Part shown: positions 1 to 64,000 of the stretch, one piece after another
Layout of the letters: each line of letters opens with the position of its first letter
How positions within the stretch are numbered: position 1 is the first letter of the stretch
NCBI GenBank assembly: GCA_001604385.1
Contig: LVBK01000016.1
Location: 1-64,000, forward strand
Reading direction: 5' to 3'
DNA length: 64,000 nucleotides
Source of the DNA: Spirochaetales bacterium Spiro_09
Lineage (GTDB): Bacteria > Spirochaetota > Spirochaetia > Treponematales > Treponemataceae
Translations under genes and position numbers: made by a program
The notes under the pieces: model-generated
The model's database searches: none
What the model was told of the DNA's origin: nothing
The model's input: the letters and a program-made list of their open reading frames with translations, nothing else

Positions 1-237
1 CCACTTGGACTAATCAATGCAAAAAGAGAATCTTTCCCAAAAAATAAGGAATTAACCATTGAAAAGGGAAAAATTACAATATTTCCTTATAAATTAGTTG
101 CAGTAATTTCTGAAAATAAACAAACAGGCGGCCATTACTTTGGTCTATATTTTTTCGATATAGACGATTCTCAAAATGAACGTATAATTTCTTATTTTAA
201 GGATAACCCAGCCTACGGGCCCTGGTTCAGCGAGTAA
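1..237 (+). CDS. C-terminal part of an unknown protein
   Basis: An open frame enters from the left edge and ends at TAA 235-237, leaving 78 residues that finish with GPWFSE. The visible part is rich in Lys, Ile, Phe and Tyr and shows no family motif I recognise. A strong intrinsic terminator follows within 10 bases, which supports a real gene end. The segment is much richer in A+T, with codons such as aaa, att and ttt, than everything downstream, so the gene may be a recent acquisition. No function can be assigned. Confidence 0.6.
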   Translation, partial: PLGLINAKRESFPKNKELTIEKGKITIFPYKLVAVISENKQTGGHYFGLYFFDIDDSQNERIISYFKDNPAYGPWFSE

Positions 238-245
238 AAAGAAAG

Positions 246-272
246 AGCGCACCAATGCGGTGCGCTTTTTTT
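246..272 (+). terminator. Intrinsic terminator after the first gene
   Basis: An 8-bp perfect stem (AGCGCACC at 246-253 with GGTGCGCT at 259-266) with a 5-base loop is followed by seven T residues. It separates the A+T-rich left-edge gene from the padR promoter. Confidence 0.85.
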
Positions 273-285
273 ACACTAATTTCCA

Positions 286-315
286 TTGACAATAATGTGC
301 ATCACACACTATATT
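286..315 (+). promoter_or_regulatory. padR promoter with a dyad between -35 and -10
   Basis: TTGACA (286-291), an 18-bp spacer and TATATT (310-315) form a sigma70-type promoter. A TGTG-N3-CACA dyad (296-306) lies in the spacer, where a repressor would block transcription. PadR proteins commonly autoregulate, so this is a candidate operator. A longer reading of padR from TTG 286 would start inside the -35 box, so it is wrong. Confidence 0.6.
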
Positions 316-333
316 TCACACAGGAGGTTTGGT

Positions 334-672
334 ATGGATGATCCAGACAAACTGCTTGAAAACCTGACACAGGAACTGAACCGGGGAACCCTGGTCCTCT
401 CGGTACTCCTGTCAACGGAATCCAGGATATACGGATATGCCCTGGTCACCCGGCTCAAGGAACAGGGCATGGAGGTCGAGCAAAATACGCTCTACCCTCT
501 CCTGCGCCGCCTTGAAAAACAAGGACTGCTGGAAAGCGCCTGGGACACGACCGATGCGCGACCCCGACGCTATTACGCCGTGAGTGAAGGGGGACGACAG
601 ATACGAACAAAACTGCTGACGTCCTGGAAAAAAATGAATAGCTCTATTATCGCACTGGAGGAAACACTATGA
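334..672 (+). CDS. PadR-family transcriptional regulator
   Basis: A 112-residue winged-helix protein of the usual PadR size. The N-terminal half has the PadR pattern in which a GYALVTRLKEQG helix is followed by TLYPLLRRLEKQGLL (recognition helix) and then the wing sequence RPRRYYAVSEGGR. ATG 334 is chosen because AGGAGG (322-327) lies 6 bases upstream. The stop codon overlaps the start of the next gene (ATGA at 669-672), so the two are translationally coupled. PadR regulators next to HAAS-domain membrane proteins are a recurrent pair in which the membrane protein is the regulated output. The inducer is unknown. Confidence 0.9.
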   Translation: MDDPDKLLENLTQELNRGTLVLSVLLSTESRIYGYALVTRLKEQGMEVEQNTLYPLLRRLEKQGLLESAWDTTDARPRRYYAVSEGGRQIRTKLLTSWKKMNSSIIALEETL

Positions 673-1610
673 AACTGATAGATCAATATTTGTCCCTTGT
701 CGGCAAACGTCTTCCGCTTCGTGGCAAGAAAGATCTTCTGAAAGAACTTGAAACCCTGATTCTTGATGACATCGAGGAACGTTTCGGTCCATCGCCGAAA
801 GAAGCCGATATTTTGTATGCCCTGAAACAGTTCGGTTCGCCGAAAGAGGTTGCCGCGCGCTACACCGGGGAAAAACCCCTGTTCGCACCTGCCGTGGAAC
901 AATTATACCGGTTTATACTGGCGGTCATGATAGCCGGCATCGCGATCGGCTTTGGGGTCAGCGCCATTGTCGCTCTCGCGCGGCAACCGGACAGCCTTGA
1001 AGTAGCGGACCTCGCCGGTTTTCTCTTCGGCATGGTAAACGCCATCATTTCGGGAACCGGAACGGTGACCTTGCTGGCCATCGGCGCGTCACGGATACCC
1101 GCCATTGCCGCCCTGCAAGCGGAGAAAGATGACTGGATTCCCGAAGAAGTGAAGGGTGTAGAACTTGACGAGAACGTACCCTCGCGCGTTGAATCTCTGC
1201 TTACTGTCGTCTTTACCGCGGTTCTGGTAGTGCTGGCAAACCGGATGCCCTGGATTGTCTCGCTTGCAGAAGAAAAAATCGGATACACCGGGCTGGTACT
1301 CTCGCATACAGTCTCGATTGCACGCCTTCTTCCCTATATCAGGATAGCCTCGGTATTCTGGATACTGGAAGCCCTCCAGCATGTTGCTTTCTACATCAGA
1401 CAAAAGCGGACAGCCCTGGAAACCGGCATCGACCTGCTCATCAAGGCAGCATCGCCCGTTTTGGCGACAGTCATGTTCTTCGATACAGTTTTGTACCTGA
1501 ATTACTCGGGAATTGCGGGCTTCCGGCTCCTTATGCTGATATCCGCAGTTGGTTCATTGATATCCCTGGTCTTCTATATAAAGAAACTGATGGAGAAACG
1601 ATTCTCGTAA
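669..1610 (+). CDS. HAAS-domain integral membrane protein
   Basis: 313 residues. The first 70 residues resemble the HAAS (DUF1700-like) helical domain: LSLVGKRLP followed by LLKELETLILDDIEERFG and a YALKQFGSPKEVAARY helix. The rest is membrane-embedded, with roughly six hydrophobic segments (about residues 76-98, 110-135, 170-185, 200-220, 225-240, 255-305). It overlaps padR by 4 bases and is probably repressed with it. HAAS domains are thought to be helical sensor or interaction modules coupled to membrane domains; the actual activity is not known. Confidence 0.75.
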   Translation: MKLIDQYLSLVGKRLPLRGKKDLLKELETLILDDIEERFGPSPKEADILYALKQFGSPKEVAARYTGEKPLFAPAVEQLYRFILAVMIAGIAIGFGVSAIVALARQPDSLEVADLAGFLFGMVNAIISGTGTVTLLAIGASRIPAIAALQAEKDDWIPEEVKGVELDENVPSRVESLLTVVFTAVLVVLANRMPWIVSLAEEKIGYTGLVLSHTVSIARLLPYIRIASVFWILEALQHVAFYIRQKRTALETGIDLLIKAASPVLATVMFFDTVLYLNYSGIAGFRLLMLISAVGSLISLVFYIKKLMEKRFS

Positions 1611-1728
1611 GGCGCCTTCACAACGAAATGCCCGCTCTGGCCGCCGCTGCGGACGGCCGGAGTCCGCCCTCCTGGGCCCGCTCTGCGTCAATCCTGAACT
1701 GGCGACAATAGCAGCTCGCTACATCAGT

Positions 1729-2406
1729 CTAAAACCGCTTGACCAGATAGGCATAGCGCGAGCGGAGAATGGGACTTTTCTGGATGGTGTCCGGTGTATA
1801 GAGGATCGGGGAGGAAAGAAGGGTCACCAGGCGGATGGACTGGTTTGTAGTAAGCTTGGTGACGCTTTTCCCGTAGTAGTGACGGGAGGCCGCCTCGATG
1901 CCGAACACGCCCTTGCCCCATTCGGCATTATTGAGGTAGAGCTCGAATATGCGGTCTTTTCCCAAAATGACTTCCATTTCAAGGGCGATAATAACTTCCA
2001 GATACTTGCGGATATACGACTTTACCGGAGCAAGGAAGAGTGTCCGGGCGGTTTGCATGGTAATGGTGCTGCCGCCATACACCGGCGAGCCAAGCTCTCG
2101 GTTTACCCGCGCCGCGTTTTTCATGGCCGCAAGGATAATACCCCGATGCTCATAAAAGGAGCCATCCTCCACACGGATTATCATCGACCGCACCTTCTTG
2201 GGAACCTTCTCCAGGGCAATATGCTCACGCTTTTTCAATTTCCAGTCGTAATTGAACAGGCGGTATACCATAATTCCCGTAACGGGCGGTTCAATCCAGC
2301 GGTAGGCAACGAGAGACAACGAGGTACACACTATAAATACAAGGTGCATTTTCAGAACAAGCACCCAAAAACGCATAAACCAGCGAATAAACGGACGGGT
2401 CTTCAT
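1729..2406 (-). CDS. mtgA: Monofunctional peptidoglycan transglycosylase (GT51)
   Basis: A glycosyltransferase-51 enzyme that polymerises lipid II into glycan strands outside the inner membrane. It has one N-terminal membrane anchor (about residues 8-38), the EDGSFYEHRG motif with the catalytic Glu, GGSTITMQTARTLFL, and the downstream helix RKYLEVIIALEME followed by ELYLNNAEWGKGVFG. No transpeptidase domain follows, so it is the monofunctional type. I prefer ATG 2406 (225 residues) to GTG 2433 because a promoter (-35 at 2440-2445, -10 at 2417-2422) lies just upstream and the GTG would fall inside its spacer. It converges on the HAAS gene and diverges from the NHL lipoprotein. Confidence 0.88.
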   Translation of the reverse strand: MKTRPFIRWFMRFWVLVLKMHLVFIVCTSLSLVAYRWIEPPVTGIMVYRLFNYDWKLKKREHIALEKVPKKVRSMIIRVEDGSFYEHRGIILAAMKNAARVNRELGSPVYGGSTITMQTARTLFLAPVKSYIRKYLEVIIALEMEVILGKDRIFELYLNNAEWGKGVFGIEAASRHYYGKSVTKLTTNQSIRLVTLLSSPILYTPDTIQKSPILRSRYAYLVKRF

Positions 2407-2416
2407 GACAGAAAGC

Positions 2417-2445
2417 ACTTTACCCGATGGCACAAAAAAGGTGAA
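2417..2445 (-). promoter_or_regulatory. Putative mtgA promoter with very short leader
   Basis: On the minus strand, TTCACC, a 17-bp spacer and TAAAGT lie 10 bases before ATG 2406. No Shine-Dalgarno sequence is visible. Both hexamers are only moderate matches. Confidence 0.4.
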
Positions 2446-2469
2446 GAGAGCGAATCGGAACGATGCGAC

Positions 2470-2498
2470 TTGATGAATCCCCGATGCGGGTTTATAAC
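2470..2498 (+). promoter_or_regulatory. Leaderless-type promoter of the NHL/cyclase operon
   Basis: TTGATG (2470-2475), exactly 17 bp, then TATAAC (2493-2498), 6 bases and ATG 2505. The expected transcription start coincides with the A of the start codon, and no Shine-Dalgarno sequence exists. Confidence 0.7.
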
Positions 2499-2504
2499 GG
2501 TACT

Positions 2505-3968
2505 ATGAATGGTACGCGATACGCACAGACGCACACAGGACGGCTCCCCCCATGCACCGCAACCGAACGGATTCTGGCAACGCTGGTTCTGACCGCGCTT
2601 GCCTTGACCGGCTGTACCGACGGAGGCACGAGTGATATTTTCGGCTCGACGACCGCCTGGTCGCGTTTTGCGCCCGTTCCCCTTATCGGAGCCCCCGTTC
2701 CGGAGCAGGATTTCTATCTGGAAAACCAGAGCGTCAGCTTTTCGGTAACCCCCGGTAGTACGGCAGGGCAAACCCTCTACTGGCGGGTGTCGGCGTACGA
2801 GACCTTCCCCACGGACAATTATGACGGGTTTACCGCACTTGCCGGAAATGCGGTGTCCATTGCCTACGAGGCCGGCACGGGCCGCTACCGGCGCCCTCTT
2901 GCCTTCGCCGCGCAAAGAGAGCACAACAACTCGCCGGTAACCGGCGGAACCGGCATAACCTTTGTGCTTCCCGGCGACATACTGAGCGCCCGCCATTTTA
3001 CGGACCTCGTCGGCATTTCCGGCATTGCCCTCTCCATGAACGGCGAAGACACGATTATCTGGCTTGCCGGCTCCCGCGATGAAACCGGAAATCCCGGCAT
3101 CCTGTCGCGCCTGACCATACCGGAAAACCCCTGGGAGCCATCCACCGTATTCGAAGTGCCGCTTGACCTTGGCGAACCCCTTTCTGCTTTTACTCCCCTC
3201 GCCCTGTCGACTGATGGCACCCTGTACATCGCGGACAGCGGAAATAACCGGATTCTTTCGATCGACACGACGACTGTCATGAGTCCCCCTCCGACCCCCG
3301 TTCCTGTCGGGATGATGGTCGCGCCGGATGAGACCTTCGAGGGCCTCGCCCTGTCGGGACCACGGGGGATTGCCATCTCTTCCGGAGGAATTCTCTCTAT
3401 TTCCGACAGCGGAAACAACCGGATTCTGGCAATCGATACCGCAACCCCGGGAAATATACTGTATCCGGCTGTCCTGCTCGCTGGCACCGAAACGGTTGCG
3501 GGCCAAGGCCTTTCCGGACCTGCGGGGCTTGCACTGTCCGGGAACGGGGTTCTCTATATTGCAGACAGCGGCAACGCACGGATTGTACGGGTCCCGGCGG
3601 ATCCGCAATCTGTTGAAACTCCCGCCGTGTTCGCGTCCATTCCCGTCAATGACGGAGAAACGGCAAGCCCCCGCGCTCTTGCCTTTGGAGAGGGTACGAC
3701 CGCCGCGATACTCTATATTGCCGACAGCGGCCTTCATCGTGTCTTTTCCGCGAATACTGAAGGGACGGAGCCGCCGGTGCTGGAAACTCTGGCCGGAAGC
3801 GAGCATCTCGCCGACGCAAACGGGGACTTTTTCGGCGGCGACCGGGAGCCGGCAATCGATGCAACCCTCGACGAACCGCTTGCGCTCGCGATCAATGGCC
3901 GGGGAGAGGTACATATTGCGGATTCACGGAATGCCAGAATACGGTATATACTGACTACCCGAGAATAG
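2505..3968 (+). CDS. NHL-repeat beta-propeller lipoprotein
   Basis: 487 residues. An N-terminal segment RILATLVLTALALTGC ends in a lipobox Cys (about residue 37), predicting a lipid-anchored periplasmic or surface protein. The C-terminal two thirds hold at least five NHL blades, recognisable as LYIADSGNNRILSID, LSISDSGNNRILAID, LYIADSGNARIVRV, LYIADSGLHRVF and VHIADSRNARIRYI, which would close a propeller. NHL propellers bind proteins, polymers or ligands; nothing points to catalysis. ATG 2505 is chosen from the promoter spacing and because it gives a normal signal-peptide length; ATGs at 2463 and 2484 lie upstream of or inside that promoter. It leads the cyclase operon and may supply its extracytoplasmic input (inference). 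Confidence 0.8.
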   Translation: MNGTRYAQTHTGRLPPCTATERILATLVLTALALTGCTDGGTSDIFGSTTAWSRFAPVPLIGAPVPEQDFYLENQSVSFSVTPGSTAGQTLYWRVSAYETFPTDNYDGFTALAGNAVSIAYEAGTGRYRRPLAFAAQREHNNSPVTGGTGITFVLPGDILSARHFTDLVGISGIALSMNGEDTIIWLAGSRDETGNPGILSRLTIPENPWEPSTVFEVPLDLGEPLSAFTPLALSTDGTLYIADSGNNRILSIDTTTVMSPPPTPVPVGMMVAPDETFEGLALSGPRGIAISSGGILSISDSGNNRILAIDTATPGNILYPAVLLAGTETVAGQGLSGPAGLALSGNGVLYIADSGNARIVRVPADPQSVETPAVFASIPVNDGETASPRALAFGEGTTAAILYIADSGLHRVFSANTEGTEPPVLETLAGSEHLADANGDFFGGDREPAIDATLDEPLALAINGRGEVHIADSRNARIRYILTTRE

Positions 3969-4009
3969 CCGGGTTTCCACCGCACAGTCCGGCACACCAG
4001 GAGACCGCC

Positions 4010-5866
4010 ATGAACCCTAAAAAGCTATATCTTCCCATCGGTTTTAAAATGACCGCGATTGTCTCCCTCTTGCTTGGATGCTCTCTTGGCGGACTCACTC
4101 TTCTGTCAACATGGTTTTTTACCCAGGATATCGAGAAAAACTTGCGGGATAACACACTTGACCGGGTTGAATTCCTGTCTGCCCGAATTGAAGTGGAATT
4201 TGAAAGCAGAATAAGGGGCGCACGCCTCATTGCCGCGGCGATGACCGGCGGCTTTGTCTACGAAGGTACCGGAAACGATCCGACAGCCGACCTGCTCGCC
4301 CAAAACGACACCCTGGAATCGATACACCTTGCCGAACGGGAAGAAGGGACGGTAAGCCTTACCGCCTCAGCCTATTCAAAAACCGGTGGGGCCGGGAACG
4401 AGCGCATGGCACGGGCTGTTCTTGACCTGCACGGGGATTCGGTCAACCGTGCCTTCTCGGGCGAAACGGTTATTATCAATCTTTCGGAATACCTTCAGGC
4501 GCCGTGCCTTGGCATACTGGCACCCTACCAGATGACATCAGGCGACCATGCGCTCTCGGTCATGCTGCTTATTGTGGACGGGGAACCGTTTCTGGAAAGT
4601 CTTCAATCACGGCAATTGTACGAGAACATGCTGTGCGACGACCGGGGGACACTCCTGGTGCATCCGGACCGGGAATGGATGCTTCTTGCCTCCGATCTCT
4701 CCGGCGAACCGATAGTTGCCGATTCCCTGTCCGGTGAAGCACTTCTTAAGCAAATTCAGTTCACCGGTTCGGACGGCCAAACCTATATCGGTTCCTGGAA
4801 ACGCTTTTTCAACGGACATCTGGCGATGATCTCCACGGTCAGAACAGATACGGCCCTCGAGGGAATCAAGCGGCAACAAAAAAGAACAGTGTACATCACG
4901 GTTATGATCCTGACTTTCTCGATGCTGCTCCTCTTTGCCTTTTCAAAGTCGCTGACCACCCCCATCAAGCGCCTCATGCGCGCAGCAATTCAAATTCGGG
5001 ACGGAGACTTTTCCGTCCAGGTAAAGCCCTCCTCGGCGGACGAGATTGGAAGGCTTTCGGAAACATTCAACACCATGACCAGAGGGCTTGCCGAACGGGA
5101 CAAGATCAAGTCGGCTTTCGGCAAATTCGTCAACAAGGAAGTTGCGGAGCGCGTCCTTTCGGGAGACATTCAGCTCGGTGGCGAAAGCCGGGAAGCCGCC
5201 ATTTTTTTCTCGGACATCCGCTCCTTTACCGCCATATCCGAGCAATTAACACCCCACGAGGTTGTCTCCTTTTTGAACGAGTATTTGACGTCGATGGTAG
5301 AATGCGTGAACCGCACCAATGGTGTCGTCGACAAGTTTATCGGCGACGCGATCATGGCAATTTGGGGTATTCCGGAATCCCGGGGAAACGACACGGAAAA
5401 CGCCGTGAATGCCGCCCTCTTCATGAGGACCGCGCTTGCCTTGTATAACAGGGGAAGGGGTTCAGCCAACAAACCGGTCATACAGATTGGCTGCGGCATA
5501 AATACCGGCGAGGTTATTGCCGGTCAGATCGGATCTCCCGAACGGATGGAGTATACCTGCATCGGAGATGCGGTCAACCTTGCCTCGCGCATCGAATCGT
5601 TGAACAAGCTTTTCAAGACGGACATTCTGATTTCAGAGCATTCCTATTCACTTGTTCGCCGCATATTCCGTGCCGAGCCGATGAAGCAGATAAAAATCAA
5701 GGGAAAAGAGAACCCCCAACAAATATATGCCATATTGGGCAGATACGACGATCCCGACTCATTCAGGTCGGTACGCGAATTACGTGCGTTTCTCGGTCTT
5801 GAAGACGTATCCCTTGACCGTCTTGACGTAAATACGGAAGAGCAAAAGTATGAAATCATCGGCTAA
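4010..5866 (+). CDS. Membrane-bound class III adenylate cyclase with HAMP
   Basis: 618 residues: a membrane helix (about 12-40), a periplasmic sensor region (about 40-290, dCache/CHASE-like), a second helix (about 293-315), a HAMP domain (about 316-370) and a class III cyclase domain (about 390-580). Metal-binding aspartates are D402 (FSDIRSF) and D446 (FIGDAIMAIWG). Substrate-selecting residues K442 and D520 predict ATP, and N523 and R527 complete the site, so it should make cAMP. AGGAG lies 6 bases before the ATG. It follows the NHL gene by 41 bp and overlaps the FecR gene by 17 bp, so the sensor probably reads a signal handled by these neighbours. The ligand is not predictable. Confidence 0.92.
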   Translation: MNPKKLYLPIGFKMTAIVSLLLGCSLGGLTLLSTWFFTQDIEKNLRDNTLDRVEFLSARIEVEFESRIRGARLIAAAMTGGFVYEGTGNDPTADLLAQNDTLESIHLAEREEGTVSLTASAYSKTGGAGNERMARAVLDLHGDSVNRAFSGETVIINLSEYLQAPCLGILAPYQMTSGDHALSVMLLIVDGEPFLESLQSRQLYENMLCDDRGTLLVHPDREWMLLASDLSGEPIVADSLSGEALLKQIQFTGSDGQTYIGSWKRFFNGHLAMISTVRTDTALEGIKRQQKRTVYITVMILTFSMLLLFAFSKSLTTPIKRLMRAAIQIRDGDFSVQVKPSSADEIGRLSETFNTMTRGLAERDKIKSAFGKFVNKEVAERVLSGDIQLGGESREAAIFFSDIRSFTAISEQLTPHEVVSFLNEYLTSMVECVNRTNGVVDKFIGDAIMAIWGIPESRGNDTENAVNAALFMRTALALYNRGRGSANKPVIQIGCGINTGEVIAGQIGSPERMEYTCIGDAVNLASRIESLNKLFKTDILISEHSYSLVRRIFRAEPMKQIKIKGKENPQQIYAILGRYDDPDSFRSVRELRAFLGLEDVSLDRLDVNTEEQKYEIIG

Positions 5867-7946
5867 GGGAGATCTGCTTTTTACCCTGTCCGTCAGTATT
5901 CTGTTCATGACGAGCGCCGGACTGCTTGTCCACGATCTCTTCTTCAGCGGTAATGCCTCCGGGGGAAAGCAAATCGGCATAATCGAAATGAAATCCCGGA
6001 CGACCGAACACCGGCAAAGCGGTTCGTCACTCTGGCAAGCGCTTGCGGCCAATTCTCCGGTTTACAATCACGATACCGTCCGTACCGGAGAAGGTTCGAG
6101 CGCCGTCATTACGGTTTTTGAATCGGGAAGCATAGTCCTTGGAGAACACTCCCTGGTCTATGTGTCGGTTGACGAGCAAAAACGGGCCTCGGTTTCGGTC
6201 AACCAGGGTGAAATTGCTGTTTCCGCGGCGGCAGGGGCTGCGGAACCGGTGAAAATCAGCACGTCATCCGGCGACATGACCATTTCGGGAGGATCGGTAT
6301 CGGTCACCGAAACGGGAGGGCACACCAGAATAAAACCTCTCTCGGGATCGCCAGTTCTTGCACGGGACAATTCCGGAGAATCAATCCTGCTTGACGGAAC
6401 CATTTCCATAGATAGCGAAACCGGAACGTTTACCCCCTCGCCGCTGACGGTCAGAAGACCGTTTCCGGGAGAAGTGTTTCCCGCACGCGATGAACTGACA
6501 GATGTTACTTTTAGCCTTGACGGAACCTGGAACGAAACGGACGTGCTAAGACTTTCCAGAAGCCGGACAACGGGCGGCGAAGGCCCACAGGAAGTGTCGG
6601 AATATCCGCTTGCGAGGGAAATACCGGTACGTCTTGAGGCAGGTACCTATCGATGGGAGATACCAGGAAGCATCGAAGCAGGATCCTTCAGCGTGTTGCG
6701 TGTTCACAAGCCGGACAGCCTCCGGCCTGATGGAGGCGTCATTCCGGCACAGCGCAATGTAACACCGGTACTGCTCGAATGGAACCATTACGGAGAGGAA
6801 GCGCGCTATGTGGTATCGGTGTTCAGCGGTGAAGATTCCGGAAACCCGCTGCTTTCCCGGAGTGTACAAACCCGAACCGCCCGCGTTGAGATACCGGGAA
6901 CCGGCACCTTTACCTGGTCAGTACAGGCCCTCCATGGATCAACGGCCATTCCCCTTACCTCCGATTCCGCACAGTTCACGATCGAGGAGCGACCCCTGGC
7001 TGCGCCGGAATTACCGCAAAATGCTGAAGATTTGACCTCTTCCACCGTCAGGCTGGCCGAGGGCAAGCCCCTGTTGCGCTGGAGTGCCGTTCCCGGCGCC
7101 CAGCGATACGAAAGTATTATCAGCGAGGACCCCGAACAACGTATCATAATAGCCGGGGAGACCAGCCGCAGGCCGGTTTTGCAACAGCCCGAAGCCCTTC
7201 CTGCCGGCGAATACTATGTTCGCGTGCGCACGACGACAGCGACCGAAACCTCGCCCTGGTCCGAACCGGTGAAAGTTACCATAAAACCGGTTGAAGCCCT
7301 GATCGCCCAAGCCCCGGCGGACGGCGAAAGAATCGGGGGAGACAGCCAGGCGATCCGTTTTGCCTGGCACGACCCGAACGGAGGCAGCTCCTATCGCCTG
7401 TCTGTATCGGATGATGCGAACTTCACCGCACTCAGCGCGGAAAGGCAATCTCGCCGGAACGAAATTGACATTACGCTTCCCGCGGGGAAAACAGGGACTT
7501 TTTTCTGGAAGGTTGAGCTCCTTGACCGGAACAACCGGATTCTTGCCAGCACACCGGTGTCCAGCTTTATCAGGCCAAAAATTATACCCGTTCCCGAACG
7601 GCTTTCCCCTTCGGGGAAGACCTTCGAGCTGAGCTCAATGGGGCCGCTTGAATTTACCTGGTCAAGTCAAAACGGAATCAACGGGTATCGAATTGCCATT
7701 TACCGGTCGACGGGAGGAATACAGTACGCGGTGGGCGAGTGGACGGTAACCGATACCCGGTTTGTGCTTGCCGATTTATCGATACTTGCGATCGACTCAT
7801 TCACCTGGGAAGTGCGTGCCCTTGGCAGCGATGAGAATGGACAGGCCGCGTCAAGCGAGCCCGCGCAATCCTATTTCCGCATCAAGAAAAACAAGCCGCT
7901 TCCGGTACCCGAAATAAAACAATTAACCACCAGGGGGCAACGATGA
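5850..7946 (+). CDS. FecR-domain protein with fibronectin-like repeats
   Basis: 698 residues. An N-terminal signal-anchor (about 9-30) is followed by a FecR-type domain (about 40-150) with the pattern of paired beta strands ending in VRTGEGSSAVITVFESGSIVLGE and VNQGEIAVSA. The rest (about 200-690) consists of repeated Ig/fibronectin-like modules, each containing a W-rich strand such as LLEWNHYGEEARYVVSV, LLRWSAVPGAQRYESII and FAWHDPNGGSSYRLSVSDD. FecR domains sit in the periplasm and in classical systems relay outer-membrane signals; here there is no sigma factor, and the neighbour is a cyclase. It starts inside the cyclase gene and overlaps the barrel gene by 4 bases. Function in this family is not established. 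Confidence 0.75.
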   Translation: MKSSAKGDLLFTLSVSILFMTSAGLLVHDLFFSGNASGGKQIGIIEMKSRTTEHRQSGSSLWQALAANSPVYNHDTVRTGEGSSAVITVFESGSIVLGEHSLVYVSVDEQKRASVSVNQGEIAVSAAAGAAEPVKISTSSGDMTISGGSVSVTETGGHTRIKPLSGSPVLARDNSGESILLDGTISIDSETGTFTPSPLTVRRPFPGEVFPARDELTDVTFSLDGTWNETDVLRLSRSRTTGGEGPQEVSEYPLAREIPVRLEAGTYRWEIPGSIEAGSFSVLRVHKPDSLRPDGGVIPAQRNVTPVLLEWNHYGEEARYVVSVFSGEDSGNPLLSRSVQTRTARVEIPGTGTFTWSVQALHGSTAIPLTSDSAQFTIEERPLAAPELPQNAEDLTSSTVRLAEGKPLLRWSAVPGAQRYESIISEDPEQRIIIAGETSRRPVLQQPEALPAGEYYVRVRTTTATETSPWSEPVKVTIKPVEALIAQAPADGERIGGDSQAIRFAWHDPNGGSSYRLSVSDDANFTALSAERQSRRNEIDITLPAGKTGTFFWKVELLDRNNRILASTPVSSFIRPKIIPVPERLSPSGKTFELSSMGPLEFTWSSQNGINGYRIAIYRSTGGIQYAVGEWTVTDTRFVLADLSILAIDSFTWEVRALGSDENGQAASSEPAQSYFRIKKNKPLPVPEIKQLTTRGQR

Positions 7947-9460
7947 AAAAGATCCCGATACTTCTGACCGCCCTCCTGTGTACACTCTGCTTCTGCATAC
8001 CCCTGTATTCCCAGAACGCCAAAGGGTTTCCGTTTTACATCGAGTGGGAACGCATTGGCGGTGCAGGCGGATACCGGATAGAGGTTCAAAAACGGTCAGG
8101 AGAAGCGGTGCTTCTGGATGAAGTGCCACCCGACCGCACCAATACCGAGCTTCAATTGCCGGGAGGTCCCTACCGGTTCAGGATTATAACCCTGAATAAA
8201 CTGATGCGCGAGGAAAATACAACGGAATGGATAGACATAGAGGTTGAACCCTATACCTCGCCTATCGTTACTTCAGTCAATCCCGTGGAACTGGAAACCG
8301 GTGTACCGGTCTCCCTCAATCTTTCAGCGCAACGGATGGCGCTCTATTCACGGGCCGCGCTCTATTCACCTTCGGGTAAAAGCATCCCCCTTACCATACA
8401 GAAAAAAGCGGAGAATTTGTTCCTTCTCAGTTGTCCACCCCTGGAAGAAGCGGGACTGTATGCCTTGATTGTACTGAATCCGCCGGACAAATCGGTCTGG
8501 AAAAACGCGCTCCTGAAAGTCCGACATCCGGAACCGGTTCCCCGACGCATTTCGCCGGAGAGCATAGACCTTTCCGGTCTACAAGGGGAATCGATTGCTC
8601 TGGCGGTATCGGGAAGGAATTACTCCCGCGATATACAGGTCCGCCTTGAACCGGAAACATCGGCCCGGATACGCAGCAAGTCGTCCACAGACATACTGCT
8701 TGACCTGGACCCGACAATTGCTCCCGGTACCTACACGGTCCATATCCGGAACGCGCCCGACATGAAGGAGCACAAGGCAGGTTCCTTTACCGTGTTTTCG
8801 TCCCGGGAAGCGGAAGAGACAACAGCGAGCCAGCCCGTCAAGACGGATACAGCCGATGACACCGGAGAGAATGGCGGTACGAGTGAAAAAGGAAACGGTA
8901 CAACGGAAAAAAGGGAAAAACGGCTTGCGCACTGGATAGGCCTCGGGGCGGGAGCGAATGCAGACATACTGTTCGGCGACTGGGCGCAGGTGTATGACTC
9001 ACCGGTTATCGGCGCGCACGCACACGTCGATTTTTACCCGTCCGATACTCTGCGTCCGACGGACAAGCCGGAGCTTGCCTGGTCATTCGGCATACGGGGA
9101 GACTACGGCGTACACGAAAATGACGGTACGGGAAAATATGTGCGCAGCACCATGACCCAGTTTACGGTTATTGCATACCCTTCACTGATCTATGCATTCA
9201 AATTGGTCCGGTTCAGGCTCTATGCCGGCGGAGGAATCCAGCACATGACTATTGCGGCAGACAATATCTTTGGTACCGACTCCTTGTCGGGATCATCCCT
9301 TCAGGCAGCGTATGCAGGCGGCCTTTCCGTGGAGATCTCCCCGTTCAGGCATTTCACGGTATCCCTTTCGGATCGGCTGGTGTATGTTCCCGGAGACATT
9401 TCCCTGACAAGAAATTCGGTATCGATTGGCCTTGCGTACATGCTGCCGATATACCGCTAG
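7943..9460 (+). CDS. Outer-membrane beta-barrel protein with Ig-like N-terminus
   Basis: 505 residues with a cleavable signal peptide (about 1-23, ending PLYSQ). Residues about 28-90 form a fibronectin-like module matching those of the preceding protein (FYIEWERIGGAGGYRIEVQK). Residues about 95-290 look like IPT/Ig-type domains, followed by a low-complexity Thr/Glu/Gly linker (about 291-330). From about 335 the alternating strands GLGAGANADILFG, LAWSFGIRGDYGV, LYAGGGIQHM and YAGGLSVEISPF to the C-terminus suggest an 8- to 10-strand barrel. It is the last gene of the operon, followed by a terminator. Channel or anchoring roles are both possible. Confidence 0.7.
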   Translation: MKKIPILLTALLCTLCFCIPLYSQNAKGFPFYIEWERIGGAGGYRIEVQKRSGEAVLLDEVPPDRTNTELQLPGGPYRFRIITLNKLMREENTTEWIDIEVEPYTSPIVTSVNPVELETGVPVSLNLSAQRMALYSRAALYSPSGKSIPLTIQKKAENLFLLSCPPLEEAGLYALIVLNPPDKSVWKNALLKVRHPEPVPRRISPESIDLSGLQGESIALAVSGRNYSRDIQVRLEPETSARIRSKSSTDILLDLDPTIAPGTYTVHIRNAPDMKEHKAGSFTVFSSREAEETTASQPVKTDTADDTGENGGTSEKGNGTTEKREKRLAHWIGLGAGANADILFGDWAQVYDSPVIGAHAHVDFYPSDTLRPTDKPELAWSFGIRGDYGVHENDGTGKYVRSTMTQFTVIAYPSLIYAFKLVRFRLYAGGGIQHMTIAADNIFGTDSLSGSSLQAAYAGGLSVEISPFRHFTVSLSDRLVYVPGDISLTRNSVSIGLAYMLPIYR

Positions 9461-9499
9461 ACCGGCTGTGGCGTAAACGGCCTTCGGGCACAAAAAAAA

Positions 9500-9527
9500 C
9501 CCGACCAGGTATCCTGGACGGGTTTTT
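9500..9527. terminator. Bidirectional intrinsic terminator
   Basis: CCCGACCAGG (9500-9509) pairs with CCTGGACGGG (9513-9522) with one mismatch and a 3-base loop. T5 follows on the plus strand and eight A residues precede it, so it can end both the cyclase operon (plus) and the tRNA transcript (minus). Confidence 0.85.
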
Positions 9528-9532
9528 GTATC

Positions 9533-9605
9533 TAGCAGGAGGAGGACTCGAACCTCCGACCTCCGGGTTATGAGCCCGACGAGCTGCCAACTGCTCTATC
9601 CTGCG
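9533..9605 (-). tRNA. Initiator tRNA-fMet (CAT)
   Basis: A 73-nt cloverleaf with 7-bp acceptor, 4-bp D stem, 5-bp anticodon stem, CAT anticodon in CTCATAA, five-base variable loop and TTCGAGT T-loop. Initiator hallmarks are visible: no Watson-Crick pair at 1:72 (C1 opposite U72), A11:U24 in the D stem, and three consecutive G:C pairs (GGG/CCC) next to the anticodon loop. CCA is not encoded. C-U at 1:72 differs from the C-A of E. coli but keeps the essential mismatch. Its promoter and terminator are both visible, so it is a single-gene unit. Confidence 0.93.
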
Positions 9606-9617
9606 TCGTGTTCAAAT

Positions 9618-9646
9618 AATATACAGTGCAAGCCAAAAAGGGTCAA
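9618..9646 (-). promoter_or_regulatory. Promoter of the initiator tRNA
   Basis: On the minus strand, TTGACC (9641-9646), a 17-bp spacer and TATATT (9618-9623). The predicted start is about 6 bases before the tRNA 5' end. Confidence 0.8.
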
Positions 9647-9672
9647 GCGAAAAGGCGGTAAAATCGAAAAAA

Positions 9673-9771
9673 GATTTCACCCCCGGCAAGGACGGTCTGT
9701 GCGGCGGCTCCGCAGATCCCGGCGGGTTCGAAACGAACCCGCTTCGCTTCCCGTGGCCCATCGTGCCTCAT
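9673..9771 (-). repeat. Dispersed GC-rich intergenic repeat, copy 1
   Basis: Read on the minus strand it begins ATGAGGCA, continues with GGGCCACGG, holds a perfect 9-bp inverted repeat (9722-9730 with 9734-9742, loop 3), then GCGGAGCCGCCGC and GTCCTTGCCGGGG. The same order of blocks occurs at 45894-46003 and more loosely at 25972-26064. A 42-codon frame starting MRHDGPREAKR runs through it to 9646, but the frame ends in the tRNA -35 box, so I treat it as part of the repeat rather than a gene. Confidence 0.6.
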
Positions 9772-9812
9772 GTTTCTGACCATAGAAGTTTGAAATTAAA
9801 AAAAATCAAGAA

Positions 9813-9844
9813 TTGACACATATCGCGAATGAGTTGAATATACT
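9813..9844 (+). promoter_or_regulatory. Leaderless-type promoter of the response-regulator gene
   Basis: TATACT (9839-9844) sits 6 bases before ATG 9851, with no Shine-Dalgarno sequence. A perfect TTGACA lies at 9813-9818, but the 20-bp spacing is longer than usual, so the -35 assignment is uncertain. Confidence 0.5.
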
Positions 9845-9850
9845 ATACAT

Positions 9851-11008
9851 ATGAGAGAAATAGTTATTGTCGATGACGAGCAGGGAATCACGACCGCCCT
9901 TGCCCGGGAAATACGCCTCGAATTCGGGGATGAGGTCTACAAGGTGTCTACCTTCAACAACCCGCTCGAAGTCCTGCCCTATCTTGAAGAACACCGCGAC
10001 CGGGTTTTTTTGACCATTTCCGACCTGCGCATGCCCCAAATGAACGGAAGCGAACTTCTTGAGCGCATCCGCATGCAGAATCCGCTTATACAGACAATTC
10101 TCCTGACCGCCTATACCGACATGGAAAATATCCAGCGGGCAATTTCGTCGAACCTCCAGAGTCTTTTGATGAAACCCTGGAAACAGGAGTCGGTTGTCGA
10201 AGAGATTAAAAAGGCAGAACGCCTGTGGGTATCCAATACCGAGTATACCAGCCTGAAGTCCCGTCTGAACCGTGAATTGCGCTCTGCGGGAGAATTTCAG
10301 GCCAGACTTTTTTCGAAGGGTATCCCGATGGATTTGGCAAACCATATTTCCATCGCCTTTACTCCGCTGGATGAATTTCATTGCGGCGGCGATTTTTATG
10401 ATATTTATACCGTCGAGAAAAACAAATACCTGATTATTTGCGGCGATGTTATCGGACACGGACCTAAACCGGCAATTATTTCCGGCATCCTGAAAACTGC
10501 CCTGGAAACCATTACCGAAACGCAGGCAGAGGCCCTCCGCGATCCTGCCACGCTTTTGAGCGAACTGAATGTACGGTTTTGCCGGCTGGTTTCCGGCTCC
10601 CCTGAAGTGTTGGCGGCAATGTCCGCGGTCTATGTCGATATTGCCGGTCAAACGCTGTCCATCGCGACGGCGGGCCTTCCTCCGGTTATACATATCCGAA
10701 ACGGCAAGCCCGAACTGATAAGCACGCCGAATCCGGTCCTGGGCGTCATGAGCGAGGCTACCTATTACCGGACAGAACGGGCGCTTCTGCCGGGAGATGT
10801 GATCATTCTGGTAACCGACGGCCTGACGGAATCTGAAGGGGCGCAATTCAATGTTTCGCTTGAAGCGATGTACACCCTGGCCTCCGGATGGCACTCCTAT
10901 GATGCCCTTGCCATTCAGGATTCCTTCAAGCATATACTGCCCGGCAAAACATTCAGCGATGACGCGACGGTCATCTCGCTGAAAATACCCGGGAAGGCAG
11001 ATGAATAA
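9851..11008 (+). CDS. Response regulator with PP2C/SpoIIE-type phosphatase output
   Basis: 385 residues: receiver domain (about 1-122) with acidic D8/D9, phosphoacceptor D58 (TISDLRMPQ) and conserved K in MKPW, a short coiled linker, then an RsbU/SpoIIE-type Ser/Thr phosphatase domain (about 175-380) with GGDFYD, ICGDVIGHGPKPA, LVTDGLTE and FSDDATV metal-binding motifs. Such proteins dephosphorylate an anti-sigma antagonist or another partner when phosphorylated. It overlaps the following histidine kinase by 8 bases, so the kinase is the likely phosphodonor. No anti-sigma or antagonist gene lies nearby, so the target is unknown. Translation probably starts on a leaderless message. Confidence 0.88.
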   Translation: MREIVIVDDEQGITTALAREIRLEFGDEVYKVSTFNNPLEVLPYLEEHRDRVFLTISDLRMPQMNGSELLERIRMQNPLIQTILLTAYTDMENIQRAISSNLQSLLMKPWKQESVVEEIKKAERLWVSNTEYTSLKSRLNRELRSAGEFQARLFSKGIPMDLANHISIAFTPLDEFHCGGDFYDIYTVEKNKYLIICGDVIGHGPKPAIISGILKTALETITETQAEALRDPATLLSELNVRFCRLVSGSPEVLAAMSAVYVDIAGQTLSIATAGLPPVIHIRNGKPELISTPNPVLGVMSEATYYRTERALLPGDVIILVTDGLTESEGAQFNVSLEAMYTLASGWHSYDALAIQDSFKHILPGKTFSDDATVISLKIPGKADE

Positions 11009-12806
11009 CGGTTTTCAGCTTTTTATCGATACCGCACCGGCAGCGGCGGTCTTCGCCATCGGGTGTATCGTACTCCTTATTCCGCGGATGAGAGAGACCG
11101 CCGTGCGTTCACTTTTCATCTATCTATTGCTTGTCATTTTTTTACTGATTACCAATATTTCCGAACTGGTGGCGACAACCAAACATGAAACCATTCTGTT
11201 CGCCAAGCTGCAATATATTCCGTTTGTGTACATACCGGTTGTCTGGCTGTCCTTTTGCCTGCGGTTTACCGGATGGCTGACAAAAACAAACAGGACCCTG
11301 ATTATAAGCGCCATACTGTTTCCGCTTATGCTCTTCATTCCGGTCATTACGAACGAAATGCACCATCTTGTCTGGACGGAATTGCGTTTTGTGTATGAGG
11401 GAGAGTATTCCGTACTCCGCCCGCAGCATGGCCCGATTTTCTGGATTCTTGCCATCTATAACTGGTGTTTTATCGGCTTGGGCACACTGCTCGTGCTGCG
11501 ATCCTTTTTTACCGGACAATCCATTTTTTACCGCCAGTCTCTGTGGATTGTCGCAGGAGTCCTTCTTCCCGGCATCAGCAACTTTATCAACCTGAGCGGA
11601 GTATTCCCCTGGCTGGAAAAGGATTTTACCCCGATCGGATATGCCCTGTCCGGCATCTGCTTCGTTCTCGGTATGTACTTTCACCGGCTTTTTTGGGTTA
11701 TGCCGGTTGCCAGAAGCATTATTGTGGAAAACCTTACCATCGGCATACTGGTTCTTGACCGGCACGGCTGGATTGTCGATCACAATGAACGCATCGATCA
11801 CCTGCTCAACTTGCCCCAAAATGCGGCCGGGCTTTCTTACATTAACTTTCCCCGCCTGTTCCGCCTGATGTACGCGGGCAGGATTTTCGATGACTGGCCA
11901 AGTAACAGCTCGGGCGAAGGTCAAATGGAAATTGACGGTTTGACCCTTTACTGGACCGCACATCCGTCCGCGAACGACGCGCGAGGGGTCATCATTACGG
12001 TGGACGACATTTCCGAAAAGATCCGCCTGCAGACAGAAATGGAGTTGATAAAAAACGAATTTGTCAGTCGCGAAAAGCTTGCCACAATAGGCAGAATAAC
12101 CGCAGGCCTGGCTCATGAAATCAACAACCCGCTTGCCTATATCAAAAGCGATGCCCGATCCCTGTCAAAAATGATTGAAAAAAAGTGCAGGGAAGTGATG
12201 GGAGATCGCGAACCCGATGACGAAATGAAAGAGATTCATGCCATCCACCAGGCCTTGTACAGCGGGCTGGAACGGATAGAGGGTCTGGTCGGGTCCCTCC
12301 TGGCCTTTTCCCGCCAGGGCACCATTGAATCAAAGAACGAACCCTTTGACCTGAACGAATGCATCGAAACAACAATCGGCTTTGTCCGGCATGAACTGAA
12401 ACGAACTATAGACATCAGGTACATTCGCAACCCGGTACCCCCGGTCAGGGGAGACAAGGGAGAAATGAATCAGGTTCTGTTCAATTTGATTTCAAACGCG
12501 GCCCAGGCTATTCGGGAGCGGGCGGTCAGGGAGAGAACCGATTGGGAAGGAATCATAACCATTCAGACCTTGACGGATGGTAACGCAGTGTACTGCGACG
12601 TACAAAACAACGGGAATCCCATCAGCAACGAGGTAAAGGACAGAATGTTCGATCTGTTTTTTACAACAAAAAAGGAAAAGTGGGGAACCGGACTGGGGCT
12701 TAACCTGAGCCGCGAGATAATAGAAAAGCACCACGGAGGCGCACTCTATCTATTTTCGCAGGACCCGGTCATTTTCAGGATTGAATTGCCTCTGGAGGGT
12801 ACATAA
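11001..12806 (+). CDS. Sensor histidine kinase with 7TM N-terminus and PAS domain
   Basis: 601 residues. Residues about 10-235 form seven hydrophobic helices of the HisKA_7TM type. A PAS-like domain follows (about 240-345), then a HisKA helix with the phospho-accepting H372 in GLAHEINNP and an HATPase_c domain (about 470-600) with N box FNLISNAAQAI, DLFFTTK and GTGLGLNLSREI. The kinase probably phosphorylates D58 of the upstream regulator, whose gene it overlaps. GGAAGG lies just before the ATG. The 7TM plus PAS layout suggests sensing a membrane-soluble or redox signal, but the ligand is unknown. Confidence 0.9.
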   Translation: MNNGFQLFIDTAPAAAVFAIGCIVLLIPRMRETAVRSLFIYLLLVIFLLITNISELVATTKHETILFAKLQYIPFVYIPVVWLSFCLRFTGWLTKTNRTLIISAILFPLMLFIPVITNEMHHLVWTELRFVYEGEYSVLRPQHGPIFWILAIYNWCFIGLGTLLVLRSFFTGQSIFYRQSLWIVAGVLLPGISNFINLSGVFPWLEKDFTPIGYALSGICFVLGMYFHRLFWVMPVARSIIVENLTIGILVLDRHGWIVDHNERIDHLLNLPQNAAGLSYINFPRLFRLMYAGRIFDDWPSNSSGEGQMEIDGLTLYWTAHPSANDARGVIITVDDISEKIRLQTEMELIKNEFVSREKLATIGRITAGLAHEINNPLAYIKSDARSLSKMIEKKCREVMGDREPDDEMKEIHAIHQALYSGLERIEGLVGSLLAFSRQGTIESKNEPFDLNECIETTIGFVRHELKRTIDIRYIRNPVPPVRGDKGEMNQVLFNLISNAAQAIRERAVRERTDWEGIITIQTLTDGNAVYCDVQNNGNPISNEVKDRMFDLFFTTKKEKWGTGLGLNLSREIIEKHHGGALYLFSQDPVIFRIELPLEGT

Positions 12807-12894
12807 AAAAACCCGGCAGGTAAAAGGAGGAGTAAAAACCCTGCCGGGACCACAGAAAGGAGGTGAACGGGACGCTGTGCTCATTCAGCATCAT
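12804..12894 (-). ncRNA. Candidate anti-Shine-Dalgarno small RNA
   Basis: On the minus strand an extended -10 promoter (TGTTATAGT at 12901-12909) predicts a start near 12894. The transcript would hold a small 5' hairpin (GCTG/CAGC), then an unpaired stretch containing TCACCTCCTTTCT (12854-12866), identical to the usual bacterial 16S rRNA 3' tail, then an intrinsic terminator: a 9-bp perfect stem (12812-12820 with 12840-12848) and U7. The 19-base terminator loop shows a second motif, CUCCUCCUUUU. The opposite strand carries no T-run after the stem, so the terminator serves the minus strand. No credible ORF exists in it. Its end overlaps the kinase stop codon. Expression is unproven. Confidence 0.6.
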
Positions 12895-12900
12895 GTGTTC

Positions 12901-12909
12901 ACTATAACA
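12901..12909 (-). promoter_or_regulatory. Extended -10 promoter for the small RNA
   Basis: TGT directly precedes TATAGT on the minus strand. No good -35 is visible at normal spacing, which is usual for extended -10 promoters. Confidence 0.5.
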
Positions 12910-13035
12910 ATACTCTTGCTTACTTAACGTTACAGCATACCTCTTCGATTTGCAAATTTTTTCATCATATTTATGCGTAAAAATCAATAAAAATACAGAA
13001 ACTATTATTCGGTTCAGCCGTTGCCACAACCTGTC

Positions 13036-13041
13036 GATATT
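13036..13041 (+). promoter_or_regulatory. Putative -10 element of the OmpA-like gene
   Basis: GATATT lies 6 bases before ATG 13048 and there is no Shine-Dalgarno sequence. The -35 region is weak. Listed because it repeats the -10/N6/ATG layout found elsewhere in the window. Confidence 0.3.
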
Positions 13042-13047
13042 CGTTGT

Positions 13048-14256
13048 ATGAAGAAGTCAGTTTATTGTATCGGCACAGCCCTTTTTTTCCTTATACTGGC
13101 AGGCTTACCAGCAGAAACATTCCGTTTTATCTACCGGGAAGGCGACAATTACCGAATCAATTCAATTGTCACACAACGGGTATACATAAACCGCCGGGTG
13201 TCACACTCCGCAGAAATTAATAACCGCATCAGGGTTTCGGTCGTCTCGGTCGAAGACGACGGCTCCGCTGTGCATGAAGCCCGTTTCATGACCACCGAAC
13301 GCACCTCAAACCGCTCTTTCAGCTGGGGGCGCGAATATGAAAGCCGCTTTTCCCGCAATCCCCGTGGCCGCTTTACAATAGATTCCCGCTATTTTATGCC
13401 GGTTGTCCGGGACGTTCCCGTATTTCCGGAACATGATGTCGCACCGGGGGATCAATGGGAGAGCGAGGGACAGGAAGCCCACGACCTGCGTGACCAGTTC
13501 GGTCTTGCCGAGCCCTTTACGGTTCCCTTTACCGCGGAATATACCTACGTCGGCCGGGTACAAAAAGACGGAAAAACCTTGCACCATATTCAGGTTGAAT
13601 ACAATCTGTTCTCGGACACACCCGCGCAATTGGCACAAAAGGCCACGGGAGACTATCCGGCCACCACAATGGGTTATTCCCGGCAAAACCTCTACTGGAA
13701 CAATGTAGAGGGCTTTCTGGATCATTATACTGAAGAATTCAGAATACAAATGCAGCTTGCTTCCGGAACGGTGATTGAATTCCGCGGAGAGGCCCGCGCC
13801 GAAGTAACAGAAACCGAACTGCTTGACCGGGAGCGCATTGTTCGTGAAATGAACGATGAATTGAACCGTCTGGGTATAGCAGATACCCGGGCAAGCTCTA
13901 CCGCCGAAGGCATTACCATTACCCTGGAAAACATCCAGTTTGAACCCGATTCCGCCCGGCTCATGCCGGCAGAAAAAGCAAAAATTACCACGATCGCGGC
14001 GCTTCTTGAACGATATCCTGACAAGGAGCTTTTGATAACGGGGCATACCGCCCTCGCAGGCACAGCAGCCGCCCGAAAAGCGCTTTCGGAAGAGCGGGCG
14101 GAAGCGGTGGCACGGTTTCTGGTAGAAATGGGCGTACGCAACGATTACAACGTGTACACACGGGGAATGGGCGCGGAACAGCCAGTCGCGCCGAATGACA
14201 GCGAACGGAACCGGGCCAAAAACCGGAGAGTAGAAATTACCATACTCGAGCAATAG
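13048..14256 (+). CDS. OmpA-family C-terminal domain protein
   Basis: 402 residues with a signal peptide (about 1-23, AGLPA before ETF). The N-terminal 260 residues are beta-rich without a family I recognise. The C-terminal 115 residues are an OmpA-like peptidoglycan-binding domain: ITLENIQFEPDSARLMP, LLITGHTALAGT, ALSEERAEAVARFLVE and NRRVEITIL. It should tether an envelope layer to peptidoglycan noncovalently from the periplasm. ATG 13048 is preferred over TTG 13021 because it starts a clean signal peptide and the upstream codons look like promoter sequence. Confidence 0.85.
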   Translation: MKKSVYCIGTALFFLILAGLPAETFRFIYREGDNYRINSIVTQRVYINRRVSHSAEINNRIRVSVVSVEDDGSAVHEARFMTTERTSNRSFSWGREYESRFSRNPRGRFTIDSRYFMPVVRDVPVFPEHDVAPGDQWESEGQEAHDLRDQFGLAEPFTVPFTAEYTYVGRVQKDGKTLHHIQVEYNLFSDTPAQLAQKATGDYPATTMGYSRQNLYWNNVEGFLDHYTEEFRIQMQLASGTVIEFRGEARAEVTETELLDRERIVREMNDELNRLGIADTRASSTAEGITITLENIQFEPDSARLMPAEKAKITTIAALLERYPDKELLITGHTALAGTAAARKALSEERAEAVARFLVEMGVRNDYNVYTRGMGAEQPVAPNDSERNRAKNRRVEITILEQ

Positions 14257-14363
14257 TTGATTCATCCACCCCGAAACCGGCGACTTCGCATAGTCTGGCA
14301 AACGCTGTCAAAGGTTGCATGTTTCCTGATTTAATGGTACATATACTGCATCGGGGATAATAG

Positions 14364-15620
14364 ATGACATATTCAGAGCCTACAGACTTGGCGATCATTG
14401 CATGTCCGGGCGGGGCGAAGTTTGCTGACGAAACCCTCAAGCACTTGAACCACATCTACAGCAGGCGTTTCCGTCAAAAAAGCGATGTTCTGGCAAAGCG
14501 GTACGAGGTGGACCGTATCAATCTGGTCAAGGACATCAATTTCTACAATGACCTGCAAACATCGGATATATGCATCAGGGGCGATGTGACCAAGTTCCGT
14601 GCGCCCGACTTTAAAGTCCGTGCCCGTTTTACCTGGTTTATGAACGGCGAGTTCAAAACCGAAATTCTTGACCCCATCCGGGGAAAAGATGTATTTATCT
14701 TCCAGGATGTTGAAAATCACCAGATTCTGGAACTGAATGAAGGTAAAAACAAACTGAGTCTGTCGGTCAACGACCACATCATGAGCCTGCTGGTAACCAT
14801 TGACGCCGTGCGTCACGCGGGAGCCTCACGCATCACGCTGGTTCTTCCCGTATATCCCTACAGCAGACAACATAAAAAAAAGGGCCGCGAAGGTTTGACC
14901 GCAAGCCTGTTGGGTCACCTCTACGAGAGCCTTGGCGTCTCGCAGATTATCACCCTCGACATCCATTCACGTGAAATTGAAAACGCCTTTATCAAGGCGC
15001 GCATCGAAAACCTGCATGCAAGTTATCAAATTATCAGGGAGCTTTCCCGAATCGTCAATTTGACCAGCGAGGAGGACGATTTTGTCGTCGTCTCGCCGGA
15101 TACCGGAGCGGTCGACCGCAACAAGTTCTATGCCACCGGCCTGAAAAGACCACTCGCCATGCTCTACAAGGAACGGGACTATTCGGTCGTTACACAGGAC
15201 GCGAAAGCAAGCAATATCATGAGCATCAAGCTCCTTGGCGACGTCAAGGGCAAGGTGGCCTTCCTGGCCGATGACATGCTCGGAACCGGAGGAACCCTGC
15301 TCAAGGCAATGGAGTTTCTGAAGGAGCAGGGCGCTACCAGAATAATCGCCGCAATCAGCCTGCCCTTCTTTACCGGGAACTCTATCGAACAGTTCGATGA
15401 AGCCTACCGGAAAGGGCATTTCTACCGCATAATCGGAACAAACGCGGTCTACCATGAAGAACTGCTGACGAAGGAATGGTACATAAAAACCAATGTCTCC
15501 GGGCTTTTCGCCCAGGTCATATCCCGTCTGCATCATAATCAGTCCCTCAGTGATCTTCTGGACAACCGGACCATCATTGAAAAACTGGTCAAACAGGACA
15601 AAGCGCCTGAAGCCGAATAG
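14364..15620 (+). CDS. prs: Divergent ribose-phosphate pyrophosphokinase
   Basis: PRPP synthetase makes phosphoribosyl pyrophosphate from ribose 5-phosphate and ATP for nucleotide, His and Trp synthesis. The family is recognisable from VNDHIMSLLVTIDAVRHAGASRITLVLP followed by YSRQHKKK, the DIHSREIENAF region and the PRPP-binding loop FLADDMLGTGGTLL. At 418 residues it is about 100 longer than the usual 310-320, with an N-terminal extension and insertions, and the standard RQDRK and DLHAGQIQGFF motifs are altered. It is therefore a divergent subgroup that may differ in regulation. A -10-like TATACT (14342-14347) and a purine-rich GGGGAT precede the ATG. Confidence 0.8.
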   Translation: MTYSEPTDLAIIACPGGAKFADETLKHLNHIYSRRFRQKSDVLAKRYEVDRINLVKDINFYNDLQTSDICIRGDVTKFRAPDFKVRARFTWFMNGEFKTEILDPIRGKDVFIFQDVENHQILELNEGKNKLSLSVNDHIMSLLVTIDAVRHAGASRITLVLPVYPYSRQHKKKGREGLTASLLGHLYESLGVSQIITLDIHSREIENAFIKARIENLHASYQIIRELSRIVNLTSEEDDFVVVSPDTGAVDRNKFYATGLKRPLAMLYKERDYSVVTQDAKASNIMSIKLLGDVKGKVAFLADDMLGTGGTLLKAMEFLKEQGATRIIAAISLPFFTGNSIEQFDEAYRKGHFYRIIGTNAVYHEELLTKEWYIKTNVSGLFAQVISRLHHNQSLSDLLDNRTIIEKLVKQDKAPEAE

Positions 15621-15647
15621 ACGGCGACGTACAGCCGGAGAAAACCC

Positions 15648-16922
15648 GTGAACCGGATCGTATTCGCCGTCGATATTGGCACATCTTCCCTCAAGGCTGC
15701 GTTAATTTCGGTTGACGGCACCATCGTCGCCTATTCACGCATTCGCTTTCTTCCGGGAACAAGGACCGCCCGTGATTGGGAACGGGCTTTTTTTACCGCA
15801 TGGGAAACAGTGTGCGCTACCGTAAAGCCCGACGCCATTTCTGTTTCCGGCAACGGGCCAACCCTGGTCGGTGTCATGGAGGGAACGGCATCCGGTCTCC
15901 TCATGTGGAATGATCGCGTTCCGGACACCGAATACACAGGTCGTTCAATTTTCATGCCGCGTATCGAAGCATACCGGAAAATGTTCCCGGATCAGTATTC
16001 CCGTCTCTCCCTGTTAATGTCAGGACCCGAGTATCTTGTCTACCTACTTTCAGGTTCAGCCGTAACCATATTACCGGACACCCGCTATGAAAGCGCCTAC
16101 TGGACAGCGGAGGACGCGGGATTACTCCCCGACAGCTCCGTGCTTCCACCCTTTACGCCACCGGCCGTTATTGCAGGCTATACCCGGACTATTCTGGCGG
16201 ACGGACGCAGCTCACCGCTTCCGGCAGGCATACCTGTTGTGACCGGGGGTCCGGACTTTTATACTGCCCTGGTGGGAACGGCGACCCTCCACCCTGCGCA
16301 AGCCTGCGACCGGGCCGGTACCAGCGAAGGCTTGAATCTGTGTACTGAACAGCCGCTGAATTGCCAGGGTATACGAACCCTTCCGGGCGTACTGCCCGGG
16401 CTCTGGAACGCGTCCTGGCTATTAAACGAGACCGGCGCGGATTTTCACCGATACCGGCAGGAAAGCGGCAAGAGCGCGGTCTCGTATCCCGAATTGCTTG
16501 CAGAAATCGAGGCGAGCCCGATAATTCCGCGAAACGGGGAACAGCTGCATCCCGGCAGGTACAATGTAGAAAAAATAGGCTTTGCGGTCAGGGAAGGAAT
16601 CGAAGCGCTGAAGAAGGCAAGCGCTCATGAAAGCGAATACAGACTTTCCGGCGGACAGGCCCGTAATGAAATATGGAACCAGATGAAAGCCGACATGACG
16701 GGCACGGTTTTCTTACTGACCGGGACTGCCGACGGAGAGCTGATGGGAGACGCGATTCTGGGCTTTACCGCTCTGGGAGATTTCCGCACAATAGAGGAAG
16801 CAGCTTCCGCGATGGTCCGCATCCACAGGCGGTATGAGCCAGATCCCGACCGATACAGACTGTATACGGAGAAATATGAATATCTACTCGATACCGGAAA
16901 ACACGACCTGCCTCATCTTTGA
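15648..16922 (+). CDS. FGGY-family carbohydrate kinase
   Basis: 424 residues, slightly shorter than typical 480-520-residue FGGY kinases. The N-terminal actin-like domain starts with the phosphate loop VDIGTSSLKAALI. SGNGPTLVG and GGPDFYTALVGT mark the sugar site and inter-domain region, and GGQARNEIWNQMKADMTG is the C-terminal adenosine-binding signature. It would phosphorylate a sugar or polyol in the cytoplasm; the substrate cannot be told from sequence. It starts with GTG 15648 preceded by GGAG, 27 bp after prs, and its end overlaps the HAD phosphatase gene by 47 bases, suggesting co-expression. Confidence 0.85.
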   Translation: MNRIVFAVDIGTSSLKAALISVDGTIVAYSRIRFLPGTRTARDWERAFFTAWETVCATVKPDAISVSGNGPTLVGVMEGTASGLLMWNDRVPDTEYTGRSIFMPRIEAYRKMFPDQYSRLSLLMSGPEYLVYLLSGSAVTILPDTRYESAYWTAEDAGLLPDSSVLPPFTPPAVIAGYTRTILADGRSSPLPAGIPVVTGGPDFYTALVGTATLHPAQACDRAGTSEGLNLCTEQPLNCQGIRTLPGVLPGLWNASWLLNETGADFHRYRQESGKSAVSYPELLAEIEASPIIPRNGEQLHPGRYNVEKIGFAVREGIEALKKASAHESEYRLSGGQARNEIWNQMKADMTGTVFLLTGTADGELMGDAILGFTALGDFRTIEEAASAMVRIHRRYEPDPDRYRLYTEKYEYLLDTGKHDLPHL

Positions 16923-17526
16923 CATTGACTCGACGCTGTATACGCACCCGGAATATGCCAGCGAACAGGTTGACATTCAAATCAGACACTTCGCCGCTCT
17001 CAGGGGTATGTCAGCCGACGAGGCGCGAAGTGTCATCGCCGAGAACCGCGCAAAGTGGAAAGAACTTCACGGTTCAAATCCCAGCCTGGGCAACACATTG
17101 ACACTGCTCGGTATTCCCATCTCGGAAAGTATCCGCTGGAGAGAAGAATTGCTTGAACCCTCGCATTTTTTGAGCGAGGATCCGATCCTTCAGGACACCA
17201 TGAAATGTCTTGCGACCCATTACCGCCTTGTTGCGGTAACGAACAATCCCGTCAAGCCAGCCCGAAAAACATTGCGGGCCCTTGGCATCGAATCCTTTTT
17301 CCCTGCACTTGTCGCCCTTGATACGACCGGAGTGTCCAAACCGCATACAGAGCCCTTTTTACGTGCAACACAGATTGCAGATACACCGGCGGCGAACTGT
17401 ATTTCGATCGGGGACCGGTATGATATCGACATTGCCCTCCCCCTTCAGATGGGCATGGGGGGCATTCTGGTTAACGGGGTTGAAGATGTATACACGCTGC
17501 CGGACGTATTCAGGCTACGTTCATGA
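16876..17526 (+). CDS. HAD-superfamily hydrolase, nucleotidase-like
   Basis: 216 residues with all four HAD motifs: I, FDIDST (D16 nucleophile, D18); II, AVTNNP; III, the Lys in GVSKPHTEPF; IV, GDRYDIDI. The cap region after the first motif resembles pyrimidine 5'-nucleotidase (Sdt1-like) and phosphoglycolate-phosphatase-like proteins. It should remove phosphate from a small metabolite in the cytoplasm. ATG 16876 is chosen because GGAG lies 6 bases upstream. It overlaps the end of the sugar kinase gene and meets prsW tail to tail with a 6-base overlap. Confidence 0.85.
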   Translation: MNIYSIPENTTCLIFDIDSTLYTHPEYASEQVDIQIRHFAALRGMSADEARSVIAENRAKWKELHGSNPSLGNTLTLLGIPISESIRWREELLEPSHFLSEDPILQDTMKCLATHYRLVAVTNNPVKPARKTLRALGIESFFPALVALDTTGVSKPHTEPFLRATQIADTPAANCISIGDRYDIDIALPLQMGMGGILVNGVEDVYTLPDVFRLRS

Positions 17527-18174
17527 AGGCACTTCAGAACGCTTCCAGACGACATACGCATAGATAATAGCGGCCGCTAAAAGAGCGACACCGGAGAACA
17601 CAAAGAAACCGCCTCGTTCCATGCACCAGTTCCATCCGCCATGCAGCACAACGGCAACAAGAAAGCCATACATCTTTACTCGAGGTCGCGCACCATCCGT
17701 GTTTGCCGGTTCTCCCCGCGTCATGGACACAGCCGCGCCACAGCCGATAAGGGCGCAGGCAGCGTGAAGGGGTACGGCCGTCAGCGTTCTGGCCAGCAAT
17801 ATGCCGGAACCCGAAGAAAGGGCATACCAGATATTTTCGAAGGCCGCAAAGGACAAGCCGATCAAAAGGGCGTCTCGATAAATTGCCCGAACTGAAACGG
17901 CAGAGCCCGGATCCTTGCGTATCCGTATTAACAGGGGAATACTGATGGCCAATAATTTGGCGGCCTCTTCGGCGAGAGCGGTTTCGAAGGGAACAAGGGC
18001 CGCGGGTATAAGCGCGTCGGGAACGCGAACAAACGCAACCGCCGAAACGGCCAGAAGGGATCGCAGAAGGGCGAGCGCGGAATCCAGAATATCCATCCGG
18101 CGGTTTTTCAGCTGGACAGCGACAAATAAAAGGGCCGGCAAGAACGATACCATAACAATGCCATACAAACTCAT
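17521..18174 (-). CDS. PrsW-like intramembrane metalloprotease
   Basis: 217 residues, almost entirely membrane helices (about seven). The PrsW/CPBP-related signature is present: EEAAK in the third or fourth helix (FETALAEEAAKLLAI), an aromatic-Glu motif (LSFAAFENIWYAL) and conserved histidines in AVPLHAACALIG and VVLHGGWNW. Members cut membrane-bound anti-sigma factors, as in B. subtilis SigW control; the substrate here is unknown. The gene diverges from aroK. Its own promoter places the ATG at about +2 to +3 with no Shine-Dalgarno sequence. Confidence 0.8.
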   Translation of the reverse strand: MSLYGIVMVSFLPALLFVAVQLKNRRMDILDSALALLRSLLAVSAVAFVRVPDALIPAALVPFETALAEEAAKLLAISIPLLIRIRKDPGSAVSVRAIYRDALLIGLSFAAFENIWYALSSGSGILLARTLTAVPLHAACALIGCGAAVSMTRGEPANTDGARPRVKMYGFLVAVVLHGGWNWCMERGGFFVFSGVALLAAAIIYAYVVWKRSEVPS

Positions 18175-18182
18175 AGAGATAG

Positions 18183-18212
18183 AGGATACAGGCAGACAAA
18201 GCTTTCATACAA
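18183..18212 (-). promoter_or_regulatory. prsW promoter with near-leaderless start
   Basis: On the minus strand TTGTAT (18207-18212), an 18-bp spacer and TATCCT (18183-18188) lie 8 bases before ATG 18174. Confidence 0.5.
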
Positions 18213-18231
18213 GCCTTTTTTACAGTATAGT
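18203..18231 (+). promoter_or_regulatory. Putative aroK promoter
   Basis: TATAGT (18226-18231) is a good -10; TTTCAT at 17-bp spacing is a weak -35. It overlaps the divergent prsW promoter. The leader holds GGAGG ahead of aroK. Confidence 0.4.
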
Positions 18232-18254
18232 GTTGTCGCATCGGAGGGAGGAAC

Positions 18255-18833
18255 ATGAGCGTCTCACTAATCATCGTCGGCATGAAACACACCGGTAAAA
18301 GCACCATCGGCTCGCTTCTGGCCGAACGCTGCTCCGTGCCTTTTTTCGATACAGATACCTTGATCCAGGAATTATGCGGCAAGACCGCCCGGGAACTCTT
18401 TGATCAAGGCGGACCAAAGCTCATGCAACAGGAAGAGACCCGGGCCTGCAGCTATCTGCAGACGAAAGAAGGACCGAAGGTAGTTGCCACGGGAGGCGGA
18501 CTTGCCGATAATCCGGAGGCAATTCGCACGCTCGGGTTGACCGGTATGTTCGTGTACATCGACACGCCCTTCACGATCCTCTACGAGAGGGTGATGCGCA
18601 GCGCTTCGCGGGACGGCCGACTGCCCCGTTTTCTGGAAGGCGGCGACCCGGAACAGTTATTCAGGGAATTATTTGACCGCCGTACCGCGGTCTATGCAAC
18701 AATCGCCGATATCATCATAGAGGCCGCAGACAAAAGTCCCGCCACCATCGGCGAAGAAATACTCAGTCTCCGAGACAGGTTCCCACATCCCGCGCGGTTT
18801 CAAGCATCCGGTGATCAAGCGGCACCGGTTTGA
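18255..18833 (+). CDS. aroK: Shikimate kinase
   Basis: Phosphorylates shikimate at O3 with ATP in aromatic amino acid synthesis. The Walker A loop is GMKHTGKST, the shikimate site has DTD (FFDTDTLIQ) and the GGG motif (ATGGGLADN), and RDGRLPRF is the lid arginine region. 192 residues is slightly long: the last 25 residues lie beyond the family core and are encoded in a 71-bp tail-to-tail overlap with pfkA. A GGAGG site lies close before the ATG. No other shikimate-pathway gene is near. Confidence 0.88.
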   Translation: MSVSLIIVGMKHTGKSTIGSLLAERCSVPFFDTDTLIQELCGKTARELFDQGGPKLMQQEETRACSYLQTKEGPKVVATGGGLADNPEAIRTLGLTGMFVYIDTPFTILYERVMRSASRDGRLPRFLEGGDPEQLFRELFDRRTAVYATIADIIIEAADKSPATIGEEILSLRDRFPHPARFQASGDQAAPV

Positions 18834-19851
18834 TGCGATGGGCCACCAGCTCGAGCGGCACGCCCAGTATCCTGTTGTCCCGGAGCGCGACCATTTTTCC
18901 GTAATCGCCTTCGGCCAGCATCTTGGCGGCGGCAGTACCGAACTGCGTGGCAAGCACCCGGTCATAGGCAACCGGCGTTCCCCCGCGCTGCAAGTAGCCC
19001 AGAACGGTCACCCGGGACTCAAGACCGGTAGCCTCTTCAATTTCGTGGGCAACCCGGTAACCAATTGAACCGCTCATTTGCTGACGCGCTTTCTTGAAGG
19101 TTTTTTTGTCCATCGCGGCTTCGGCTTTTGACCGTGCACCCTCCGCGACAACAACAATGGAAAAGGTTTTTCCGCTTTTCACCCTGTTTTCCAGGTGTGC
19201 AGCAATATTGTCTATGTCGTATGGAATTTCCGGAAGCAAGACCACATCACCCCCGCCGGCTACTCCCGCATACAAACCGAGCCAGCCAGCCTTATGGCCC
19301 ATAACCTCGATGACCATAACCCGGTTGTGGCTGGAAGCAGTCGAATGAAGGCGGTCTATGGCGTCGGTTGCCACGGCAAGCGCTGTATGAAACCCGAAGG
19401 TAATATCCGTCTCGACAATATCGTTGTCTATGGTTTTCGGAAGACCGATGACATTCAATCCTGCCTGTGAAAGAAGGTAGCCTGTTGTATTGGTACCGTT
19501 ACCGCCCAGAACGACCAGACAGTCCAGGGCAAGATCGCGATAGGTCTCCTTGATGCGTTCAACCGCACAGGGATCCCCGTTTTCATCACACCAGTTTTTA
19601 TCCTTGAAGGGCTTTTCACGGGAGGTGCCCAGAATTGTTCCGCCCTGAACAAGAATCCCGGAAAATTCGGAAGGCTGCAATACCCGGCTCCGGTTTTCGA
19701 TCATACCGCGATATCCGTGTTCAAAGCCTATGACAGTCATTCCGTACACGTCTATTGCGGCTCGCGCTACACCCCGAATAGCTGCGTTCAAACCCGGTGC
19801 ATCGCCCCCGGACGTTAAGATACCCACTCTCTGACTGACGGATTTTGCCAT
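18763..19851 (-). CDS. pfkA: 6-phosphofructokinase, mixed-type active site
   Basis: 362 residues. The family is clear from TSGGDAPGLNAAIRG, VLGGNGTNTTGYLL, LPKTIDNDI and VLGYLQRGGTP. Substrate choice in PFKs depends on two positions (E. coli 104 and 124). Here the first is Gly (G119, as in ATP enzymes) and the second is Lys (K139, as in most PPi enzymes). The Gly/Lys combination occurs in ATP-dependent group III enzymes, so ATP is more likely than pyrophosphate, but this needs assay. AAGGAGC precedes the ATG. Its final 71 bases overlap aroK. It catalyses the committed step of glycolysis. Confidence 0.9.
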   Translation of the reverse strand: MAKSVSQRVGILTSGGDAPGLNAAIRGVARAAIDVYGMTVIGFEHGYRGMIENRSRVLQPSEFSGILVQGGTILGTSREKPFKDKNWCDENGDPCAVERIKETYRDLALDCLVVLGGNGTNTTGYLLSQAGLNVIGLPKTIDNDIVETDITFGFHTALAVATDAIDRLHSTASSHNRVMVIEVMGHKAGWLGLYAGVAGGGDVVLLPEIPYDIDNIAAHLENRVKSGKTFSIVVVAEGARSKAEAAMDKKTFKKARQQMSGSIGYRVAHEIEEATGLESRVTVLGYLQRGGTPVAYDRVLATQFGTAAAKMLAEGDYGKMVALRDNRILGVPLELVAHRIKPVPLDHRMLETARDVGTCLGD

Positions 19852-19870
19852 CTATTGCTCCTTCCCGTTC

Positions 19871-19899
19871 ATTATAGGACATGACAAGGCTTTTGTAAC
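19871..19899 (-). promoter_or_regulatory. pfkA promoter
   Basis: On the minus strand GTTACA (19894-19899), a 17-bp spacer and a perfect TATAAT (19871-19876). A leader of about 13 bases carries the AAGGAGC ribosome site, so this gene is not leaderless. Confidence 0.65.
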
Positions 19900-19929
19900 A
19901 GCACTTTCTATGTTATCCTTTCACAACAT

Positions 19930-22071
19930 ATGAGACGGATACAGCATATACTCGTACTTCTATTTATCATGGTCACGACCGTTTATGGACAGGATGTTCT
20001 CCTTGCAGGAACTTCTGACGCACTGTACCGGGTAACCGGAACACAACGCATTCGCATCTGGGAACGGAACGATATCCAGAAAATTCTGAGGACACAGTCA
20101 GAATGGCTCTTTCTTACCGGAAACGGCATTGCAGCAAGCGGCGACCTCGTAACCTTCGAGGACAGAAACACCGGGCTCCCGGTAAAAGTGGTAAAAATTC
20201 CGGAACCTTCGGGTAAATCTTTCAGGCGCGAGGTGCAGGGTCTTAAAGACCTTGAAGTGCATCCCGCCAATCAGCAGATTATGGTCACGGCCACGAAAGA
20301 CGCGGTATATCTTTCCCGGGATGCGGGAAGAAGCTGGAAAAGCCTCGGTTTGAGCGCACGGACCTCCGGTGTAAAAGCGGTATCCGTTCTTGATCTTCCG
20401 GATGCAAACGGTACCCCGCAATTGACCGTTTTAATGTCCCATCCGATATACGGCATTTCCTGGCAGCAACCGGATACCGCACGAGCAACCTGGAACGATA
20501 TGAATGCCGGTCTGGAACATGTGCCGGATATACGCTGGCCTGACGAAGTCGCCGACATTCATTCAGTAAAAACGGAATCATCGACACAGATATACGTTTC
20601 ACAAACCTTCATGGGCCGTATCTACCGGCTCGACTGGCAGGGAAAGCGGTTTATCCCGCTGTGGAAAAATGATGCAGCCCTGGATACCATTGACGGTCTG
20701 TGGGTATCGGGAGGCAGACTTGTCTACAGTTCTCCGTCAGCCCTTCGCGAACTGATCCTTTCGGATGACGGCACGACAACCCGTGGCCTGATTCCGGCAG
20801 ACATTACCGGCATTGCCGCCTCGGCCGGAAGCGGCCTCCTGCAGTGCGCCTGGATTCCCGCATCCCGCACCGGAGGACGGGGGGCACTGGCGCTTTCCGA
20901 ACTCTGGCTGTTAAGCCCTGCGGTTCAAAGTGCCCGCTGGGCGCAGACGGCACAGCTAAAAAAGGGAAATTACATACCGGTTCACCAGGTGACCACTGAT
21001 GCCGGCCTTGCCGGACACCTGAAAACCCTTACCGATAAAAACCTGAATATGCTGGTCATCGACATGAAGGATGACTACGGCTTTCTCCGCTACGATTCAA
21101 AGGATCCCCTGGTACAAAAAATGGGGAAGACGGGCAAGGGCATCAACCTAGACACCTTCGTCCCGGCGGCCAAGGCGAAGGGCATCTATCTTGTCGCCCG
21201 CATCGTGGTGTTCAAGGACCGTGAGCTTTCGCGCCATAACGGCGGCGCCTACGCGGTTTGGGACAAGCGCGAGAAAAAAAGCTGGCAGGGGTATGAGCTG
21301 GTAAACCAGAAAATCGAGGCGACTGCGACCGAAGACGAAAAAACGGAGCAGGTGCGCAAGTATTACGAGGAATACTGGGTCGATCCCTACAGCGAGGATG
21401 TGTGGCGGTACAATGTAGCCATTTCGAAAGAGCTGATCGGCCGCGGTTTTGATGAAATCCAGTTCGACTACATCCGGTTTCCCACTGACGGGAAAAACCT
21501 CGAGGACGCCTCCTACCGCTGGCAGGACGAGGGAATGGACAAAGAAAGCGCGCTCATGTCATTTCTCTCGTATGCACGCACAGAGATACAGGCACCTATA
21601 TCCATCGACATTTACGGGGCGAACGGCTGGTACAGAACGGGCGCACGAACCGGACAGGATGTTGAACTTCTTGCACGCTATGTCGATGTCATCTGCCCCA
21701 TGTTTTATCCCAGTCACTTCGAGCAGTCTTTTTTGGCGCAAAAACCGGCGGCAGAACGCCCCTACCGCATATATTATTACGGCTCGTATCGCAACGCGAT
21801 AATTGCCCGAAATCATGTCCTTGTCAGGCCCTGGGCTCAGGCCTTTTACCTGAATGTGTCCTATGACCGGACCTACTATAATCAGGACTACGTGCAGCGC
21901 CAGATTTTCGGCGTGAGGGATTCCCTGAATCAGGGCTATACCTATTGGAACAACTCCGGAAGATACGGAGATCTCAGAGCGGATATAGGCCTGGATGAAC
22001 AGTATCCCTGGGACTTACCGGCGGGCGCATCGGAACTTGCACGACCCTTCTTCGGAAGTATGAAAAAATAA
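19930..22071 (+). CDS. Secreted putative glycoside hydrolase (DUF4015 type)
   Basis: 713 residues with a signal peptide (about 1-20, TTVYGQ). Residues about 22-320 resemble a BNR/Asp-box propeller (LYRVTGTQRI, VYLSRDAGRSWKSLGL). Residues about 345-700 form the catalytic-like TIM barrel of the DUF4015 putative glycoside hydrolase family: LVIDMKDDYGFLRYDSKDP, AKGIYLVARIVVFKDREL, FDEIQFDYIRFPTDG and ISIDIYGANGW. The acidic residues in IDMKDD and QFDYIRFP are candidate catalytic positions. Substrate is unknown; an envelope or host polysaccharide is plausible. A TATCCT 10 bases upstream and no Shine-Dalgarno sequence suggest a very short leader. PAP2 follows 18 bp later. Confidence 0.78.
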   Translation: MRRIQHILVLLFIMVTTVYGQDVLLAGTSDALYRVTGTQRIRIWERNDIQKILRTQSEWLFLTGNGIAASGDLVTFEDRNTGLPVKVVKIPEPSGKSFRREVQGLKDLEVHPANQQIMVTATKDAVYLSRDAGRSWKSLGLSARTSGVKAVSVLDLPDANGTPQLTVLMSHPIYGISWQQPDTARATWNDMNAGLEHVPDIRWPDEVADIHSVKTESSTQIYVSQTFMGRIYRLDWQGKRFIPLWKNDAALDTIDGLWVSGGRLVYSSPSALRELILSDDGTTTRGLIPADITGIAASAGSGLLQCAWIPASRTGGRGALALSELWLLSPAVQSARWAQTAQLKKGNYIPVHQVTTDAGLAGHLKTLTDKNLNMLVIDMKDDYGFLRYDSKDPLVQKMGKTGKGINLDTFVPAAKAKGIYLVARIVVFKDRELSRHNGGAYAVWDKREKKSWQGYELVNQKIEATATEDEKTEQVRKYYEEYWVDPYSEDVWRYNVAISKELIGRGFDEIQFDYIRFPTDGKNLEDASYRWQDEGMDKESALMSFLSYARTEIQAPISIDIYGANGWYRTGARTGQDVELLARYVDVICPMFYPSHFEQSFLAQKPAAERPYRIYYYGSYRNAIIARNHVLVRPWAQAFYLNVSYDRTYYNQDYVQRQIFGVRDSLNQGYTYWNNSGRYGDLRADIGLDEQYPWDLPAGASELARPFFGSMKK

Positions 22072-22089
22072 AAAGACAGGGAGCTTTAC

Positions 22090-23061
22090 ATGGAAATTTC
22101 AGCGGCTACGCAGGGCTCGCAATGGGGAATCGACCTGATACGTCTGTTTCAGTCGGCAGAGAACCCCCTTCTGACGTTACTGGCCAGAAGCGCGACCTTT
22201 CTGGGCGATCATGCGGCGTATTTACTTATATTACCGGTAATTTACTGGTGTATTGACGAGCGGTGGGGGTTCAGACTGGGCATGGTGACCTTTCTCTCGG
22301 CGGGACTGAATACCGGTATCAAGGAAGCATTGAAAATTCCCCGCCCCTTCCACCGCGTACCCGGAATAAACATGATATCCGAAACCGGTTACTCCATGCC
22401 TTCCGGACACTCCCAAAATTCCGCTGCCTTTTGGCCGCAATTCTTCTTTGCCCGTCGCACGGACAAAAAAGCGCCCTTCGCGCTTTCCCTTGCGCTCAGT
22501 ATCTTCCTGCCCCTGTGCATCGGGTTGTCACGCGTCTACCTCGGTGTACATTACCCCGCCGATGTCCTTGCCGGCTGGAGTATCGGTGCGGTGTACACCC
22601 TGAGCGTATTTCTTCTGTTGCCTCCCGTCGCGCGCGCCGCAGCCTCGCTCGAGGCAACATGGAAAGCACAGTCCGGCTCCTCTCTCAAAACCTTCAAAAT
22701 CGCCCTCGTCGCGGCAATCGCCTTCATATTAAACGCGACGGGAGGAGACGACTCCTCGATGGGCGGGCTGGTTTTTGGCTTCGGTGCCGGCTACATCCTG
22801 CTGACCGACACGGATACCGCGGACCATCGAAGGTTTACAGCCTCCGAGGGAAGTCCGATCCGGAAGATTATCCGGCTTATCGCGGGAATGCTGGTTCTTG
22901 CCGGGCTGTATTATGGCCTGAAAGCGGTATTTCCTGGTAAAGGATCACAATGGTACAGTATGGCGCGCTTCGTACGATACGGTCTTTCGGGGTTCTGGGC
23001 GAGCCTTGGCGCGCCCCTGTTCTTTCTTACAACAGGCTTGTCGAAGACCGCTGCGCAATAA
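22090..23061 (+). CDS. PAP2-family membrane phosphatase
   Basis: 323 residues with about eight membrane helices. The three-part phosphatase signature is complete: KEALKIPRP (motif C1), PSGHSQN (C2) and SRVYLGVHYPADVLAG (C3). Such enzymes dephosphorylate lipid phosphates such as phosphatidic acid, PGP or undecaprenyl pyrophosphate on the outer face of the inner membrane. The C-terminal third adds helices beyond the usual domain. GGGAG precedes the ATG. It shares an operon with the upstream hydrolase and overlaps galU by 35 bases tail to tail. Confidence 0.85.
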   Translation: MEISAATQGSQWGIDLIRLFQSAENPLLTLLARSATFLGDHAAYLLILPVIYWCIDERWGFRLGMVTFLSAGLNTGIKEALKIPRPFHRVPGINMISETGYSMPSGHSQNSAAFWPQFFFARRTDKKAPFALSLALSIFLPLCIGLSRVYLGVHYPADVLAGWSIGAVYTLSVFLLLPPVARAAASLEATWKAQSGSSLKTFKIALVAAIAFILNATGGDDSSMGGLVFGFGAGYILLTDTDTADHRRFTASEGSPIRKIIRLIAGMLVLAGLYYGLKAVFPGKGSQWYSMARFVRYGLSGFWASLGAPLFFLTTGLSKTAAQ

Positions 23062-23905
23062 AATTGTCAATGACGGAACGCAATTGGGGATTGCTGTCCG
23101 CATAACGGAGCACCGCATCCAGATAGCCGGCAGGCTCGCCGGTATCCAGCCGCGTTCCCGCGGTTTTCCGGTACACAACCTTTCCGGCGGACATAAGTTT
23201 GTTCAGGGCATAAATATGATAGTATTCACCGGCCGGCCGGTTTTCCGCTGCGGCGGCTTCAAGATGCAAGCGCCAGCCCTCGGCAAGGTGTTCGAAAAAC
23301 TCGCTCGTGTACAGATACCGCCCAATCGACACTTCATGGCTCGGTTCCGTACCTGGAGCCGGTTTTTCGACAATAGCGGTCACATGCTCCCCGTCACGGG
23401 CAATGGCAAGGACACCGTAGCGGGACACGTCGCCTTCCTCGGTAATGCTTGCCATAACGGAGCATCCGGTTTCCTTCCACGCGTCTACCAACTGGGCGGC
23501 AAGCGGAACAGGACCAAAATGAAGATCATCCGGATAGGCGACCACACAGGGCTCTCCGCCAAGCCAGGGTCGCGCCTGCAAGAGCGCATGGCCAGTTCCC
23601 ATCATCCGCTGCTGGCGAATAAAGGAAACAGACACATCCCGGGGACTGATACTGTCAAGCTGTGCCTTTTTGCCCTCGCGCTCGAAAACGCCTTCCAGCT
23701 CAACCTCCCGGTCGAAATAATCCTCAAGCACTTTTTTTCTGCGGGAGCTGATAATCAGAATCTCGGTAATTCCCGAAGAGACAAATTCATCGACAATAAA
23801 CTGTATGGACGGCACGTTCACCAGGGGAAGCATTTCCTTGGGAACAGTTTTCGTAACCGGCAGAAAGCGGGTTCCGTACCCCGCGGCGACAATTATTCCT
23901 TTCAT
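23027..23905 (-). CDS. galU: UTP-glucose-1-phosphate uridylyltransferase
   Basis: 292 residues. Forms UDP-glucose from UTP and glucose 1-phosphate for polysaccharide and glycolipid synthesis. Recognisable from the nucleotide-binding start MKGIIVAAGYGTRFLPVTK, PKEMLPLVNVP, VVAYPDDL, EKPAPG and the GEYYHIYALNKLM region near the C-terminus. ATG 23905 is chosen because it opens the conserved N-terminus; a longer frame to 23986 adds unrelated residues. The upstream TGC-TAGACT element is 7 bases away and there is no Shine-Dalgarno sequence. Confidence 0.92.
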   Translation of the reverse strand: MKGIIVAAGYGTRFLPVTKTVPKEMLPLVNVPSIQFIVDEFVSSGITEILIISSRRKKVLEDYFDREVELEGVFEREGKKAQLDSISPRDVSVSFIRQQRMMGTGHALLQARPWLGGEPCVVAYPDDLHFGPVPLAAQLVDAWKETGCSVMASITEEGDVSRYGVLAIARDGEHVTAIVEKPAPGTEPSHEVSIGRYLYTSEFFEHLAEGWRLHLEAAAAENRPAGEYYHIYALNKLMSAGKVVYRKTAGTRLDTGEPAGYLDAVLRYADSNPQLRSVIDNFIAQRSSTSLL

Positions 23906-23912
23906 GGCCGAC

Positions 23913-23921
23913 AGTCTAGCA
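23913..23921 (-). promoter_or_regulatory. Putative extended -10 of galU
   Basis: TGC-TAGACT on the minus strand, 7 bases before ATG 23905. The hexamer is only a moderate match and the -35 is poor. Confidence 0.3.
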
Positions 23922-23929
23922 CATTTTTC

Positions 23930-23959
23930 TTGACGCTGCACTCCCACCCCTTCCATACT
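23930..23959 (+). promoter_or_regulatory. Promoter of the acyl-CoA ligase gene
   Basis: TTGACG (23930-23935), an 18-bp spacer and CATACT (23954-23959), followed by a short leader with AGGAGG ahead of ATG 23986. Confidence 0.65.
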
Positions 23960-23985
23960 GACACATACAACCAGGAGGAATAACA

Positions 23986-25965
23986 ATGGACACGGTAATC
24001 GAGCTGTTGCATCGCGGAGCTGAACTGTTCGGGGAAATGCCCTGGCTGGGCGAAAAAGATGAATCTGGATACCGCATGACCAGTTTTCTTGAGGCAGACA
24101 GGGTGTCCCTGGCCTTTGCTGCCGCGCTCGTGAACAGAGGCTTTAAAAAGGGCGAAAACATAGCCATATTATCGGAAGGAAGGACAGCCTGGGTGCTGGG
24201 CGAATTCGGCATTCTCAAGGCGGGGTGCACGTCGGTACCCCTCTCCTCCAAATTATCGGCTGACGAAATTCTCTTTCGCCTTGACCATTCGGAATCAAGG
24301 GCGGTTCTGGTTTCCGAGAATTGTTTTCCCCGCCTTGCAGAAGTCATTTCCCGGACGGAGCGGAAGCCGCTGGTCATCTGCATTTCGGGAAAAACGGATT
24401 CCATGTCCAAAAGCGCCGCCTCCTGCGGTCTGGAGCAGGGAAAGTCCTTCTGCTGGTACGAAGACCTGGTACAAGAGGGTAAACAATCCCTTGACGCGCA
24501 CACAACCGGAAGCGGTGACAAGCCGATGACCTGGATAATGCGCGAACTAGAAAAGTCCATTTTCCCCGACGATACCGTGACTATCTGCTATACCTCGGGT
24601 ACTACGGGAAACCCGAAAGGCATTATGCTCAGTCATGCAAACTATATCCATAATGCCGTAAATGCCTCGGAAGTGGTCGAGGTCAAAAAGGGGTGGAAGA
24701 GCCTGATAATGCTCCCGCTGGATCATTCCTTCGCGCATACCGTCGGCATCTACATCTTCCTTCTCAAAGGCCTGACCATGTACTTTGTCGATGCCCGCGG
24801 AGGCCCCCTTGCCGCGTTGCGGAATCTGCCCAAAAACCTCCTGGAAGTAAATCCCGATTTTCTGCTTACCGTACCCGCCCTTTCCGGGAATTTCATGAAA
24901 AAAATGATTCAGGGAGTCGCCGAAAAAGGAGCCTTTGTCAACGGCATTTTCCAGCGAGGCCTGAAAGCGGGTATCGCGCGCGCGGGTAACGGATGGAACA
25001 AGCCCCCCCTGTCATGCCGCATACAGAACTGGTTTCCCTGGGCGCTTGCCAATGCGCTTGTCTTTCCGAAACTCCGGAAAATATTCGGAACCGACATCCG
25101 TTTCTGCATCGGTGGCGGCGCACTTCTGGAAATTCGCCAACAGGAGTTTTTCAACGCAATCGGCGTTCCGGTATACCAGGGGTACGGCTTGACCGAAAAC
25201 GCGCCGATTATCTGCTCGAACTCGGCCAGGAAGCACAAATTCGGAACCTCCGGCGTTATCATACCGAATCTCGATGTTCGCATCATGAAAGACGAGAACA
25301 CCGAATGCGCGGTTGGCGAGGCAGGCCAAATTGTAACCCGCGGCGGTTCGGTCATGAAAGGTTATTACAAAAACCCGGCCGCGACCGCCGAAACGCTCAA
25401 GGACGGATGGCTCTGGTCGGGCGACCTTGGGTACATTGACCGTGACGGCTTCCTGGTCGTCACCGGAAGGGAAAAAGCGCTGCTCATTGCGGCAGACGGA
25501 GAAAAATACAGCCCGGAAAGCATCGAGGAGGCCGTTATCAATACGTCGCGCTACATCAATCAAATCATGGCCTACAACGAACAATGCAAATTCACCGCGG
25601 CTCTCGTCACGCTCAATAGCGACCTCATCCGGTCCGACATCAAATCGGGCACCATCGACGCGATCCGAAACGGCTCTCTGGTAGCCGACCTCGTCATAGA
25701 CGCCATCATGAAGGACCTCCTGTCCTTTACCGCGCATCCGGATTATCGGGATATACCGGCGCAATGGAGACCGGCCTCTATCGCCATCATCCCGAAAGCC
25801 TTCGACGAAGAACACGGCCTGGTCAACTCCACCCTCAAACTGGTCCGACACAAGGTGCGAACCCACTATGCCGACCGCATAGCGGAATTGTATGCGACGG
25901 GGACGGCAGACGCCCATGTGGAAGGAAACAGGGCTGCCCTCCGCGATGCAGGGATCCTTTCCTGA
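23986..25965 (+). CDS. Long-chain acyl-CoA ligase (AMP-forming)
   Basis: 659 residues of the ANL superfamily, activating a fatty acid to acyl-AMP and then to acyl-CoA. Motifs in order: A3 loop TICYTSGTTGNPKGIMLSH, the acyl-site region GGALLEIRQQEFF, A5 YQGYGLTENAPI, A7 GDLGYIDRDGFLVVTGR, and the hinge and A8 region REKALLIAADGEKYSPESIEE. Length and the C-terminal extension fit bacterial FadD15-like long-chain enzymes. A strong AGGAGG lies 8 bases before the ATG. Spirochaetes often scavenge host or environmental fatty acids, which fits, but chain-length preference is not readable. Confidence 0.88.
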   Translation: MDTVIELLHRGAELFGEMPWLGEKDESGYRMTSFLEADRVSLAFAAALVNRGFKKGENIAILSEGRTAWVLGEFGILKAGCTSVPLSSKLSADEILFRLDHSESRAVLVSENCFPRLAEVISRTERKPLVICISGKTDSMSKSAASCGLEQGKSFCWYEDLVQEGKQSLDAHTTGSGDKPMTWIMRELEKSIFPDDTVTICYTSGTTGNPKGIMLSHANYIHNAVNASEVVEVKKGWKSLIMLPLDHSFAHTVGIYIFLLKGLTMYFVDARGGPLAALRNLPKNLLEVNPDFLLTVPALSGNFMKKMIQGVAEKGAFVNGIFQRGLKAGIARAGNGWNKPPLSCRIQNWFPWALANALVFPKLRKIFGTDIRFCIGGGALLEIRQQEFFNAIGVPVYQGYGLTENAPIICSNSARKHKFGTSGVIIPNLDVRIMKDENTECAVGEAGQIVTRGGSVMKGYYKNPAATAETLKDGWLWSGDLGYIDRDGFLVVTGREKALLIAADGEKYSPESIEEAVINTSRYINQIMAYNEQCKFTAALVTLNSDLIRSDIKSGTIDAIRNGSLVADLVIDAIMKDLLSFTAHPDYRDIPAQWRPASIAIIPKAFDEEHGLVNSTLKLVRHKVRTHYADRIAELYATGTADAHVEGNRAALRDAGILS

Positions 25966-25971
25966 CAATGG

Positions 25972-26064
25972 ATGAGGCAGAACGCCTGTGGCTGCGCGAA
26001 AGGGCCACGGGCGGAGCCCCCGCCATGATCGCGGGTAACCGGGAGAAGGCTTTCCCCTTGACGA
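25972..26064 (+). repeat. Dispersed GC-rich intergenic repeat, degenerate copy 2
   Basis: Contains ATGAGGCAGAAC, GGGCCACGGGCGGAG and CCCCGCC, matching the block order of copies 1 (9673-9771, minus) and 3 (45894-46003) but with a shorter centre and no clear large inverted repeat. A 45-codon frame (25968-26105) runs through it without a ribosome site. Confidence 0.4.
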
Positions 26065-26101
26065 ATTACCCGGAGCAATCGACAATGTGTACTATATGCC
26101 G

Positions 26102-28966
26102 ATGATGAAAAAATCCTTCTGTGTGTTTGTGTTTATTGCTTTTCTTCACGTTTTTGTTTCCGCTCAACCCGAACAAACCGCCAAAAGGATTCTCATATTG
26201 CATTCATTCCACCGTGAATATAACTGGACAGAACACCTCCACCAGGGAATTGTCGGTACGCTCGAACAGGATCGGAACACTGCGGAGATTGCCACGGAAT
26301 ATCTTGACTGGATACGCGTTCCCGATCCCGCGCTTCTCGAAGTCAAAATAAACGAGTTGATCATAAAGTATGCTGACAGACAGCCGGATATTATCATTAC
26401 CAGCGACCTCAAGGCGCTGGAAAGCGCGATTCATATACGGAGGGAACTGAACTCTTCCTGTCCAATAGTCTTTACCGGTGTCAGTGCGGATAACTTTGCC
26501 GCCATTGAACAGGTTCAACCTCTTACAGGCGTTTATTATGATCCCGACATCGAGGGTACCCTCAAAATTGCACGGAATATCCAGAAAAACGCCCGTCGGC
26601 TCATACTTATCCACGACATGAGCCCCCCCTGCATGACCCTGGCACGCAGGGCCCAGGAAACCGTCTCCATTATGCGCGAGGCAATGACGGTGGCTCACGC
26701 AAACATTGCCAACCCGGATACGGTCAGAAGCCTGGTTTCACAGGCAACCAGCCGGGATATCATCCTGGTAACGCTCCAGGACCGCTGTAATTTTGCCAAG
26801 GGGTCGCCCTATGATATCCTGTTACAGGACATCTATCGAATCTCCCCGGTACCGGTGTGGATATTGAGCAGTTTTCAGCTGGGAAGCGGCGCGATGGGCG
26901 GAAGTCTGATAACACCCGGCGAAACGGGTAAAACCGCTGCCACGCTTGCACTGCGCATACTTGACGGTCACAGTATGGGAACCGAACCGCCGCTTGAAGG
27001 AGTCGGACGCCAGGCTATTTTCGATTACCACACCCTCAAACGGTTCAGGATAAACCAGGCTATGATCCCCCTCGATGCCAGTTTTATCCATTCCGAACAG
27101 TCGTTTATTTTCCGCTATCAAAACGAGCTTATATTCGCCACCATCAGCTTTGTGCTCATGCTCGTATTCATGGACATACTGTTTCTCAGCTTTCGTCGGG
27201 AACGAAAGTTGTCACGACATCTTGCGTCCCAGAATACGGAAATTCGCAATCTGAACGAGCACCTGACCCGTTCCGCCGCGGAGCTTGCGAAGAACGAAGA
27301 GCTGTACCGTCTTGCGGCAACGGGTTCTAACGACGCCATCTGGTCATGGAGCCGGGAACATAATGAAATAGAAGTATCCGACCGCTGGGAAGAAATTACC
27401 GGCTATGAATATAAAAAGCTTGGTCCGAAAGAATTTGAAGGACTCGTACACCAGGACGATTTCGGCGAATACCGCAAAGTGCTTGAAAGACATTTGCACA
27501 AGCAGACGGACAAATTCAGCCAGGAAATACGCATTAAAACCGCCTCGGGGTACTGGAAATGGGTATATATTCGCGGAAAAGGTGTATGGGATGAACAGGG
27601 CAACCTGCAACGACTGGCAGGATCCATTACCGATATCGATGAACGGCGTCAAAAAGAAACGGTCATCGAAAACCTTGCCTACCGGGACCAGTTAACCATG
27701 CTGCCCAATCGAACCTCGGCGGTGGAAAAAGTCAGGCTGCTTGAGGAAGCAACAACCTCTGATAGCGCAATCGGCAGGGCAGCGCTCATTTTGCTGGACA
27801 TCGACAATTTCAAATACGTCAACGATACCTATGGTCACCGTACCGGCGATAAAATACTCATTCGCTTCGCGCGCTACCTCAAGTCCTATTCCAGCGATCG
27901 GGTATTCGTGTTCCGCTTCGGGGGCGATGAATTTTGCCTGTTTACCGAAAACATGGAACGCGAAGAAATTGAAGACATGCTCGAGCGAATTCTCAAGTTG
28001 CTTGGCGGACGCCTTGAAATTGACGGAAAATTTCATTACCTGACAATAAGCGCGGGCGTGGCCATGCGCCCCGAACACGGGCTTCTTTTTGACGATCTGT
28101 TGCAGCACGCGGACGCGGCCCTTCATCAGGCAAAACAAACCGGCAAAACGAGATCTGTGTTCTTTGATGCCGCAATCAAGACGAAACTCAATCTCCGCAT
28201 GGATCTCGATGTCGGCCTCAGATCGGCTATCGAAAACGGCGAATTGTTTGTGCAATATCAACCGCAAATCAATTTGAAAACGCACAGAATGGAGGGCATG
28301 GAGGCGCTTGTCCGCTGGGATTCCCCGGGAAAGGGCAGAGTCAGCCCTGCGGAATTCATCCCGATCGCCGAAGAGTCGGGACAGATCAGAAAAATTGGTT
28401 TCTTTGTGCTTCAGAACGCGGCCCGGCTCCTCAAACGCGCCCACCGCCTCGGCTTGCCGCATTTTACGGTATCGGTAAACGTTTCCGTCAAGCAGCTGCT
28501 CGACCCCCAGTTTGTCGACGATATAGTCAGTCTTTCCCAAACAGAGGATATCAATCCCTCTCATGTACATCTGGAAATTACCGAATCCTTCCTGATTGAA
28601 GCCCTTGAGCTTATGGTAGAAAAACTCAACAAATTACGTCAGGCCGGGTTCAGCATTTCGCTCGATGACTTCGGGAAAGGTTATTCATCCTTGTCGTATT
28701 TGAAAGCGCTTCCTGTCGATACCATAAAGATAGACAAGCTTTTCATCGACGACATTACCCAGGATCCGGCATCAGCCCGTTTGGTAAAAACCATCATCAA
28801 CCTGTCCCACGAGCTCGGACACACCGTTGTTGCCGAAGGTGTCGAGGACAAGCTGCAGGTTGACTATCTGAGCGAGATACAGTGCGACTATATTCAGGGA
28901 TACTATTACAGCAAGCCGCTCGATGAAACCGATATTCTGGACAAGCTTGAACAGATATTTCAATGA
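26102..28966 (+). CDS. Periplasmic-sensor PAS-GGDEF-EAL protein
   Basis: About 954 residues: signal peptide or anchor (1-21), a periplasmic ABC_sub_bind-type domain (about 25-320, starting ILILHSFHREYNWTEHLHQG), a membrane helix (about 338-358), a short coiled coil, PAS/PAC (about 395-515), GGDEF (about 530-690) and EAL (about 700-950). The cyclase motif FGGDEF is intact and no RxxD inhibitory site precedes it at the usual distance. EAL motifs EGMEALVRW, DDFGKGYSSLSYL and EGVED are intact, so both synthesis and breakdown of cyclic di-GMP are possible. ATG 26102 or 26105 suits the signal peptide; TACTAT 6 bases before 26102 again suggests a leaderless start. Confidence 0.88.
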   Translation: MMKKSFCVFVFIAFLHVFVSAQPEQTAKRILILHSFHREYNWTEHLHQGIVGTLEQDRNTAEIATEYLDWIRVPDPALLEVKINELIIKYADRQPDIIITSDLKALESAIHIRRELNSSCPIVFTGVSADNFAAIEQVQPLTGVYYDPDIEGTLKIARNIQKNARRLILIHDMSPPCMTLARRAQETVSIMREAMTVAHANIANPDTVRSLVSQATSRDIILVTLQDRCNFAKGSPYDILLQDIYRISPVPVWILSSFQLGSGAMGGSLITPGETGKTAATLALRILDGHSMGTEPPLEGVGRQAIFDYHTLKRFRINQAMIPLDASFIHSEQSFIFRYQNELIFATISFVLMLVFMDILFLSFRRERKLSRHLASQNTEIRNLNEHLTRSAAELAKNEELYRLAATGSNDAIWSWSREHNEIEVSDRWEEITGYEYKKLGPKEFEGLVHQDDFGEYRKVLERHLHKQTDKFSQEIRIKTASGYWKWVYIRGKGVWDEQGNLQRLAGSITDIDERRQKETVIENLAYRDQLTMLPNRTSAVEKVRLLEEATTSDSAIGRAALILLDIDNFKYVNDTYGHRTGDKILIRFARYLKSYSSDRVFVFRFGGDEFCLFTENMEREEIEDMLERILKLLGGRLEIDGKFHYLTISAGVAMRPEHGLLFDDLLQHADAALHQAKQTGKTRSVFFDAAIKTKLNLRMDLDVGLRSAIENGELFVQYQPQINLKTHRMEGMEALVRWDSPGKGRVSPAEFIPIAEESGQIRKIGFFVLQNAARLLKRAHRLGLPHFTVSVNVSVKQLLDPQFVDDIVSLSQTEDINPSHVHLEITESFLIEALELMVEKLNKLRQAGFSISLDDFGKGYSSLSYLKALPVDTIKIDKLFIDDITQDPASARLVKTIINLSHELGHTVVAEGVEDKLQVDYLSEIQCDYIQGYYYSKPLDETDILDKLEQIFQ

Positions 28967-28975
28967 CGGTATGAT
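28947..28975 (+). promoter_or_regulatory. mnmE promoter inside the end of the GGDEF-EAL gene
   Basis: TTGAAC (28947-28952), exactly 17 bp, TATGAT (28970-28975). The predicted start near 28982 leaves a 5-base leader before ATG 28987, with no Shine-Dalgarno sequence. Confidence 0.6.
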
Positions 28976-28986
28976 GCACAACGACC

Positions 28987-30381
28987 ATGAAACCTTCACA
29001 CTATCCCCTTGACGAGCCAATTGCAGCAATAGCCACCGCCCTTGCCCCCGCGGCCCTGGGAGTCATCCGCACAAGCGGTACCGGTTCAATCGAACTGGTA
29101 TCGAAGATTTTTTCCCGGCCCGACCGGCTTGTCCGGGCGGAAGGAAATACCGTTGTTCATGGCTGGCTCGTCAATGGCGAGGAAAAAATCGACGAGGTCC
29201 TGGCATCAGTTTTTCGCGCGCCGAAAAGCTTTACCGGCGAGGACTCGGTCGAACTGTCCGTCCACGGCGGACCGGCGGCAGTCCTTTCCGTGTTTCGCCT
29301 CTTGCTCTCGGCGGGCTTCCGTGAGGCCGAACGGGGAGAATTCACCTTCCGCGCCTTTGCGCACGGCAAAACGGATCTTGCGCGCGCCGAGGCCGTTCGG
29401 GAAATAATCGGGGCACATACCGATACCGCGCGCGCCCATGCAGTCAACCGTCTCGCCGGCGGCCTTTCCGGGGAAGTAGCGGCAATTACCGCACGTATCG
29501 TCCGATCGCTCGCTGCCATTGAAGTTGAAATTGAGTACCCCGAAGACGAAGAAACCACCGCGGGAGCCTTCGATTCCCAGGGCATACAGGAAGCCCGTGA
29601 CCGCCTTGCCCGGCTAGAATCCAGTTGGGCAAGCGAAAAATTACTGCAGGAGGGCGTGATGATCGTCCTTGCGGGCAGGACCAACGCGGGCAAATCGAGT
29701 TTGTTCAACACGCTCCTGAAGGAAGAACGTTCTATTGTCTCGGATATTCACGGGACCACCCGTGACTGGATTGAATCAAATGCAGACTTTCTCGGAATCC
29801 CGGTCAGGATGTACGATACGGCCGGTTTGCGGGAAACCGGAGACGAAATCGAGGCAGAGGGTGTACAGCGCTCGCGAAGGCTTCTCTCCCGTTGCGATCT
29901 GGTATTGTATGTCGTTGACGGTACCGAGGGCATACAGGAACAGGATCGTACCTTTCTGGCAGAGAGCGCACAGAATGCCCCTCCCGTTATTCTTGTCTGG
30001 AATAAGGCAGACAGCGAAAAAAAGGCCGCCTTACCCGACGCACAGGAATTACCCGGCGTTCGGGCCATACATGAAACAAGCGCGAAAACCGGTGAAGGTA
30101 TTTCCTGCCTGGTAAGCAGCGCGGTTTCCATCGTTACCGGTGGCCTTCAGACAACCTCGCGTCATGACATTTCGCTGGGAACCGAACGTCAAAAAAATGC
30201 CGTACATGACGCCCTGCACGCTCTGGATCATGCCCTTGGGGCAGCAACCGCCGGTTACCCGGTGGACGCGCTCTGCCAGGACCTCGAAGATGCCCTCAGT
30301 TTTTTGGGACAAATAACCGGCGAGGTCACCAGCTCCGATATTCTTGACGCGGTTTTTTCAGGTTTTTGTGTCGGAAAATAG
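28987..30381 (+). CDS. mnmE: tRNA modification GTPase MnmE
   Basis: 464 residues. With MnmG it installs the carboxymethylaminomethyl group on U34 of certain tRNAs. The N-terminal folate-binding domain (about 1-120) includes TGEDSVELSVHGG and RGEFTFRAFAHGK. The G domain (about 215-375) has G1 GRTNAGKSSL, switch region DIHGTTRD, G3 DTAG and G4 NKAD. The C-terminus ends FCVGK, the FCIGK-type motif that carries the modification Cys. It has its own promoter. mnmG is not in the window. Confidence 0.95.
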   Translation: MKPSHYPLDEPIAAIATALAPAALGVIRTSGTGSIELVSKIFSRPDRLVRAEGNTVVHGWLVNGEEKIDEVLASVFRAPKSFTGEDSVELSVHGGPAAVLSVFRLLLSAGFREAERGEFTFRAFAHGKTDLARAEAVREIIGAHTDTARAHAVNRLAGGLSGEVAAITARIVRSLAAIEVEIEYPEDEETTAGAFDSQGIQEARDRLARLESSWASEKLLQEGVMIVLAGRTNAGKSSLFNTLLKEERSIVSDIHGTTRDWIESNADFLGIPVRMYDTAGLRETGDEIEAEGVQRSRRLLSRCDLVLYVVDGTEGIQEQDRTFLAESAQNAPPVILVWNKADSEKKAALPDAQELPGVRAIHETSAKTGEGISCLVSSAVSIVTGGLQTTSRHDISLGTERQKNAVHDALHALDHALGAATAGYPVDALCQDLEDALSFLGQITGEVTSSDILDAVFSGFCVGK

Positions 30382-30408
30382 ACCGGAACGAATTGTAGAA
30401 GAGCCCGG

Positions 30409-31020
30409 TTACATAAACCCCAATATTCCCCGGGAGGCAGCTTTCACCCAGCTCGCGGACGATTTTGACCGGTGGGGAGCAGCAATGCGGTCGGCAAGCC
30501 ATTGTGCGCAATTCATTCTTTCCGCGTTGTCTACCCGGATAAGGGATGCGTTCAACCGGACAGCACAGTCCTCAGCCAGAATACGAAACGCGGCTTCAGC
30601 CATGCGTACTTCGCGCTGCACAGGTAATTGAACTTCAGAACCCTTTGACTGCTGTTGCTCACACAGAACGAAGCAAAGGTGTCCTGCCCCCTGCTTTGAT
30701 AAAACATCCTCCAGGCGCTCGCACAGTATGATATATGCTTTGACCAGGGAGTCGACAATGTCTGCCAGTTCGGCGACAGACACTGAAAAAGCGGTGGCAT
30801 CAAAACACAGAACCGCTGAATCAATTGTACCATAGCGGTTCTTTACATCCAGACAAAGACTGTGTGCCGATAAACGGGATGAGCGGTTCCACACAGGTCT
30901 ATCCTCAATGGAGGAACGGGATGACAACAGGCAAGGGTTCATGGAACGTTCGGCACACACGGCAGCAAAATCCCGGGCAAAGGGAACCAAATCATCTGTT
31001 ATCAATACACTCGATATCAT
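30409..31020 (-). CDS. Hypothetical protein, degenerate Rossmann/SDR-like
   Basis: 203 residues with no confident family. The order of elements resembles a short-chain dehydrogenase stripped of its motifs: a first strand VLITDDLVPFARDFA without the glycine-rich loop, a strand AVLCFDATAF where SDRs have NNAG, a long helix KAYIILCERLEDVLSKQGAG, a strand LCFVLCE, and a helix MAEAAFRILAEDCAVRLN followed by LIRVD, where the YxxxK of SDRs is absent. If related, it has lost catalysis. It converges on mnmE and has its own well-formed promoter, so it is likely expressed. The SDR comparison is by eye. Confidence 0.55.
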   Translation of the reverse strand: MISSVLITDDLVPFARDFAAVCAERSMNPCLLSSRSSIEDRPVWNRSSRLSAHSLCLDVKNRYGTIDSAVLCFDATAFSVSVAELADIVDSLVKAYIILCERLEDVLSKQGAGHLCFVLCEQQQSKGSEVQLPVQREVRMAEAAFRILAEDCAVRLNASLIRVDNAERMNCAQWLADRIAAPHRSKSSASWVKAASRGILGFM

Positions 31021-31026
31021 ACCGCC

Positions 31027-31055
31027 AGTATATAGGCGAAAACACCGCTAGACAA
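31027..31055 (-). promoter_or_regulatory. Leaderless-type promoter of the SDR-like gene
   Basis: On the minus strand TTGTCT (31050-31055), exactly 17 bp, TATACT (31027-31032), 6 bases, ATG 31020. It overlaps the end of the hybrid kinase gene (31048). One of the cleanest examples of the pattern. Confidence 0.7.
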
Positions 31056-33585
31056 GCACATCCATAATCGCCTTCATCATCTCTTCGGGTGTATAGGGTT
31101 TGGGCAACAAGCCGGTAAATCCATATTCCCTGTAGCAGGAAAGAACCGGATCATCGGAATAGCCTGAAGAGACAATCAGGCGCGCACCCGGGTCAATTTC
31201 CAGAATTTTCTTTGCAGCCTCGCTTCCGGAAAGAGCCCCGGGAATGACAAGATCCAGAATACCGAAATCAAAGGGCTTACCGTCGGCAAGAGCTCCCGCC
31301 CAGGCCAATACCGCTTCATCCCCGGTCGTCGCAGACGTGACCTGATACGTGAACGACTCCAGCATGTCCCGGGCGCTATGCCGTACGGCGTCATCGTCAT
31401 CGAGCACCAGAACACGCTGATTTGCCGGAAGGGTCGGCACGCCGGAACGCGAAACGGATTGAATGGTTCCCTCGCTGGCGGGAAACCAGAGCACGAATAC
31501 CGCTCCGCCGCCGGGAGGCGATACAAGAGTCACCGCGCCCGCGTGGTTTTGCATGACGGAATAGACAATGGACAGTCCCAGTCCCGTTCCGCTTTCCTTG
31601 GTAGTGAAAAAGGGATCAAAAACCCGATCCCGTATGGAGTCTGGAATACCCGGACCATTGTCCTCTATGCGTATTTCCACGTATTGCCCGCGGGCAACCG
31701 GCCGGGATTCGGAACCCAGGGGCAGCAACGAGACGGGAGTGTTTCTGAAATCCCTGTTCACCGCCCGAATAGTCAGGCGGCCCTTGCCGTTCATTGCCTC
31801 CACCGCGTTGACCGCGAGATTTGAAACTACCTGTCCGGCCTGTATTCTGTCTGCCAGAATGTTCCACACAGAATCCTCAATGTCGAACACGCATTCCACC
31901 AATGAATTGGTAATTATCATGGATACGGCATCGGACAGGAGTTTCCCCGTATCACAGACGCCAATAACCGGCTTGCCTCCGCGGGAAAAGGCCAGAAGCT
32001 GGCCGGTAATTTCCCGGGCGCGCAAACAGGCATCCTCGGCCTTTGCCAGGGGTTTCAACTGGCTTTCGGTCGCCTTTCTCCGCGCAATACCCAGATACCC
32101 CAGGATAACCGCAAGGATGTTATTAAAGTCGTGAGCAATACCGCCGGCGAGCAATCCGATAGTTTCCATTTTTTGCTTGCGCAACAGCGCCTCGCGCATA
32201 TGCTCTTCCCTGGTAACATCGGTAAGGGACAACAGCATGCTTTGACTGCTGTTCAAATCAAAAATTACCGCAGAAACGCGGCAGGTTTTTCGTTTTCCGC
32301 CGCTTGTATCGATATGCGCCTCAAATTCCGGAACGGAGCCCTCAATGACCAGAGTTTCCAGAAAAGACTCGAGACCGATAGTGCCCATATCAAGACCGAT
32401 TTCGGTAAGCCGCTTGCCAATGAGCAGGACAGCCTCGGTATCAAAAATTTCCTCGACGGATGGATTGACCTCGGTAATTTCCAGGGAATAGACATCCAGA
32501 ATAAGAATCCCCGCAGGATTGAAAATAAACATGCGCGAGAATTTACTTTCGGACAGGGCAAGGTCGCGAGCAGCATATTCCCGGTCGGAAATTTCTTTTA
32601 TCAGCTGACGGGTTATCCGCATATCGGTTGCGACAATAATCCAGGAATCGCCCTGCCGTTGTATACGCGGAAGAGCGATAATACGTAAATCGACCGGGAA
32701 ACCGTCACCACTCGACGAAATAATGGAAGCGTCAATCGACGGACTGCGATTATTCCGGGTTATCACGTCATCGCAACTATTGACCGACAGCCATTCCAGC
32801 CGGTTCTCCCTGGTCAATTCTGCATGCATTAACAGCGTTTCAATATGCATGCCGAGCAGCGTTTCCGGAGCATATCCGGTTAACGCGCAGGTCCGCCGGT
32901 TTACCTTGCTGATTTTTCCCCTGGAATCGACAATAATGACCAGATCAAGGATATTGTCCAGAATCAACCGGTTTTCCCAGCTTGTCGGTTGTTCATATAT
33001 CCGCAAAACAGTTAACACAATGAAAAGAACAAAATACCAAAAGGCGATCAACCAGGTAAACCAGTTGAAAAGCCGAATGATTGATATCAACAAGCCTACA
33101 AGAAATACAATATGAATCATGATAAACCATTCAGCGTCACGGCGCGAATGCTCATCGGCAGCATCCCGTCTCCACCAGACAAGAATGGTCAGCGAATGAA
33201 CACAGAGGAATGAGTACAGCATTATTGCTACACCCAGAAATGGAAGGACTGAAGGGAATATCTGCAAAAAAATACTGCCAACTACCGGCAATACATAGAA
33301 AACTGGAAAAAACACCGGCTTGGCCCTGTGTGTAAGTTCCATCAGAAAGGATACATACAATAAAAGTGCACAGCCCATGACAAATGCGAGGGTGGACATG
33401 CGCCACGCGGACTCAAGCGGACTTTGTGTACTGTTCGCAATACTCAGGCCAAAAAACAGAACAACCCCGAGAATGGAATATGTCCGGTGAAACGAGGTGT
33501 TTTTTGAAAAGATCAAGCCGAGAACAAGCACCAGGGCATGAAAAATCAGTCCGTAGCCTTCCTGGGAAATGAGTTCAAGGATCAT
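31048..33585 (-). CDS. Hybrid sensor histidine kinase with 7TM, PAS and receiver
   Basis: About 845 residues: seven N-terminal helices (about 8-210, HisKA_7TM type), two PAS domains (about 215-335 and 345-465), HisKA with the phospho-His in LAGGIAHDFNNILA, HATPase (about 590-710) with VFDPFFTTK and GTGLGLSIVYSV, and a C-terminal receiver (about 730-845) with phosphoacceptor Asp in FGILDLVIPG. Its sensor half resembles that of the kinase at 11001. The receiver may be an intramolecular phosphorelay stage; no histidine phosphotransferase or output gene is adjacent. ATG 33585 is preferred to GTG 33591 because GAAGG lies 5 bases upstream. Confidence 0.9.
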   Translation of the reverse strand: MILELISQEGYGLIFHALVLVLGLIFSKNTSFHRTYSILGVVLFFGLSIANSTQSPLESAWRMSTLAFVMGCALLLYVSFLMELTHRAKPVFFPVFYVLPVVGSIFLQIFPSVLPFLGVAIMLYSFLCVHSLTILVWWRRDAADEHSRRDAEWFIMIHIVFLVGLLISIIRLFNWFTWLIAFWYFVLFIVLTVLRIYEQPTSWENRLILDNILDLVIIVDSRGKISKVNRRTCALTGYAPETLLGMHIETLLMHAELTRENRLEWLSVNSCDDVITRNNRSPSIDASIISSSGDGFPVDLRIIALPRIQRQGDSWIIVATDMRITRQLIKEISDREYAARDLALSESKFSRMFIFNPAGILILDVYSLEITEVNPSVEEIFDTEAVLLIGKRLTEIGLDMGTIGLESFLETLVIEGSVPEFEAHIDTSGGKRKTCRVSAVIFDLNSSQSMLLSLTDVTREEHMREALLRKQKMETIGLLAGGIAHDFNNILAVILGYLGIARRKATESQLKPLAKAEDACLRAREITGQLLAFSRGGKPVIGVCDTGKLLSDAVSMIITNSLVECVFDIEDSVWNILADRIQAGQVVSNLAVNAVEAMNGKGRLTIRAVNRDFRNTPVSLLPLGSESRPVARGQYVEIRIEDNGPGIPDSIRDRVFDPFFTTKESGTGLGLSIVYSVMQNHAGAVTLVSPPGGGAVFVLWFPASEGTIQSVSRSGVPTLPANQRVLVLDDDDAVRHSARDMLESFTYQVTSATTGDEAVLAWAGALADGKPFDFGILDLVIPGALSGSEAAKKILEIDPGARLIVSSGYSDDPVLSCYREYGFTGLLPKPYTPEEMMKAIMDVLV

Positions 33586-33598
33586 ATACACCTTCGGA

Positions 33599-33627
33599 TT
33601 GACGGGAGTAATTGCATCAGGTATCCT
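33599..33627 (+). promoter_or_regulatory. Leaderless-type promoter of the symporter gene
   Basis: TTGACG (33599-33604), exactly 17 bp, TATCCT (33622-33627), 6 bases, ATG 33634. The ATG would be +1. A longer frame from 33538 runs through this promoter and into the divergent kinase gene. Confidence 0.7.
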
Positions 33628-33633
33628 TTCAGC

Positions 33634-34863
33634 ATGAAAATCTGGATCAAGTATCTTACCGGCATCATCATCGGTCTAGCATTCGCACTTGTCATTCCTG
33701 AAGAGAACGCCTTCTTCCGCGAATTAACCGCCTATCTTTCAGAATTGGCCATCAACGCGGGCAGATACACCCTGTATCCGGTTCTCTTTTTCGGCTTCAC
33801 TATTGCAGTCTTCGAGCTGCGGGAGCACAAAACACTTTTCAGGACAGGGGCCGCCGTCGCCGGCCTTATAAGTATAACCACAATTCTTCTTGCCGTCACG
33901 GCAATCCTGGCGGTTCTTGTCCAAAATCCCGCGCGTATACCCATATTCGTCGAAGGCAATCTTTCCATAGAAAGTATCAATGTTCGCGAAACAATCCGCC
34001 AGTTTGTTCCCTCGAACGGGTTCGAGGTGTTCACAAACGGTCTGTTCATTCTTCCGCTGTGCATTTTTGCCGGCTTTGCGGGCGCGGGCTTTACCGTGGA
34101 CAAAAATGAATCAAAACCGGCGCTTACCCTTTTTGACTCCCTTTCCCGGGTGTCCTACGCAGTCATGACGTTTTTTGTCGATATCATAGCCATAGGAATG
34201 ATTGCGCTATCCATACACTGGACAGTCAGTTTCGGAAGCCTGCTTGCCGGGAAAGTATTCCGCGACTTCATCTTTCTGCTTTTTTTCCTGCTTTTCTTCG
34301 TCGCCCTGGTATTGTATCCCCTGCTCATACGGCTTCTTTGCGACAAGGCAAATCCCTGGCGGGTAATGTATGCCTCGATCGCACCGGTCTTTGCCGCATT
34401 CTTTTCCGGAGACAGTCTGATGACGCTCCCGGTCATTATCCGGCACTCAAACGAAAGTTTGGGTGTCCGCCGGAAAATCTCGTCGGTTACGCTGCCCCTG
34501 TTCTCGGTATTCGCCCGGGGCGGAAGCGCAATGGTTATCATCGTCAGTTTTGTGGTTATCCTGAAATCGTATTCAAGTCTGGGAATTGCTTTTTCTGATA
34601 TGGTATGGCTGACCGGAACAGCCGTGCTCCTGTCATTCTTTCTGGGACGCTTCCCCTCGGGAGGTGCATTTATCGCGCTGGCGGCGACCTGCGCCCTGTA
34701 CGGACGAGGGTTTGAATCCGGGTATCTTATCCTCAAGCCGGCCGCGTTCTTTATCGGCTCGATAGCGTCCGCCATCGATGCCCTGACCGCGATAACCGGT
34801 ACGTATATCATTGCCAAACGGCGGGAAATGGCAACCCACCGGGAGCTGCGTTTCTTTATCTGA
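33634..34863 (+). CDS. Dicarboxylate/amino acid:cation symporter family protein
   Basis: 409 residues, about nine to ten membrane helices, of the DAACS (GltP/DctA-like) family. The N-terminus KIWIKYLTGIIIGLAFALVIPEE and the re-entrant-loop-like stretch FAAFFSGDSLMTLPVIIRHSNE match family regions, and IASAIDALTAITGTYIIAKR corresponds to the C-terminal substrate-site helix. The typical serine-rich and NMDGT motifs are altered, so substrate cannot be inferred; it is probably a Na+- or H+-coupled importer of an organic acid. It converges on ftsK. Confidence 0.8.
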   Translation: MKIWIKYLTGIIIGLAFALVIPEENAFFRELTAYLSELAINAGRYTLYPVLFFGFTIAVFELREHKTLFRTGAAVAGLISITTILLAVTAILAVLVQNPARIPIFVEGNLSIESINVRETIRQFVPSNGFEVFTNGLFILPLCIFAGFAGAGFTVDKNESKPALTLFDSLSRVSYAVMTFFVDIIAIGMIALSIHWTVSFGSLLAGKVFRDFIFLLFFLLFFVALVLYPLLIRLLCDKANPWRVMYASIAPVFAAFFSGDSLMTLPVIIRHSNESLGVRRKISSVTLPLFSVFARGGSAMVIIVSFVVILKSYSSLGIAFSDMVWLTGTAVLLSFFLGRFPSGGAFIALAATCALYGRGFESGYLILKPAAFFIGSIASAIDALTAITGTYIIAKRREMATHRELRFFI

Positions 34864-34894
34864 GTCGCCGCACTACAGACGGCCGCAAGGCCGC

Positions 34895-37435
34895 TTAGGG
34901 ATGGTGAATAAGTTCCCGGGGTTTCGATCCGTTCGCCGGGCCAACTATTCCCCGCGCTTCCATGTCCTCTACCAGACGGGCCGCCCGGTTATACCCGATT
35001 TTCAGCTTCCGCTGGATATACGAAGCGGAGGCCTTGCCCGACATCAGCACAATTTCAAGCGCCTTGTCATAGAGCGGATCTTCTCCATCTCCAAAAAGAG
35101 CCGGGTCAACCGGGCTTTCCTCGTCATCCTCCACGAAAATTTCTTCATCGATATAATCGGGCTCACCAAGGGTTTTCACGTGTTCGACAACACGCTCAAC
35201 CTCTTCTTCGGAGACAAAGGCGCCCTGAATACGCACGGGGAAGGGATCCGTCGCGCTTGCATAGAGCATATCTCCCCGTCCAAGCAGCTTTTCCGCGCCA
35301 ACCTGGTCAATGATGATACGGCTGTCCATTTTTGATGCGACCATGAACGCAATTCTGGTCGGAATATTCGCCTTGATCAAACCGGTTATCACATCGATTG
35401 ACGGCCGCTGGGTTGCAAGAACAAGATGGATACCGACCGCACGGCTCATTGCGCATAATCGCGCAACCGTCGACTCCAGTTCTTTACCGGTAGTCGCCAT
35501 CAAGTCAGCAAATTCGTCAATAATAACTACCAGGTAGGGTAATTTTTCGGTAGCGATATGGCGTTCAATAATGCGCCGGTTATAGCTCTTGATATCCCGC
35601 ACTCCCATACCGTCCAGAAGGGCATAGCGTCGTTCCATTTCGCACAGGCAGTACTGCAAAGCCTGGAAAGCCTTCTTCGGTTCGGTAATTACCGGCGACA
35701 GAAGATGACCAATATCGTTATACAGTTTAAGCTCGACAATTTTCGGGTCTATAAGCAGCAGTTTGACCTCATCGGGCGAGCGTTTGTATAAAATCGACAG
35801 AATTATGGAATTCACGCACACGGATTTTCCCGAGCCGGTTGACCCGGCAATCAAAAGATGCGGGGTAGACGCCAGATCCAGAAGCTGGGCTTCCCCGGCG
35901 ATGTCCTTACCGAGTATGACCGGTATTTCCATTTTTTTTGATGAGGCGGTATCCGTCTCGATCAATTCCCTGAAACTGACAATCGCGCGCCGTTGATTCG
36001 GAACCTCAATACCGACCGCATGCTTTCCGGGTATGGGGGCAACTATTCGCACGCTCGATGCCGCAAGGCGCAGGGCAATATTATCCTGTAAACCGACAAT
36101 TTTCGAAAGCTTGACTCCCGGCGCGGGGAGAATTTCAAACATGGTAATAACCGGGCCCTTTCTGATGCCGGTAACGTCAGCCTGGATACGGAATTCGTTC
36201 AGAGTCTCCTTGAGCGCGATCGCAGCCCGGCGGGTTGCGTCATCGATCACCCAATACTCTCCGTCGGGATAGGACGTCAGGATATCAAAGGGTACGCTAT
36301 ACGCCCGTCCCTGTCGTTTACGGACGGACGGTGCAGGAGGGACAGTTTCCACGGCAAGTCGTTCCGGAAGGCTGCTTTCCTCACTCTCTGCAAACGGATC
36401 TTCCGGTTCATCAAGCCTTTCGTCATCATCATCCTGGTCAAACAGTTCGTCGACAAGCTCGTCATAGATGACCGTATCATCGGCTTCCGGTTCTGTATCG
36501 GCGTCAAAGTCGTCCATTTCGTCCGGATCATCGGTCAACACATCAGCGTCACCGTCCACATCCGATACAATTTCAGCTTCCGGATCATCTTCTCTAACGT
36601 CATCAGTGTCACCCGGTTCTGTCCCGATATCCGCAATCCGGACATGGGGAATTTCATCAGGCACCGTGTCTTCTTCGGGTTCTACCCAACTGTCAATAAC
36701 CGGAAGGTCGAAGGGGGCCCTCATCCGTTCCATATCGACATACTCCGGTTCCGCTACCGGAGCTCCCGTTTTTTTAGCCCCAAAAAGCCGGGATGGATCC
36801 GAAAGGACGCTAACCGTTGGACTTTCCGGTTCCTCGACAGAGGTTTCGCCGGACTCGTCTGCGGGGACGGTCTCTGAAGCCGTCTTTTCCGTCATCTTTT
36901 CAGTCAAGTTTTCAGTCTGTGCAAGCGGTTCCCTCACGGCGTCATCAACCGGAGGTTTGTGCGTAACCACCGGGTTCGAGGGTTTCGCCCTGTCAAGAAG
37001 ATAATCGGCAAACTGTAACAGTAAAATATACTCGACAAGAATAACCAGAATGATACATACCAGAACGCCGGTTGAAATTATGGAACCAAGGACCGACTGG
37101 CCAACCGATACGGACAAATACCCCAGTATTTTTTCCCCTGCCACAGCGGTGAAAAAAACAGGCACGCTGCCGGCAACCAGAAGGCCGGAGCGCACCGTCC
37201 ATCCGGGAACGGCAAGAATAATCGAGGCAAAGAGCAGGAAAAGCGGAACAAGAAACGAGGAATACCCGTACACGTTCAATAATATGTCCGCGGGGAGGAT
37301 CGCCACCGAGTAAACCGGCACGAGGGGAAAGGCAACCAACAAGAGGGTTACCGCCAAAAAAGCGGAAAGGCAGAACAAAATCAGGGCGAAAATAACGGAA
37401 AGAACCCGCGAATCCCGTTGCGAAACGTCATTCAT
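34895..37435 (-). CDS. ftsK: DNA translocase FtsK/SpoIIIE
   Basis: 846 residues. Pumps chromosomal DNA through the closing septum and aids dimer resolution. Four membrane helices span about 10-165. A strongly acidic Asp/Glu linker covers about 170-375. The motor (about 385-760) has Walker A GSTGSGKS, Walker B VVIIDEFADLM and the ATQRPS motif. The C-terminal gamma winged helix (about 785-840) recognises polar KOPS-type sequences. It starts 2 bases after the uppP stop, so both are co-transcribed, with GGAG as the ribosome site. The linker is short compared with Pro/Gln-rich enterobacterial ones. Confidence 0.94.
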   Translation of the reverse strand: MNDVSQRDSRVLSVIFALILFCLSAFLAVTLLLVAFPLVPVYSVAILPADILLNVYGYSSFLVPLFLLFASIILAVPGWTVRSGLLVAGSVPVFFTAVAGEKILGYLSVSVGQSVLGSIISTGVLVCIILVILVEYILLLQFADYLLDRAKPSNPVVTHKPPVDDAVREPLAQTENLTEKMTEKTASETVPADESGETSVEEPESPTVSVLSDPSRLFGAKKTGAPVAEPEYVDMERMRAPFDLPVIDSWVEPEEDTVPDEIPHVRIADIGTEPGDTDDVREDDPEAEIVSDVDGDADVLTDDPDEMDDFDADTEPEADDTVIYDELVDELFDQDDDDERLDEPEDPFAESEESSLPERLAVETVPPAPSVRKRQGRAYSVPFDILTSYPDGEYWVIDDATRRAAIALKETLNEFRIQADVTGIRKGPVITMFEILPAPGVKLSKIVGLQDNIALRLAASSVRIVAPIPGKHAVGIEVPNQRRAIVSFRELIETDTASSKKMEIPVILGKDIAGEAQLLDLASTPHLLIAGSTGSGKSVCVNSIILSILYKRSPDEVKLLLIDPKIVELKLYNDIGHLLSPVITEPKKAFQALQYCLCEMERRYALLDGMGVRDIKSYNRRIIERHIATEKLPYLVVIIDEFADLMATTGKELESTVARLCAMSRAVGIHLVLATQRPSIDVITGLIKANIPTRIAFMVASKMDSRIIIDQVGAEKLLGRGDMLYASATDPFPVRIQGAFVSEEEVERVVEHVKTLGEPDYIDEEIFVEDDEESPVDPALFGDGEDPLYDKALEIVLMSGKASASYIQRKLKIGYNRAARLVEDMEARGIVGPANGSKPRELIHHP

Positions 37436-37437
37436 AC

Positions 37438-38241
37438 TCAGTGTACTCCAAACCAGATAGCAAGCGTTATTCCGGCCGGTATCAGATATGCCGCAAACCA
37501 GCCGAGTTTACCCCGATTGATAAGGCTTATCAGGAATCGCAGGGACAGGTATCCCACCACGAAGGCGGCAAGCATGCCCGCCGCCAACACATATGCCGGA
37601 ACGGTATTACCCAGAGTATCGGCATCTTTAAGCTCAAGGATAAATGCTCCCAGTATTGCAGGGATGGAAAGAAGGAATGAAAATTCGCCCGCAATCCTGC
37701 GGTCAACGCCGGACAAAAGAGACGCGGCTATTGTGCTGCCTGACCGGGAAATTCCCGGAAGGACGCCAAGTCCCTGGGCGGCGCCGACAATGAGGCCCTG
37801 CAATACGCCCGGGCTTCCCGTTCGACCGCTCATTTTGAACCGGCTGCTCACCAGCAACAAGACGCCGGTAAAAACCAGCAATACCGAAATAGCAACGGGA
37901 GGAAGGTTTTTTGCGACATCCTTTATCGCAAAGCCGATAAGCGCGGTCACGGCAGTGCCCGCAAGGAGCGCGCCGATCATCCTCATACCGTCCTCATCGC
38001 CCTCTCGGGGACGGCGGGACAGAAAACGCGCCAACACCAGGATTAGGGAAACTATTTTTTTGCGGAAAAAGATGCATACAGCCGCTAAAGTCGCCACATG
38101 CAACAGAATGTCAAAAAGAAAGGGAACCTCGCCAAGATTCATAAAGGTTGCGGCAAGGGCAAGATGTCCGGAACTGGAAACCGGAAGAAATTCAGCAAGC
38201 CCTTGCAGGGCGCCCAAAAAAACTGCTTCAAGTAGATTCAT
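37438..38241 (-). CDS. uppP: Undecaprenyl-diphosphate phosphatase
   Basis: 267 residues, the usual BacA/UppP length, about eight membrane helices. It dephosphorylates undecaprenyl pyrophosphate to recycle the lipid carrier for peptidoglycan and O-polysaccharide. The two signature loops are present: QGLAEFLPVSSSGHL near the N-terminus and LPGISRSGSTIA in the middle. ATG 38241 is selected because AAGGA lies 8 bases upstream; a longer frame from 38277 adds a nonconserved extension. It follows the lytic transglycosylase and precedes ftsK in one envelope/division cluster. Confidence 0.93.
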   Translation of the reverse strand: MNLLEAVFLGALQGLAEFLPVSSSGHLALAATFMNLGEVPFLFDILLHVATLAAVCIFFRKKIVSLILVLARFLSRRPREGDEDGMRMIGALLAGTAVTALIGFAIKDVAKNLPPVAISVLLVFTGVLLLVSSRFKMSGRTGSPGVLQGLIVGAAQGLGVLPGISRSGSTIAASLLSGVDRRIAGEFSFLLSIPAILGAFILELKDADTLGNTVPAYVLAAGMLAAFVVGYLSLRFLISLINRGKLGWFAAYLIPAGITLAIWFGVH

Positions 38242-38295
38242 GCTTGTTTCCTTATTGATTATTGTACAGTACGGCAAGCCGACAGGCGCATGCCG

Positions 38296-40260
38296 TCAGC
38301 GTTTCATGAAATCCGGAAAAACGGTGCGGACAATTTCTGTCTGCGGAACACGATAGTAAAGATACCCGTAAACAACTGCGGCAGCAAGCACCTTGCGTCC
38401 ATACTCCCGGGTTTCGGCAAACGGAAGCGATTCCAGAAAAAGATCAGCAGACAGATCGCGAGCTGAAAGTCGCCAGGTACGCACCCGGCTTATTCCCGCG
38501 TTATACGCAAAAAGCGCGCTCATAATGTCACCGTCCAGCCGGCTGATCATCTCCGAAAGATAATAGGCCCCGAACCGGATATTGGTTGCGGGATCATTCA
38601 GGTCATACTCACCGACGCGCAGTTTGCGTGCGACATCGGAGGCCGTACTTGCCATCAATTGAGTCAAACCAATGGCTCCCGCGTGGGATACAACCGTATT
38701 CTGAAAAAAGCTCTCGCTTCGAATCAGCGCATACAACAGCCAGGGTTCCAGGGAAAACTCGGCAGCGGAAGCTTCAATTTCCTCCAGCCAGGGGCGGGGA
38801 TACAGACGAGACAGGTCCTCGACCGTCACCGGATCGGTACTCGCCCGCAGGGCAAGCACCATGATCCGCATCCCGTCGCTCAGTCTGCCGGTCATTTCAA
38901 GCGAATCATAAAGCTCACGGGCAAAGGAAAGCGGCAGGGAAGGATAGTACTCCTGTATGAATGTGTACAGACGGTCGTGCAGACCCCATTCAAGAAGGCC
39001 GCGAGAGAGGGAGTCAAGCTCTTCCGTCTTGAACCGTACTTCGGTATTTTTCCGTGCGGGAACCATCGAATCGGGCCCTGCTATTTCAAGACCTAGCCGT
39101 TCGCCAGCCAAAATCCGGTAATACAGATAGCCGTGATCCTCTTCATACACCCTGACAAAGGAGGCCGCTTCATCCAGGGGGGACGACATATCGCTTCGAG
39201 CAAAAAGGTAGTCAAGCCTGACCCGAATGTCGGAATCCGTATTTTCCGGAAGAATGCTCCGCAAGTGGGCAAGCCGTTTCCAGTCGCGTCGTTGTACCAA
39301 AACCGCTATTTGGCTGTCCAGCATCGAAGTGAAAGTTGCCGCCCGTACCCAGCGGGGAGCCCAGCGTTCAAGATCATCCAGAAACAGGTCCATGTCGACA
39401 CTGCGTGAAAGATCGAGCGTATACCAAAGAGGGCTGTCAAAATCGCGACCGTCGAGTCCAAGCTGCACTGCCATTTCCATAGCTGCAATAAACCGATCCC
39501 GCGCTGCAGAGGTCATATTCGAACGGGCATAGAGTCGACCTGCGTAAAAAACAGATACATACACCGCCTCGGTATCACCCTCTTTTTCACGGATACGGTC
39601 GGCAAGACGGTCAAAGAAAGCCGCGTCGGATTCGGGATCGGCAGAACCATAGAGGGCCGCTCGGGCAAAGTCTGAAAGCACCGCCCTCGAAAGGGAGAGG
39701 CCTTCAGCACTCTCAAGCCGTCTTCGAGCCACTTGCCAGGCAGGACCATATTCACGGCGAAACACTGCCAGACGGATGTCCATATCGGATTTGAATTCGG
39801 AAGGAAAATCCCTGTCCGAAAGAGCAGGCCATTGGGCAACCAGGCTTGCGTCCAGGACTTTCTGTGCATAGAGGGATTGAATGTCTTGCGGGGACAATTC
39901 GGCAACCGGCCCCGATTCCGCCAGCCGCATCCCGCACAGGTGGCGAACAAGCTCGTTTCCTCCGCTCGCACCGATACGTAAAAAACTGCGGGCGGTTTCG
40001 CTCCTGCCGGCCCGTTGAAAATGAAGAGCGGCCAGCCAGGGCGCCTCGGGCCCCATCTGCATGATTTCCTCATACCGGGCAGGTGGGACGCTGTCAATGA
40101 AGGAGTAATCGCCCTTCGCCAGAAGGGCTTTCAGTTCATCCAGGCTATAGCCCCAAACGGTCGAGGCAGAACAGGAAAACAGGCACACATAGCTTGCGAA
40201 GAACGCTAGTGTGCGCAGGATTCCGTTAACGGGGAGGAATTTCGAGCCAGGTACCCGCAA
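38296..40260 (-). CDS. Soluble lytic transglycosylase (SLT family)
   Basis: About 654 residues. A signal sequence (ILRTLAFFASYVCLFSCSAS) is followed by a long alpha-helical superhelix of TPR-like repeats (about 40-480) and a C-terminal SLT/lysozyme-like domain (about 500-650) with the catalytic Glu in LIRSESFF and the motifs GAIGLTQLM and LFAYNAG. It cleaves peptidoglycan glycan strands to 1,6-anhydro products in the periplasm. The start is uncertain: TTG 40260 is the last usable start before the signal peptide and overlaps the LysM gene by 35 bases; a frame to 40359 also exists. Translation is probably coupled to the LysM gene upstream. Confidence 0.85.
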   Translation of the reverse strand: MRVPGSKFLPVNGILRTLAFFASYVCLFSCSASTVWGYSLDELKALLAKGDYSFIDSVPPARYEEIMQMGPEAPWLAALHFQRAGRSETARSFLRIGASGGNELVRHLCGMRLAESGPVAELSPQDIQSLYAQKVLDASLVAQWPALSDRDFPSEFKSDMDIRLAVFRREYGPAWQVARRRLESAEGLSLSRAVLSDFARAALYGSADPESDAAFFDRLADRIREKEGDTEAVYVSVFYAGRLYARSNMTSAARDRFIAAMEMAVQLGLDGRDFDSPLWYTLDLSRSVDMDLFLDDLERWAPRWVRAATFTSMLDSQIAVLVQRRDWKRLAHLRSILPENTDSDIRVRLDYLFARSDMSSPLDEAASFVRVYEEDHGYLYYRILAGERLGLEIAGPDSMVPARKNTEVRFKTEELDSLSRGLLEWGLHDRLYTFIQEYYPSLPLSFARELYDSLEMTGRLSDGMRIMVLALRASTDPVTVEDLSRLYPRPWLEEIEASAAEFSLEPWLLYALIRSESFFQNTVVSHAGAIGLTQLMASTASDVARKLRVGEYDLNDPATNIRFGAYYLSEMISRLDGDIMSALFAYNAGISRVRTWRLSARDLSADLFLESLPFAETREYGRKVLAAAVVYGYLYYRVPQTEIVRTVFPDFMKR

Positions 40261-41185
40261 TGATAAGATTCGGGTTCCTGATCTTGTTATGCTTCGCAAT
40301 AATCTTGTAATTCCAGGGGTTTCGGTAATATGCATCGGCAAGATCCCACAATGTATCACCCCATTTGATCTTATAACGAATCGGTTTAGCCTCGGCAGCG
40401 GGTTCGGGCTGTGCGGGAACGACCGGTTCCTCTACCACTACCACCGCGGGGGATTCCTGGGCGGGAGGAGGAGTCACTTCTTCGGGTTCCGCAACAGGAA
40501 CCGGTTCGGGTTCAACAACGGGGACTACGGACGATTCAACAACGGGCGCGGGAGCAGCCGGGGCGCTCCCTTCAGGGCTGTCCGAAAGCATAACCCGTGC
40601 CGAAACCAACAAAGCAAGTACGAGCGCTGCGACACCGACTACCAGAATAAGCACGCATAACCAGGCCGGCATGAATACTCCGCTCTTTTTTTCTTCTTCA
40701 TCATGTCTCATATCATATAATCCTTCGGGAGCGTTTCCCGGAACAGTCGCGTCCAATACCACATTTTCATGATTTGGATCCTCGCCCAAAGAATAGTCGG
40801 AATTGACCGGAGTCAGATCGAAGTCAGGAATGGTATACAGCGAGTCCTTGTCCAGGGTATCCAGAGAAACATTGAGAACCTGACGCGAACCAGAATCAAG
40901 ATCGACTGCTTCGGCGGAAAGTTCATCATTTTCATCGAGCGAAATGGTAAGCTCGATGGTAGGTTCACCGGACGGCTTGTTTTCGATATCCTCGATAATC
41001 AGTGTACCCACATATTCGGCATCTTCTATCGAGTTGTACTGGGACCGGAACAGGTTAATCTGCACGCTGGTCTGGTCGTCTCGTACCGTGGTAAGGTCAA
41101 GAATTTTGCTGGCGGGAGCGCCCTCTTCAAGAACGGGAAAAAACGTGCCGTCGGCAAGTTTTATGCCAATGGTTGTCTCTGCCAT
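40226..41185 (-). CDS. Membrane protein joining an Hsp70 substrate-binding-like domain to LysM
   Basis: 319 residues. Residues about 3-115 follow the pattern of the Hsp70 substrate-binding beta-sandwich: IKLADGTFFPVLEEGAPAS, DDQTSVQINLFRSQY, YVGTLIIEDIENKPSGEP and IELTISLDENDELSAEAVD. There is no nucleotide-binding domain. After a variable stretch a single membrane helix (about 165-190) is followed by a Pro/Glu/Val-rich linker (about 195-265) and a C-terminal LysM domain (about 268-316, IKWGDTLWDLADAYYRNPWNY). The Hsp70-like part should be cytoplasmic and the LysM periplasmic, bound to peptidoglycan. ATG 41185 has AAGAGG 7 bases upstream. It diverges from the TPR gene. Confidence 0.8.
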   Translation of the reverse strand: MAETTIGIKLADGTFFPVLEEGAPASKILDLTTVRDDQTSVQINLFRSQYNSIEDAEYVGTLIIEDIENKPSGEPTIELTISLDENDELSAEAVDLDSGSRQVLNVSLDTLDKDSLYTIPDFDLTPVNSDYSLGEDPNHENVVLDATVPGNAPEGLYDMRHDEEEKKSGVFMPAWLCVLILVVGVAALVLALLVSARVMLSDSPEGSAPAAPAPVVESSVVPVVEPEPVPVAEPEEVTPPPAQESPAVVVVEEPVVPAQPEPAAEAKPIRYKIKWGDTLWDLADAYYRNPWNYKIIAKHNKIRNPNLIIAGTWLEIPPR

Positions 41186-41217
41186 GCTGGTACCTCTTCC
41201 TTTATATACTACCAGTA

Positions 41218-41247
41218 ACTGTAGTACGCAAAGAGGACACTTGTCAA
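41218..41247 (-). promoter_or_regulatory. Promoter of the Hsp70-like/LysM gene
   Basis: On the minus strand TTGACA (41242-41247), an 18-bp spacer, TACAGT (41218-41223). The leader contains AAGAGG. Its -35 lies back to back with that of the divergent gene, 9 bp apart. Confidence 0.6.
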
Positions 41248-41256
41248 CGCGGATTG

Positions 41257-41285
41257 TTGACAGTACCAGACGATGAAAGCATAAT
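41257..41285 (+). promoter_or_regulatory. Promoter of the TPR gene, near-leaderless
   Basis: TTGACA (41257-41262), exactly 17 bp, CATAAT (41280-41285), 9 bases, ATG 41295. The leader would be about 3 bases long. No Shine-Dalgarno sequence is present. Confidence 0.75.
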
Positions 41286-41294
41286 ATACCATAT

Positions 41295-42659
41295 ATGAAT
41301 TCAGCATTCACCCTGGTTACCGTCCTGCTGATTGTGTCATTTACCCTCCTTCTCCTAATGCTGTTCGGGAAGAAACGGGAAAACAAGGGTCCGCGAAAAG
41401 AAAAAAGAAAGGACCGCGCAACCATCATTCGGGATGCAACACGACGTCTGGCTCAAAACCCCCGCGACCCGGAAGGCTTGTCCGCACTGGGCGGCCTTGC
41501 ATACCTGGAGCAGGACTGGGAAAAAGCCTATGCCGCTTACGTAATACTGGTCGATATGGCCCCGGGAAACCCGAAGCTGAACGAATTTGAATGTTCCCTC
41601 CGCTTTGGCGTGTGCGCGGTCAAGACAAACCGCATCCAGGAAGCGATCAAGGGCTTCCTTCTGGCCCGCAAGATCAAGTCCGACCATTTTGAGGTGAACT
41701 ACAACCTTGGCTATATCTGCTATCTCCAGAAGGACTATGACAAGGCAATACCCTATCTGAGACAAGCTCTTCTGAGCGACACCGAAAACGTGCTTGCCCA
41801 GCGCTACATGGGCTTTACCATGCACCGGGCACACAAATACCGGGAAGCCCTTCCCTATCTGAAAAAAGCGGTTGACCTTCAGCCGGACGACAAGGAAGCC
41901 CTGTACGCAATGGCAGAATGCCTGTTTGAATCCGGAGCAACGGACCGCTCGCTGAAAATCTTCTCCCACCTGCGCCCCGATCCCGTACTAGGCCCCCAGG
42001 CCGCACTCTATTCCGGTATCATTCACAGCCAGACAAACCAGCATGACAAGGCCGTCGTCGATTTTGACATCGGGCTGAAGCATGAGAACATGAACAAGGA
42101 TGTCCGCAACGAGCTGATGTACAAGCTTGCCGCTACATTGATCAAAACGCAGGACATTGGACGGGGTCTTTCAACGCTCAAGGATTTACAGCGCATTACC
42201 CCGGGATACAAGGATGTTCCGGCGCTTATCATGCGGTATCAGGAGTTGAATCAGAACAAAAACCTGCAAGTGTATTTGATGGCGGTTCAAAGCGAATTCG
42301 TTACCCTGTGCAGGAAAATCGTCGTCCAGTTTTTTCCGGGAGCAAAGGTCAAGATTACCGACATTTCGGTTTTCGCCGACTACACCGATATTATCGCCGA
42401 AATAGACACGCCGAAATGGTCTGACGTCGTCCTCTTCAGGTTTTTCCGTTCGCAGGGCTCGGTAGGGGAACTCTTGCTGCGCGACCTGCATGGCCGCATA
42501 AAGGATTTAAAGGCGGGAAAGGGCATCAGCCTGACAGCCGGCTCCTATTCGGAAGAATCCCGCCGCTTCACGGAAGGCCGTCCGATAGACCTCTACGACA
42601 AGGACCGACTGAACAAGATACTCAATTCGATCGATTCGGGCGTGCCTCTGAAGATGTAG
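41295..42659 (+). CDS. Membrane-anchored TPR protein with nuclease-fold-like C-terminus
   Basis: 454 residues: one N-terminal membrane helix (about 4-24), a basic stretch, then about seven TPR units (about 50-300), for example VNYNLGYICYLQKDYDKAIPYLRQAL and AQRYMGFTMHRAHKYREALPYLKKAV. The last 140 residues (about 310-450) resemble the restriction-endonuclease (Mrr-like) fold seen fused to TPRs, ending FTEGRPIDLYDKDRLNKIL; no intact catalytic D-ExK set is evident, so nuclease activity is doubtful. The divergent LysM gene shares the control region, and rsmG overlaps the end by 38 bases. Likely a scaffold at the inner membrane. Confidence 0.75.
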   Translation: MNSAFTLVTVLLIVSFTLLLLMLFGKKRENKGPRKEKRKDRATIIRDATRRLAQNPRDPEGLSALGGLAYLEQDWEKAYAAYVILVDMAPGNPKLNEFECSLRFGVCAVKTNRIQEAIKGFLLARKIKSDHFEVNYNLGYICYLQKDYDKAIPYLRQALLSDTENVLAQRYMGFTMHRAHKYREALPYLKKAVDLQPDDKEALYAMAECLFESGATDRSLKIFSHLRPDPVLGPQAALYSGIIHSQTNQHDKAVVDFDIGLKHENMNKDVRNELMYKLAATLIKTQDIGRGLSTLKDLQRITPGYKDVPALIMRYQELNQNKNLQVYLMAVQSEFVTLCRKIVVQFFPGAKVKITDISVFADYTDIIAEIDTPKWSDVVLFRFFRSQGSVGELLLRDLHGRIKDLKAGKGISLTAGSYSEESRRFTEGRPIDLYDKDRLNKILNSIDSGVPLKM

Positions 42660-43431
42660 TCCCGGTCATTACCACCACATGCCGCTCTTCTTCGGCAAGA
42701 CCGGGAACCGGCGTGGCCACACACTTCCAGCTGCCTACGAGGTGAGCAATCCCGGACATTTCTTCATCAATTTTTACGCGTCGCGCCTTCCATGCGGCCA
42801 GATACCCGGCCGGTTGCAAGAGAGCAAGAAGAGTACCGGTCATCTGCTTATCAAGTGGCCGAAAAGCCCGGAATACCAGCACGGAAAAAGAGTGTCGGGG
42901 AGCCTTTTCTACCTCGCAATTCAGCACCCGCACATTTCGCAAGCACATCATTGCCGCACAGTTTTCCAGAAAGGCACAGCGCTTGCTCATGCGCTCGATA
43001 AGGGTTACGGGAATTTCCGGAAACGCAATTGCCAGCGGTATGCCCGGAAAGCCCGCGCCGGAGCCCGCATCCGCAAGGCAGGGAGTCCCGCCCCCGGCAA
43101 GCAGGGATGACACAGTTTTCCAGGGAGACAGGCTGTCAAATATATGGCGGACAATCAAATCCCGCCGGGTGTCCGCACCAACCAGGTCGAACACCGCGTT
43201 AAACAATTCCAGTTCACGGATATAGAGCGCGAAAAGTCGGAGCATCTCCTGCAGGGAACGGGTACGCGGAGCGGGAAACGATCCGTCTTCTCCATCCGTT
43301 CCCGTCACAGTATCCGCATCGCTGCCGGAACCGGAAGTTGGTAAACCAAACCCAAGTTCCTGCAAACCGGTTTCGAGGAGCCGAAGGTCCTCGGCGGAAA
43401 GCGGGGCTGGCGATGAGGATAAGGCACTCAC
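42622..43431 (-). CDS. rsmG: 16S rRNA (guanine-527-N7) methyltransferase
   Basis: 269 residues, longer than the usual 205-240 because of an N-terminal extension containing a Gly/Ser/Asp-rich low-complexity segment (about 33-52). The SAM domain is clear: VRHIFDSLSP, ADAGSGAGFPGIPLAI (motif I) and IERMSKRCAFLE. It methylates G527 in 16S rRNA. It starts with GTG 43431 overlapping the tex stop (GTGA), with AAGGA 6 bases upstream, so it is translated after tex. In many bacteria rsmG sits next to mnmG; here it follows tex. Confidence 0.92.
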   Translation of the reverse strand: MSALSSSPAPLSAEDLRLLETGLQELGFGLPTSGSGSDADTVTGTDGEDGSFPAPRTRSLQEMLRLFALYIRELELFNAVFDLVGADTRRDLIVRHIFDSLSPWKTVSSLLAGGGTPCLADAGSGAGFPGIPLAIAFPEIPVTLIERMSKRCAFLENCAAMMCLRNVRVLNCEVEKAPRHSFSVLVFRAFRPLDKQMTGTLLALLQPAGYLAAWKARRVKIDEEMSGIAHLVGSWKCVATPVPGLAEEERHVVVMTGTTSSEARPNRSN

Positions 43432-45854
43432 TTGCGGTCCTTTAAAAGGGCGGCAAAGGGATTATAGGTCATGCCGTCATCTTCACGGGAAGAACGGGAA
43501 TCCCGGTTGTCCGCCGATCGGCCACTATAGGGGCGGCCGGAGGAACGGGAATCCGCCGGTTTGTGTTCGGCAGGCCGAGGGCTGCGATTGTCTCCCGGCC
43601 GTCCAGCCGCTGCCTGGGCGGGGGCGTTTCCGTCCCGCTTTACCGCAACGACCCGGCGCGGAGCCGAGGCCGCTCCGGCGCTGCCGGAACGCTGGTTTGA
43701 GGCACCCGCACTCTTGCAGGAGAGGCTTATCCGTCTGCGGTCAACATCAAGGCCGATTATGCGGCATTCCTTGATGTCCCCCACCTTCACCACTTCCATC
43801 GGGTCCTTCACGAAGGAATCGCTCATTTCGGACAAGTGCAGGAGGGCGGTTTCCTTGATGCCGATATCGACGAAGGCGCCGAAGTCGACCACGTTCTTGA
43901 TCTTTCCGGTTACGGTCATGCCCTCTTTCAAATCCTCGAACGAAAGCACGCCCTTTTGCATAATGGGCTTCGGGTACCCGTCACGGGGATCGCGGTTCGG
44001 TTTTTTCAGTTCCTCGATTATGTCACTGATAGTCTGGTCACCCAGCTCGAAGCGGGTCTTCAAGTCGGTGCGGACATCGCGGCCAACCTCCGCCTTCTGC
44101 TGCACCAGCTCGTACACAACCCGGGCGGCCTCGTAGTTTTCGGGATGCACCCAGCTATTGTCCAGGGGATCGGTACTTTCGGGGATTTTCAAAAAGCCCG
44201 CGCATTGCTCGAAGGTTTTCGGCCCCATGCCGGGAACCTTTTTCAAATCTTCCCGTGTCACAATCTTTCCGCCCGCCTCGCGGTAGGCGACTATCTTCTT
44301 GGCAAGCGAACCGTTGATACCGGACACATACTTTAAGAGGGAAAAACTGGCGGTATTCAGATTGACGCCGACATTGTTTACCACCGAGCCGACTACCTCA
44401 TCGAGCATTTCGGACAGTTTTTTCTGGTTTACGTCATGCTGATACAGGCCCACCCCGATGGACTTGGGGTCAATCTTGACCAGCTCCGCAAGCGGGTCCT
44501 GCAAGCGGCGGCCAATGGAGATAGCGCCGCGAACGGTCAGGTCAAGGTTCGGGAATTCCTCCCGGGCAATATCGCTTGCCGAGTACACCGACGCGCCGTC
44601 CTCGTCGACAACCGTATACATGACTGACGGGCAATGCTCGCTGATAAGCGCAGCTACCACTTCCTGCACCTCGCGCGTTCCCGTACCGTTACCAATGGCC
44701 ACCAGCTGAATATTGTATTCCTTGATGGCGCGTAAAATTGCCGCGGCGGCTTCGGCGGGCTTGTGGTGATACACCAAAAAGTCTCCCAGATACTTGCCCG
44801 TCTCGTCGAGGGCCGCGCACTTGGTTCCCGTGCGCAAACCGGGGTCTATGCCCAGTATCCGCGTTCCCTTGATCGGCTGCTGCATCAACAGGTTTTTCAG
44901 GTTCTCGCTGAACACGCTGATACCGTGATTGTCCGCCTCGTCCGAAAGGTCGGAGCGAATTTCCCGGACAACGGCGGGAGACAGGAGTCGAACCAGACCG
45001 TCGGCGACGGCTTCACGGTGCCAGTCATTGTGGAGGGAATATTTGCGGGAAATAATGTCTATCGCCTCGTCGACATCAACATCGATTTTCACATCAAGGG
45101 CGCCGTCCCGCTCCCCGCGGTTAATCGCCAGGACACGGTGCGGTTTTATCTGGTTAAGAGGCTCTTTGTAGTCCCAGTACATCTGGTACACGCTCTTTTT
45201 CTGCGCGTCCTCGTCCCCGATACCGGCAACCACAAACTGGCCCGACTTCATGTAATACGAGCGCACATCGGCGCGGTTCTCGCTGTCCTGGGCAACGCGC
45301 TCGGCAATAATATCCATAGCGCCGTGAATTGCCTCTTCGACCGTATGAACGGACAGTTCGGTATTTTCCTCGTCGACACGCACGTACGAGGCCGCAGCGG
45401 CCTCTACCTCCGCCTTTCCCGCGCGCTCCATCAGGTCGGCAAGGGGCTCAAGGCCACGCTCGATCGCGAGCATTCCGCGCGTCTTCTTTTTCTTTTTGAA
45501 GGGGGCCCACAGATCTTCAAGTTCGGTCAGCGTCGCCGCCTTCATCACGCTCTTGTACAGGGCTTCCGACAGTTTTCCCGCGGCAAAAATGCCCTTCACT
45601 ATCTCGAGACGCCGGGTTTCAAGATTGGTGTAACTCTTGAAAAGATGATCGCAGTCGCGTACCTGCACCTCGTCCAGGGAGCCATGCTGCTCCTTCCGGT
45701 AACGGGAAATAAAGGGAATGGTGCATCCCTCGGCAACCAGCGAAACGACGGCCGAAACCTGGCCGGCCTGTATCTTGAGCTCATCCGCAATCCGCTTGAG
45801 GATGGCAACCTCATTTACCGTGAGGCCATCAATCTGATCCTGTGTAAATTCCAT
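43428..45854 (-). CDS. tex: Tex-family RNA-binding transcription factor
   Basis: 808 residues. Domains in order: N-terminal helical Tex domain (about 1-190, with TIPFISRYRKE), YqgF/RNase H-like domain (about 325-450, ILGIDPGLRTG), helix-hairpin-helix region (about 490-565, NLNTASFSLLKYVSGI and VPGMGPKTFEQCAG), and an S1 domain (about 650-725, GMTVTGKIKNVVDFGAFVDIG). A 75-residue Arg/Ser/Gly/Pro-rich tail follows and is not part of the conserved core; it may add RNA affinity. ATG 45854 opens the conserved start MEFTQDQI. The -10 8 bases upstream suggests a near-leaderless message. Confidence 0.94.
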   Translation of the reverse strand: MEFTQDQIDGLTVNEVAILKRIADELKIQAGQVSAVVSLVAEGCTIPFISRYRKEQHGSLDEVQVRDCDHLFKSYTNLETRRLEIVKGIFAAGKLSEALYKSVMKAATLTELEDLWAPFKKKKKTRGMLAIERGLEPLADLMERAGKAEVEAAAASYVRVDEENTELSVHTVEEAIHGAMDIIAERVAQDSENRADVRSYYMKSGQFVVAGIGDEDAQKKSVYQMYWDYKEPLNQIKPHRVLAINRGERDGALDVKIDVDVDEAIDIISRKYSLHNDWHREAVADGLVRLLSPAVVREIRSDLSDEADNHGISVFSENLKNLLMQQPIKGTRILGIDPGLRTGTKCAALDETGKYLGDFLVYHHKPAEAAAAILRAIKEYNIQLVAIGNGTGTREVQEVVAALISEHCPSVMYTVVDEDGASVYSASDIAREEFPNLDLTVRGAISIGRRLQDPLAELVKIDPKSIGVGLYQHDVNQKKLSEMLDEVVGSVVNNVGVNLNTASFSLLKYVSGINGSLAKKIVAYREAGGKIVTREDLKKVPGMGPKTFEQCAGFLKIPESTDPLDNSWVHPENYEAARVVYELVQQKAEVGRDVRTDLKTRFELGDQTISDIIEELKKPNRDPRDGYPKPIMQKGVLSFEDLKEGMTVTGKIKNVVDFGAFVDIGIKETALLHLSEMSDSFVKDPMEVVKVGDIKECRIIGLDVDRRRISLSCKSAGASNQRSGSAGAASAPRRVVAVKRDGNAPAQAAAGRPGDNRSPRPAEHKPADSRSSGRPYSGRSADNRDSRSSREDDGMTYNPFAALLKDRK

Positions 45855-45862
45855 AATCACCC

Positions 45863-45891
45863 ATTTTACCGAAAAGGAAAGCGGGGAGCAA
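45863..45891 (-). promoter_or_regulatory. Putative tex promoter, near-leaderless
   Basis: On the minus strand TTGCTC (45886-45891), 17 bp, TAAAAT (45863-45868), 8 bases, ATG 45854. The -35 is a weak match. A GGGTG just before the ATG could serve as a weak ribosome site instead. Confidence 0.45.
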
Positions 45892-45893
45892 GC

Positions 45894-46003
45894 ATGAGGC
45901 AGAAAGGGCCACGTTCTTCCAGGCGGAACGGGTCCGCTGCGCTGCCGTTCCGCCCGGGCCGGGCGGAGCCGCCGCCAGGGGAAGTCCTTGCAGGGGCGAA
46001 CTC
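45894..46003 (+). repeat. Dispersed GC-rich intergenic repeat, copy 3
   Basis: Begins ATGAGGCAGAAAGGGCCACG, has a perfect 10-bp inverted repeat GGCGGAACGG (45922-45931) with CCGTTCCGCC (45945-45954), then GGGCGGAGCCGCCGCC and GTCCTTGCAGGGGCGAACTC. The block order and ends match copy 1 at 9673-9771. It fills the space between the divergent tex and mgtE promoters. Confidence 0.6.
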
Positions 46004-46012
46004 GAATTATCC

Positions 46013-46042
46013 TTGACCCCGGCCTCTTTTGTGCCGTATAGT
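46013..46042 (+). promoter_or_regulatory. mgtE promoter
   Basis: TTGACC (46013-46018), an 18-bp spacer, TATAGT (46037-46042). The leader of about 42 bases ends with AGAGGGA before ATG 46091. Confidence 0.65.
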
Positions 46043-46090
46043 CCGGTATACCCGAACCGGGAAAATCAGGCGACACAGAGGGAACGTGCA

Positions 46091-47437
46091 ATGATTGCAG
46101 AGGCCATTTCTCCCGAAATTCTTGAACTGATAGAAGCCAAAAACTGGAATGTGCTGAAAGAGCTGTTACCGACCCTTGAAAGCGCCGATATTGCCGAGCT
46201 GATCAACCGGATTCCCCTGCCCGAAGACCGTGTGTTCGTGTTCCGCCTCTTGCCGAAAGACACGGCGGCCGACAGCTTTTCCGAGATGACGGCCGAACTG
46301 CAGGAAGACCTGGTCGCCCAGCTGACCAATGCACAGATCAAGCAGGTTTTGACTAATCTTGACCCCGACGACCGCACCCACTTTTTCGAGGAAATGCCGC
46401 CCGCCGTTACGCGGCGCCTCCTGGACCTGTTGTCGGTCCAGGACAGAAAGGAAACGCTCGAACTTTTGGGCTATCCCGAGCACAGCGTCGGCCGCCTGAT
46501 GACACCGGACTATGTCGCGGTCAAGAAGGAGTGGTCAATCGCGCAGGCCCTCGACCACATCCGGAAGATAGGCAAAGCGGTCGAAAACTTCGACACCGTG
46601 TACGTCATCGACAACCGCTGGAAGCTGCTGGATTCGATCAATTTGCGGGATATTGTCCTTGCCCAGGAAACCGATACCGTTGACAGCGTGATGGACGACA
46701 ATTTTATCAGTCTGTCCGCCTTCGACGACCAGGAAAAGGCGGTCTACTACCTTGACCACTACGGCGCCGCGCTGCTTCCCGTGGTGGACAGTGCGGGCAT
46801 TTTGCTCGGAAGCGTTACCTTCGACGATGTGTTCGATGTCGCGCGCGAGGAAACGACCGAGGACATCCACAAGAGCGCGTCGGTTGCCCCGCTCGAGACC
46901 AGTTACCCCCGCACGGGCATTTTTGAGCTCTATGCCAAGCGGATTGTCTGGCTGGTGGTGCTGGTTTTCGTCAATACGCTGTCGGGCGCGGCCATTGCCG
47001 GCTTCGAGACGCTCATTCAACAAGTCACCGCCCTGGTGTTTTTTTTACCGCTCATTATCGGCTCAAGCGGTAACGCGGGCTCCCAGGCGGCAACGCTCAT
47101 TGTGCGCGCCATGGCCATGCACGAGGTCGAGGCCAAAAACTGGTGGCGTCTGGTTTTAAAGGATCTGGCCGTTTCCTGTTTTCTGGGCCTTACCATGGGC
47201 GCGGCCGTCTCCGTGCTGGGTATTCTTCGCGGGGGCTATATGATGGGTCTTGCGGTTGCCCTTTCCATGATAAGCGTGGTCGTCATCGGCAGCCTCCTGG
47301 GAACCATTATTCCCTTTTTTCTGCGGCTCTTGCGTATCGACCCCGCCACCGCGAGTTCGCCCCTGATTACCTCGATTTCCGATATTCTGGGCGTCCTTAT
47401 CTTTTTCTCGATATCCAGCCTGATTATCGGGACATAA
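46091..47437 (+). CDS. mgtE: Magnesium transporter MgtE
   Basis: 448 residues, typical for MgtE. The cytosolic N domain (about 1-125, with LLPTLESADIAELINRIP and FFEEMPPAVTRRLLDLL) and a CBS pair (about 130-255, GYPEHSVGRLMTPDYVAV) sense Mg2+ and gate the channel. Five membrane helices (about 285-445) contain the pore sequences GSSGNAGSQAATLIVRAMA and TASSPLITSISDILGVLIFF. ATG 46091 is chosen for the AGAGGGA upstream; a frame from 46013 would begin in the promoter. No Mg2+ riboswitch fits in the short leader. Confidence 0.95.
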   Translation: MIAEAISPEILELIEAKNWNVLKELLPTLESADIAELINRIPLPEDRVFVFRLLPKDTAADSFSEMTAELQEDLVAQLTNAQIKQVLTNLDPDDRTHFFEEMPPAVTRRLLDLLSVQDRKETLELLGYPEHSVGRLMTPDYVAVKKEWSIAQALDHIRKIGKAVENFDTVYVIDNRWKLLDSINLRDIVLAQETDTVDSVMDDNFISLSAFDDQEKAVYYLDHYGAALLPVVDSAGILLGSVTFDDVFDVAREETTEDIHKSASVAPLETSYPRTGIFELYAKRIVWLVVLVFVNTLSGAAIAGFETLIQQVTALVFFLPLIIGSSGNAGSQAATLIVRAMAMHEVEAKNWWRLVLKDLAVSCFLGLTMGAAVSVLGILRGGYMMGLAVALSMISVVVIGSLLGTIIPFFLRLLRIDPATASSPLITSISDILGVLIFFSISSLIIGT

Positions 47438-47460
47438 TAAAAGGCGCGGTTTCCCGCGCC
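47436..47460 (-). terminator. Hairpin terminator after the beta-helix operon
   Basis: GGCGCGG (47443-47449) pairs perfectly with CCGCGCC (47454-47460), loop of 4. On the minus strand it is followed by TTTTATTA, a short U tract, so it most likely ends the minus-strand operon; on the plus strand no T-run follows. Confidence 0.5.
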
Positions 47461-47493
47461 CTGAAAAACGTTCCATACACTGTAATATCGCGG

Positions 47494-50430
47494 CTATCCT
47501 ACGTAGAACCAGTACAGATCGGCATATTGCGGCGCAATGTTTCCGCTGCAATTAGTTTCAGTGATGTACAGGTCGATATACGGCAGGTCATAATCAACTA
47601 TATATACACCGCCTCCGCTGACTGTCGCAGAATTCTGGGTAATAACAAAGGAACTGATATAGTCAACATTAAAGAAGGCGCCGGTGGCAATAAATATACC
47701 GCCACCCATTCCTTCTTCAGTATCGGTTGCACTATTGCCCAAAACTGCACCGGTATACGGAAAGAGTTGCGAACTGGAGTGGATGTATATCCCGCCACCT
47801 CTCTGGGCCGAATTCCCCATGCCGGCAGTCGCCGAACCGATGGTTGTACCGACCATCGAGACCGTTGAATACAAATTATTGTCCGTGCTGTACGCCGCGA
47901 CTGCGCCGCCGTAGCCATCCGCAACGCAATTATAGATCGCGCCACCGCGCAGTTCAATAGCACCGTCATAGGAATACACGGCGCCGCCGTTTCCGACAGA
48001 CCGGCACCCGTATATTTCGCCGCCCTGCATGTCGAACGTTCCACTATCGACATATACGGCTCCGCCGTTCTCGGCTGTATTATGATGGTTACGAAGCACC
48101 GCACCGGGTAAAAGTTCAAGGAAGCTGTCGCGCAACACTTCGAACAGCGGCCCGCCCGAACTGGTTCCTGTGTCGCTGCCAATAAAGACGTTGGATAGTG
48201 TTAATCGGCCGCCATTTTCCTGCGCACCCGTACCAAGCGTAATGAACGGACCATCCAAATTGGATGATGGCACAAGCGCATACCGGGTATTCGGCAGTGA
48301 GGTAATAGAAATTTCAGATGTTACTTGAAACGTTGTAACCGAAGTATCCAATTCAATATCTTCGACCAGGACAAAATCGCGCACGGATGGATTTGCAAGG
48401 GCCACCGACAGTGCCATGGCGTTCCCGGGCGTCAGTCCGTCGCCGTTGCCCAAGGAAGTTTGGGAAACAAAGGCCCGGCTCAGGCTGGTATCATGAATGC
48501 CACCGACACCCAGATCTACACCTGGAACTGGCGTCATATTTGTAGGATACATTGAAATATTATTTGAACATATTACCGTCAACGCAAGGTTTCCGGGGTC
48601 CTGCAATATACCATCGGATGTCACGAAGATGCCGCTTCCGTCACCCGCAGATCGGTTATCCTTGATTTCACCCAGGGGCAGGACGGTATCAAGCAGCATG
48701 ACAGCTCCATAACCCAAGTATACGGCTCCGCCGTTTCCGCTGGTTGCTTCACAACCGGTAATGGTACTTCCCGAACCAAAGTGGAAGTTTGCGTCCATTT
48801 CCCCTTGTATAAACACACCGCCACCCTCCTGGGCAGAACAGTCGATTATGTGGGAATTGTCCATTACCAACGAACTGTCATTTAAATAGACACCGCCGCC
48901 GTAATACGAGGTTGTATCAAAATGCTGTATGGTCGAATTGAGCATCGAGACCTCGCTACCATACGCATTGAGTGCGCTTTGAGACAGGGAGGTCAGATTG
49001 TTTCCGTCAAGAACAATATTTTCAATCGCCAGGGAGCCATAGCTGATGGAAAGAGGGCTTTCTTCAAAGTCACCGGAGGGCATTATTATCGCGCCTGAGC
49101 TTAAAGCTGGCCGCAGAACAAACGACCCATCACTGAGCAAAAGTGAATCGGAAAGATCAAGGGTTTCGCCCACCACATGAATAATATGCGTGGCAGTTGG
49201 ATCTGTCGACTTGTTATTATCTATGGAATTTTGAAGGCTCGATACCGTAGCCGGGTCCAGTATAGTCCTGCCGGAACCGCCTCCACCGCTCGAGACAAAA
49301 TATACGAAGTCAGGGAAGGCTTCGAACTGTTCGGGGGAAAGAGATATGGACTCGAGCGCAGGCTGGGCAACAACCGTACCCTTGAAGGAAGGGTCGTCAT
49401 ACTGCGGAATGATACCCTCAAACGAATTCAGGTAATACACCGAGGTAATTGAAGAATTCACATTTTCCATGTCAATAAAGGCGGACACCGAGTACGTCTG
49501 GCCAGGGACAAGATAATACTGAGATCCGGGATCAAACGAATAGGGCTCCAAAAGGACCGAGCCATTGGACTCGATTGTTCCAAGTCCCGCACAAAGGAAT
49601 TCAGTGCCGGCCCCATTCAGTATGGACACAAAAAGCCGCTTGCCCGCATAGGCGGCTGGATTGACCGAGCCGTCGAAAAATACGGACGCTGCAGATGAGG
49701 GAATTACGCCGGAGAAATCAACAATGGCCCCGGAAATAAGGTTGTTGTATATCTTCACGACCGGGTCCACCCGCAGATAATATGTTCGCCCCGCATACTC
49801 GTAATAAATCTTTAGAAGATAGTCACCCGAATCAAGCGGCTGACTAATAAAAATGTTGTACTGGTTCGGAAATCCGGTCGAAACTACCGCAGGAGTAACC
49901 TCCACCGGAATATTGTCCGAATTCCGCACCAGGGAATACTGAAGAGACTCGGGAGGAACCGGCAAATTATCCACTGTCAGATTTAGCTGAAAAATTCCCT
50001 CACCCCCTTCTGTTCTGTCAGGTGCAAGAACAACCGACAGAGACTGGGCTCCGCCTGCAAGTTCCACAGTCTGCTCGGAGCGCGCAATAATGAAAGATTC
50101 ATAATCAATGGCTTCCACGACGAAGGTGTAGCTACCAGGTCCCGGGGACTCAAGCTCAAAAGAGGGTTGTCCGCCATATTCCAGAGTTTGTTCGGTTACC
50201 AGAGATCCGCCCTGGTAAAACACAAACCGCAGACTTCCTACAGACGAAGTAACAAGTGCCGGTTTAATGGAACGCGAAGTGTCATCGACTATTTTAACCA
50301 GCAGCCTGCCGGCAGGGACTGACTGCGGTACATCTGCCTTGCCGAGCAGATAACCCGTGCAGGAGGCAAACAATAGGACAACACCGATGGCCGCAAGCGC
50401 GGCTCGAACAAACTTTTTTTCTGTGTTCAT
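47494..50430 (-). CDS. Beta-helix lipoprotein, third gene of the operon
   Basis: 978 residues, the largest of three paralogues. The signal peptide ends in the lipobox FASC (Cys 24). Residues about 25-360 are Ig-like beta-sandwich material shared with the second gene, including the tag DDTSRSIKPALVTS and the FVYFVSSG transition. From about 390 to the end there is a right-handed parallel beta-helix with repeats of the GGAVYV type (GGGVYLNDSSLVMDNS, GGAVYSYDGAIELRGGAIYNC, GGGIYIHSSSQLFP) resembling polymorphic outer-membrane protein repeats. It lacks the C-terminal Ig-like domain of its two neighbours. Likely surface-exposed. GGAG precedes the ATG and the gap to the previous gene is 3 bases. Confidence 0.78.
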   Translation of the reverse strand: MNTEKKFVRAALAAIGVVLLFASCTGYLLGKADVPQSVPAGRLLVKIVDDTSRSIKPALVTSSVGSLRFVFYQGGSLVTEQTLEYGGQPSFELESPGPGSYTFVVEAIDYESFIIARSEQTVELAGGAQSLSVVLAPDRTEGGEGIFQLNLTVDNLPVPPESLQYSLVRNSDNIPVEVTPAVVSTGFPNQYNIFISQPLDSGDYLLKIYYEYAGRTYYLRVDPVVKIYNNLISGAIVDFSGVIPSSAASVFFDGSVNPAAYAGKRLFVSILNGAGTEFLCAGLGTIESNGSVLLEPYSFDPGSQYYLVPGQTYSVSAFIDMENVNSSITSVYYLNSFEGIIPQYDDPSFKGTVVAQPALESISLSPEQFEAFPDFVYFVSSGGGGSGRTILDPATVSSLQNSIDNNKSTDPTATHIIHVVGETLDLSDSLLLSDGSFVLRPALSSGAIIMPSGDFEESPLSISYGSLAIENIVLDGNNLTSLSQSALNAYGSEVSMLNSTIQHFDTTSYYGGGVYLNDSSLVMDNSHIIDCSAQEGGGVFIQGEMDANFHFGSGSTITGCEATSGNGGAVYLGYGAVMLLDTVLPLGEIKDNRSAGDGSGIFVTSDGILQDPGNLALTVICSNNISMYPTNMTPVPGVDLGVGGIHDTSLSRAFVSQTSLGNGDGLTPGNAMALSVALANPSVRDFVLVEDIELDTSVTTFQVTSEISITSLPNTRYALVPSSNLDGPFITLGTGAQENGGRLTLSNVFIGSDTGTSSGGPLFEVLRDSFLELLPGAVLRNHHNTAENGGAVYVDSGTFDMQGGEIYGCRSVGNGGAVYSYDGAIELRGGAIYNCVADGYGGAVAAYSTDNNLYSTVSMVGTTIGSATAGMGNSAQRGGGIYIHSSSQLFPYTGAVLGNSATDTEEGMGGGIFIATGAFFNVDYISSFVITQNSATVSGGGVYIVDYDLPYIDLYITETNCSGNIAPQYADLYWFYVG

Positions 50431-50433
50431 GGC

Positions 50434-52575
50434 TCAAATCTCCATAATTTGTACGATCACCTGGGCTGAATAGATGTTGCCGGACGAATCCGTGACAATA
50501 ACATCTATCCAGTTTTGGCCATAATTCAACCAGTCATAGGCATAAGATCCCGGCGTGAAAGTAAACGTACTCCCGATTGCGCCATCTATGGCAATACCGT
50601 TCAAGTACCATTGGAACGATACATAGGTGGCCGCCTCGGTTACCGACAGTTCTGCAGACCCGCCGGGTGTCATGTTTATACTACTGTCTGACAGAATCGG
50701 GTCACCAATTTCCGTAAAGGAAATGGACACCGACACCGGTTCAGTCTGGACAGGCACGTAGACAATGTTCGACTCCAGGCCTGCCGCATAATTACCTGTT
50801 ATATCGGGATGCGATTCGAACGGAATATAGGTGGTAGCATCCGCAATAGTGCCTCCATTCAGGTACACGCCGCCGCCGGCAGTAGTCGCCGTATTGCCGG
50901 TGATGGACCCGCTTGACCACAGAATGCTGGCACCATTTTCGGCGTAGATTGCGCCACCGTTGACTGCCGAACAGTCGGTAATCGCTGTGTTTTCAAGATA
51001 TACCGAGGACGTGCCGGTGGCGAAAATTGCGCCACCCGCAGGAGAGGAGGTCGCAAAATCATAGATAGCCGAATCAAAAAGGGACACGCTGCTGTTATTC
51101 AGATTCATTGCCGCGTTCTGAAGACCTGTTGCATATGTACCGGCAATTTCAATATTCATGAAGGCTACATTCGCTCCCGTAAAGATAAAGGGACTGTCCT
51201 CGAAAGTGCCGGTAACCGAAATGGTCGATCCACTCTGCGAAAGCGAGCGTACGAGATATACCGAATTGTCCAGAGCGAGCGGAGCGGTCAATTCAAGCGT
51301 TCCGCCGGTTATCACCAAGATATGTTCGGCATATGGATCGGTTTGCCTGTTTGTACTGAGACTATCCTGTACATCGGAGAGGTTGGCAGCCGATTCGGCT
51401 GTCTTTCCGTCACCTGTACCAACACTTGTTGTGGCAACAAAATACACAAAACTGTTGTAGGGCTCGAATTCCTCGGAAAAAAGAGGGATAGCCTCCCGGG
51501 AAGGAAGGGCAGTAACCGTGCCAAGGTATGAAGAATCTCCGTAATGGGGCATAATGCCTTCAGTAGCCATCAAGGCCTCGATACCGATGATATGGTTATA
51601 CAAGCCATCCATATCGATAAAAGCGGAGACCAAATACTCCGTACCCGCTGTCAAAGTGTAGTAATCATAATCAAGGACAGACAGGGGCACTATTTCCGCC
51701 AGGCCTGTCGCGTCCATTGTGCCTACGCCTGCAGCAAGAACGTTGACACCTTCTCCGTCGGAGACAGACACAAAGATGCGTTTCCCCGCATACATTTCTG
51801 ATTGGGCTGAACCGTCAAACACCATGACCGGCAGAGTTGTCGGTACAAGGGCTGTGTGCTGGATGATGGCCGAAGATACCAGCCCGTCATAGATCTTGAT
51901 AATCGGGTCGACGCCAAAATAATACGGAACACCTGCATATTCATAGGAAATTCTGAACCGGTAGTCACCGGATGCAAGTGTCTGGTTGATTTCTATGATG
52001 TATTGATTCGGATTCCCGGTGGTATACACGTTTGGAGAAACCCCTATCGGACTTTCGTCAGGAAGTTTTGCAAGCGAATACACAAGCTGTTCGGGCACAA
52101 CGGGGAGATTGTCCACAGCCACTGATAGCTGGAAGCTGCCCGTCCCTCCGGCGGTTCTGAACGGAGCAAGATTCACCAAGTGTGAGAACACTACACCATT
52201 GGTAACCACCTCTTGTTCCGCCCATCCGATAGGCACATCAGATAAATTACGGGCTTCCGTTACTAGGGTATAAATTCCCGGCGAAGGAACTTGTAAATCA
52301 TAAAACATGACGTAGGGGGAATACACAAACTCCTGTCCGGAAACAAATGAGCCCTCACTAAGCAAATTGAAACTGATCTGATCCCCGGCGGATAAGAGGA
52401 AGTTTGGCTTTATTGAACGGGAGGAGTCCGATCCGAGAGAAATACGAAGAAGTCCGGCTTCGGGCACGGGACCGGATTCCGGCTTCCCGACCGACAAATC
52501 CGAGCAGGAAGCCAACAAAAACAACATCGCGAATACCGCACCGGCGGCTTGTCTATACTTTTTTCCTGTATTCAT
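50434..52575 (-). CDS. Beta-helix lipoprotein, second gene of the operon
   Basis: 713 residues. Lipobox LLASC at about residue 24. The N-terminal half (about 25-380) parallels the third gene: SDSSRSIKPNFLLS, NPNQYIIEINQTLASGDYRFRISYEYAG and NSFVYFVATTS. A short beta-helix (about 400-600) has GGAIFATGTSSVYLENTAITDCSAVNGGAIYAENGAS-type repeats, each under one turn apart. The C-terminus (about 625-713) is an Ig/PKD-like domain (VSFQWYLNGIAIDGA and WIDVIVTDSSGNIYSAQV). A 120-bp segment (50855-50974) is almost identical to one in the first gene. GGAG lies 6 bases before the ATG; 3-base gaps on both sides show one operon. Confidence 0.78.
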   Translation of the reverse strand: MNTGKKYRQAAGAVFAMLFLLASCSDLSVGKPESGPVPEAGLLRISLGSDSSRSIKPNFLLSAGDQISFNLLSEGSFVSGQEFVYSPYVMFYDLQVPSPGIYTLVTEARNLSDVPIGWAEQEVVTNGVVFSHLVNLAPFRTAGGTGSFQLSVAVDNLPVVPEQLVYSLAKLPDESPIGVSPNVYTTGNPNQYIIEINQTLASGDYRFRISYEYAGVPYYFGVDPIIKIYDGLVSSAIIQHTALVPTTLPVMVFDGSAQSEMYAGKRIFVSVSDGEGVNVLAAGVGTMDATGLAEIVPLSVLDYDYYTLTAGTEYLVSAFIDMDGLYNHIIGIEALMATEGIMPHYGDSSYLGTVTALPSREAIPLFSEEFEPYNSFVYFVATTSVGTGDGKTAESAANLSDVQDSLSTNRQTDPYAEHILVITGGTLELTAPLALDNSVYLVRSLSQSGSTISVTGTFEDSPFIFTGANVAFMNIEIAGTYATGLQNAAMNLNNSSVSLFDSAIYDFATSSPAGGAIFATGTSSVYLENTAITDCSAVNGGAIYAENGASILWSSGSITGNTATTAGGGVYLNGGTIADATTYIPFESHPDITGNYAAGLESNIVYVPVQTEPVSVSISFTEIGDPILSDSSINMTPGGSAELSVTEAATYVSFQWYLNGIAIDGAIGSTFTFTPGSYAYDWLNYGQNWIDVIVTDSSGNIYSAQVIVQIMEI
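50855..50974 (-). repeat. 120-bp duplicated segment, copy A
   Basis: Matches 52988-53107 over the full 120 bp with about five mismatches by eye. It encodes the repeat turn CSAVNGGAIYAENGA through GNTA-TAGGGVYLNG. The flanks diverge sharply. Confidence 0.85.
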
Positions 52576-52578
52576 GAC

Positions 52579-54978
52579 TTACTCCGTAATGGTCACTTGT
52601 ATCTGCGCCGAAAAATAGTAGCCGGCGCTGTCTGTCACGACAAGATCGATAAAATTATTGTTTCCGATATTCCAGGGAATACCGCTTTCTGTCGGGAAAA
52701 ATATGCATTCGTTGGTCGAGTTTTCAAGCAAGTAGCCGTTGAACGACCAGGAATAGGTTTCGTATTCCGGCGGCACCGTAAGCGTAATCTGGCTGCCTGA
52801 CAAAACGGAAATATTCTGGGGCGAAATAACCGGGTCGCCTGTTACAAGGAAGGAAATGTCAACCCTAAACTGAACTCCATTCACATCGGCATATACAATG
52901 TCCGACGGAAAACCCAGAATAAAATTACCGGAAATATTTGGATGCGAAGTCATCGGTTGCATGGTTGAGCCATCGATAATAGTGGCACCATTCAGATACA
53001 CGCCGCCGCCGGCAGTAATCGCCGTGTTGCCGGTGATGGACCCGCTTGACCACAGAATTCTGGCACCATTTTCGGCATAGATTGCGCCACCGTTGACTGC
53101 CGAACAGTAGTTAATCTTCGCATCGTCAATGACTACGGAAGAGTTCGCGGAGGCCGAAATGGCGCCGCCATTTTTGTCAGGCACCGACATGTACTGAATA
53201 ACCGTACCGGGTCCCAAATACAGCATACCACCCGTTTGTTCTTCGACCAAAGAGGGTTCCAAGACTATGGCACTGTCGGACAAGATAACCCCGGAGCCGT
53301 CCAGGACAACATTGTAAAGGGAGAGCACCTTGTCTGGTTTGACAGTAAACAAGGGAGCGGACGGGGTTCCACTTATTGTTACCGTAAAAGGTGTTTCCTG
53401 ATTATATGACATGATAAGGGTGTCAGCACTGACATTAAGCCAGCTCGTTGCAACTACATCGTCCAGAAGTATGATCATGACTGCATCACCCATCGGGCCA
53501 GCAGTATTGATCTTGTCCTGAATGGCAGCCCAGGAGGCAGGAGACGCGGGGGAAAGGCCGGTCCCCCCGCCGCTGCCAGAGACGAAGAAGATTATATCTT
53601 CATACTGGACAAACGCCGATGAGGGTACAAGAATCTTCCCGGAGGAATCGGACGGGACACGGTAGGGACCTTCTTCCGAGTCGGTCACCGGGTCGCCGGT
53701 AAGAGGCATCAACATCATGCCGGGGGTGAACTCTTCGATATTCTGGAAGGCAGCCCAGGTATTGTTCATGTCGACGAATCCGCTGACGTAATAATTTTCT
53801 CCGGGAGACAGCGTATAGGGAGACCAGATTTCCGTTATCTCGTTGAAAGACATCGGGGCGCCGGAACCGCTTCCCGCGGCATCGAGGGATATAATGCCAA
53901 AGGCTTCGGGGTCAAGCTCGCTGAAGACATCTTCGGTTTCCGGATTATTTTGCATATACAGCGCTATGGTGGACTCGGAATACAGACCGTAGAAAAAGCG
54001 TTTTCCGGCCGCACTGCTTCCGGCATTAACCGTTACCGTCCCATCCGTTACGGGAACGGTTCCTTCAGAAAGCGCGAATTCGAGTTGAACGCTCCCGGAA
54101 TATTCCAGGTAGAGGTATACATACGGGTCGAGTCCACTAATGGTTGACCAGGGAACTTTCCGCATAATCGGCTGGGCGGCGCTCAGATTGCCGCTTGCCG
54201 GCCAGGAGGCGATGAGCTTGCCCGCGCTCGTGTAAAGCGCGCTCCTTCCGATAACCGGAACGGGAGCAGTCGATGTCGTGCTGATTTTTATACTGAACTC
54301 CGCACTTGCGGCATTCTGCGGCTGGGGCAGCTCGGAAACCTCGATAAATTTCCGTACCGACACTTCCGAGGACAGGGAGAGGAAAGCGGTTTGTTCAACA
54401 AAATAAGTGGATAAATCATAGCTTGACATTGGTACCAGGGTCAAAGACAGTGTGTTAATGACGCCAGGGCGAATAACAACATTTTCTGCAGAACCGGTTG
54501 AGGAATGTCCCGCAAGCTCACTGTAGAAATCGTAGGCGGCTTCACTATCCATCACGGCAGTGAACTGATCATCCGGCAGACGCATGACAGCGCCCAACGA
54601 CAATTGAGATTCTTCTACATAGAGCAGTCTTGTTTCATCGAGCTTCTCCGCGCAATAAAACACTCCTATTTCAGCAAACGTTCCGTCAGGAATGTCGGTC
54701 GTGGTGAATTTGGTGCCCGCCTGCACGGCATAGGGGCCATAGAAGGGGCCCTTGTCACCGACGGGGCCGCCAAGGGTTCTGATGTAGAGCCAGGCCGGTC
54801 CCTGAACCAGGGCGCGCGCTTGTGCCCGGGGAGATGCCTCATCAAGGGAGCTAAACTGAAAAGAGAGTCGGGTATCGGACGTATGTTTCCAGGCAGGTTC
54901 AAGACCCGGGGTGCAGGATATAACCAGCAGCAAGACCGCCACGGACACACAGCAATACGAAAGCACTTTTTTCCTCAT
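52579..54978 (-). CDS. Beta-helix lipoprotein, first gene of the operon
   Basis: 799 residues. Lipobox LLVISC (Cys 22). The N-terminal 500 residues are beta-rich; only the later part (ENYYVSGFVDMNN and IIFFVSGSGGGTGLSPASPASWAAIQDKI) parallels the other two genes. A short beta-helix (about 520-690) carries the duplicated turn and NGGAISASANSSVVIDD, and the C-terminus is an Ig/PKD-like domain (YETYSWSFNGYLLENS and NFIDLVVTDSAGYYFSAQ). ATG 54978 is chosen because GAGGTG lies 8 bases upstream and it opens the signal peptide; a frame to 55023 runs into the promoter. First gene of the operon. Confidence 0.78.
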   Translation of the reverse strand: MRKKVLSYCCVSVAVLLLVISCTPGLEPAWKHTSDTRLSFQFSSLDEASPRAQARALVQGPAWLYIRTLGGPVGDKGPFYGPYAVQAGTKFTTTDIPDGTFAEIGVFYCAEKLDETRLLYVEESQLSLGAVMRLPDDQFTAVMDSEAAYDFYSELAGHSSTGSAENVVIRPGVINTLSLTLVPMSSYDLSTYFVEQTAFLSLSSEVSVRKFIEVSELPQPQNAASAEFSIKISTTSTAPVPVIGRSALYTSAGKLIASWPASGNLSAAQPIMRKVPWSTISGLDPYVYLYLEYSGSVQLEFALSEGTVPVTDGTVTVNAGSSAAGKRFFYGLYSESTIALYMQNNPETEDVFSELDPEAFGIISLDAAGSGSGAPMSFNEITEIWSPYTLSPGENYYVSGFVDMNNTWAAFQNIEEFTPGMMLMPLTGDPVTDSEEGPYRVPSDSSGKILVPSSAFVQYEDIIFFVSGSGGGTGLSPASPASWAAIQDKINTAGPMGDAVMIILLDDVVATSWLNVSADTLIMSYNQETPFTVTISGTPSAPLFTVKPDKVLSLYNVVLDGSGVILSDSAIVLEPSLVEEQTGGMLYLGPGTVIQYMSVPDKNGGAISASANSSVVIDDAKINYCSAVNGGAIYAENGARILWSSGSITGNTAITAGGGVYLNGATIIDGSTMQPMTSHPNISGNFILGFPSDIVYADVNGVQFRVDISFLVTGDPVISPQNISVLSGSQITLTVPPEYETYSWSFNGYLLENSTNECIFFPTESGIPWNIGNNNFIDLVVTDSAGYYFSAQIQVTITE
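52988..53107 (-). repeat. 120-bp duplicated segment, copy B
   Basis: Partner of 50855-50974, about 96% identical by eye, lying in the equivalent beta-helix turn of the first gene. Confidence 0.85.
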
Positions 54979-55000
54979 AGCAAACACCTCTCTATGGTTA

Positions 55001-55009
55001 GTTATATCA
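55001..55009 (-). promoter_or_regulatory. Extended -10 promoter of the beta-helix operon
   Basis: TGA-TATAAC on the minus strand, predicting a start near 54994 and a 16-base leader with GAGGTG. No good -35 is visible. Confidence 0.5.
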
Positions 55010-55134
55010 CAGGAATGCCGCATTTTCCGGAAGATTAGGCGGCGGAAACGTAAAAAACACCGCTTTCCCGGCGGAATTTACACAAAGGACATCATTGTGC
55101 GCATCACCCCGTCTGAACCGGCAGCATGAACTTA

Positions 55135-55164
55135 TTGTCCAAAACAGCCTTTTCCGTCTACAAT
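55135..55164 (+). promoter_or_regulatory. metA promoter
   Basis: TTGTCC (55135-55140), an 18-bp spacer, TACAAT (55159-55164). The leader of about 26 bases holds only the ribosome site AAGGAGG, so there is no room for a SAM riboswitch. Confidence 0.6.
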
Positions 55165-55196
55165 GAGGCCCGTTTAAGCAACCGAAGGAGGTTTCC

Positions 55197-56114
55197 ATGC
55201 CCGTAAAGATACCAGCCGCGCTGCCGGCAGCAAAGATACTGACCGAGGAAAACATTTTCGTGATGGACGACACCCGGGCAATGACCCAGGATATACGTCC
55301 GCTCAAGATTGCCATATTGAATTTGATGCCCACCAAGGAAGTGACCGAAACCCAGCTATTGCGCCTTTTGGGAAACACGCCCCTGCAAATCGAGGTGACG
55401 CTCCTTACCATGGCAAGCCATCAGAGCGCAAATACCAGCAAGGAATATCTTGATGCCTTTTACCGAACTTTCGACAGCATTAAGGGTCAGAAATTCGACG
55501 GTCTGATTATTACCGGCGCACCTGTCGAGAATTTACCCTTCGAGGAAGTGGACTATTGGCAGGAGCTGACCGGCATTCTGGACTGGAGCCGTACCCATGT
55601 ATTCAGCACCCTGCATATTTGCTGGGGCTCGCAGGCGGCGCTCTATTATCATTACGGCATCGGCAAACACCGGCTCGACGAGAAAGCCTTCGGCATTTTC
55701 TGGCACCGGGTACTGAACCCCACGCATAAACTGGTCCGCGGTTTTGACGAAAGTTTTTTGGCCCCGCACAGCAGGCACACCACCATCCACAAGGAGGACA
55801 TTGAGCGGGTCCCCGACCTTGAGCTTCTGGCCGAATCCGACGAGGCAGGAGTATACCTGGTCGCGAGCCGTGACGGGAGGTCGGTTTTTGTGTCCGGTCA
55901 CTCGGAATATGACGCCGATACCCTGGCCCGCGAATACCGGCGGGATGTCGCGAAGGGCATGAATATCGACGTTCCGAAAAATTACTTCCCCGACAACAAC
56001 CCCGAGCATTACCCGCCGGTATTGTGGCGGGCACATGCCAACCTCCTGTTCGTAAACTGGCTCAACTATTTTGTGTATCAGGAAACGCCCTACGATATCG
56101 AAACCATTCACTGA
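55197..56114 (+). CDS. metA: Homoserine O-acyltransferase, predicted acetyl-CoA specific
   Basis: 305 residues of the MetA family, acylating homoserine at the start of methionine synthesis. The catalytic Cys is C142 in [16 protein letters not shown], and SGHSEYD holds the His/Glu of the active site. Residue 111, which in characterised MetA enzymes decides the acyl donor, is Glu (GAPVE), the acetyl-CoA type, whereas E. coli succinyltransferase has Gly. It should therefore be a homoserine O-acetyltransferase despite the MetA name. AAGGAGG lies 6 bases before the ATG. No other methionine gene is adjacent. Confidence 0.92.
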
Positions 56115-56131
56115 GCCGACGGCAAAAGAAT

Positions 56132-56950
56132 TCAGCTGTCTTTACGATGTGTGCGTATGCGTTCATGCAAACGCTTGAAGGCCGCGAGCTGCGAATCCAG
56201 ACGAAGGCTCCGCATGCCGGGGAAAGCATGGAGCAGGCGACGCATGGAACGGGATCGTTCCATGAGCCGCTCCAGCCGCTCTGCCAGTTTGCCAGCCCCG
56301 GATTCCGCCGGATACAGGCCGGACGAGATGCGGTTTTTAAGTCGCACGAGACTGGCCCTAAGATCCTGTTCGTCCAGCCACTGAGCTGGCGAGAGAACCT
56401 CGGGAATTGAGTCGAGCATAGTTTTAAGCGCAGCAACTTTCGAGGAAAATCCAAGAAGCGACGCTACAGTTAGGGAAAAATCCAACAAAAAAAATACCGC
56501 AAAAACCCGGGCAGTCAATTCAAGACGGGACGGAGGAATCAGGGAAATCAGAGCGGTAAAGGCAGGATGGAGAAGTTCAAGACCGAGCAGGCTCATCAAA
56601 CCAAAAAGAAGAGAGTTCTTCAGACATATCCTGCCATGGAGGTTGCAACATTCCCCGGAATAATCCCACCAGCGAGTTAAAAAAAGACGCTCAAGTATCC
56701 AGGCGGTTGCGTATTCAAGAACTGACGTAAGCAGCACAGCCGCAGTGAAAACCAGAAGCAAGTCACCGGAAAGGGGCTTGAGCAAACCAGTAACAAGCAG
56801 AGCCCCGAAACCATACACCGGACACAGCGGACTATGCAAAAAGCCCCGGTTTGTCCACCGACCGTCAAGTATTCTGCAATACACTACCTCGGAAATCCAG
56901 CCAATAAAGCTGTACAGCAAAAAAAGCACAAACATCGTTGACAGACTCAT
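56132..56950 (-). CDS. CmpB-family integral membrane protein
   Basis: 272 residues. The first 190 residues form about five membrane helices with the signature of the putative ABC-transporter type IV (CmpB, PF06541) family: FLLYSFIGWISEVVYC, GFLHSPLCPVYGFGALLV, YATAWILERLF and WWDYSGECCNLHGRICLKNSLLFG. The last 80 residues are a charged, probably coiled-coil cytoplasmic tail. No ATPase lies nearby and transport has not been shown for the family as far as I know. ATG 56950 is favoured by a promoter whose -35 is TTGCCA; a TTG start at 56986 is that -35 itself. Confidence 0.75.
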   Translation of the reverse strand: MSLSTMFVLFLLYSFIGWISEVVYCRILDGRWTNRGFLHSPLCPVYGFGALLVTGLLKPLSGDLLLVFTAAVLLTSVLEYATAWILERLFLTRWWDYSGECCNLHGRICLKNSLLFGLMSLLGLELLHPAFTALISLIPPSRLELTARVFAVFFLLDFSLTVASLLGFSSKVAALKTMLDSIPEVLSPAQWLDEQDLRASLVRLKNRISSGLYPAESGAGKLAERLERLMERSRSMRRLLHAFPGMRSLRLDSQLAAFKRLHERIRTHRKDS

Positions 56951-56956
56951 ACCTTC

Positions 56957-56986
56957 AAGATACTGACAAAGAATCCTTTCTGGCAA
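56957..56986 (-). promoter_or_regulatory. Leaderless-type promoter of the CmpB-like gene
   Basis: On the minus strand TTGCCA (56981-56986), 18 bp, TATCTT (56957-56962), 6 bases, ATG 56950. A GAAGG 1 base before the ATG is too close to act as a ribosome site. Confidence 0.65.
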
Positions 56987-57014
56987 AGCCGGTAAAAAGT
57001 ATCAATACACCGAC

Positions 57015-58601
57015 TCATGCCCGGGTCATGCGGCCCATCCGGTCTATAAGATACCGCGCGCTGGCGTTGATGATCAGGATGAAAAACACCAGGATTGCGC
57101 CGGAGGCAAAGGCCCGCTCTATGGGAATGCCCTCGGCAATGATGAGGTAAATATGCACCGCCAGTGTCCGCGTGGAGTCGAAAAGTCCGGAGGAGAGGCG
57201 GTAGTTCGATCCCATGGTGTACAAAAGGGCTGCCGTTTCCCCAAGAGCCCGACCGATTGCCAGGATGATGCCGGAGGCGATGGCGGGGAAGGCCGCGGGA
57301 AGCACCACGCGGAAGATGGTCTGGATGCGCGTCGCGCCAAGCGCCAGACTGCCCTCGTGCAAATTGCGGTTCACCGACTTGAGCGCCTCCTCCGCCGTTC
57401 TGACAATGGTCGGCAAAATCATGAGCGTCAACGTACAGGCGCCCGAAAGAAGCGAAATGCCCCAGCCGAAGCCCTGAACGAATACCAGCATGCCGAACAG
57501 GCCGAAAATGATGGACGGAATACCGGCAAGGGTTTCGACGCCAAGCCGGATGACTCTGACCAGCTTGCCCTGACGGGCGTATTCAACCAGATAAATGGCC
57601 GCGAACAGTCCCGGCGGTACGGCGAAAACCAGGGTCAAAAGTATCATGTAAAGGGTATTCACTATGATGGTGGATATTCCGCCAATTTTTCCGGAATCCG
57701 CGGGGGCCTGCAACAGAAAAGACAGGTCCAGGTTACGACCGGATTCTTCGCGAATAAGGCGAACAAAGGAGAGCCCCTGTGCCGTCACGAGGCGTGCAGG
57801 CGCAATGGCTGCCGAACCCGATATCGACGCAAGCAGTTCGTAGAAATGGCGTTCATTTTCCGAACGAACAAGACGCGCACTTCCATCAGCATAGTCAAAA
57901 CCGGATACCAACCGTTCCAGTTCGCTTCCCGTCGGCGGAAGGACAATGGTAACCGGAAGGTCATATCCGTTCAGCTCGGACCAGTTGGTAATGTCGCCCC
58001 GATACAGGGAGGCCAATGCCTTTTCGGGAATGGTCCCGATGCGCATGTTCCCCTGAAGCGCGGTAACCGAGGGGTTGACCGCAAGGGAGTAAGGCCTGAC
58101 GTCCAGAACACGGACGCGGGATTGCAGACGGCTTTCCAGGGACAGAAAGCTCTCCCGGGACACAAGAGCGACAGTGCCATGACGGGAGGCAACCGCCGTG
58201 ACCACGGCACGGGTATCTCCCGGATATTCGATCAGGACGCCCGGCTCATCGATGCCCAGTATTTCCGGTAAGACCGGTACCAGAGAATCCTCCACCAGGG
58301 GATAGAGGTCTACGTCTTTTTCAAGGATGCGTTTCCAGCTGGTATACTGGTCGCCGAAGATGCCCTGCACGGTATCGAACGGCAACGCATCGGGATGCAG
58401 ATCGCGGTCGGCCACAAGAAGGACGCCGGCAAAGGAGTCCTCGGTGCCTGACGTAACCGAGTAGTCGCGCTGATAGCGATAAAAAAAGCCGTTCCACATG
58501 ATATAGCCAAGGATCAAAAAAAGTACCGCAATGGTCGAGGCGGCAGCCAGGCGCACAAACAATACGGAAAGGCGTTCGCTTAATCTGGTTTTTCGCTTCA
58601 A
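57015..58601 (-). CDS. pstA: Phosphate ABC transporter permease PstA with inserted PstS-like domain
   Basis: 528 residues, nearly double the usual 280-300. A first membrane helix (about 17-42) is followed by about 210 extra residues before the permease core (about 260-525: GGISTIIVNTLYMILLTLVFAVP, ETLAGIPSIIFGLFG, GSLALGATRIQTIF). The insert resembles a periplasmic phosphate-binding domain: ASLYRGDITNWSELNG and VTIVLPPTGSELERL parallel AAIFSGTITNWKQVG and VRDETSGTW in the PstS encoded two genes away. It starts with TTG 58601 overlapping the pstC stop, with AAGGAGG 7 bases upstream. pstB is not next to it. Confidence 0.85.
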   Translation of the reverse strand: MKRKTRLSERLSVLFVRLAAASTIAVLFLILGYIMWNGFFYRYQRDYSVTSGTEDSFAGVLLVADRDLHPDALPFDTVQGIFGDQYTSWKRILEKDVDLYPLVEDSLVPVLPEILGIDEPGVLIEYPGDTRAVVTAVASRHGTVALVSRESFLSLESRLQSRVRVLDVRPYSLAVNPSVTALQGNMRIGTIPEKALASLYRGDITNWSELNGYDLPVTIVLPPTGSELERLVSGFDYADGSARLVRSENERHFYELLASISGSAAIAPARLVTAQGLSFVRLIREESGRNLDLSFLLQAPADSGKIGGISTIIVNTLYMILLTLVFAVPPGLFAAIYLVEYARQGKLVRVIRLGVETLAGIPSIIFGLFGMLVFVQGFGWGISLLSGACTLTLMILPTIVRTAEEALKSVNRNLHEGSLALGATRIQTIFRVVLPAAFPAIASGIILAIGRALGETAALLYTMGSNYRLSSGLFDSTRTLAVHIYLIIAEGIPIERAFASGAILVFFILIINASARYLIDRMGRMTRA

Positions 58602-59482
58602 CGGGATTCCTCCTTGACAGCCGACTTCAATAGCAGCTGGATGCACAGATTCAGGACAAGAATGAACACGAACAGCACTATCGCGGTGGCGAAGAGGGCG
58701 GTCAGATGCGTTCCCTCGGCGTAGGACATGTCGGTGATAATGTTCATGGTCAGGGTACGAACCATCGACAGCGGTCCATCGGGCATAACGGGGGCATTTC
58801 CCGCAACCAGAAGGACTGCCATGGTTTCGCCGAGCGCGCGCCCCATACCCAGCACGACGCCGGTGATAATACCCGAGCGGGCTGCGGGAAAGAGTACGCC
58901 GACTATGGTTTGCCACTGCGTCGCGCCCAGGGACCAGGAGCCCTCGCGCAAATCATGGGGTACCGAGCGAAGCGACACTTCGGTCATGTTAATGATTGTC
59001 GGCAGGGTCATGACAGCAAGAATTATGGAAGCGGAAAGCACCGAATACCCGTTGCCTCCGAATACCGTGCGAATGAAGGGAACGATAACGGCAATGCCAA
59101 AGAGGCCGTAAATGACGGACGGGATGCCGGCCAAAAGCTCGACGGCCGACCGGAGAAAGCGGCCGGTACGCCGGGTGGCCATTTCAGCCAGATAGATGCC
59201 GGTCGCGATTCCAACGGGTACGGCCATGCCGAGGGAAAGCAGGGTAACAAAAAAAGCGCCTGCAATGAACGCCAGTATTCCGTAGGAAGGGCTTCCGCTT
59301 CTGGTGGGATTCCAGTCCGGGGAAAACAGGAAGGTGAGCGGTGAAACTTCCGCAAAAAGGGGAAAACCCCGTTGAAAAATGAAAAGGGTCATCAAAATGA
59401 CCGACGCGATCGATACAAGGGCGCTGAGAAGAAAGACCCTTTCAAGGACCGACTCGTATATACGCCGTGGTTTTACACGCAC
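58598..59482 (-). CDS. pstC: Phosphate ABC transporter permease PstC
   Basis: 294 residues, the usual size, six membrane helices. Family features are FLFSPDWNPTRSGSPSYGILAFIAGAFFVTLL, the ELLAGIPSVIYGLFGI loop and the cytoplasmic EAA-type loop REGSWSLGATQWQTIVGVLFP with GMGRALGETMAVLLV. With PstA it forms the phosphate channel. It starts with GTG 59482, GGAG 5 bases upstream, about 130 bp after pstS across two hairpins, and overlaps pstA by 4 bases. Confidence 0.94.
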   Translation of the reverse strand: MRVKPRRIYESVLERVFLLSALVSIASVILMTLFIFQRGFPLFAEVSPLTFLFSPDWNPTRSGSPSYGILAFIAGAFFVTLLSLGMAVPVGIATGIYLAEMATRRTGRFLRSAVELLAGIPSVIYGLFGIAVIVPFIRTVFGGNGYSVLSASIILAVMTLPTIINMTEVSLRSVPHDLREGSWSLGATQWQTIVGVLFPAARSGIITGVVLGMGRALGETMAVLLVAGNAPVMPDGPLSMVRTLTMNIITDMSYAEGTHLTALFATAIVLFVFILVLNLCIQLLLKSAVKEESR

Positions 59483-59525
59483 ACTGACTCCAATTAGCGA
59501 AATAAAAAAACAATTCCCAAGGTAA

Positions 59526-59556
59526 CTCTTTCAAAACTCACCGAGTTTTGAAAGAG
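59526..59556. repeat. Perfect 14-bp hairpin between pstS and pstC
   Basis: CTCTTTCAAAACTC (59526-59539) and its exact complement at 59543-59556 with a 3-base loop. With the neighbouring hairpin it separates pstS from pstC and may protect or partly terminate the pstS transcript. Confidence 0.75.
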
Positions 59557-59560
59557 CCTC

Positions 59561-59592
59561 TGTTGAAAAAGCCGATACCGGCTTTTTCAACA
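59561..59592. repeat. Perfect 14-bp hairpin just after pstS
   Basis: TGTTGAAAAAGCCG (59561-59574) and its exact complement at 59579-59592, loop of 4. It lies 20 bases after the pstS stop codon. Runs of five A and five T lie within the stem rather than after it. Confidence 0.75.
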
Positions 59593-59612
59593 TGCGGCAT
59601 TACTGGTTCGGC

Positions 59613-60461
59613 TTATTTTACCGGCACGAATCCGGCTTCGCGCACGATCACTGTTCCGCGGGGCGACAGCACAAAGTCGAGAAAGGCTTTCTGGATACTG
59701 CCTTCCGCGGCCGGACCCTTGGTAGCCATATACAGGCTTCTGGAAAGCGGATAGGTTCCGTCAGTTGCCGTCTTGACACCGGGAAGCACCCCGTTTATCG
59801 AGAGCGCCTTTCCGCCTGCCTTGGTGATCTCTTCCACGAAACCGAGGCCCACGTAGCCGATTGCGCCGGGTGTACTTGCTACCTTGGCGGCGACCTCTCC
59901 ATTTTCCTTGGCAACGATGGCATTGCGCGTATAGGCAAGTTTGCCGGGATCAAGAACAATTTCCTTGAACGAACCCCAGGTACCGGAGGTTTCGTCCCGC
60001 ACGATAACGGTAATAACCTCGTCCTTTCTCCCAACCTGCTTCCAGTTGGTGATTGTTCCCGAGAAAATGGCGGCAAGCTCTTCCTTCGAAAGATTCGCGA
60101 TGGTAATGTCCTTGTTGACGACTACCGCAAGGGCGTCGCGGGCAACCACGACCGGTACAAGACCGGAATCCAGTTCGGATTGCTTGAGGTCACGGGATGA
60201 ACCTGCCAGGGAGATTGTTCCTTCCGCAAGCTGCTTCAAACCGGTCGAAGAGCCAAGCCCTTCATAGGTAATTTTCGCCGCGGGGTGCTGCTTTGCAAAC
60301 TGCTCGATGACGACATGCGCGATGGGAGCAACGGTTGTTGATCCGCCGAAGGTCCAGGTACCGGTAAAGGAAGATGTGTTGGTTTCTTCTTTTGCTCCGC
60401 CGGCAAACAGTGTCATAGCGGTGACCAACAATGCGGTTCCGCAGGCTATCGTCTTTTTCAT
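59613..60461 (-). CDS. pstS: Periplasmic phosphate-binding protein PstS
   Basis: 282 residues. A signal peptide MKKTIACGTALLVTAMTLFA is followed by a GGAKEE start lacking a lipobox Cys. The phosphate-binding core shows the family pattern: FGGSTTVAPIA (first binding loop), YEGLGSSTGLKQLAEG, GSSRDLKQSE, LAAIFSGTITNWKQVG and VRDETSGTWGSF. It captures phosphate in the periplasm and delivers it to PstCA. ATG 60461 has GGAGG 7 bases upstream; a frame to 60530 runs through the promoter. Expression should be phosphate-controlled via the Pho box at 60518-60547. Confidence 0.94.
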   Translation of the reverse strand: MKKTIACGTALLVTAMTLFAGGAKEETNTSSFTGTWTFGGSTTVAPIAHVVIEQFAKQHPAAKITYEGLGSSTGLKQLAEGTISLAGSSRDLKQSELDSGLVPVVVARDALAVVVNKDITIANLSKEELAAIFSGTITNWKQVGRKDEVITVIVRDETSGTWGSFKEIVLDPGKLAYTRNAIVAKENGEVAAKVASTPGAIGYVGLGFVEEITKAGGKALSINGVLPGVKTATDGTYPLSRSLYMATKGPAAEGSIQKAFLDFVLSPRGTVIVREAGFVPVK

Positions 60462-60517
60462 TCGGTTTCCTCCAGGAAAATGGTATAGCCCGATAGTACG
60501 CCCCCGATATGAAAGAA

Positions 60518-60547
60518 CTGTCATTTTCATGTTAAAATCGTGTTAAA
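60518..60547. promoter_or_regulatory. Pho box between pstS and phoB
   Basis: Three direct repeats, TGTCAT (519-524), TGTTAA (530-535) and TGTTAA (541-546, all +60000), begin exactly 11 bp apart, as in PhoB/PhoP boxes. On the plus strand the first reads CTGTCAT as in E. coli boxes; on the pstS strand they read TTAACA, as in B. subtilis PhoP boxes. A TACTAT follows toward pstS 20 bp away. The box probably serves both genes. Confidence 0.75.
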
Positions 60548-60597
60548 CTGAACAAACCACACAGACAAAACCGCATTTCGTACGGTAAGGTCAAACC

Positions 60598-61296
60598 ATG
60601 AGTAATGAACGCATTTTGGCAGTAGATGACGAAAAACCCATTATTGAACTGTTACGGTACAACCTGGAAAAAGAGGGTTTTAAGGCATTCACCTGCGGAA
60701 ACGGCGAGGACGCGCTGCAACTGGCCAAGGCCGAACTGCCCGACCTGATTCTGCTTGACCTTATGCTTCCGGGCCTGAGCGGACTGGACGTGTGCCGGAA
60801 GCTGAAGGAATACCCGCCAACGGCCGGCATTCCGGTTATCATGCTGACCGCGAAATCCGAGGATTCCGATGTCATCATCGGGCTCGAGCTGGGTGCGGAG
60901 GACTATATTACCAAACCCTTTTCGCCAAAGGTCCTGATTGCGCGCATTCGCACGGTGCTTCGGCGGAAAAACCGGAAGGCCCCGGTTCCCGAAGGAGAAA
61001 AGGTGTTAATCCACGGAATAGGGATCGATCCCGAACGTCATGAAATAACCCTGGACGGCGAACGGCTCGATTTGTCAGTGACCGAATTCCAGATTCTGGA
61101 ATATCTTGCCCGGAATCCCGGCAGGGTATATTCCCGAACACAAATTATCAGCGCGGTCAAAGGTAGCTCCTACCCGGTAACGGAACGGTCAATCGACGTG
61201 CAAATCCTCGGTATACGGAAAAAGCTTGGGGAACGCTCTGACTGCATCGAAACGGTTCGGGGAGTCGGCTACCGGATGAAGGACAGCCCGAGATGA
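60598..61296 (+). CDS. phoB: Phosphate response regulator PhoB-like (OmpR family)
   Basis: 232 residues: receiver (about 1-122) with acidic pair D10/D11 (AVDDEK), phosphoacceptor Asp in LILLDLMLPG and conserved Lys in ITKPFSPK, then a winged-helix DNA-binding domain (about 135-230) ending VQILGIRKKLGERSDCIETVRGVGYRM. The assignment to phosphate control rests on the overlapping kinase gene, the divergent pst genes and the Pho box upstream, which suggests autoregulation. AAGG lies 7 bases before the ATG. Confidence 0.9.
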   Translation: MSNERILAVDDEKPIIELLRYNLEKEGFKAFTCGNGEDALQLAKAELPDLILLDLMLPGLSGLDVCRKLKEYPPTAGIPVIMLTAKSEDSDVIIGLELGAEDYITKPFSPKVLIARIRTVLRRKNRKAPVPEGEKVLIHGIGIDPERHEITLDGERLDLSVTEFQILEYLARNPGRVYSRTQIISAVKGSSYPVTERSIDVQILGIRKKLGERSDCIETVRGVGYRMKDSPR

Positions 61297-63038
61297 GCGG
61301 CGGCGCAAAGGGCACGCGGTATTATCTGTTTGCCGCGACCGGCAGCGTCACCCTGCTCGCCATCGCGGCCTTTACCATAGTAAGCCTGATAGCGCTCCGA
61401 CAGACCAGTTACCGTCAAACCATCGAAAACCTGGAAAAATTCACCGGCGCCGTTATCCATTATTTTGATTCCCTTGCGGAAAGACCGGATAACGAAGCCC
61501 TGGACCGATTTTGCCGGGACTTCGGGGCCGACCCGGAGTTCCGCATCACGATTGTCAGAGCGGACGGCCTGGTCATTGCCGAGTCGAACGCCGAGCTGGA
61601 AGGCCTCGAGAATCATGCGGAGCGACCGGAGATTGTCGACTCCCGAAAGGACGGCGAGGGCTCTGCGGTACGGTACAGTTCGACCATCAACAAGCAAATG
61701 GTGTACTACGCGCGCGAGTGGAACGACCTGACTGTCAGACTTTCGCTTCCCGTCGATTACGTGGATACGGCCTCCCGGCATACCGCGGCCATTCTTGTCG
61801 CGGCCGCCCTGCTCATACTGCTTGCAGCCCTTGGTTCCTCCTCGCTGGTATCACGCTCCATAATCAAGCCCTTGCAAGCCCTTGGTTTATCCGCGCGGTC
61901 CCATGCGGGAGGCCGCGGCTTTATAAGCCCGGACATGCAGGGAGCTCCCAGGGAACTGCTGGACCTGGCGCGGACACTCGAAATGATGGCGCAGTCGATC
62001 AAGGAACAGATGGCGGTCATAGACGAACGCAACCGCGAACTGGAGGCCATCCTGACCGGCATGAATGACGCCCTGATCGCCATCGACAGACGTCAATACA
62101 TAACCCGGGCAAACCGGGCCGCCGCGGAGCTTTTTCTTTTTGACGGACAGGGAGCGACAGGCAGACAGTTGATCGAGGTAGTCAGGAATACGGCCATCGT
62201 CGATTTTGCGATGTATCCAAAACCGGAGGAAACCGAAACCACCGTTGAAATCCATACTCCCTCTCCCGCCGGGAACCGTTCGCTCCTGGTCAAACGCAGC
62301 CCCCAGGGCACCGGAGACGGCATTGTTCTGGTATTCAGCGACATTACCCGGCTCAAAAAACTGGAAAGAATCCGCAGGGATTTTGTGGCGAATGTGTCCC
62401 ATGAGCTGAAGACACCGGTCACGTCAATCCAGGGGTTCATAGAAACGCTGCAGGATGGGGCAATAGAGGATGCCTCGACCGCCCGCCACTTTCTTTCAAT
62501 TATGGAACAGCAGTCCGCGCGGCTTGCCGCCATAATCAACGACCTCCTTGCCATTTCCCGCCTTGAACAGGATGAGGGCGCGCATATTAACAGGGAAAAA
62601 ACAGACATTTCACGAATTTTCGAGTCGGTACGACTGCTGTGCGACGCGGAAGCGGTTAAAAAGAAAACCCGGCTTTCGTTCAACGCCGCCTCGATTACCT
62701 GGAGCGTCAATCCGGGTCTCCTTGAACAGGCAGTTCTCAATTTGGTACAGAACGCGATCCGGTACAGCCCGGAAGGCGCGACGATAGCGGTCGAGGCCGC
62801 GCGGGCGGGAGACTGTTTGCACATTACCGTAGCGGACGATGGGCCGGGAATTCCGGAAAAGCATCGGGAAGCGATTTTCGAGCGTTTTTACCGGATTGAC
62901 CGGGGCAGAAGCCGGGAACAGGGAGGAACGGGATTGGGGCTTTCTATCGTCAAGCATATAGCCCTTGCCCATGAGGGAAAGGTTGAGCTTGTCAGCCGCG
63001 AAGGGGAAGGAAGCGTCTTTACCATCAGTATTCCCTGA
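61293..63038 (+). CDS. phoR: Phosphate sensor histidine kinase PhoR-like
   Basis: 581 residues: two membrane helices (about 10-32 and 165-185) flanking a periplasmic domain of about 130 residues, a HAMP-like segment, PAS (about 240-345), HisKA with phospho-His in ANVSHELKTPVTSIQGFIETL, and HATPase with NLVQNAIRYSP, DDGPGIPEKHREAIFERFYR and GGTGLGLSIVKHI. The periplasmic sensor is larger than in E. coli PhoR and resembles Gram-positive PhoR/PnpS layouts. It overlaps phoB by 4 bases. No phoU is present nearby, although PhoU normally links Pst to this kinase. Confidence 0.92.
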   Translation: MSGGAKGTRYYLFAATGSVTLLAIAAFTIVSLIALRQTSYRQTIENLEKFTGAVIHYFDSLAERPDNEALDRFCRDFGADPEFRITIVRADGLVIAESNAELEGLENHAERPEIVDSRKDGEGSAVRYSSTINKQMVYYAREWNDLTVRLSLPVDYVDTASRHTAAILVAAALLILLAALGSSSLVSRSIIKPLQALGLSARSHAGGRGFISPDMQGAPRELLDLARTLEMMAQSIKEQMAVIDERNRELEAILTGMNDALIAIDRRQYITRANRAAAELFLFDGQGATGRQLIEVVRNTAIVDFAMYPKPEETETTVEIHTPSPAGNRSLLVKRSPQGTGDGIVLVFSDITRLKKLERIRRDFVANVSHELKTPVTSIQGFIETLQDGAIEDASTARHFLSIMEQQSARLAAIINDLLAISRLEQDEGAHINREKTDISRIFESVRLLCDAEAVKKKTRLSFNAASITWSVNPGLLEQAVLNLVQNAIRYSPEGATIAVEAARAGDCLHITVADDGPGIPEKHREAIFERFYRIDRGRSREQGGTGLGLSIVKHIALAHEGKVELVSREGEGSVFTISIP

Positions 63039-63048
63039 GCGGTCTTTT

Positions 63049-63057
63049 TGGTATACT
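63049..63057 (+). promoter_or_regulatory. Extended -10, leaderless-type promoter of the synthase gene
   Basis: TGG-TATACT (TATACT at 63052-63057), then 6 bases and ATG 63064. No Shine-Dalgarno sequence; the -35 is weak, as expected for an extended -10. Confidence 0.65.
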
Positions 63058-63063
63058 GGGCCA

Positions 63064-63828
63064 ATGAAGAAGAACGATTTTTTTTCCGTCGTGTACGAGG
63101 ATGACGCGATAGTGGTATTGAACAAGGCCTCGGGACTCCTTGTTGCCGCCGATCGCTGGGAAGAGGACGCGCCGCGGCTTGACCTGGCCGCCACGGAAAC
63201 GCTCTGCTCCGAGGGGCAGCGGCTGTATGCCGTTCACCGCATCGACAAGGACACCTCGGGACTGGTTATATACGGAAAAACGGAAGAAGCACACCGGACG
63301 CTGAGTATGGCATTCCAGGAACGGAACGTCGAAAAAACGTACCATGCGCTGGTCTACGGCCGGCCTGACCGGGATGAATTCACGGTCGACATTCCGCTCC
63401 GGGCGGATGGAGACCCCCGACACAGAACGGTAAAGGACAAAAAAAACGGCAAGGAAGCGCAAACCCTGTTCCGCTACATTGGGCCCTGCGGGCCGATGGC
63501 ATGGATCGAAGCGCAGCCGGTAACCGGAAGAACGCACCAAATACGGGTTCATTTGCAATTATCGGGGATGACTATTGTCTGCGATCCGCTCTACGGAAAC
63601 GCGGAGCCGGTACTGCTTTCCAAAATCAAGCGTTCGTGGCATGGCGACCCCTGGACCGAACGCCCGCTTCTTAACCGGCTGGGCTTGCATGCCTGGAAGA
63701 TGCGCATCGCGCACCCGGTCAGCGGCGACATGATGGAATTTGTCGCGCCCTATCCGAAAGATTTTGATACAACGCGAAAACAGCTTGCCAAGATTTTCAA
63801 AACAGACCCGCTGGAAAAAGCGGACTGA
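63064..63828 (+). CDS. RluA-family rRNA/tRNA pseudouridine synthase
   Basis: 254 residues. The catalytic motif HRIDKDTSGLVIYGKT holds the essential Asp of the RluA family; KTYHALVYGRP and VTGRTHQIRVHLQLSGMTIVCDPLYG are the other conserved blocks. No S4 domain is present at the N-terminus. It isomerises uridine in a structured RNA, but the position cannot be chosen from sequence. ATG 63064 is supported by the promoter spacing; a frame from 62965 overlaps phoR. Confidence 0.9.
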   Translation: MKKNDFFSVVYEDDAIVVLNKASGLLVAADRWEEDAPRLDLAATETLCSEGQRLYAVHRIDKDTSGLVIYGKTEEAHRTLSMAFQERNVEKTYHALVYGRPDRDEFTVDIPLRADGDPRHRTVKDKKNGKEAQTLFRYIGPCGPMAWIEAQPVTGRTHQIRVHLQLSGMTIVCDPLYGNAEPVLLSKIKRSWHGDPWTERPLLNRLGLHAWKMRIAHPVSGDMMEFVAPYPKDFDTTRKQLAKIFKTDPLEKAD

Positions 63829-63835
63829 GCGAAAA

Positions 63836-64000
63836 CTACCGGCGAGGGCCCTTCCCGGGCGAAGGCTTTCCGAGCGGCACCAGTATGGCGCCGCTTTTTT
63901 CATCCCTGCGGGGATTCGATACCGGGGGAGCGTCTACCTCGATCAGGGAACCGGAATGACAGGTTTCAAGGTAATCCGCGGCCTGATAGGTTCCGGTCAG
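63836..64000 (-). CDS. C-terminal part of an unknown protein
   Basis: An open frame enters from the right edge and ends at TAG 63836-63838, giving 54 residues ending SPGKGPRR. It includes TYQAADYLETCHSGSLIEV followed by a Pro/Arg/Lys-rich tail. I do not recognise the family. It faces the pseudouridine synthase gene, with 7 bases between stop codons. Codon use agrees with the neighbours. Confidence 0.5.
   Translation of the reverse strand: MTGTYQAADYLETCHSGSLIEVDAPPVSNPRRDEKSGAILVPLGKPSPGKGPRR

Follow-up and report, generated by a model that had tools for sequence, protein, structure and literature searches.

LhrC and the alpha-r14 RNAs bind ribosome sites through exposed C-rich motifs and block initiation (PMC4132741, PMC10746234). 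LhrC of Listeria monocytogenes is composed of two stem-loops with a single-stranded stretch, and its CUCCC...UUUU sites bind the Shine-Dalgarno (SD) sequence of lapB (PMC4132741). The alpha-r14 RNAs have conserved, unpaired anti-SD motifs and stems that are highly different in sequence (PMC10746234), and one of them, CcsR, is co-transcribed with a DUF1127 protein (PMC10253847).

The predicted RNA described here is encoded within a stretch of 64,000 nucleotides from Spirochaetales bacterium Spiro_09, the whole of which is referred to as the window. It resembles LhrC, whose mechanism has been tested, in having two stem-loops and C-rich sites that recur in linker and terminator loop. However, LhrC is multicopy and carries a third site in loop A, whereas the spirochaete RNA is single-copy in the window's genus and its loop A, which in the window is AAUGAGCA, contains no CCUCC; phylum and neighboring genes differ as well. 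The Rfam model of LhrC matches neither the window at the gathering score nor, when E-values are relaxed, the RNA in any of 16 homologous loci. With the alpha-r14 or cuckoo RNAs of Alphaproteobacteria (NfeR1, CcsR) it shares unpaired conserved anti-SD motifs and divergent stems, but those RNAs have three hairpins, each with CCUCCUCCC, while here there are two CCUCCUUU(U) sites, of which one belongs to the linker and the other to the loop of the terminator. CUCCUCCUUUU is exposed by the terminator loop alone, the loop of the 5' hairpin being free of CCUCC, and in contrast to CcsR no DUF1127 partner was seen at the spirochaete RNA. RsaE/RoxS of Firmicutes also direct an unpaired C-rich motif (UCCC) against ribosome sites, as cited in PMC4132741, but their motif and fold are different and there is no Rfam match. 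The TD-1 and TD-2 motifs of Treponema are structured RNAs of the same bacterial group; the only match to a TD family, that of the TD-2 model (RF03162), falls at a separate place of one homologous locus (L037:903-1023, plus strand, genus g33; 61.8 bits), approximately 480 nt upstream of the RNA and on the same strand.

No family of Rfam 15 matches the RNA at gathering or relaxed thresholds; a sub-threshold Flavo-1 match in locus L016 lies away from it. In the open-access literature we found no described treponeme trans-acting RNA with such an anatomy, and to our knowledge spirochaetes other than Borrelia have few known regulatory RNAs. We regard it as a new RNA family, one that belongs to an already known functional kind, for which the comparative evidence of a gene is convincing and the mechanism is proposed by analogy. 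If this is true, spirochaetes would be one more phylum where anti-SD small RNAs appear to have arisen independently.

Anatomy of the RNA and its anti-SD sites

The gene, approximately 98 nt long, was placed by a covariance-model match at 12902-12805 of the minus strand, both ends being predicted, and reads from 12902 to 12805 GUGAACACAUGAUGCUGAAUGAGCACAGCGUCCCGUUCAC-CUCCUUUCUGUGGU-CCCGGCAGG-GUUUUUACUCCUCCUUUUA-CCUGCCGGG-U7. Comparative pairing defines a 5' hairpin (12863-12902, minus strand) of GUGAAC...GUUCAC and GAUGCUG...CAGCGUC. It is followed by a single-stranded linker (12849-12863, minus strand) carrying the first anti-SD motif, CCUCCUUU, at 12863-12856, the initial C of which is the hairpin-closing base. 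The intrinsic terminator hairpin (12812-12848, minus strand) has a stem of 9 bp, CCCGGCAGG/CCTGCCGGG, in which 12848-12840 pairs with 12820-12812, and a loop of 19 nt that holds the second anti-SD motif, CUCCUCCUUUUA (12821-12832, minus strand). The U7 tail (12805-12811, minus strand) corresponds to a U-run found on the RNA strand of every close homologue, the opposite strand being without one. The predicted fold consists of the 5' hairpin, a CUCCUUU linker and the 9-bp terminator, with a z-score of -4.1 for the minus strand against shuffles, and the anti-SD motif is unpaired in predicted folds.

An earlier sequence-only reading had proposed a minus-strand small RNA here, and its 9-bp stem, U7, TCACCTCCTTTCT (12866-12854) and loop CTCCTCCTTTTA (12832-12821) are all present where it had placed them. 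Its central proposal, an RNA gene that ends in a terminator and exposes CCUCC(UU) twice, is borne out by conservation and covariation in relatives, and its claim that there is no usable ORF agrees with indels between homologues of lengths not divisible by three and with compensatory pair changes.

That reading had also regarded the RNA as a mimic of the 16S rRNA tail. The 16S 3' end of a congener, GGATCACCTCCTTTCTGAG, was used as the reference (a motif search found no 16S end in the window's own assembly) and has a stretch of 14 nt, TCACCTCCTTTCTG, in common with the window RNA. The identity is present and CCUCCUU is conserved, but the rest of the stretch is partly paired and unconserved. In the window, TCAC of TCACCTCC falls within the hairpin 1 stem, and in relatives the letters flanking CCUCCUU vary freely (UACCUCCUUUCC, UGCCUCCUUAUU). 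Because TCAC is part of a stem and the neighboring letters are unconserved, we conclude from these alignments that CCUCCUU alone is under selection and that the 14-nt identity is partly coincidental.

The loop site, CUCCUUUU, is invariant across the 20 rows of alignment A4 (described below), while the stem around it covaries: the variants CCCGGCAGG, CCCGACAGG, CCCUGUAGG and CCUGACAGG each occur with a matching partner. Judged by sequence comparison, a covarying stem around a constant loop is the pattern expected of selection on the loop sequence. The linker CCUCCUU is kept in nine of the eleven congeners and in the homologues of genera g28 and g33, and has decayed in two congeners, G004 (CUUCCUUU) and G002 (CCACUUUU). 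In a single close homologue (L049:1501-1578, minus strand, g28) the anti-SD letters of the loop are gone; since the linker site is retained there, every close homologue has at least one anti-SD site. The covariance search that had been proposed recovers terminator and motifs in relatives, though with the linker decayed in G004 and G002 and the loop site lost in L049. Loss of the terminator or of the CCUCC motifs in relatives had been named as evidence that would count against the RNA; it withstood this examination, and both helices covary.

Conservation, promoter and genomic neighborhood

Searched at the DNA level, nearly all genomes of the window's genus gave one strong copy each. The first covariance model, built from ten genus copies, finds the RNA, always single-copy, in 11 of 12 genomes of the genus; the twelfth assembly is 72% complete and divided into 440 contigs. 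Matches of 43-66 bits occur in the same-family genera g28, g31 and g33. Carriers with a name and a complete genome include Treponema putidum OMZ 758, T. vincentii OMZ 806 and Brucepastera parasyntrophica RmG11, the records of the first two being NZ_CP009228.1 and NZ_CP050497.1, whereas the covariance-model search gave no match in a 1.1-Mb g33 genome that is T. pallidum-like in size. In alignment A4 of 20 homologues, which was fitted to the covariance model and leans towards structure, 94.5% of cells are paired versus 33-52% when the partners are slid. Double-sided changes affect 16 of 24 pairs, with 47 such cells versus 12.5 in shuffles; the covariation score is 0.352 versus 0.178 shuffled, and none of 500 shuffles matches any of these measures. 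The 5' hairpin shows changes on both sides in 12 of 15 pairs, with 90.8% of cells paired, and the terminator compensatory changes across genera in four of nine pairs, with 100% of cells paired. A structure-free MAFFT alignment of ten sequences (A2) agrees, with 91.2% paired versus 30-51% slid. The element is far beyond chance, and we conclude from the comparative data that a small RNA gene lies on the minus strand, has an intrinsic terminator and exposes two CCUCC(UU) sites; it is probably standalone and vertically inherited.

A TGTAAC box at 12934-12929 of the minus strand, 32 nt upstream of the first conserved base of the RNA, is a probable -35-like promoter element. In 21 of 21 close homologues from several genera it precedes the first base of hairpin 1 by 32-35 nt, and the spacing is similar in two loci of other families (L076, L087); TTT is frequent near -10. 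A strict composite, TGTAAC-N18-TTT-N4-AGTG, has six matches in 12 genomes, five of them at the RNA locus, versus two matches for the reversed control, and a search of 12 genomes for further genes with a TGTAAC-type promoter found essentially none. As the spacing of the box is fixed and the composite is nearly exclusive to the RNA locus, TGTAAC is probably a dedicated promoter of the RNA. A sigma-70 scan found no promoter at the locus. The extended -10 proposed by the sequence-only reading, TGTTATAGT (12909-12901), had to be abandoned: its letters are present, but they run into the beginning of the conserved 5' hairpin and are themselves unconserved, and with TATAGT as the -10 element transcription would start within hairpin 1. 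The predicted ends and promoter, together with the named hosts, would make RNA-based control in treponemes directly testable.

Divergently adjoining the RNA is a gene for an OmpA-family envelope protein (13051-14256, plus strand; Pfam OmpA, 4.7e-21), and such a divergent neighbor adjoins most of the close homologues of the RNA, in loci of g1, g5, g28, g31 and g33. In locus L012 a transporter-like ORF, judged by eye, lies between the RNA and the OmpA gene. In most congeners the next gene downstream of the RNA is tRNA-Met(CAU), found in the window at 9533-9605 of the minus strand, with initiator features read from its sequence (GGG/CCC anticodon stem, unpaired 1-72). The window has an opposing two-gene insert of about 3 kb between RNA and tRNA, encoding a response regulator/phosphatase and a 7TM histidine kinase (9851-12806, plus strand), neither of which has a homologue in the relatives' loci that were read out. 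The kinase stop codon abuts the 3' end of the RNA, and read-through of the kinase mRNA would be antisense to the RNA. As the RNA is kept intact with the insert in the window and with the additional ORF in L012, it appears to be independent of its neighbors in cis, and as the downstream genes differ while the OmpA neighbor stays across five genera, it appears to be independent of the downstream genes in particular. The conserved divergent neighbor at most hints at a role in envelope regulation. As a separate observation, locus L009 (2300-2400) carries an inverted copy of the 3' end of the initiator tRNA (aggagtaggactcgaaccgg) just behind the tRNA, opening a GC-rich stretch, and L019 has a similar stretch; this may be a repeat derived from the tRNA or a scar left by integration.

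Two readings would deny the locus a trans-acting product. The RNA could be a cis-acting leader or attenuator of the initiator tRNA gene, which follows within a few hundred nucleotides in most congeners, in Brucepastera and in g5. However, the tRNA has its own promoter-like site (TTGACC-17-TATATT, 9646-9618), in the window the 3-kb insert lies between the two on the opposite strand, and in T. putidum and other g28/g33 homologues the tRNA is kilobases away or missing from the locus while the RNA is kept. Owing to the insert and the tRNA-free loci we rejected this reading as highly improbable. Even less credible is that the terminator is an ordinary one, or that CCUCC is the mere antisense of SD sequences belonging to a small gene on the plus strand, the locus having no function as RNA. 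Antisense SDs are common and the plus strand does read AAAAGGAGG and AAAGGAGGTGA, but that strand has no conserved ORF, the U-run is confined to the minus strand, the 5' hairpin and the fixed upstream box are conserved in the minus-strand reading only, and the stem covaries around an invariant loop; the comparative data led us to reject a small plus-strand gene.

Putative targets and mode of action

The reading that we favor, and hold to be reasonably probable, is that of a standalone, vertically inherited small RNA with its own TGTAAC promoter and intrinsic terminator, which blocks the 30S subunit by trans-pairing with GGAGG-type ribosome sites of selected mRNAs. Transcription would begin from the promoter with the TGTAAC box and end at the terminator. 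Pairing in trans with GGAGG/AAGGAG sites would involve (U)CUCCUCCUUUU(A/G) of the terminator loop and CCUCCUUU of the linker, and the 30S subunit could not bind to a paired site, resulting in repression. The two equivalent sites may provide redundancy or allow two targets per RNA. While comparative sequence shows the gene with its two helices, its terminator and its pair of CCUCCUU sites, we infer the pairing in trans, and the blocking of initiation is proposed after the model of LhrC and the rhizobial alpha-r14 RNAs.

In pairing predictions on a 288-kb sample, the loop pairs at -9 kcal/mol or better with 44% of start regions versus 7% of internal coding regions, and a shuffled loop with 22%; SD quality entered into the choice of the starts, so that this figure is inflated. 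The linker alone is barely above its own shuffles (63% versus 59%). Target prediction at ribosome sites, as suggested by the sequence-only reading, shows a predicted preference of the loop for start regions, but no conserved target emerged. Its expectation of many AAAGGAGG-led messages was contradicted: AAAAGGAGG-N3-10-ATG occurs six times in the window's genome versus eight in the reversed control, and AAAGGAGG or a longer site precedes two of the 206 called genes of the 288-kb sample. Summed over the genus, AAAAGGAGG-N3-10-ATG occurs 107 times versus 57 in the reversed control. A search for perfect SD targets over the genus, with 30 loci read out, gave argD as the sole recurrent family, in two close genomes, and with AAAAGGAGG-led starts unenriched in the window's genome no well-defined conserved target set was found. 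The candidate SD sequences named for comparison are AAAAGGAGG versus GAAAGGAGG, plus the argD leader. Since AAAAGGAGG-led starts are rare in the genome, a small target set is likelier than a general one; the preferred targets would probably be a few mRNAs with unusually long purine-rich sites, not all messages.

A conserved part that is generic CCUCCUU, with no gene-specific extension common to the genera, would also suit a global translation brake, that is, an abundant RNA competing with the ribosome for SD sites generally, for example in stationary phase or under stress. Such a brake would require a very high copy number, and the extension CCUCCUUUU is unlike CCUCCUUUC of 16S rRNA, which suggests tuning away from typical sites; we consider it unlikely. 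We give still less credence to a decoy that pairs with no mRNA and titrates a protein recognizing the 16S 3' end, such as Era, a ribosome maturation factor or a nuclease. CCUCCUU is indeed common to the RNA and the 16S tail, and some distant terminator loops, reading UCACCUCCUUUU, hold almost the whole tail. The GTPase Era binds GAUCACCUCC at the 16S 3' end and reads its GAUCA part; however, GAUCA is unconserved in close homologues (UACCUCC, UGCCUCC).

Distribution beyond the family

A second covariance model, whose E-values are rough, matches 98 of 294 genomes of the order, in 44 of 83 genera, at an E-value of 0.1 or better, and also matches other families of the class. Forty distant loci were read out. 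In 35 the terminator loop contains CCUCCUU or CUCCUUU, and in 13 another copy lies upstream; five matches without CCUCC (L099, L103, L107, L110, L111) were discarded as false positives. The distant CCUCCUU-loop loci may be either homologous or convergent. Family f5 (L077, L096, L074, L080, L083, L091) has a second terminator type with the loop UCACCUCCUUUU, nearly the full 16S tail, which recurs in many genomes, at times in one that has the first type as well. It is conceivable, and we put it forward tentatively, that these loci form a class-wide spirochaete family, covering the window's family and several others of the class, in which terminator loops that copy the anti-SD serve as a general translational control, with at least two paralogues per genome in some lineages and loss in the reduced Treponema pallidum-like genome. 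In one complete f5 genome (G034:C1) a 20-nt match near the end of the query terminator occurs at about 20 places and is probably an unrelated dispersed repeat.
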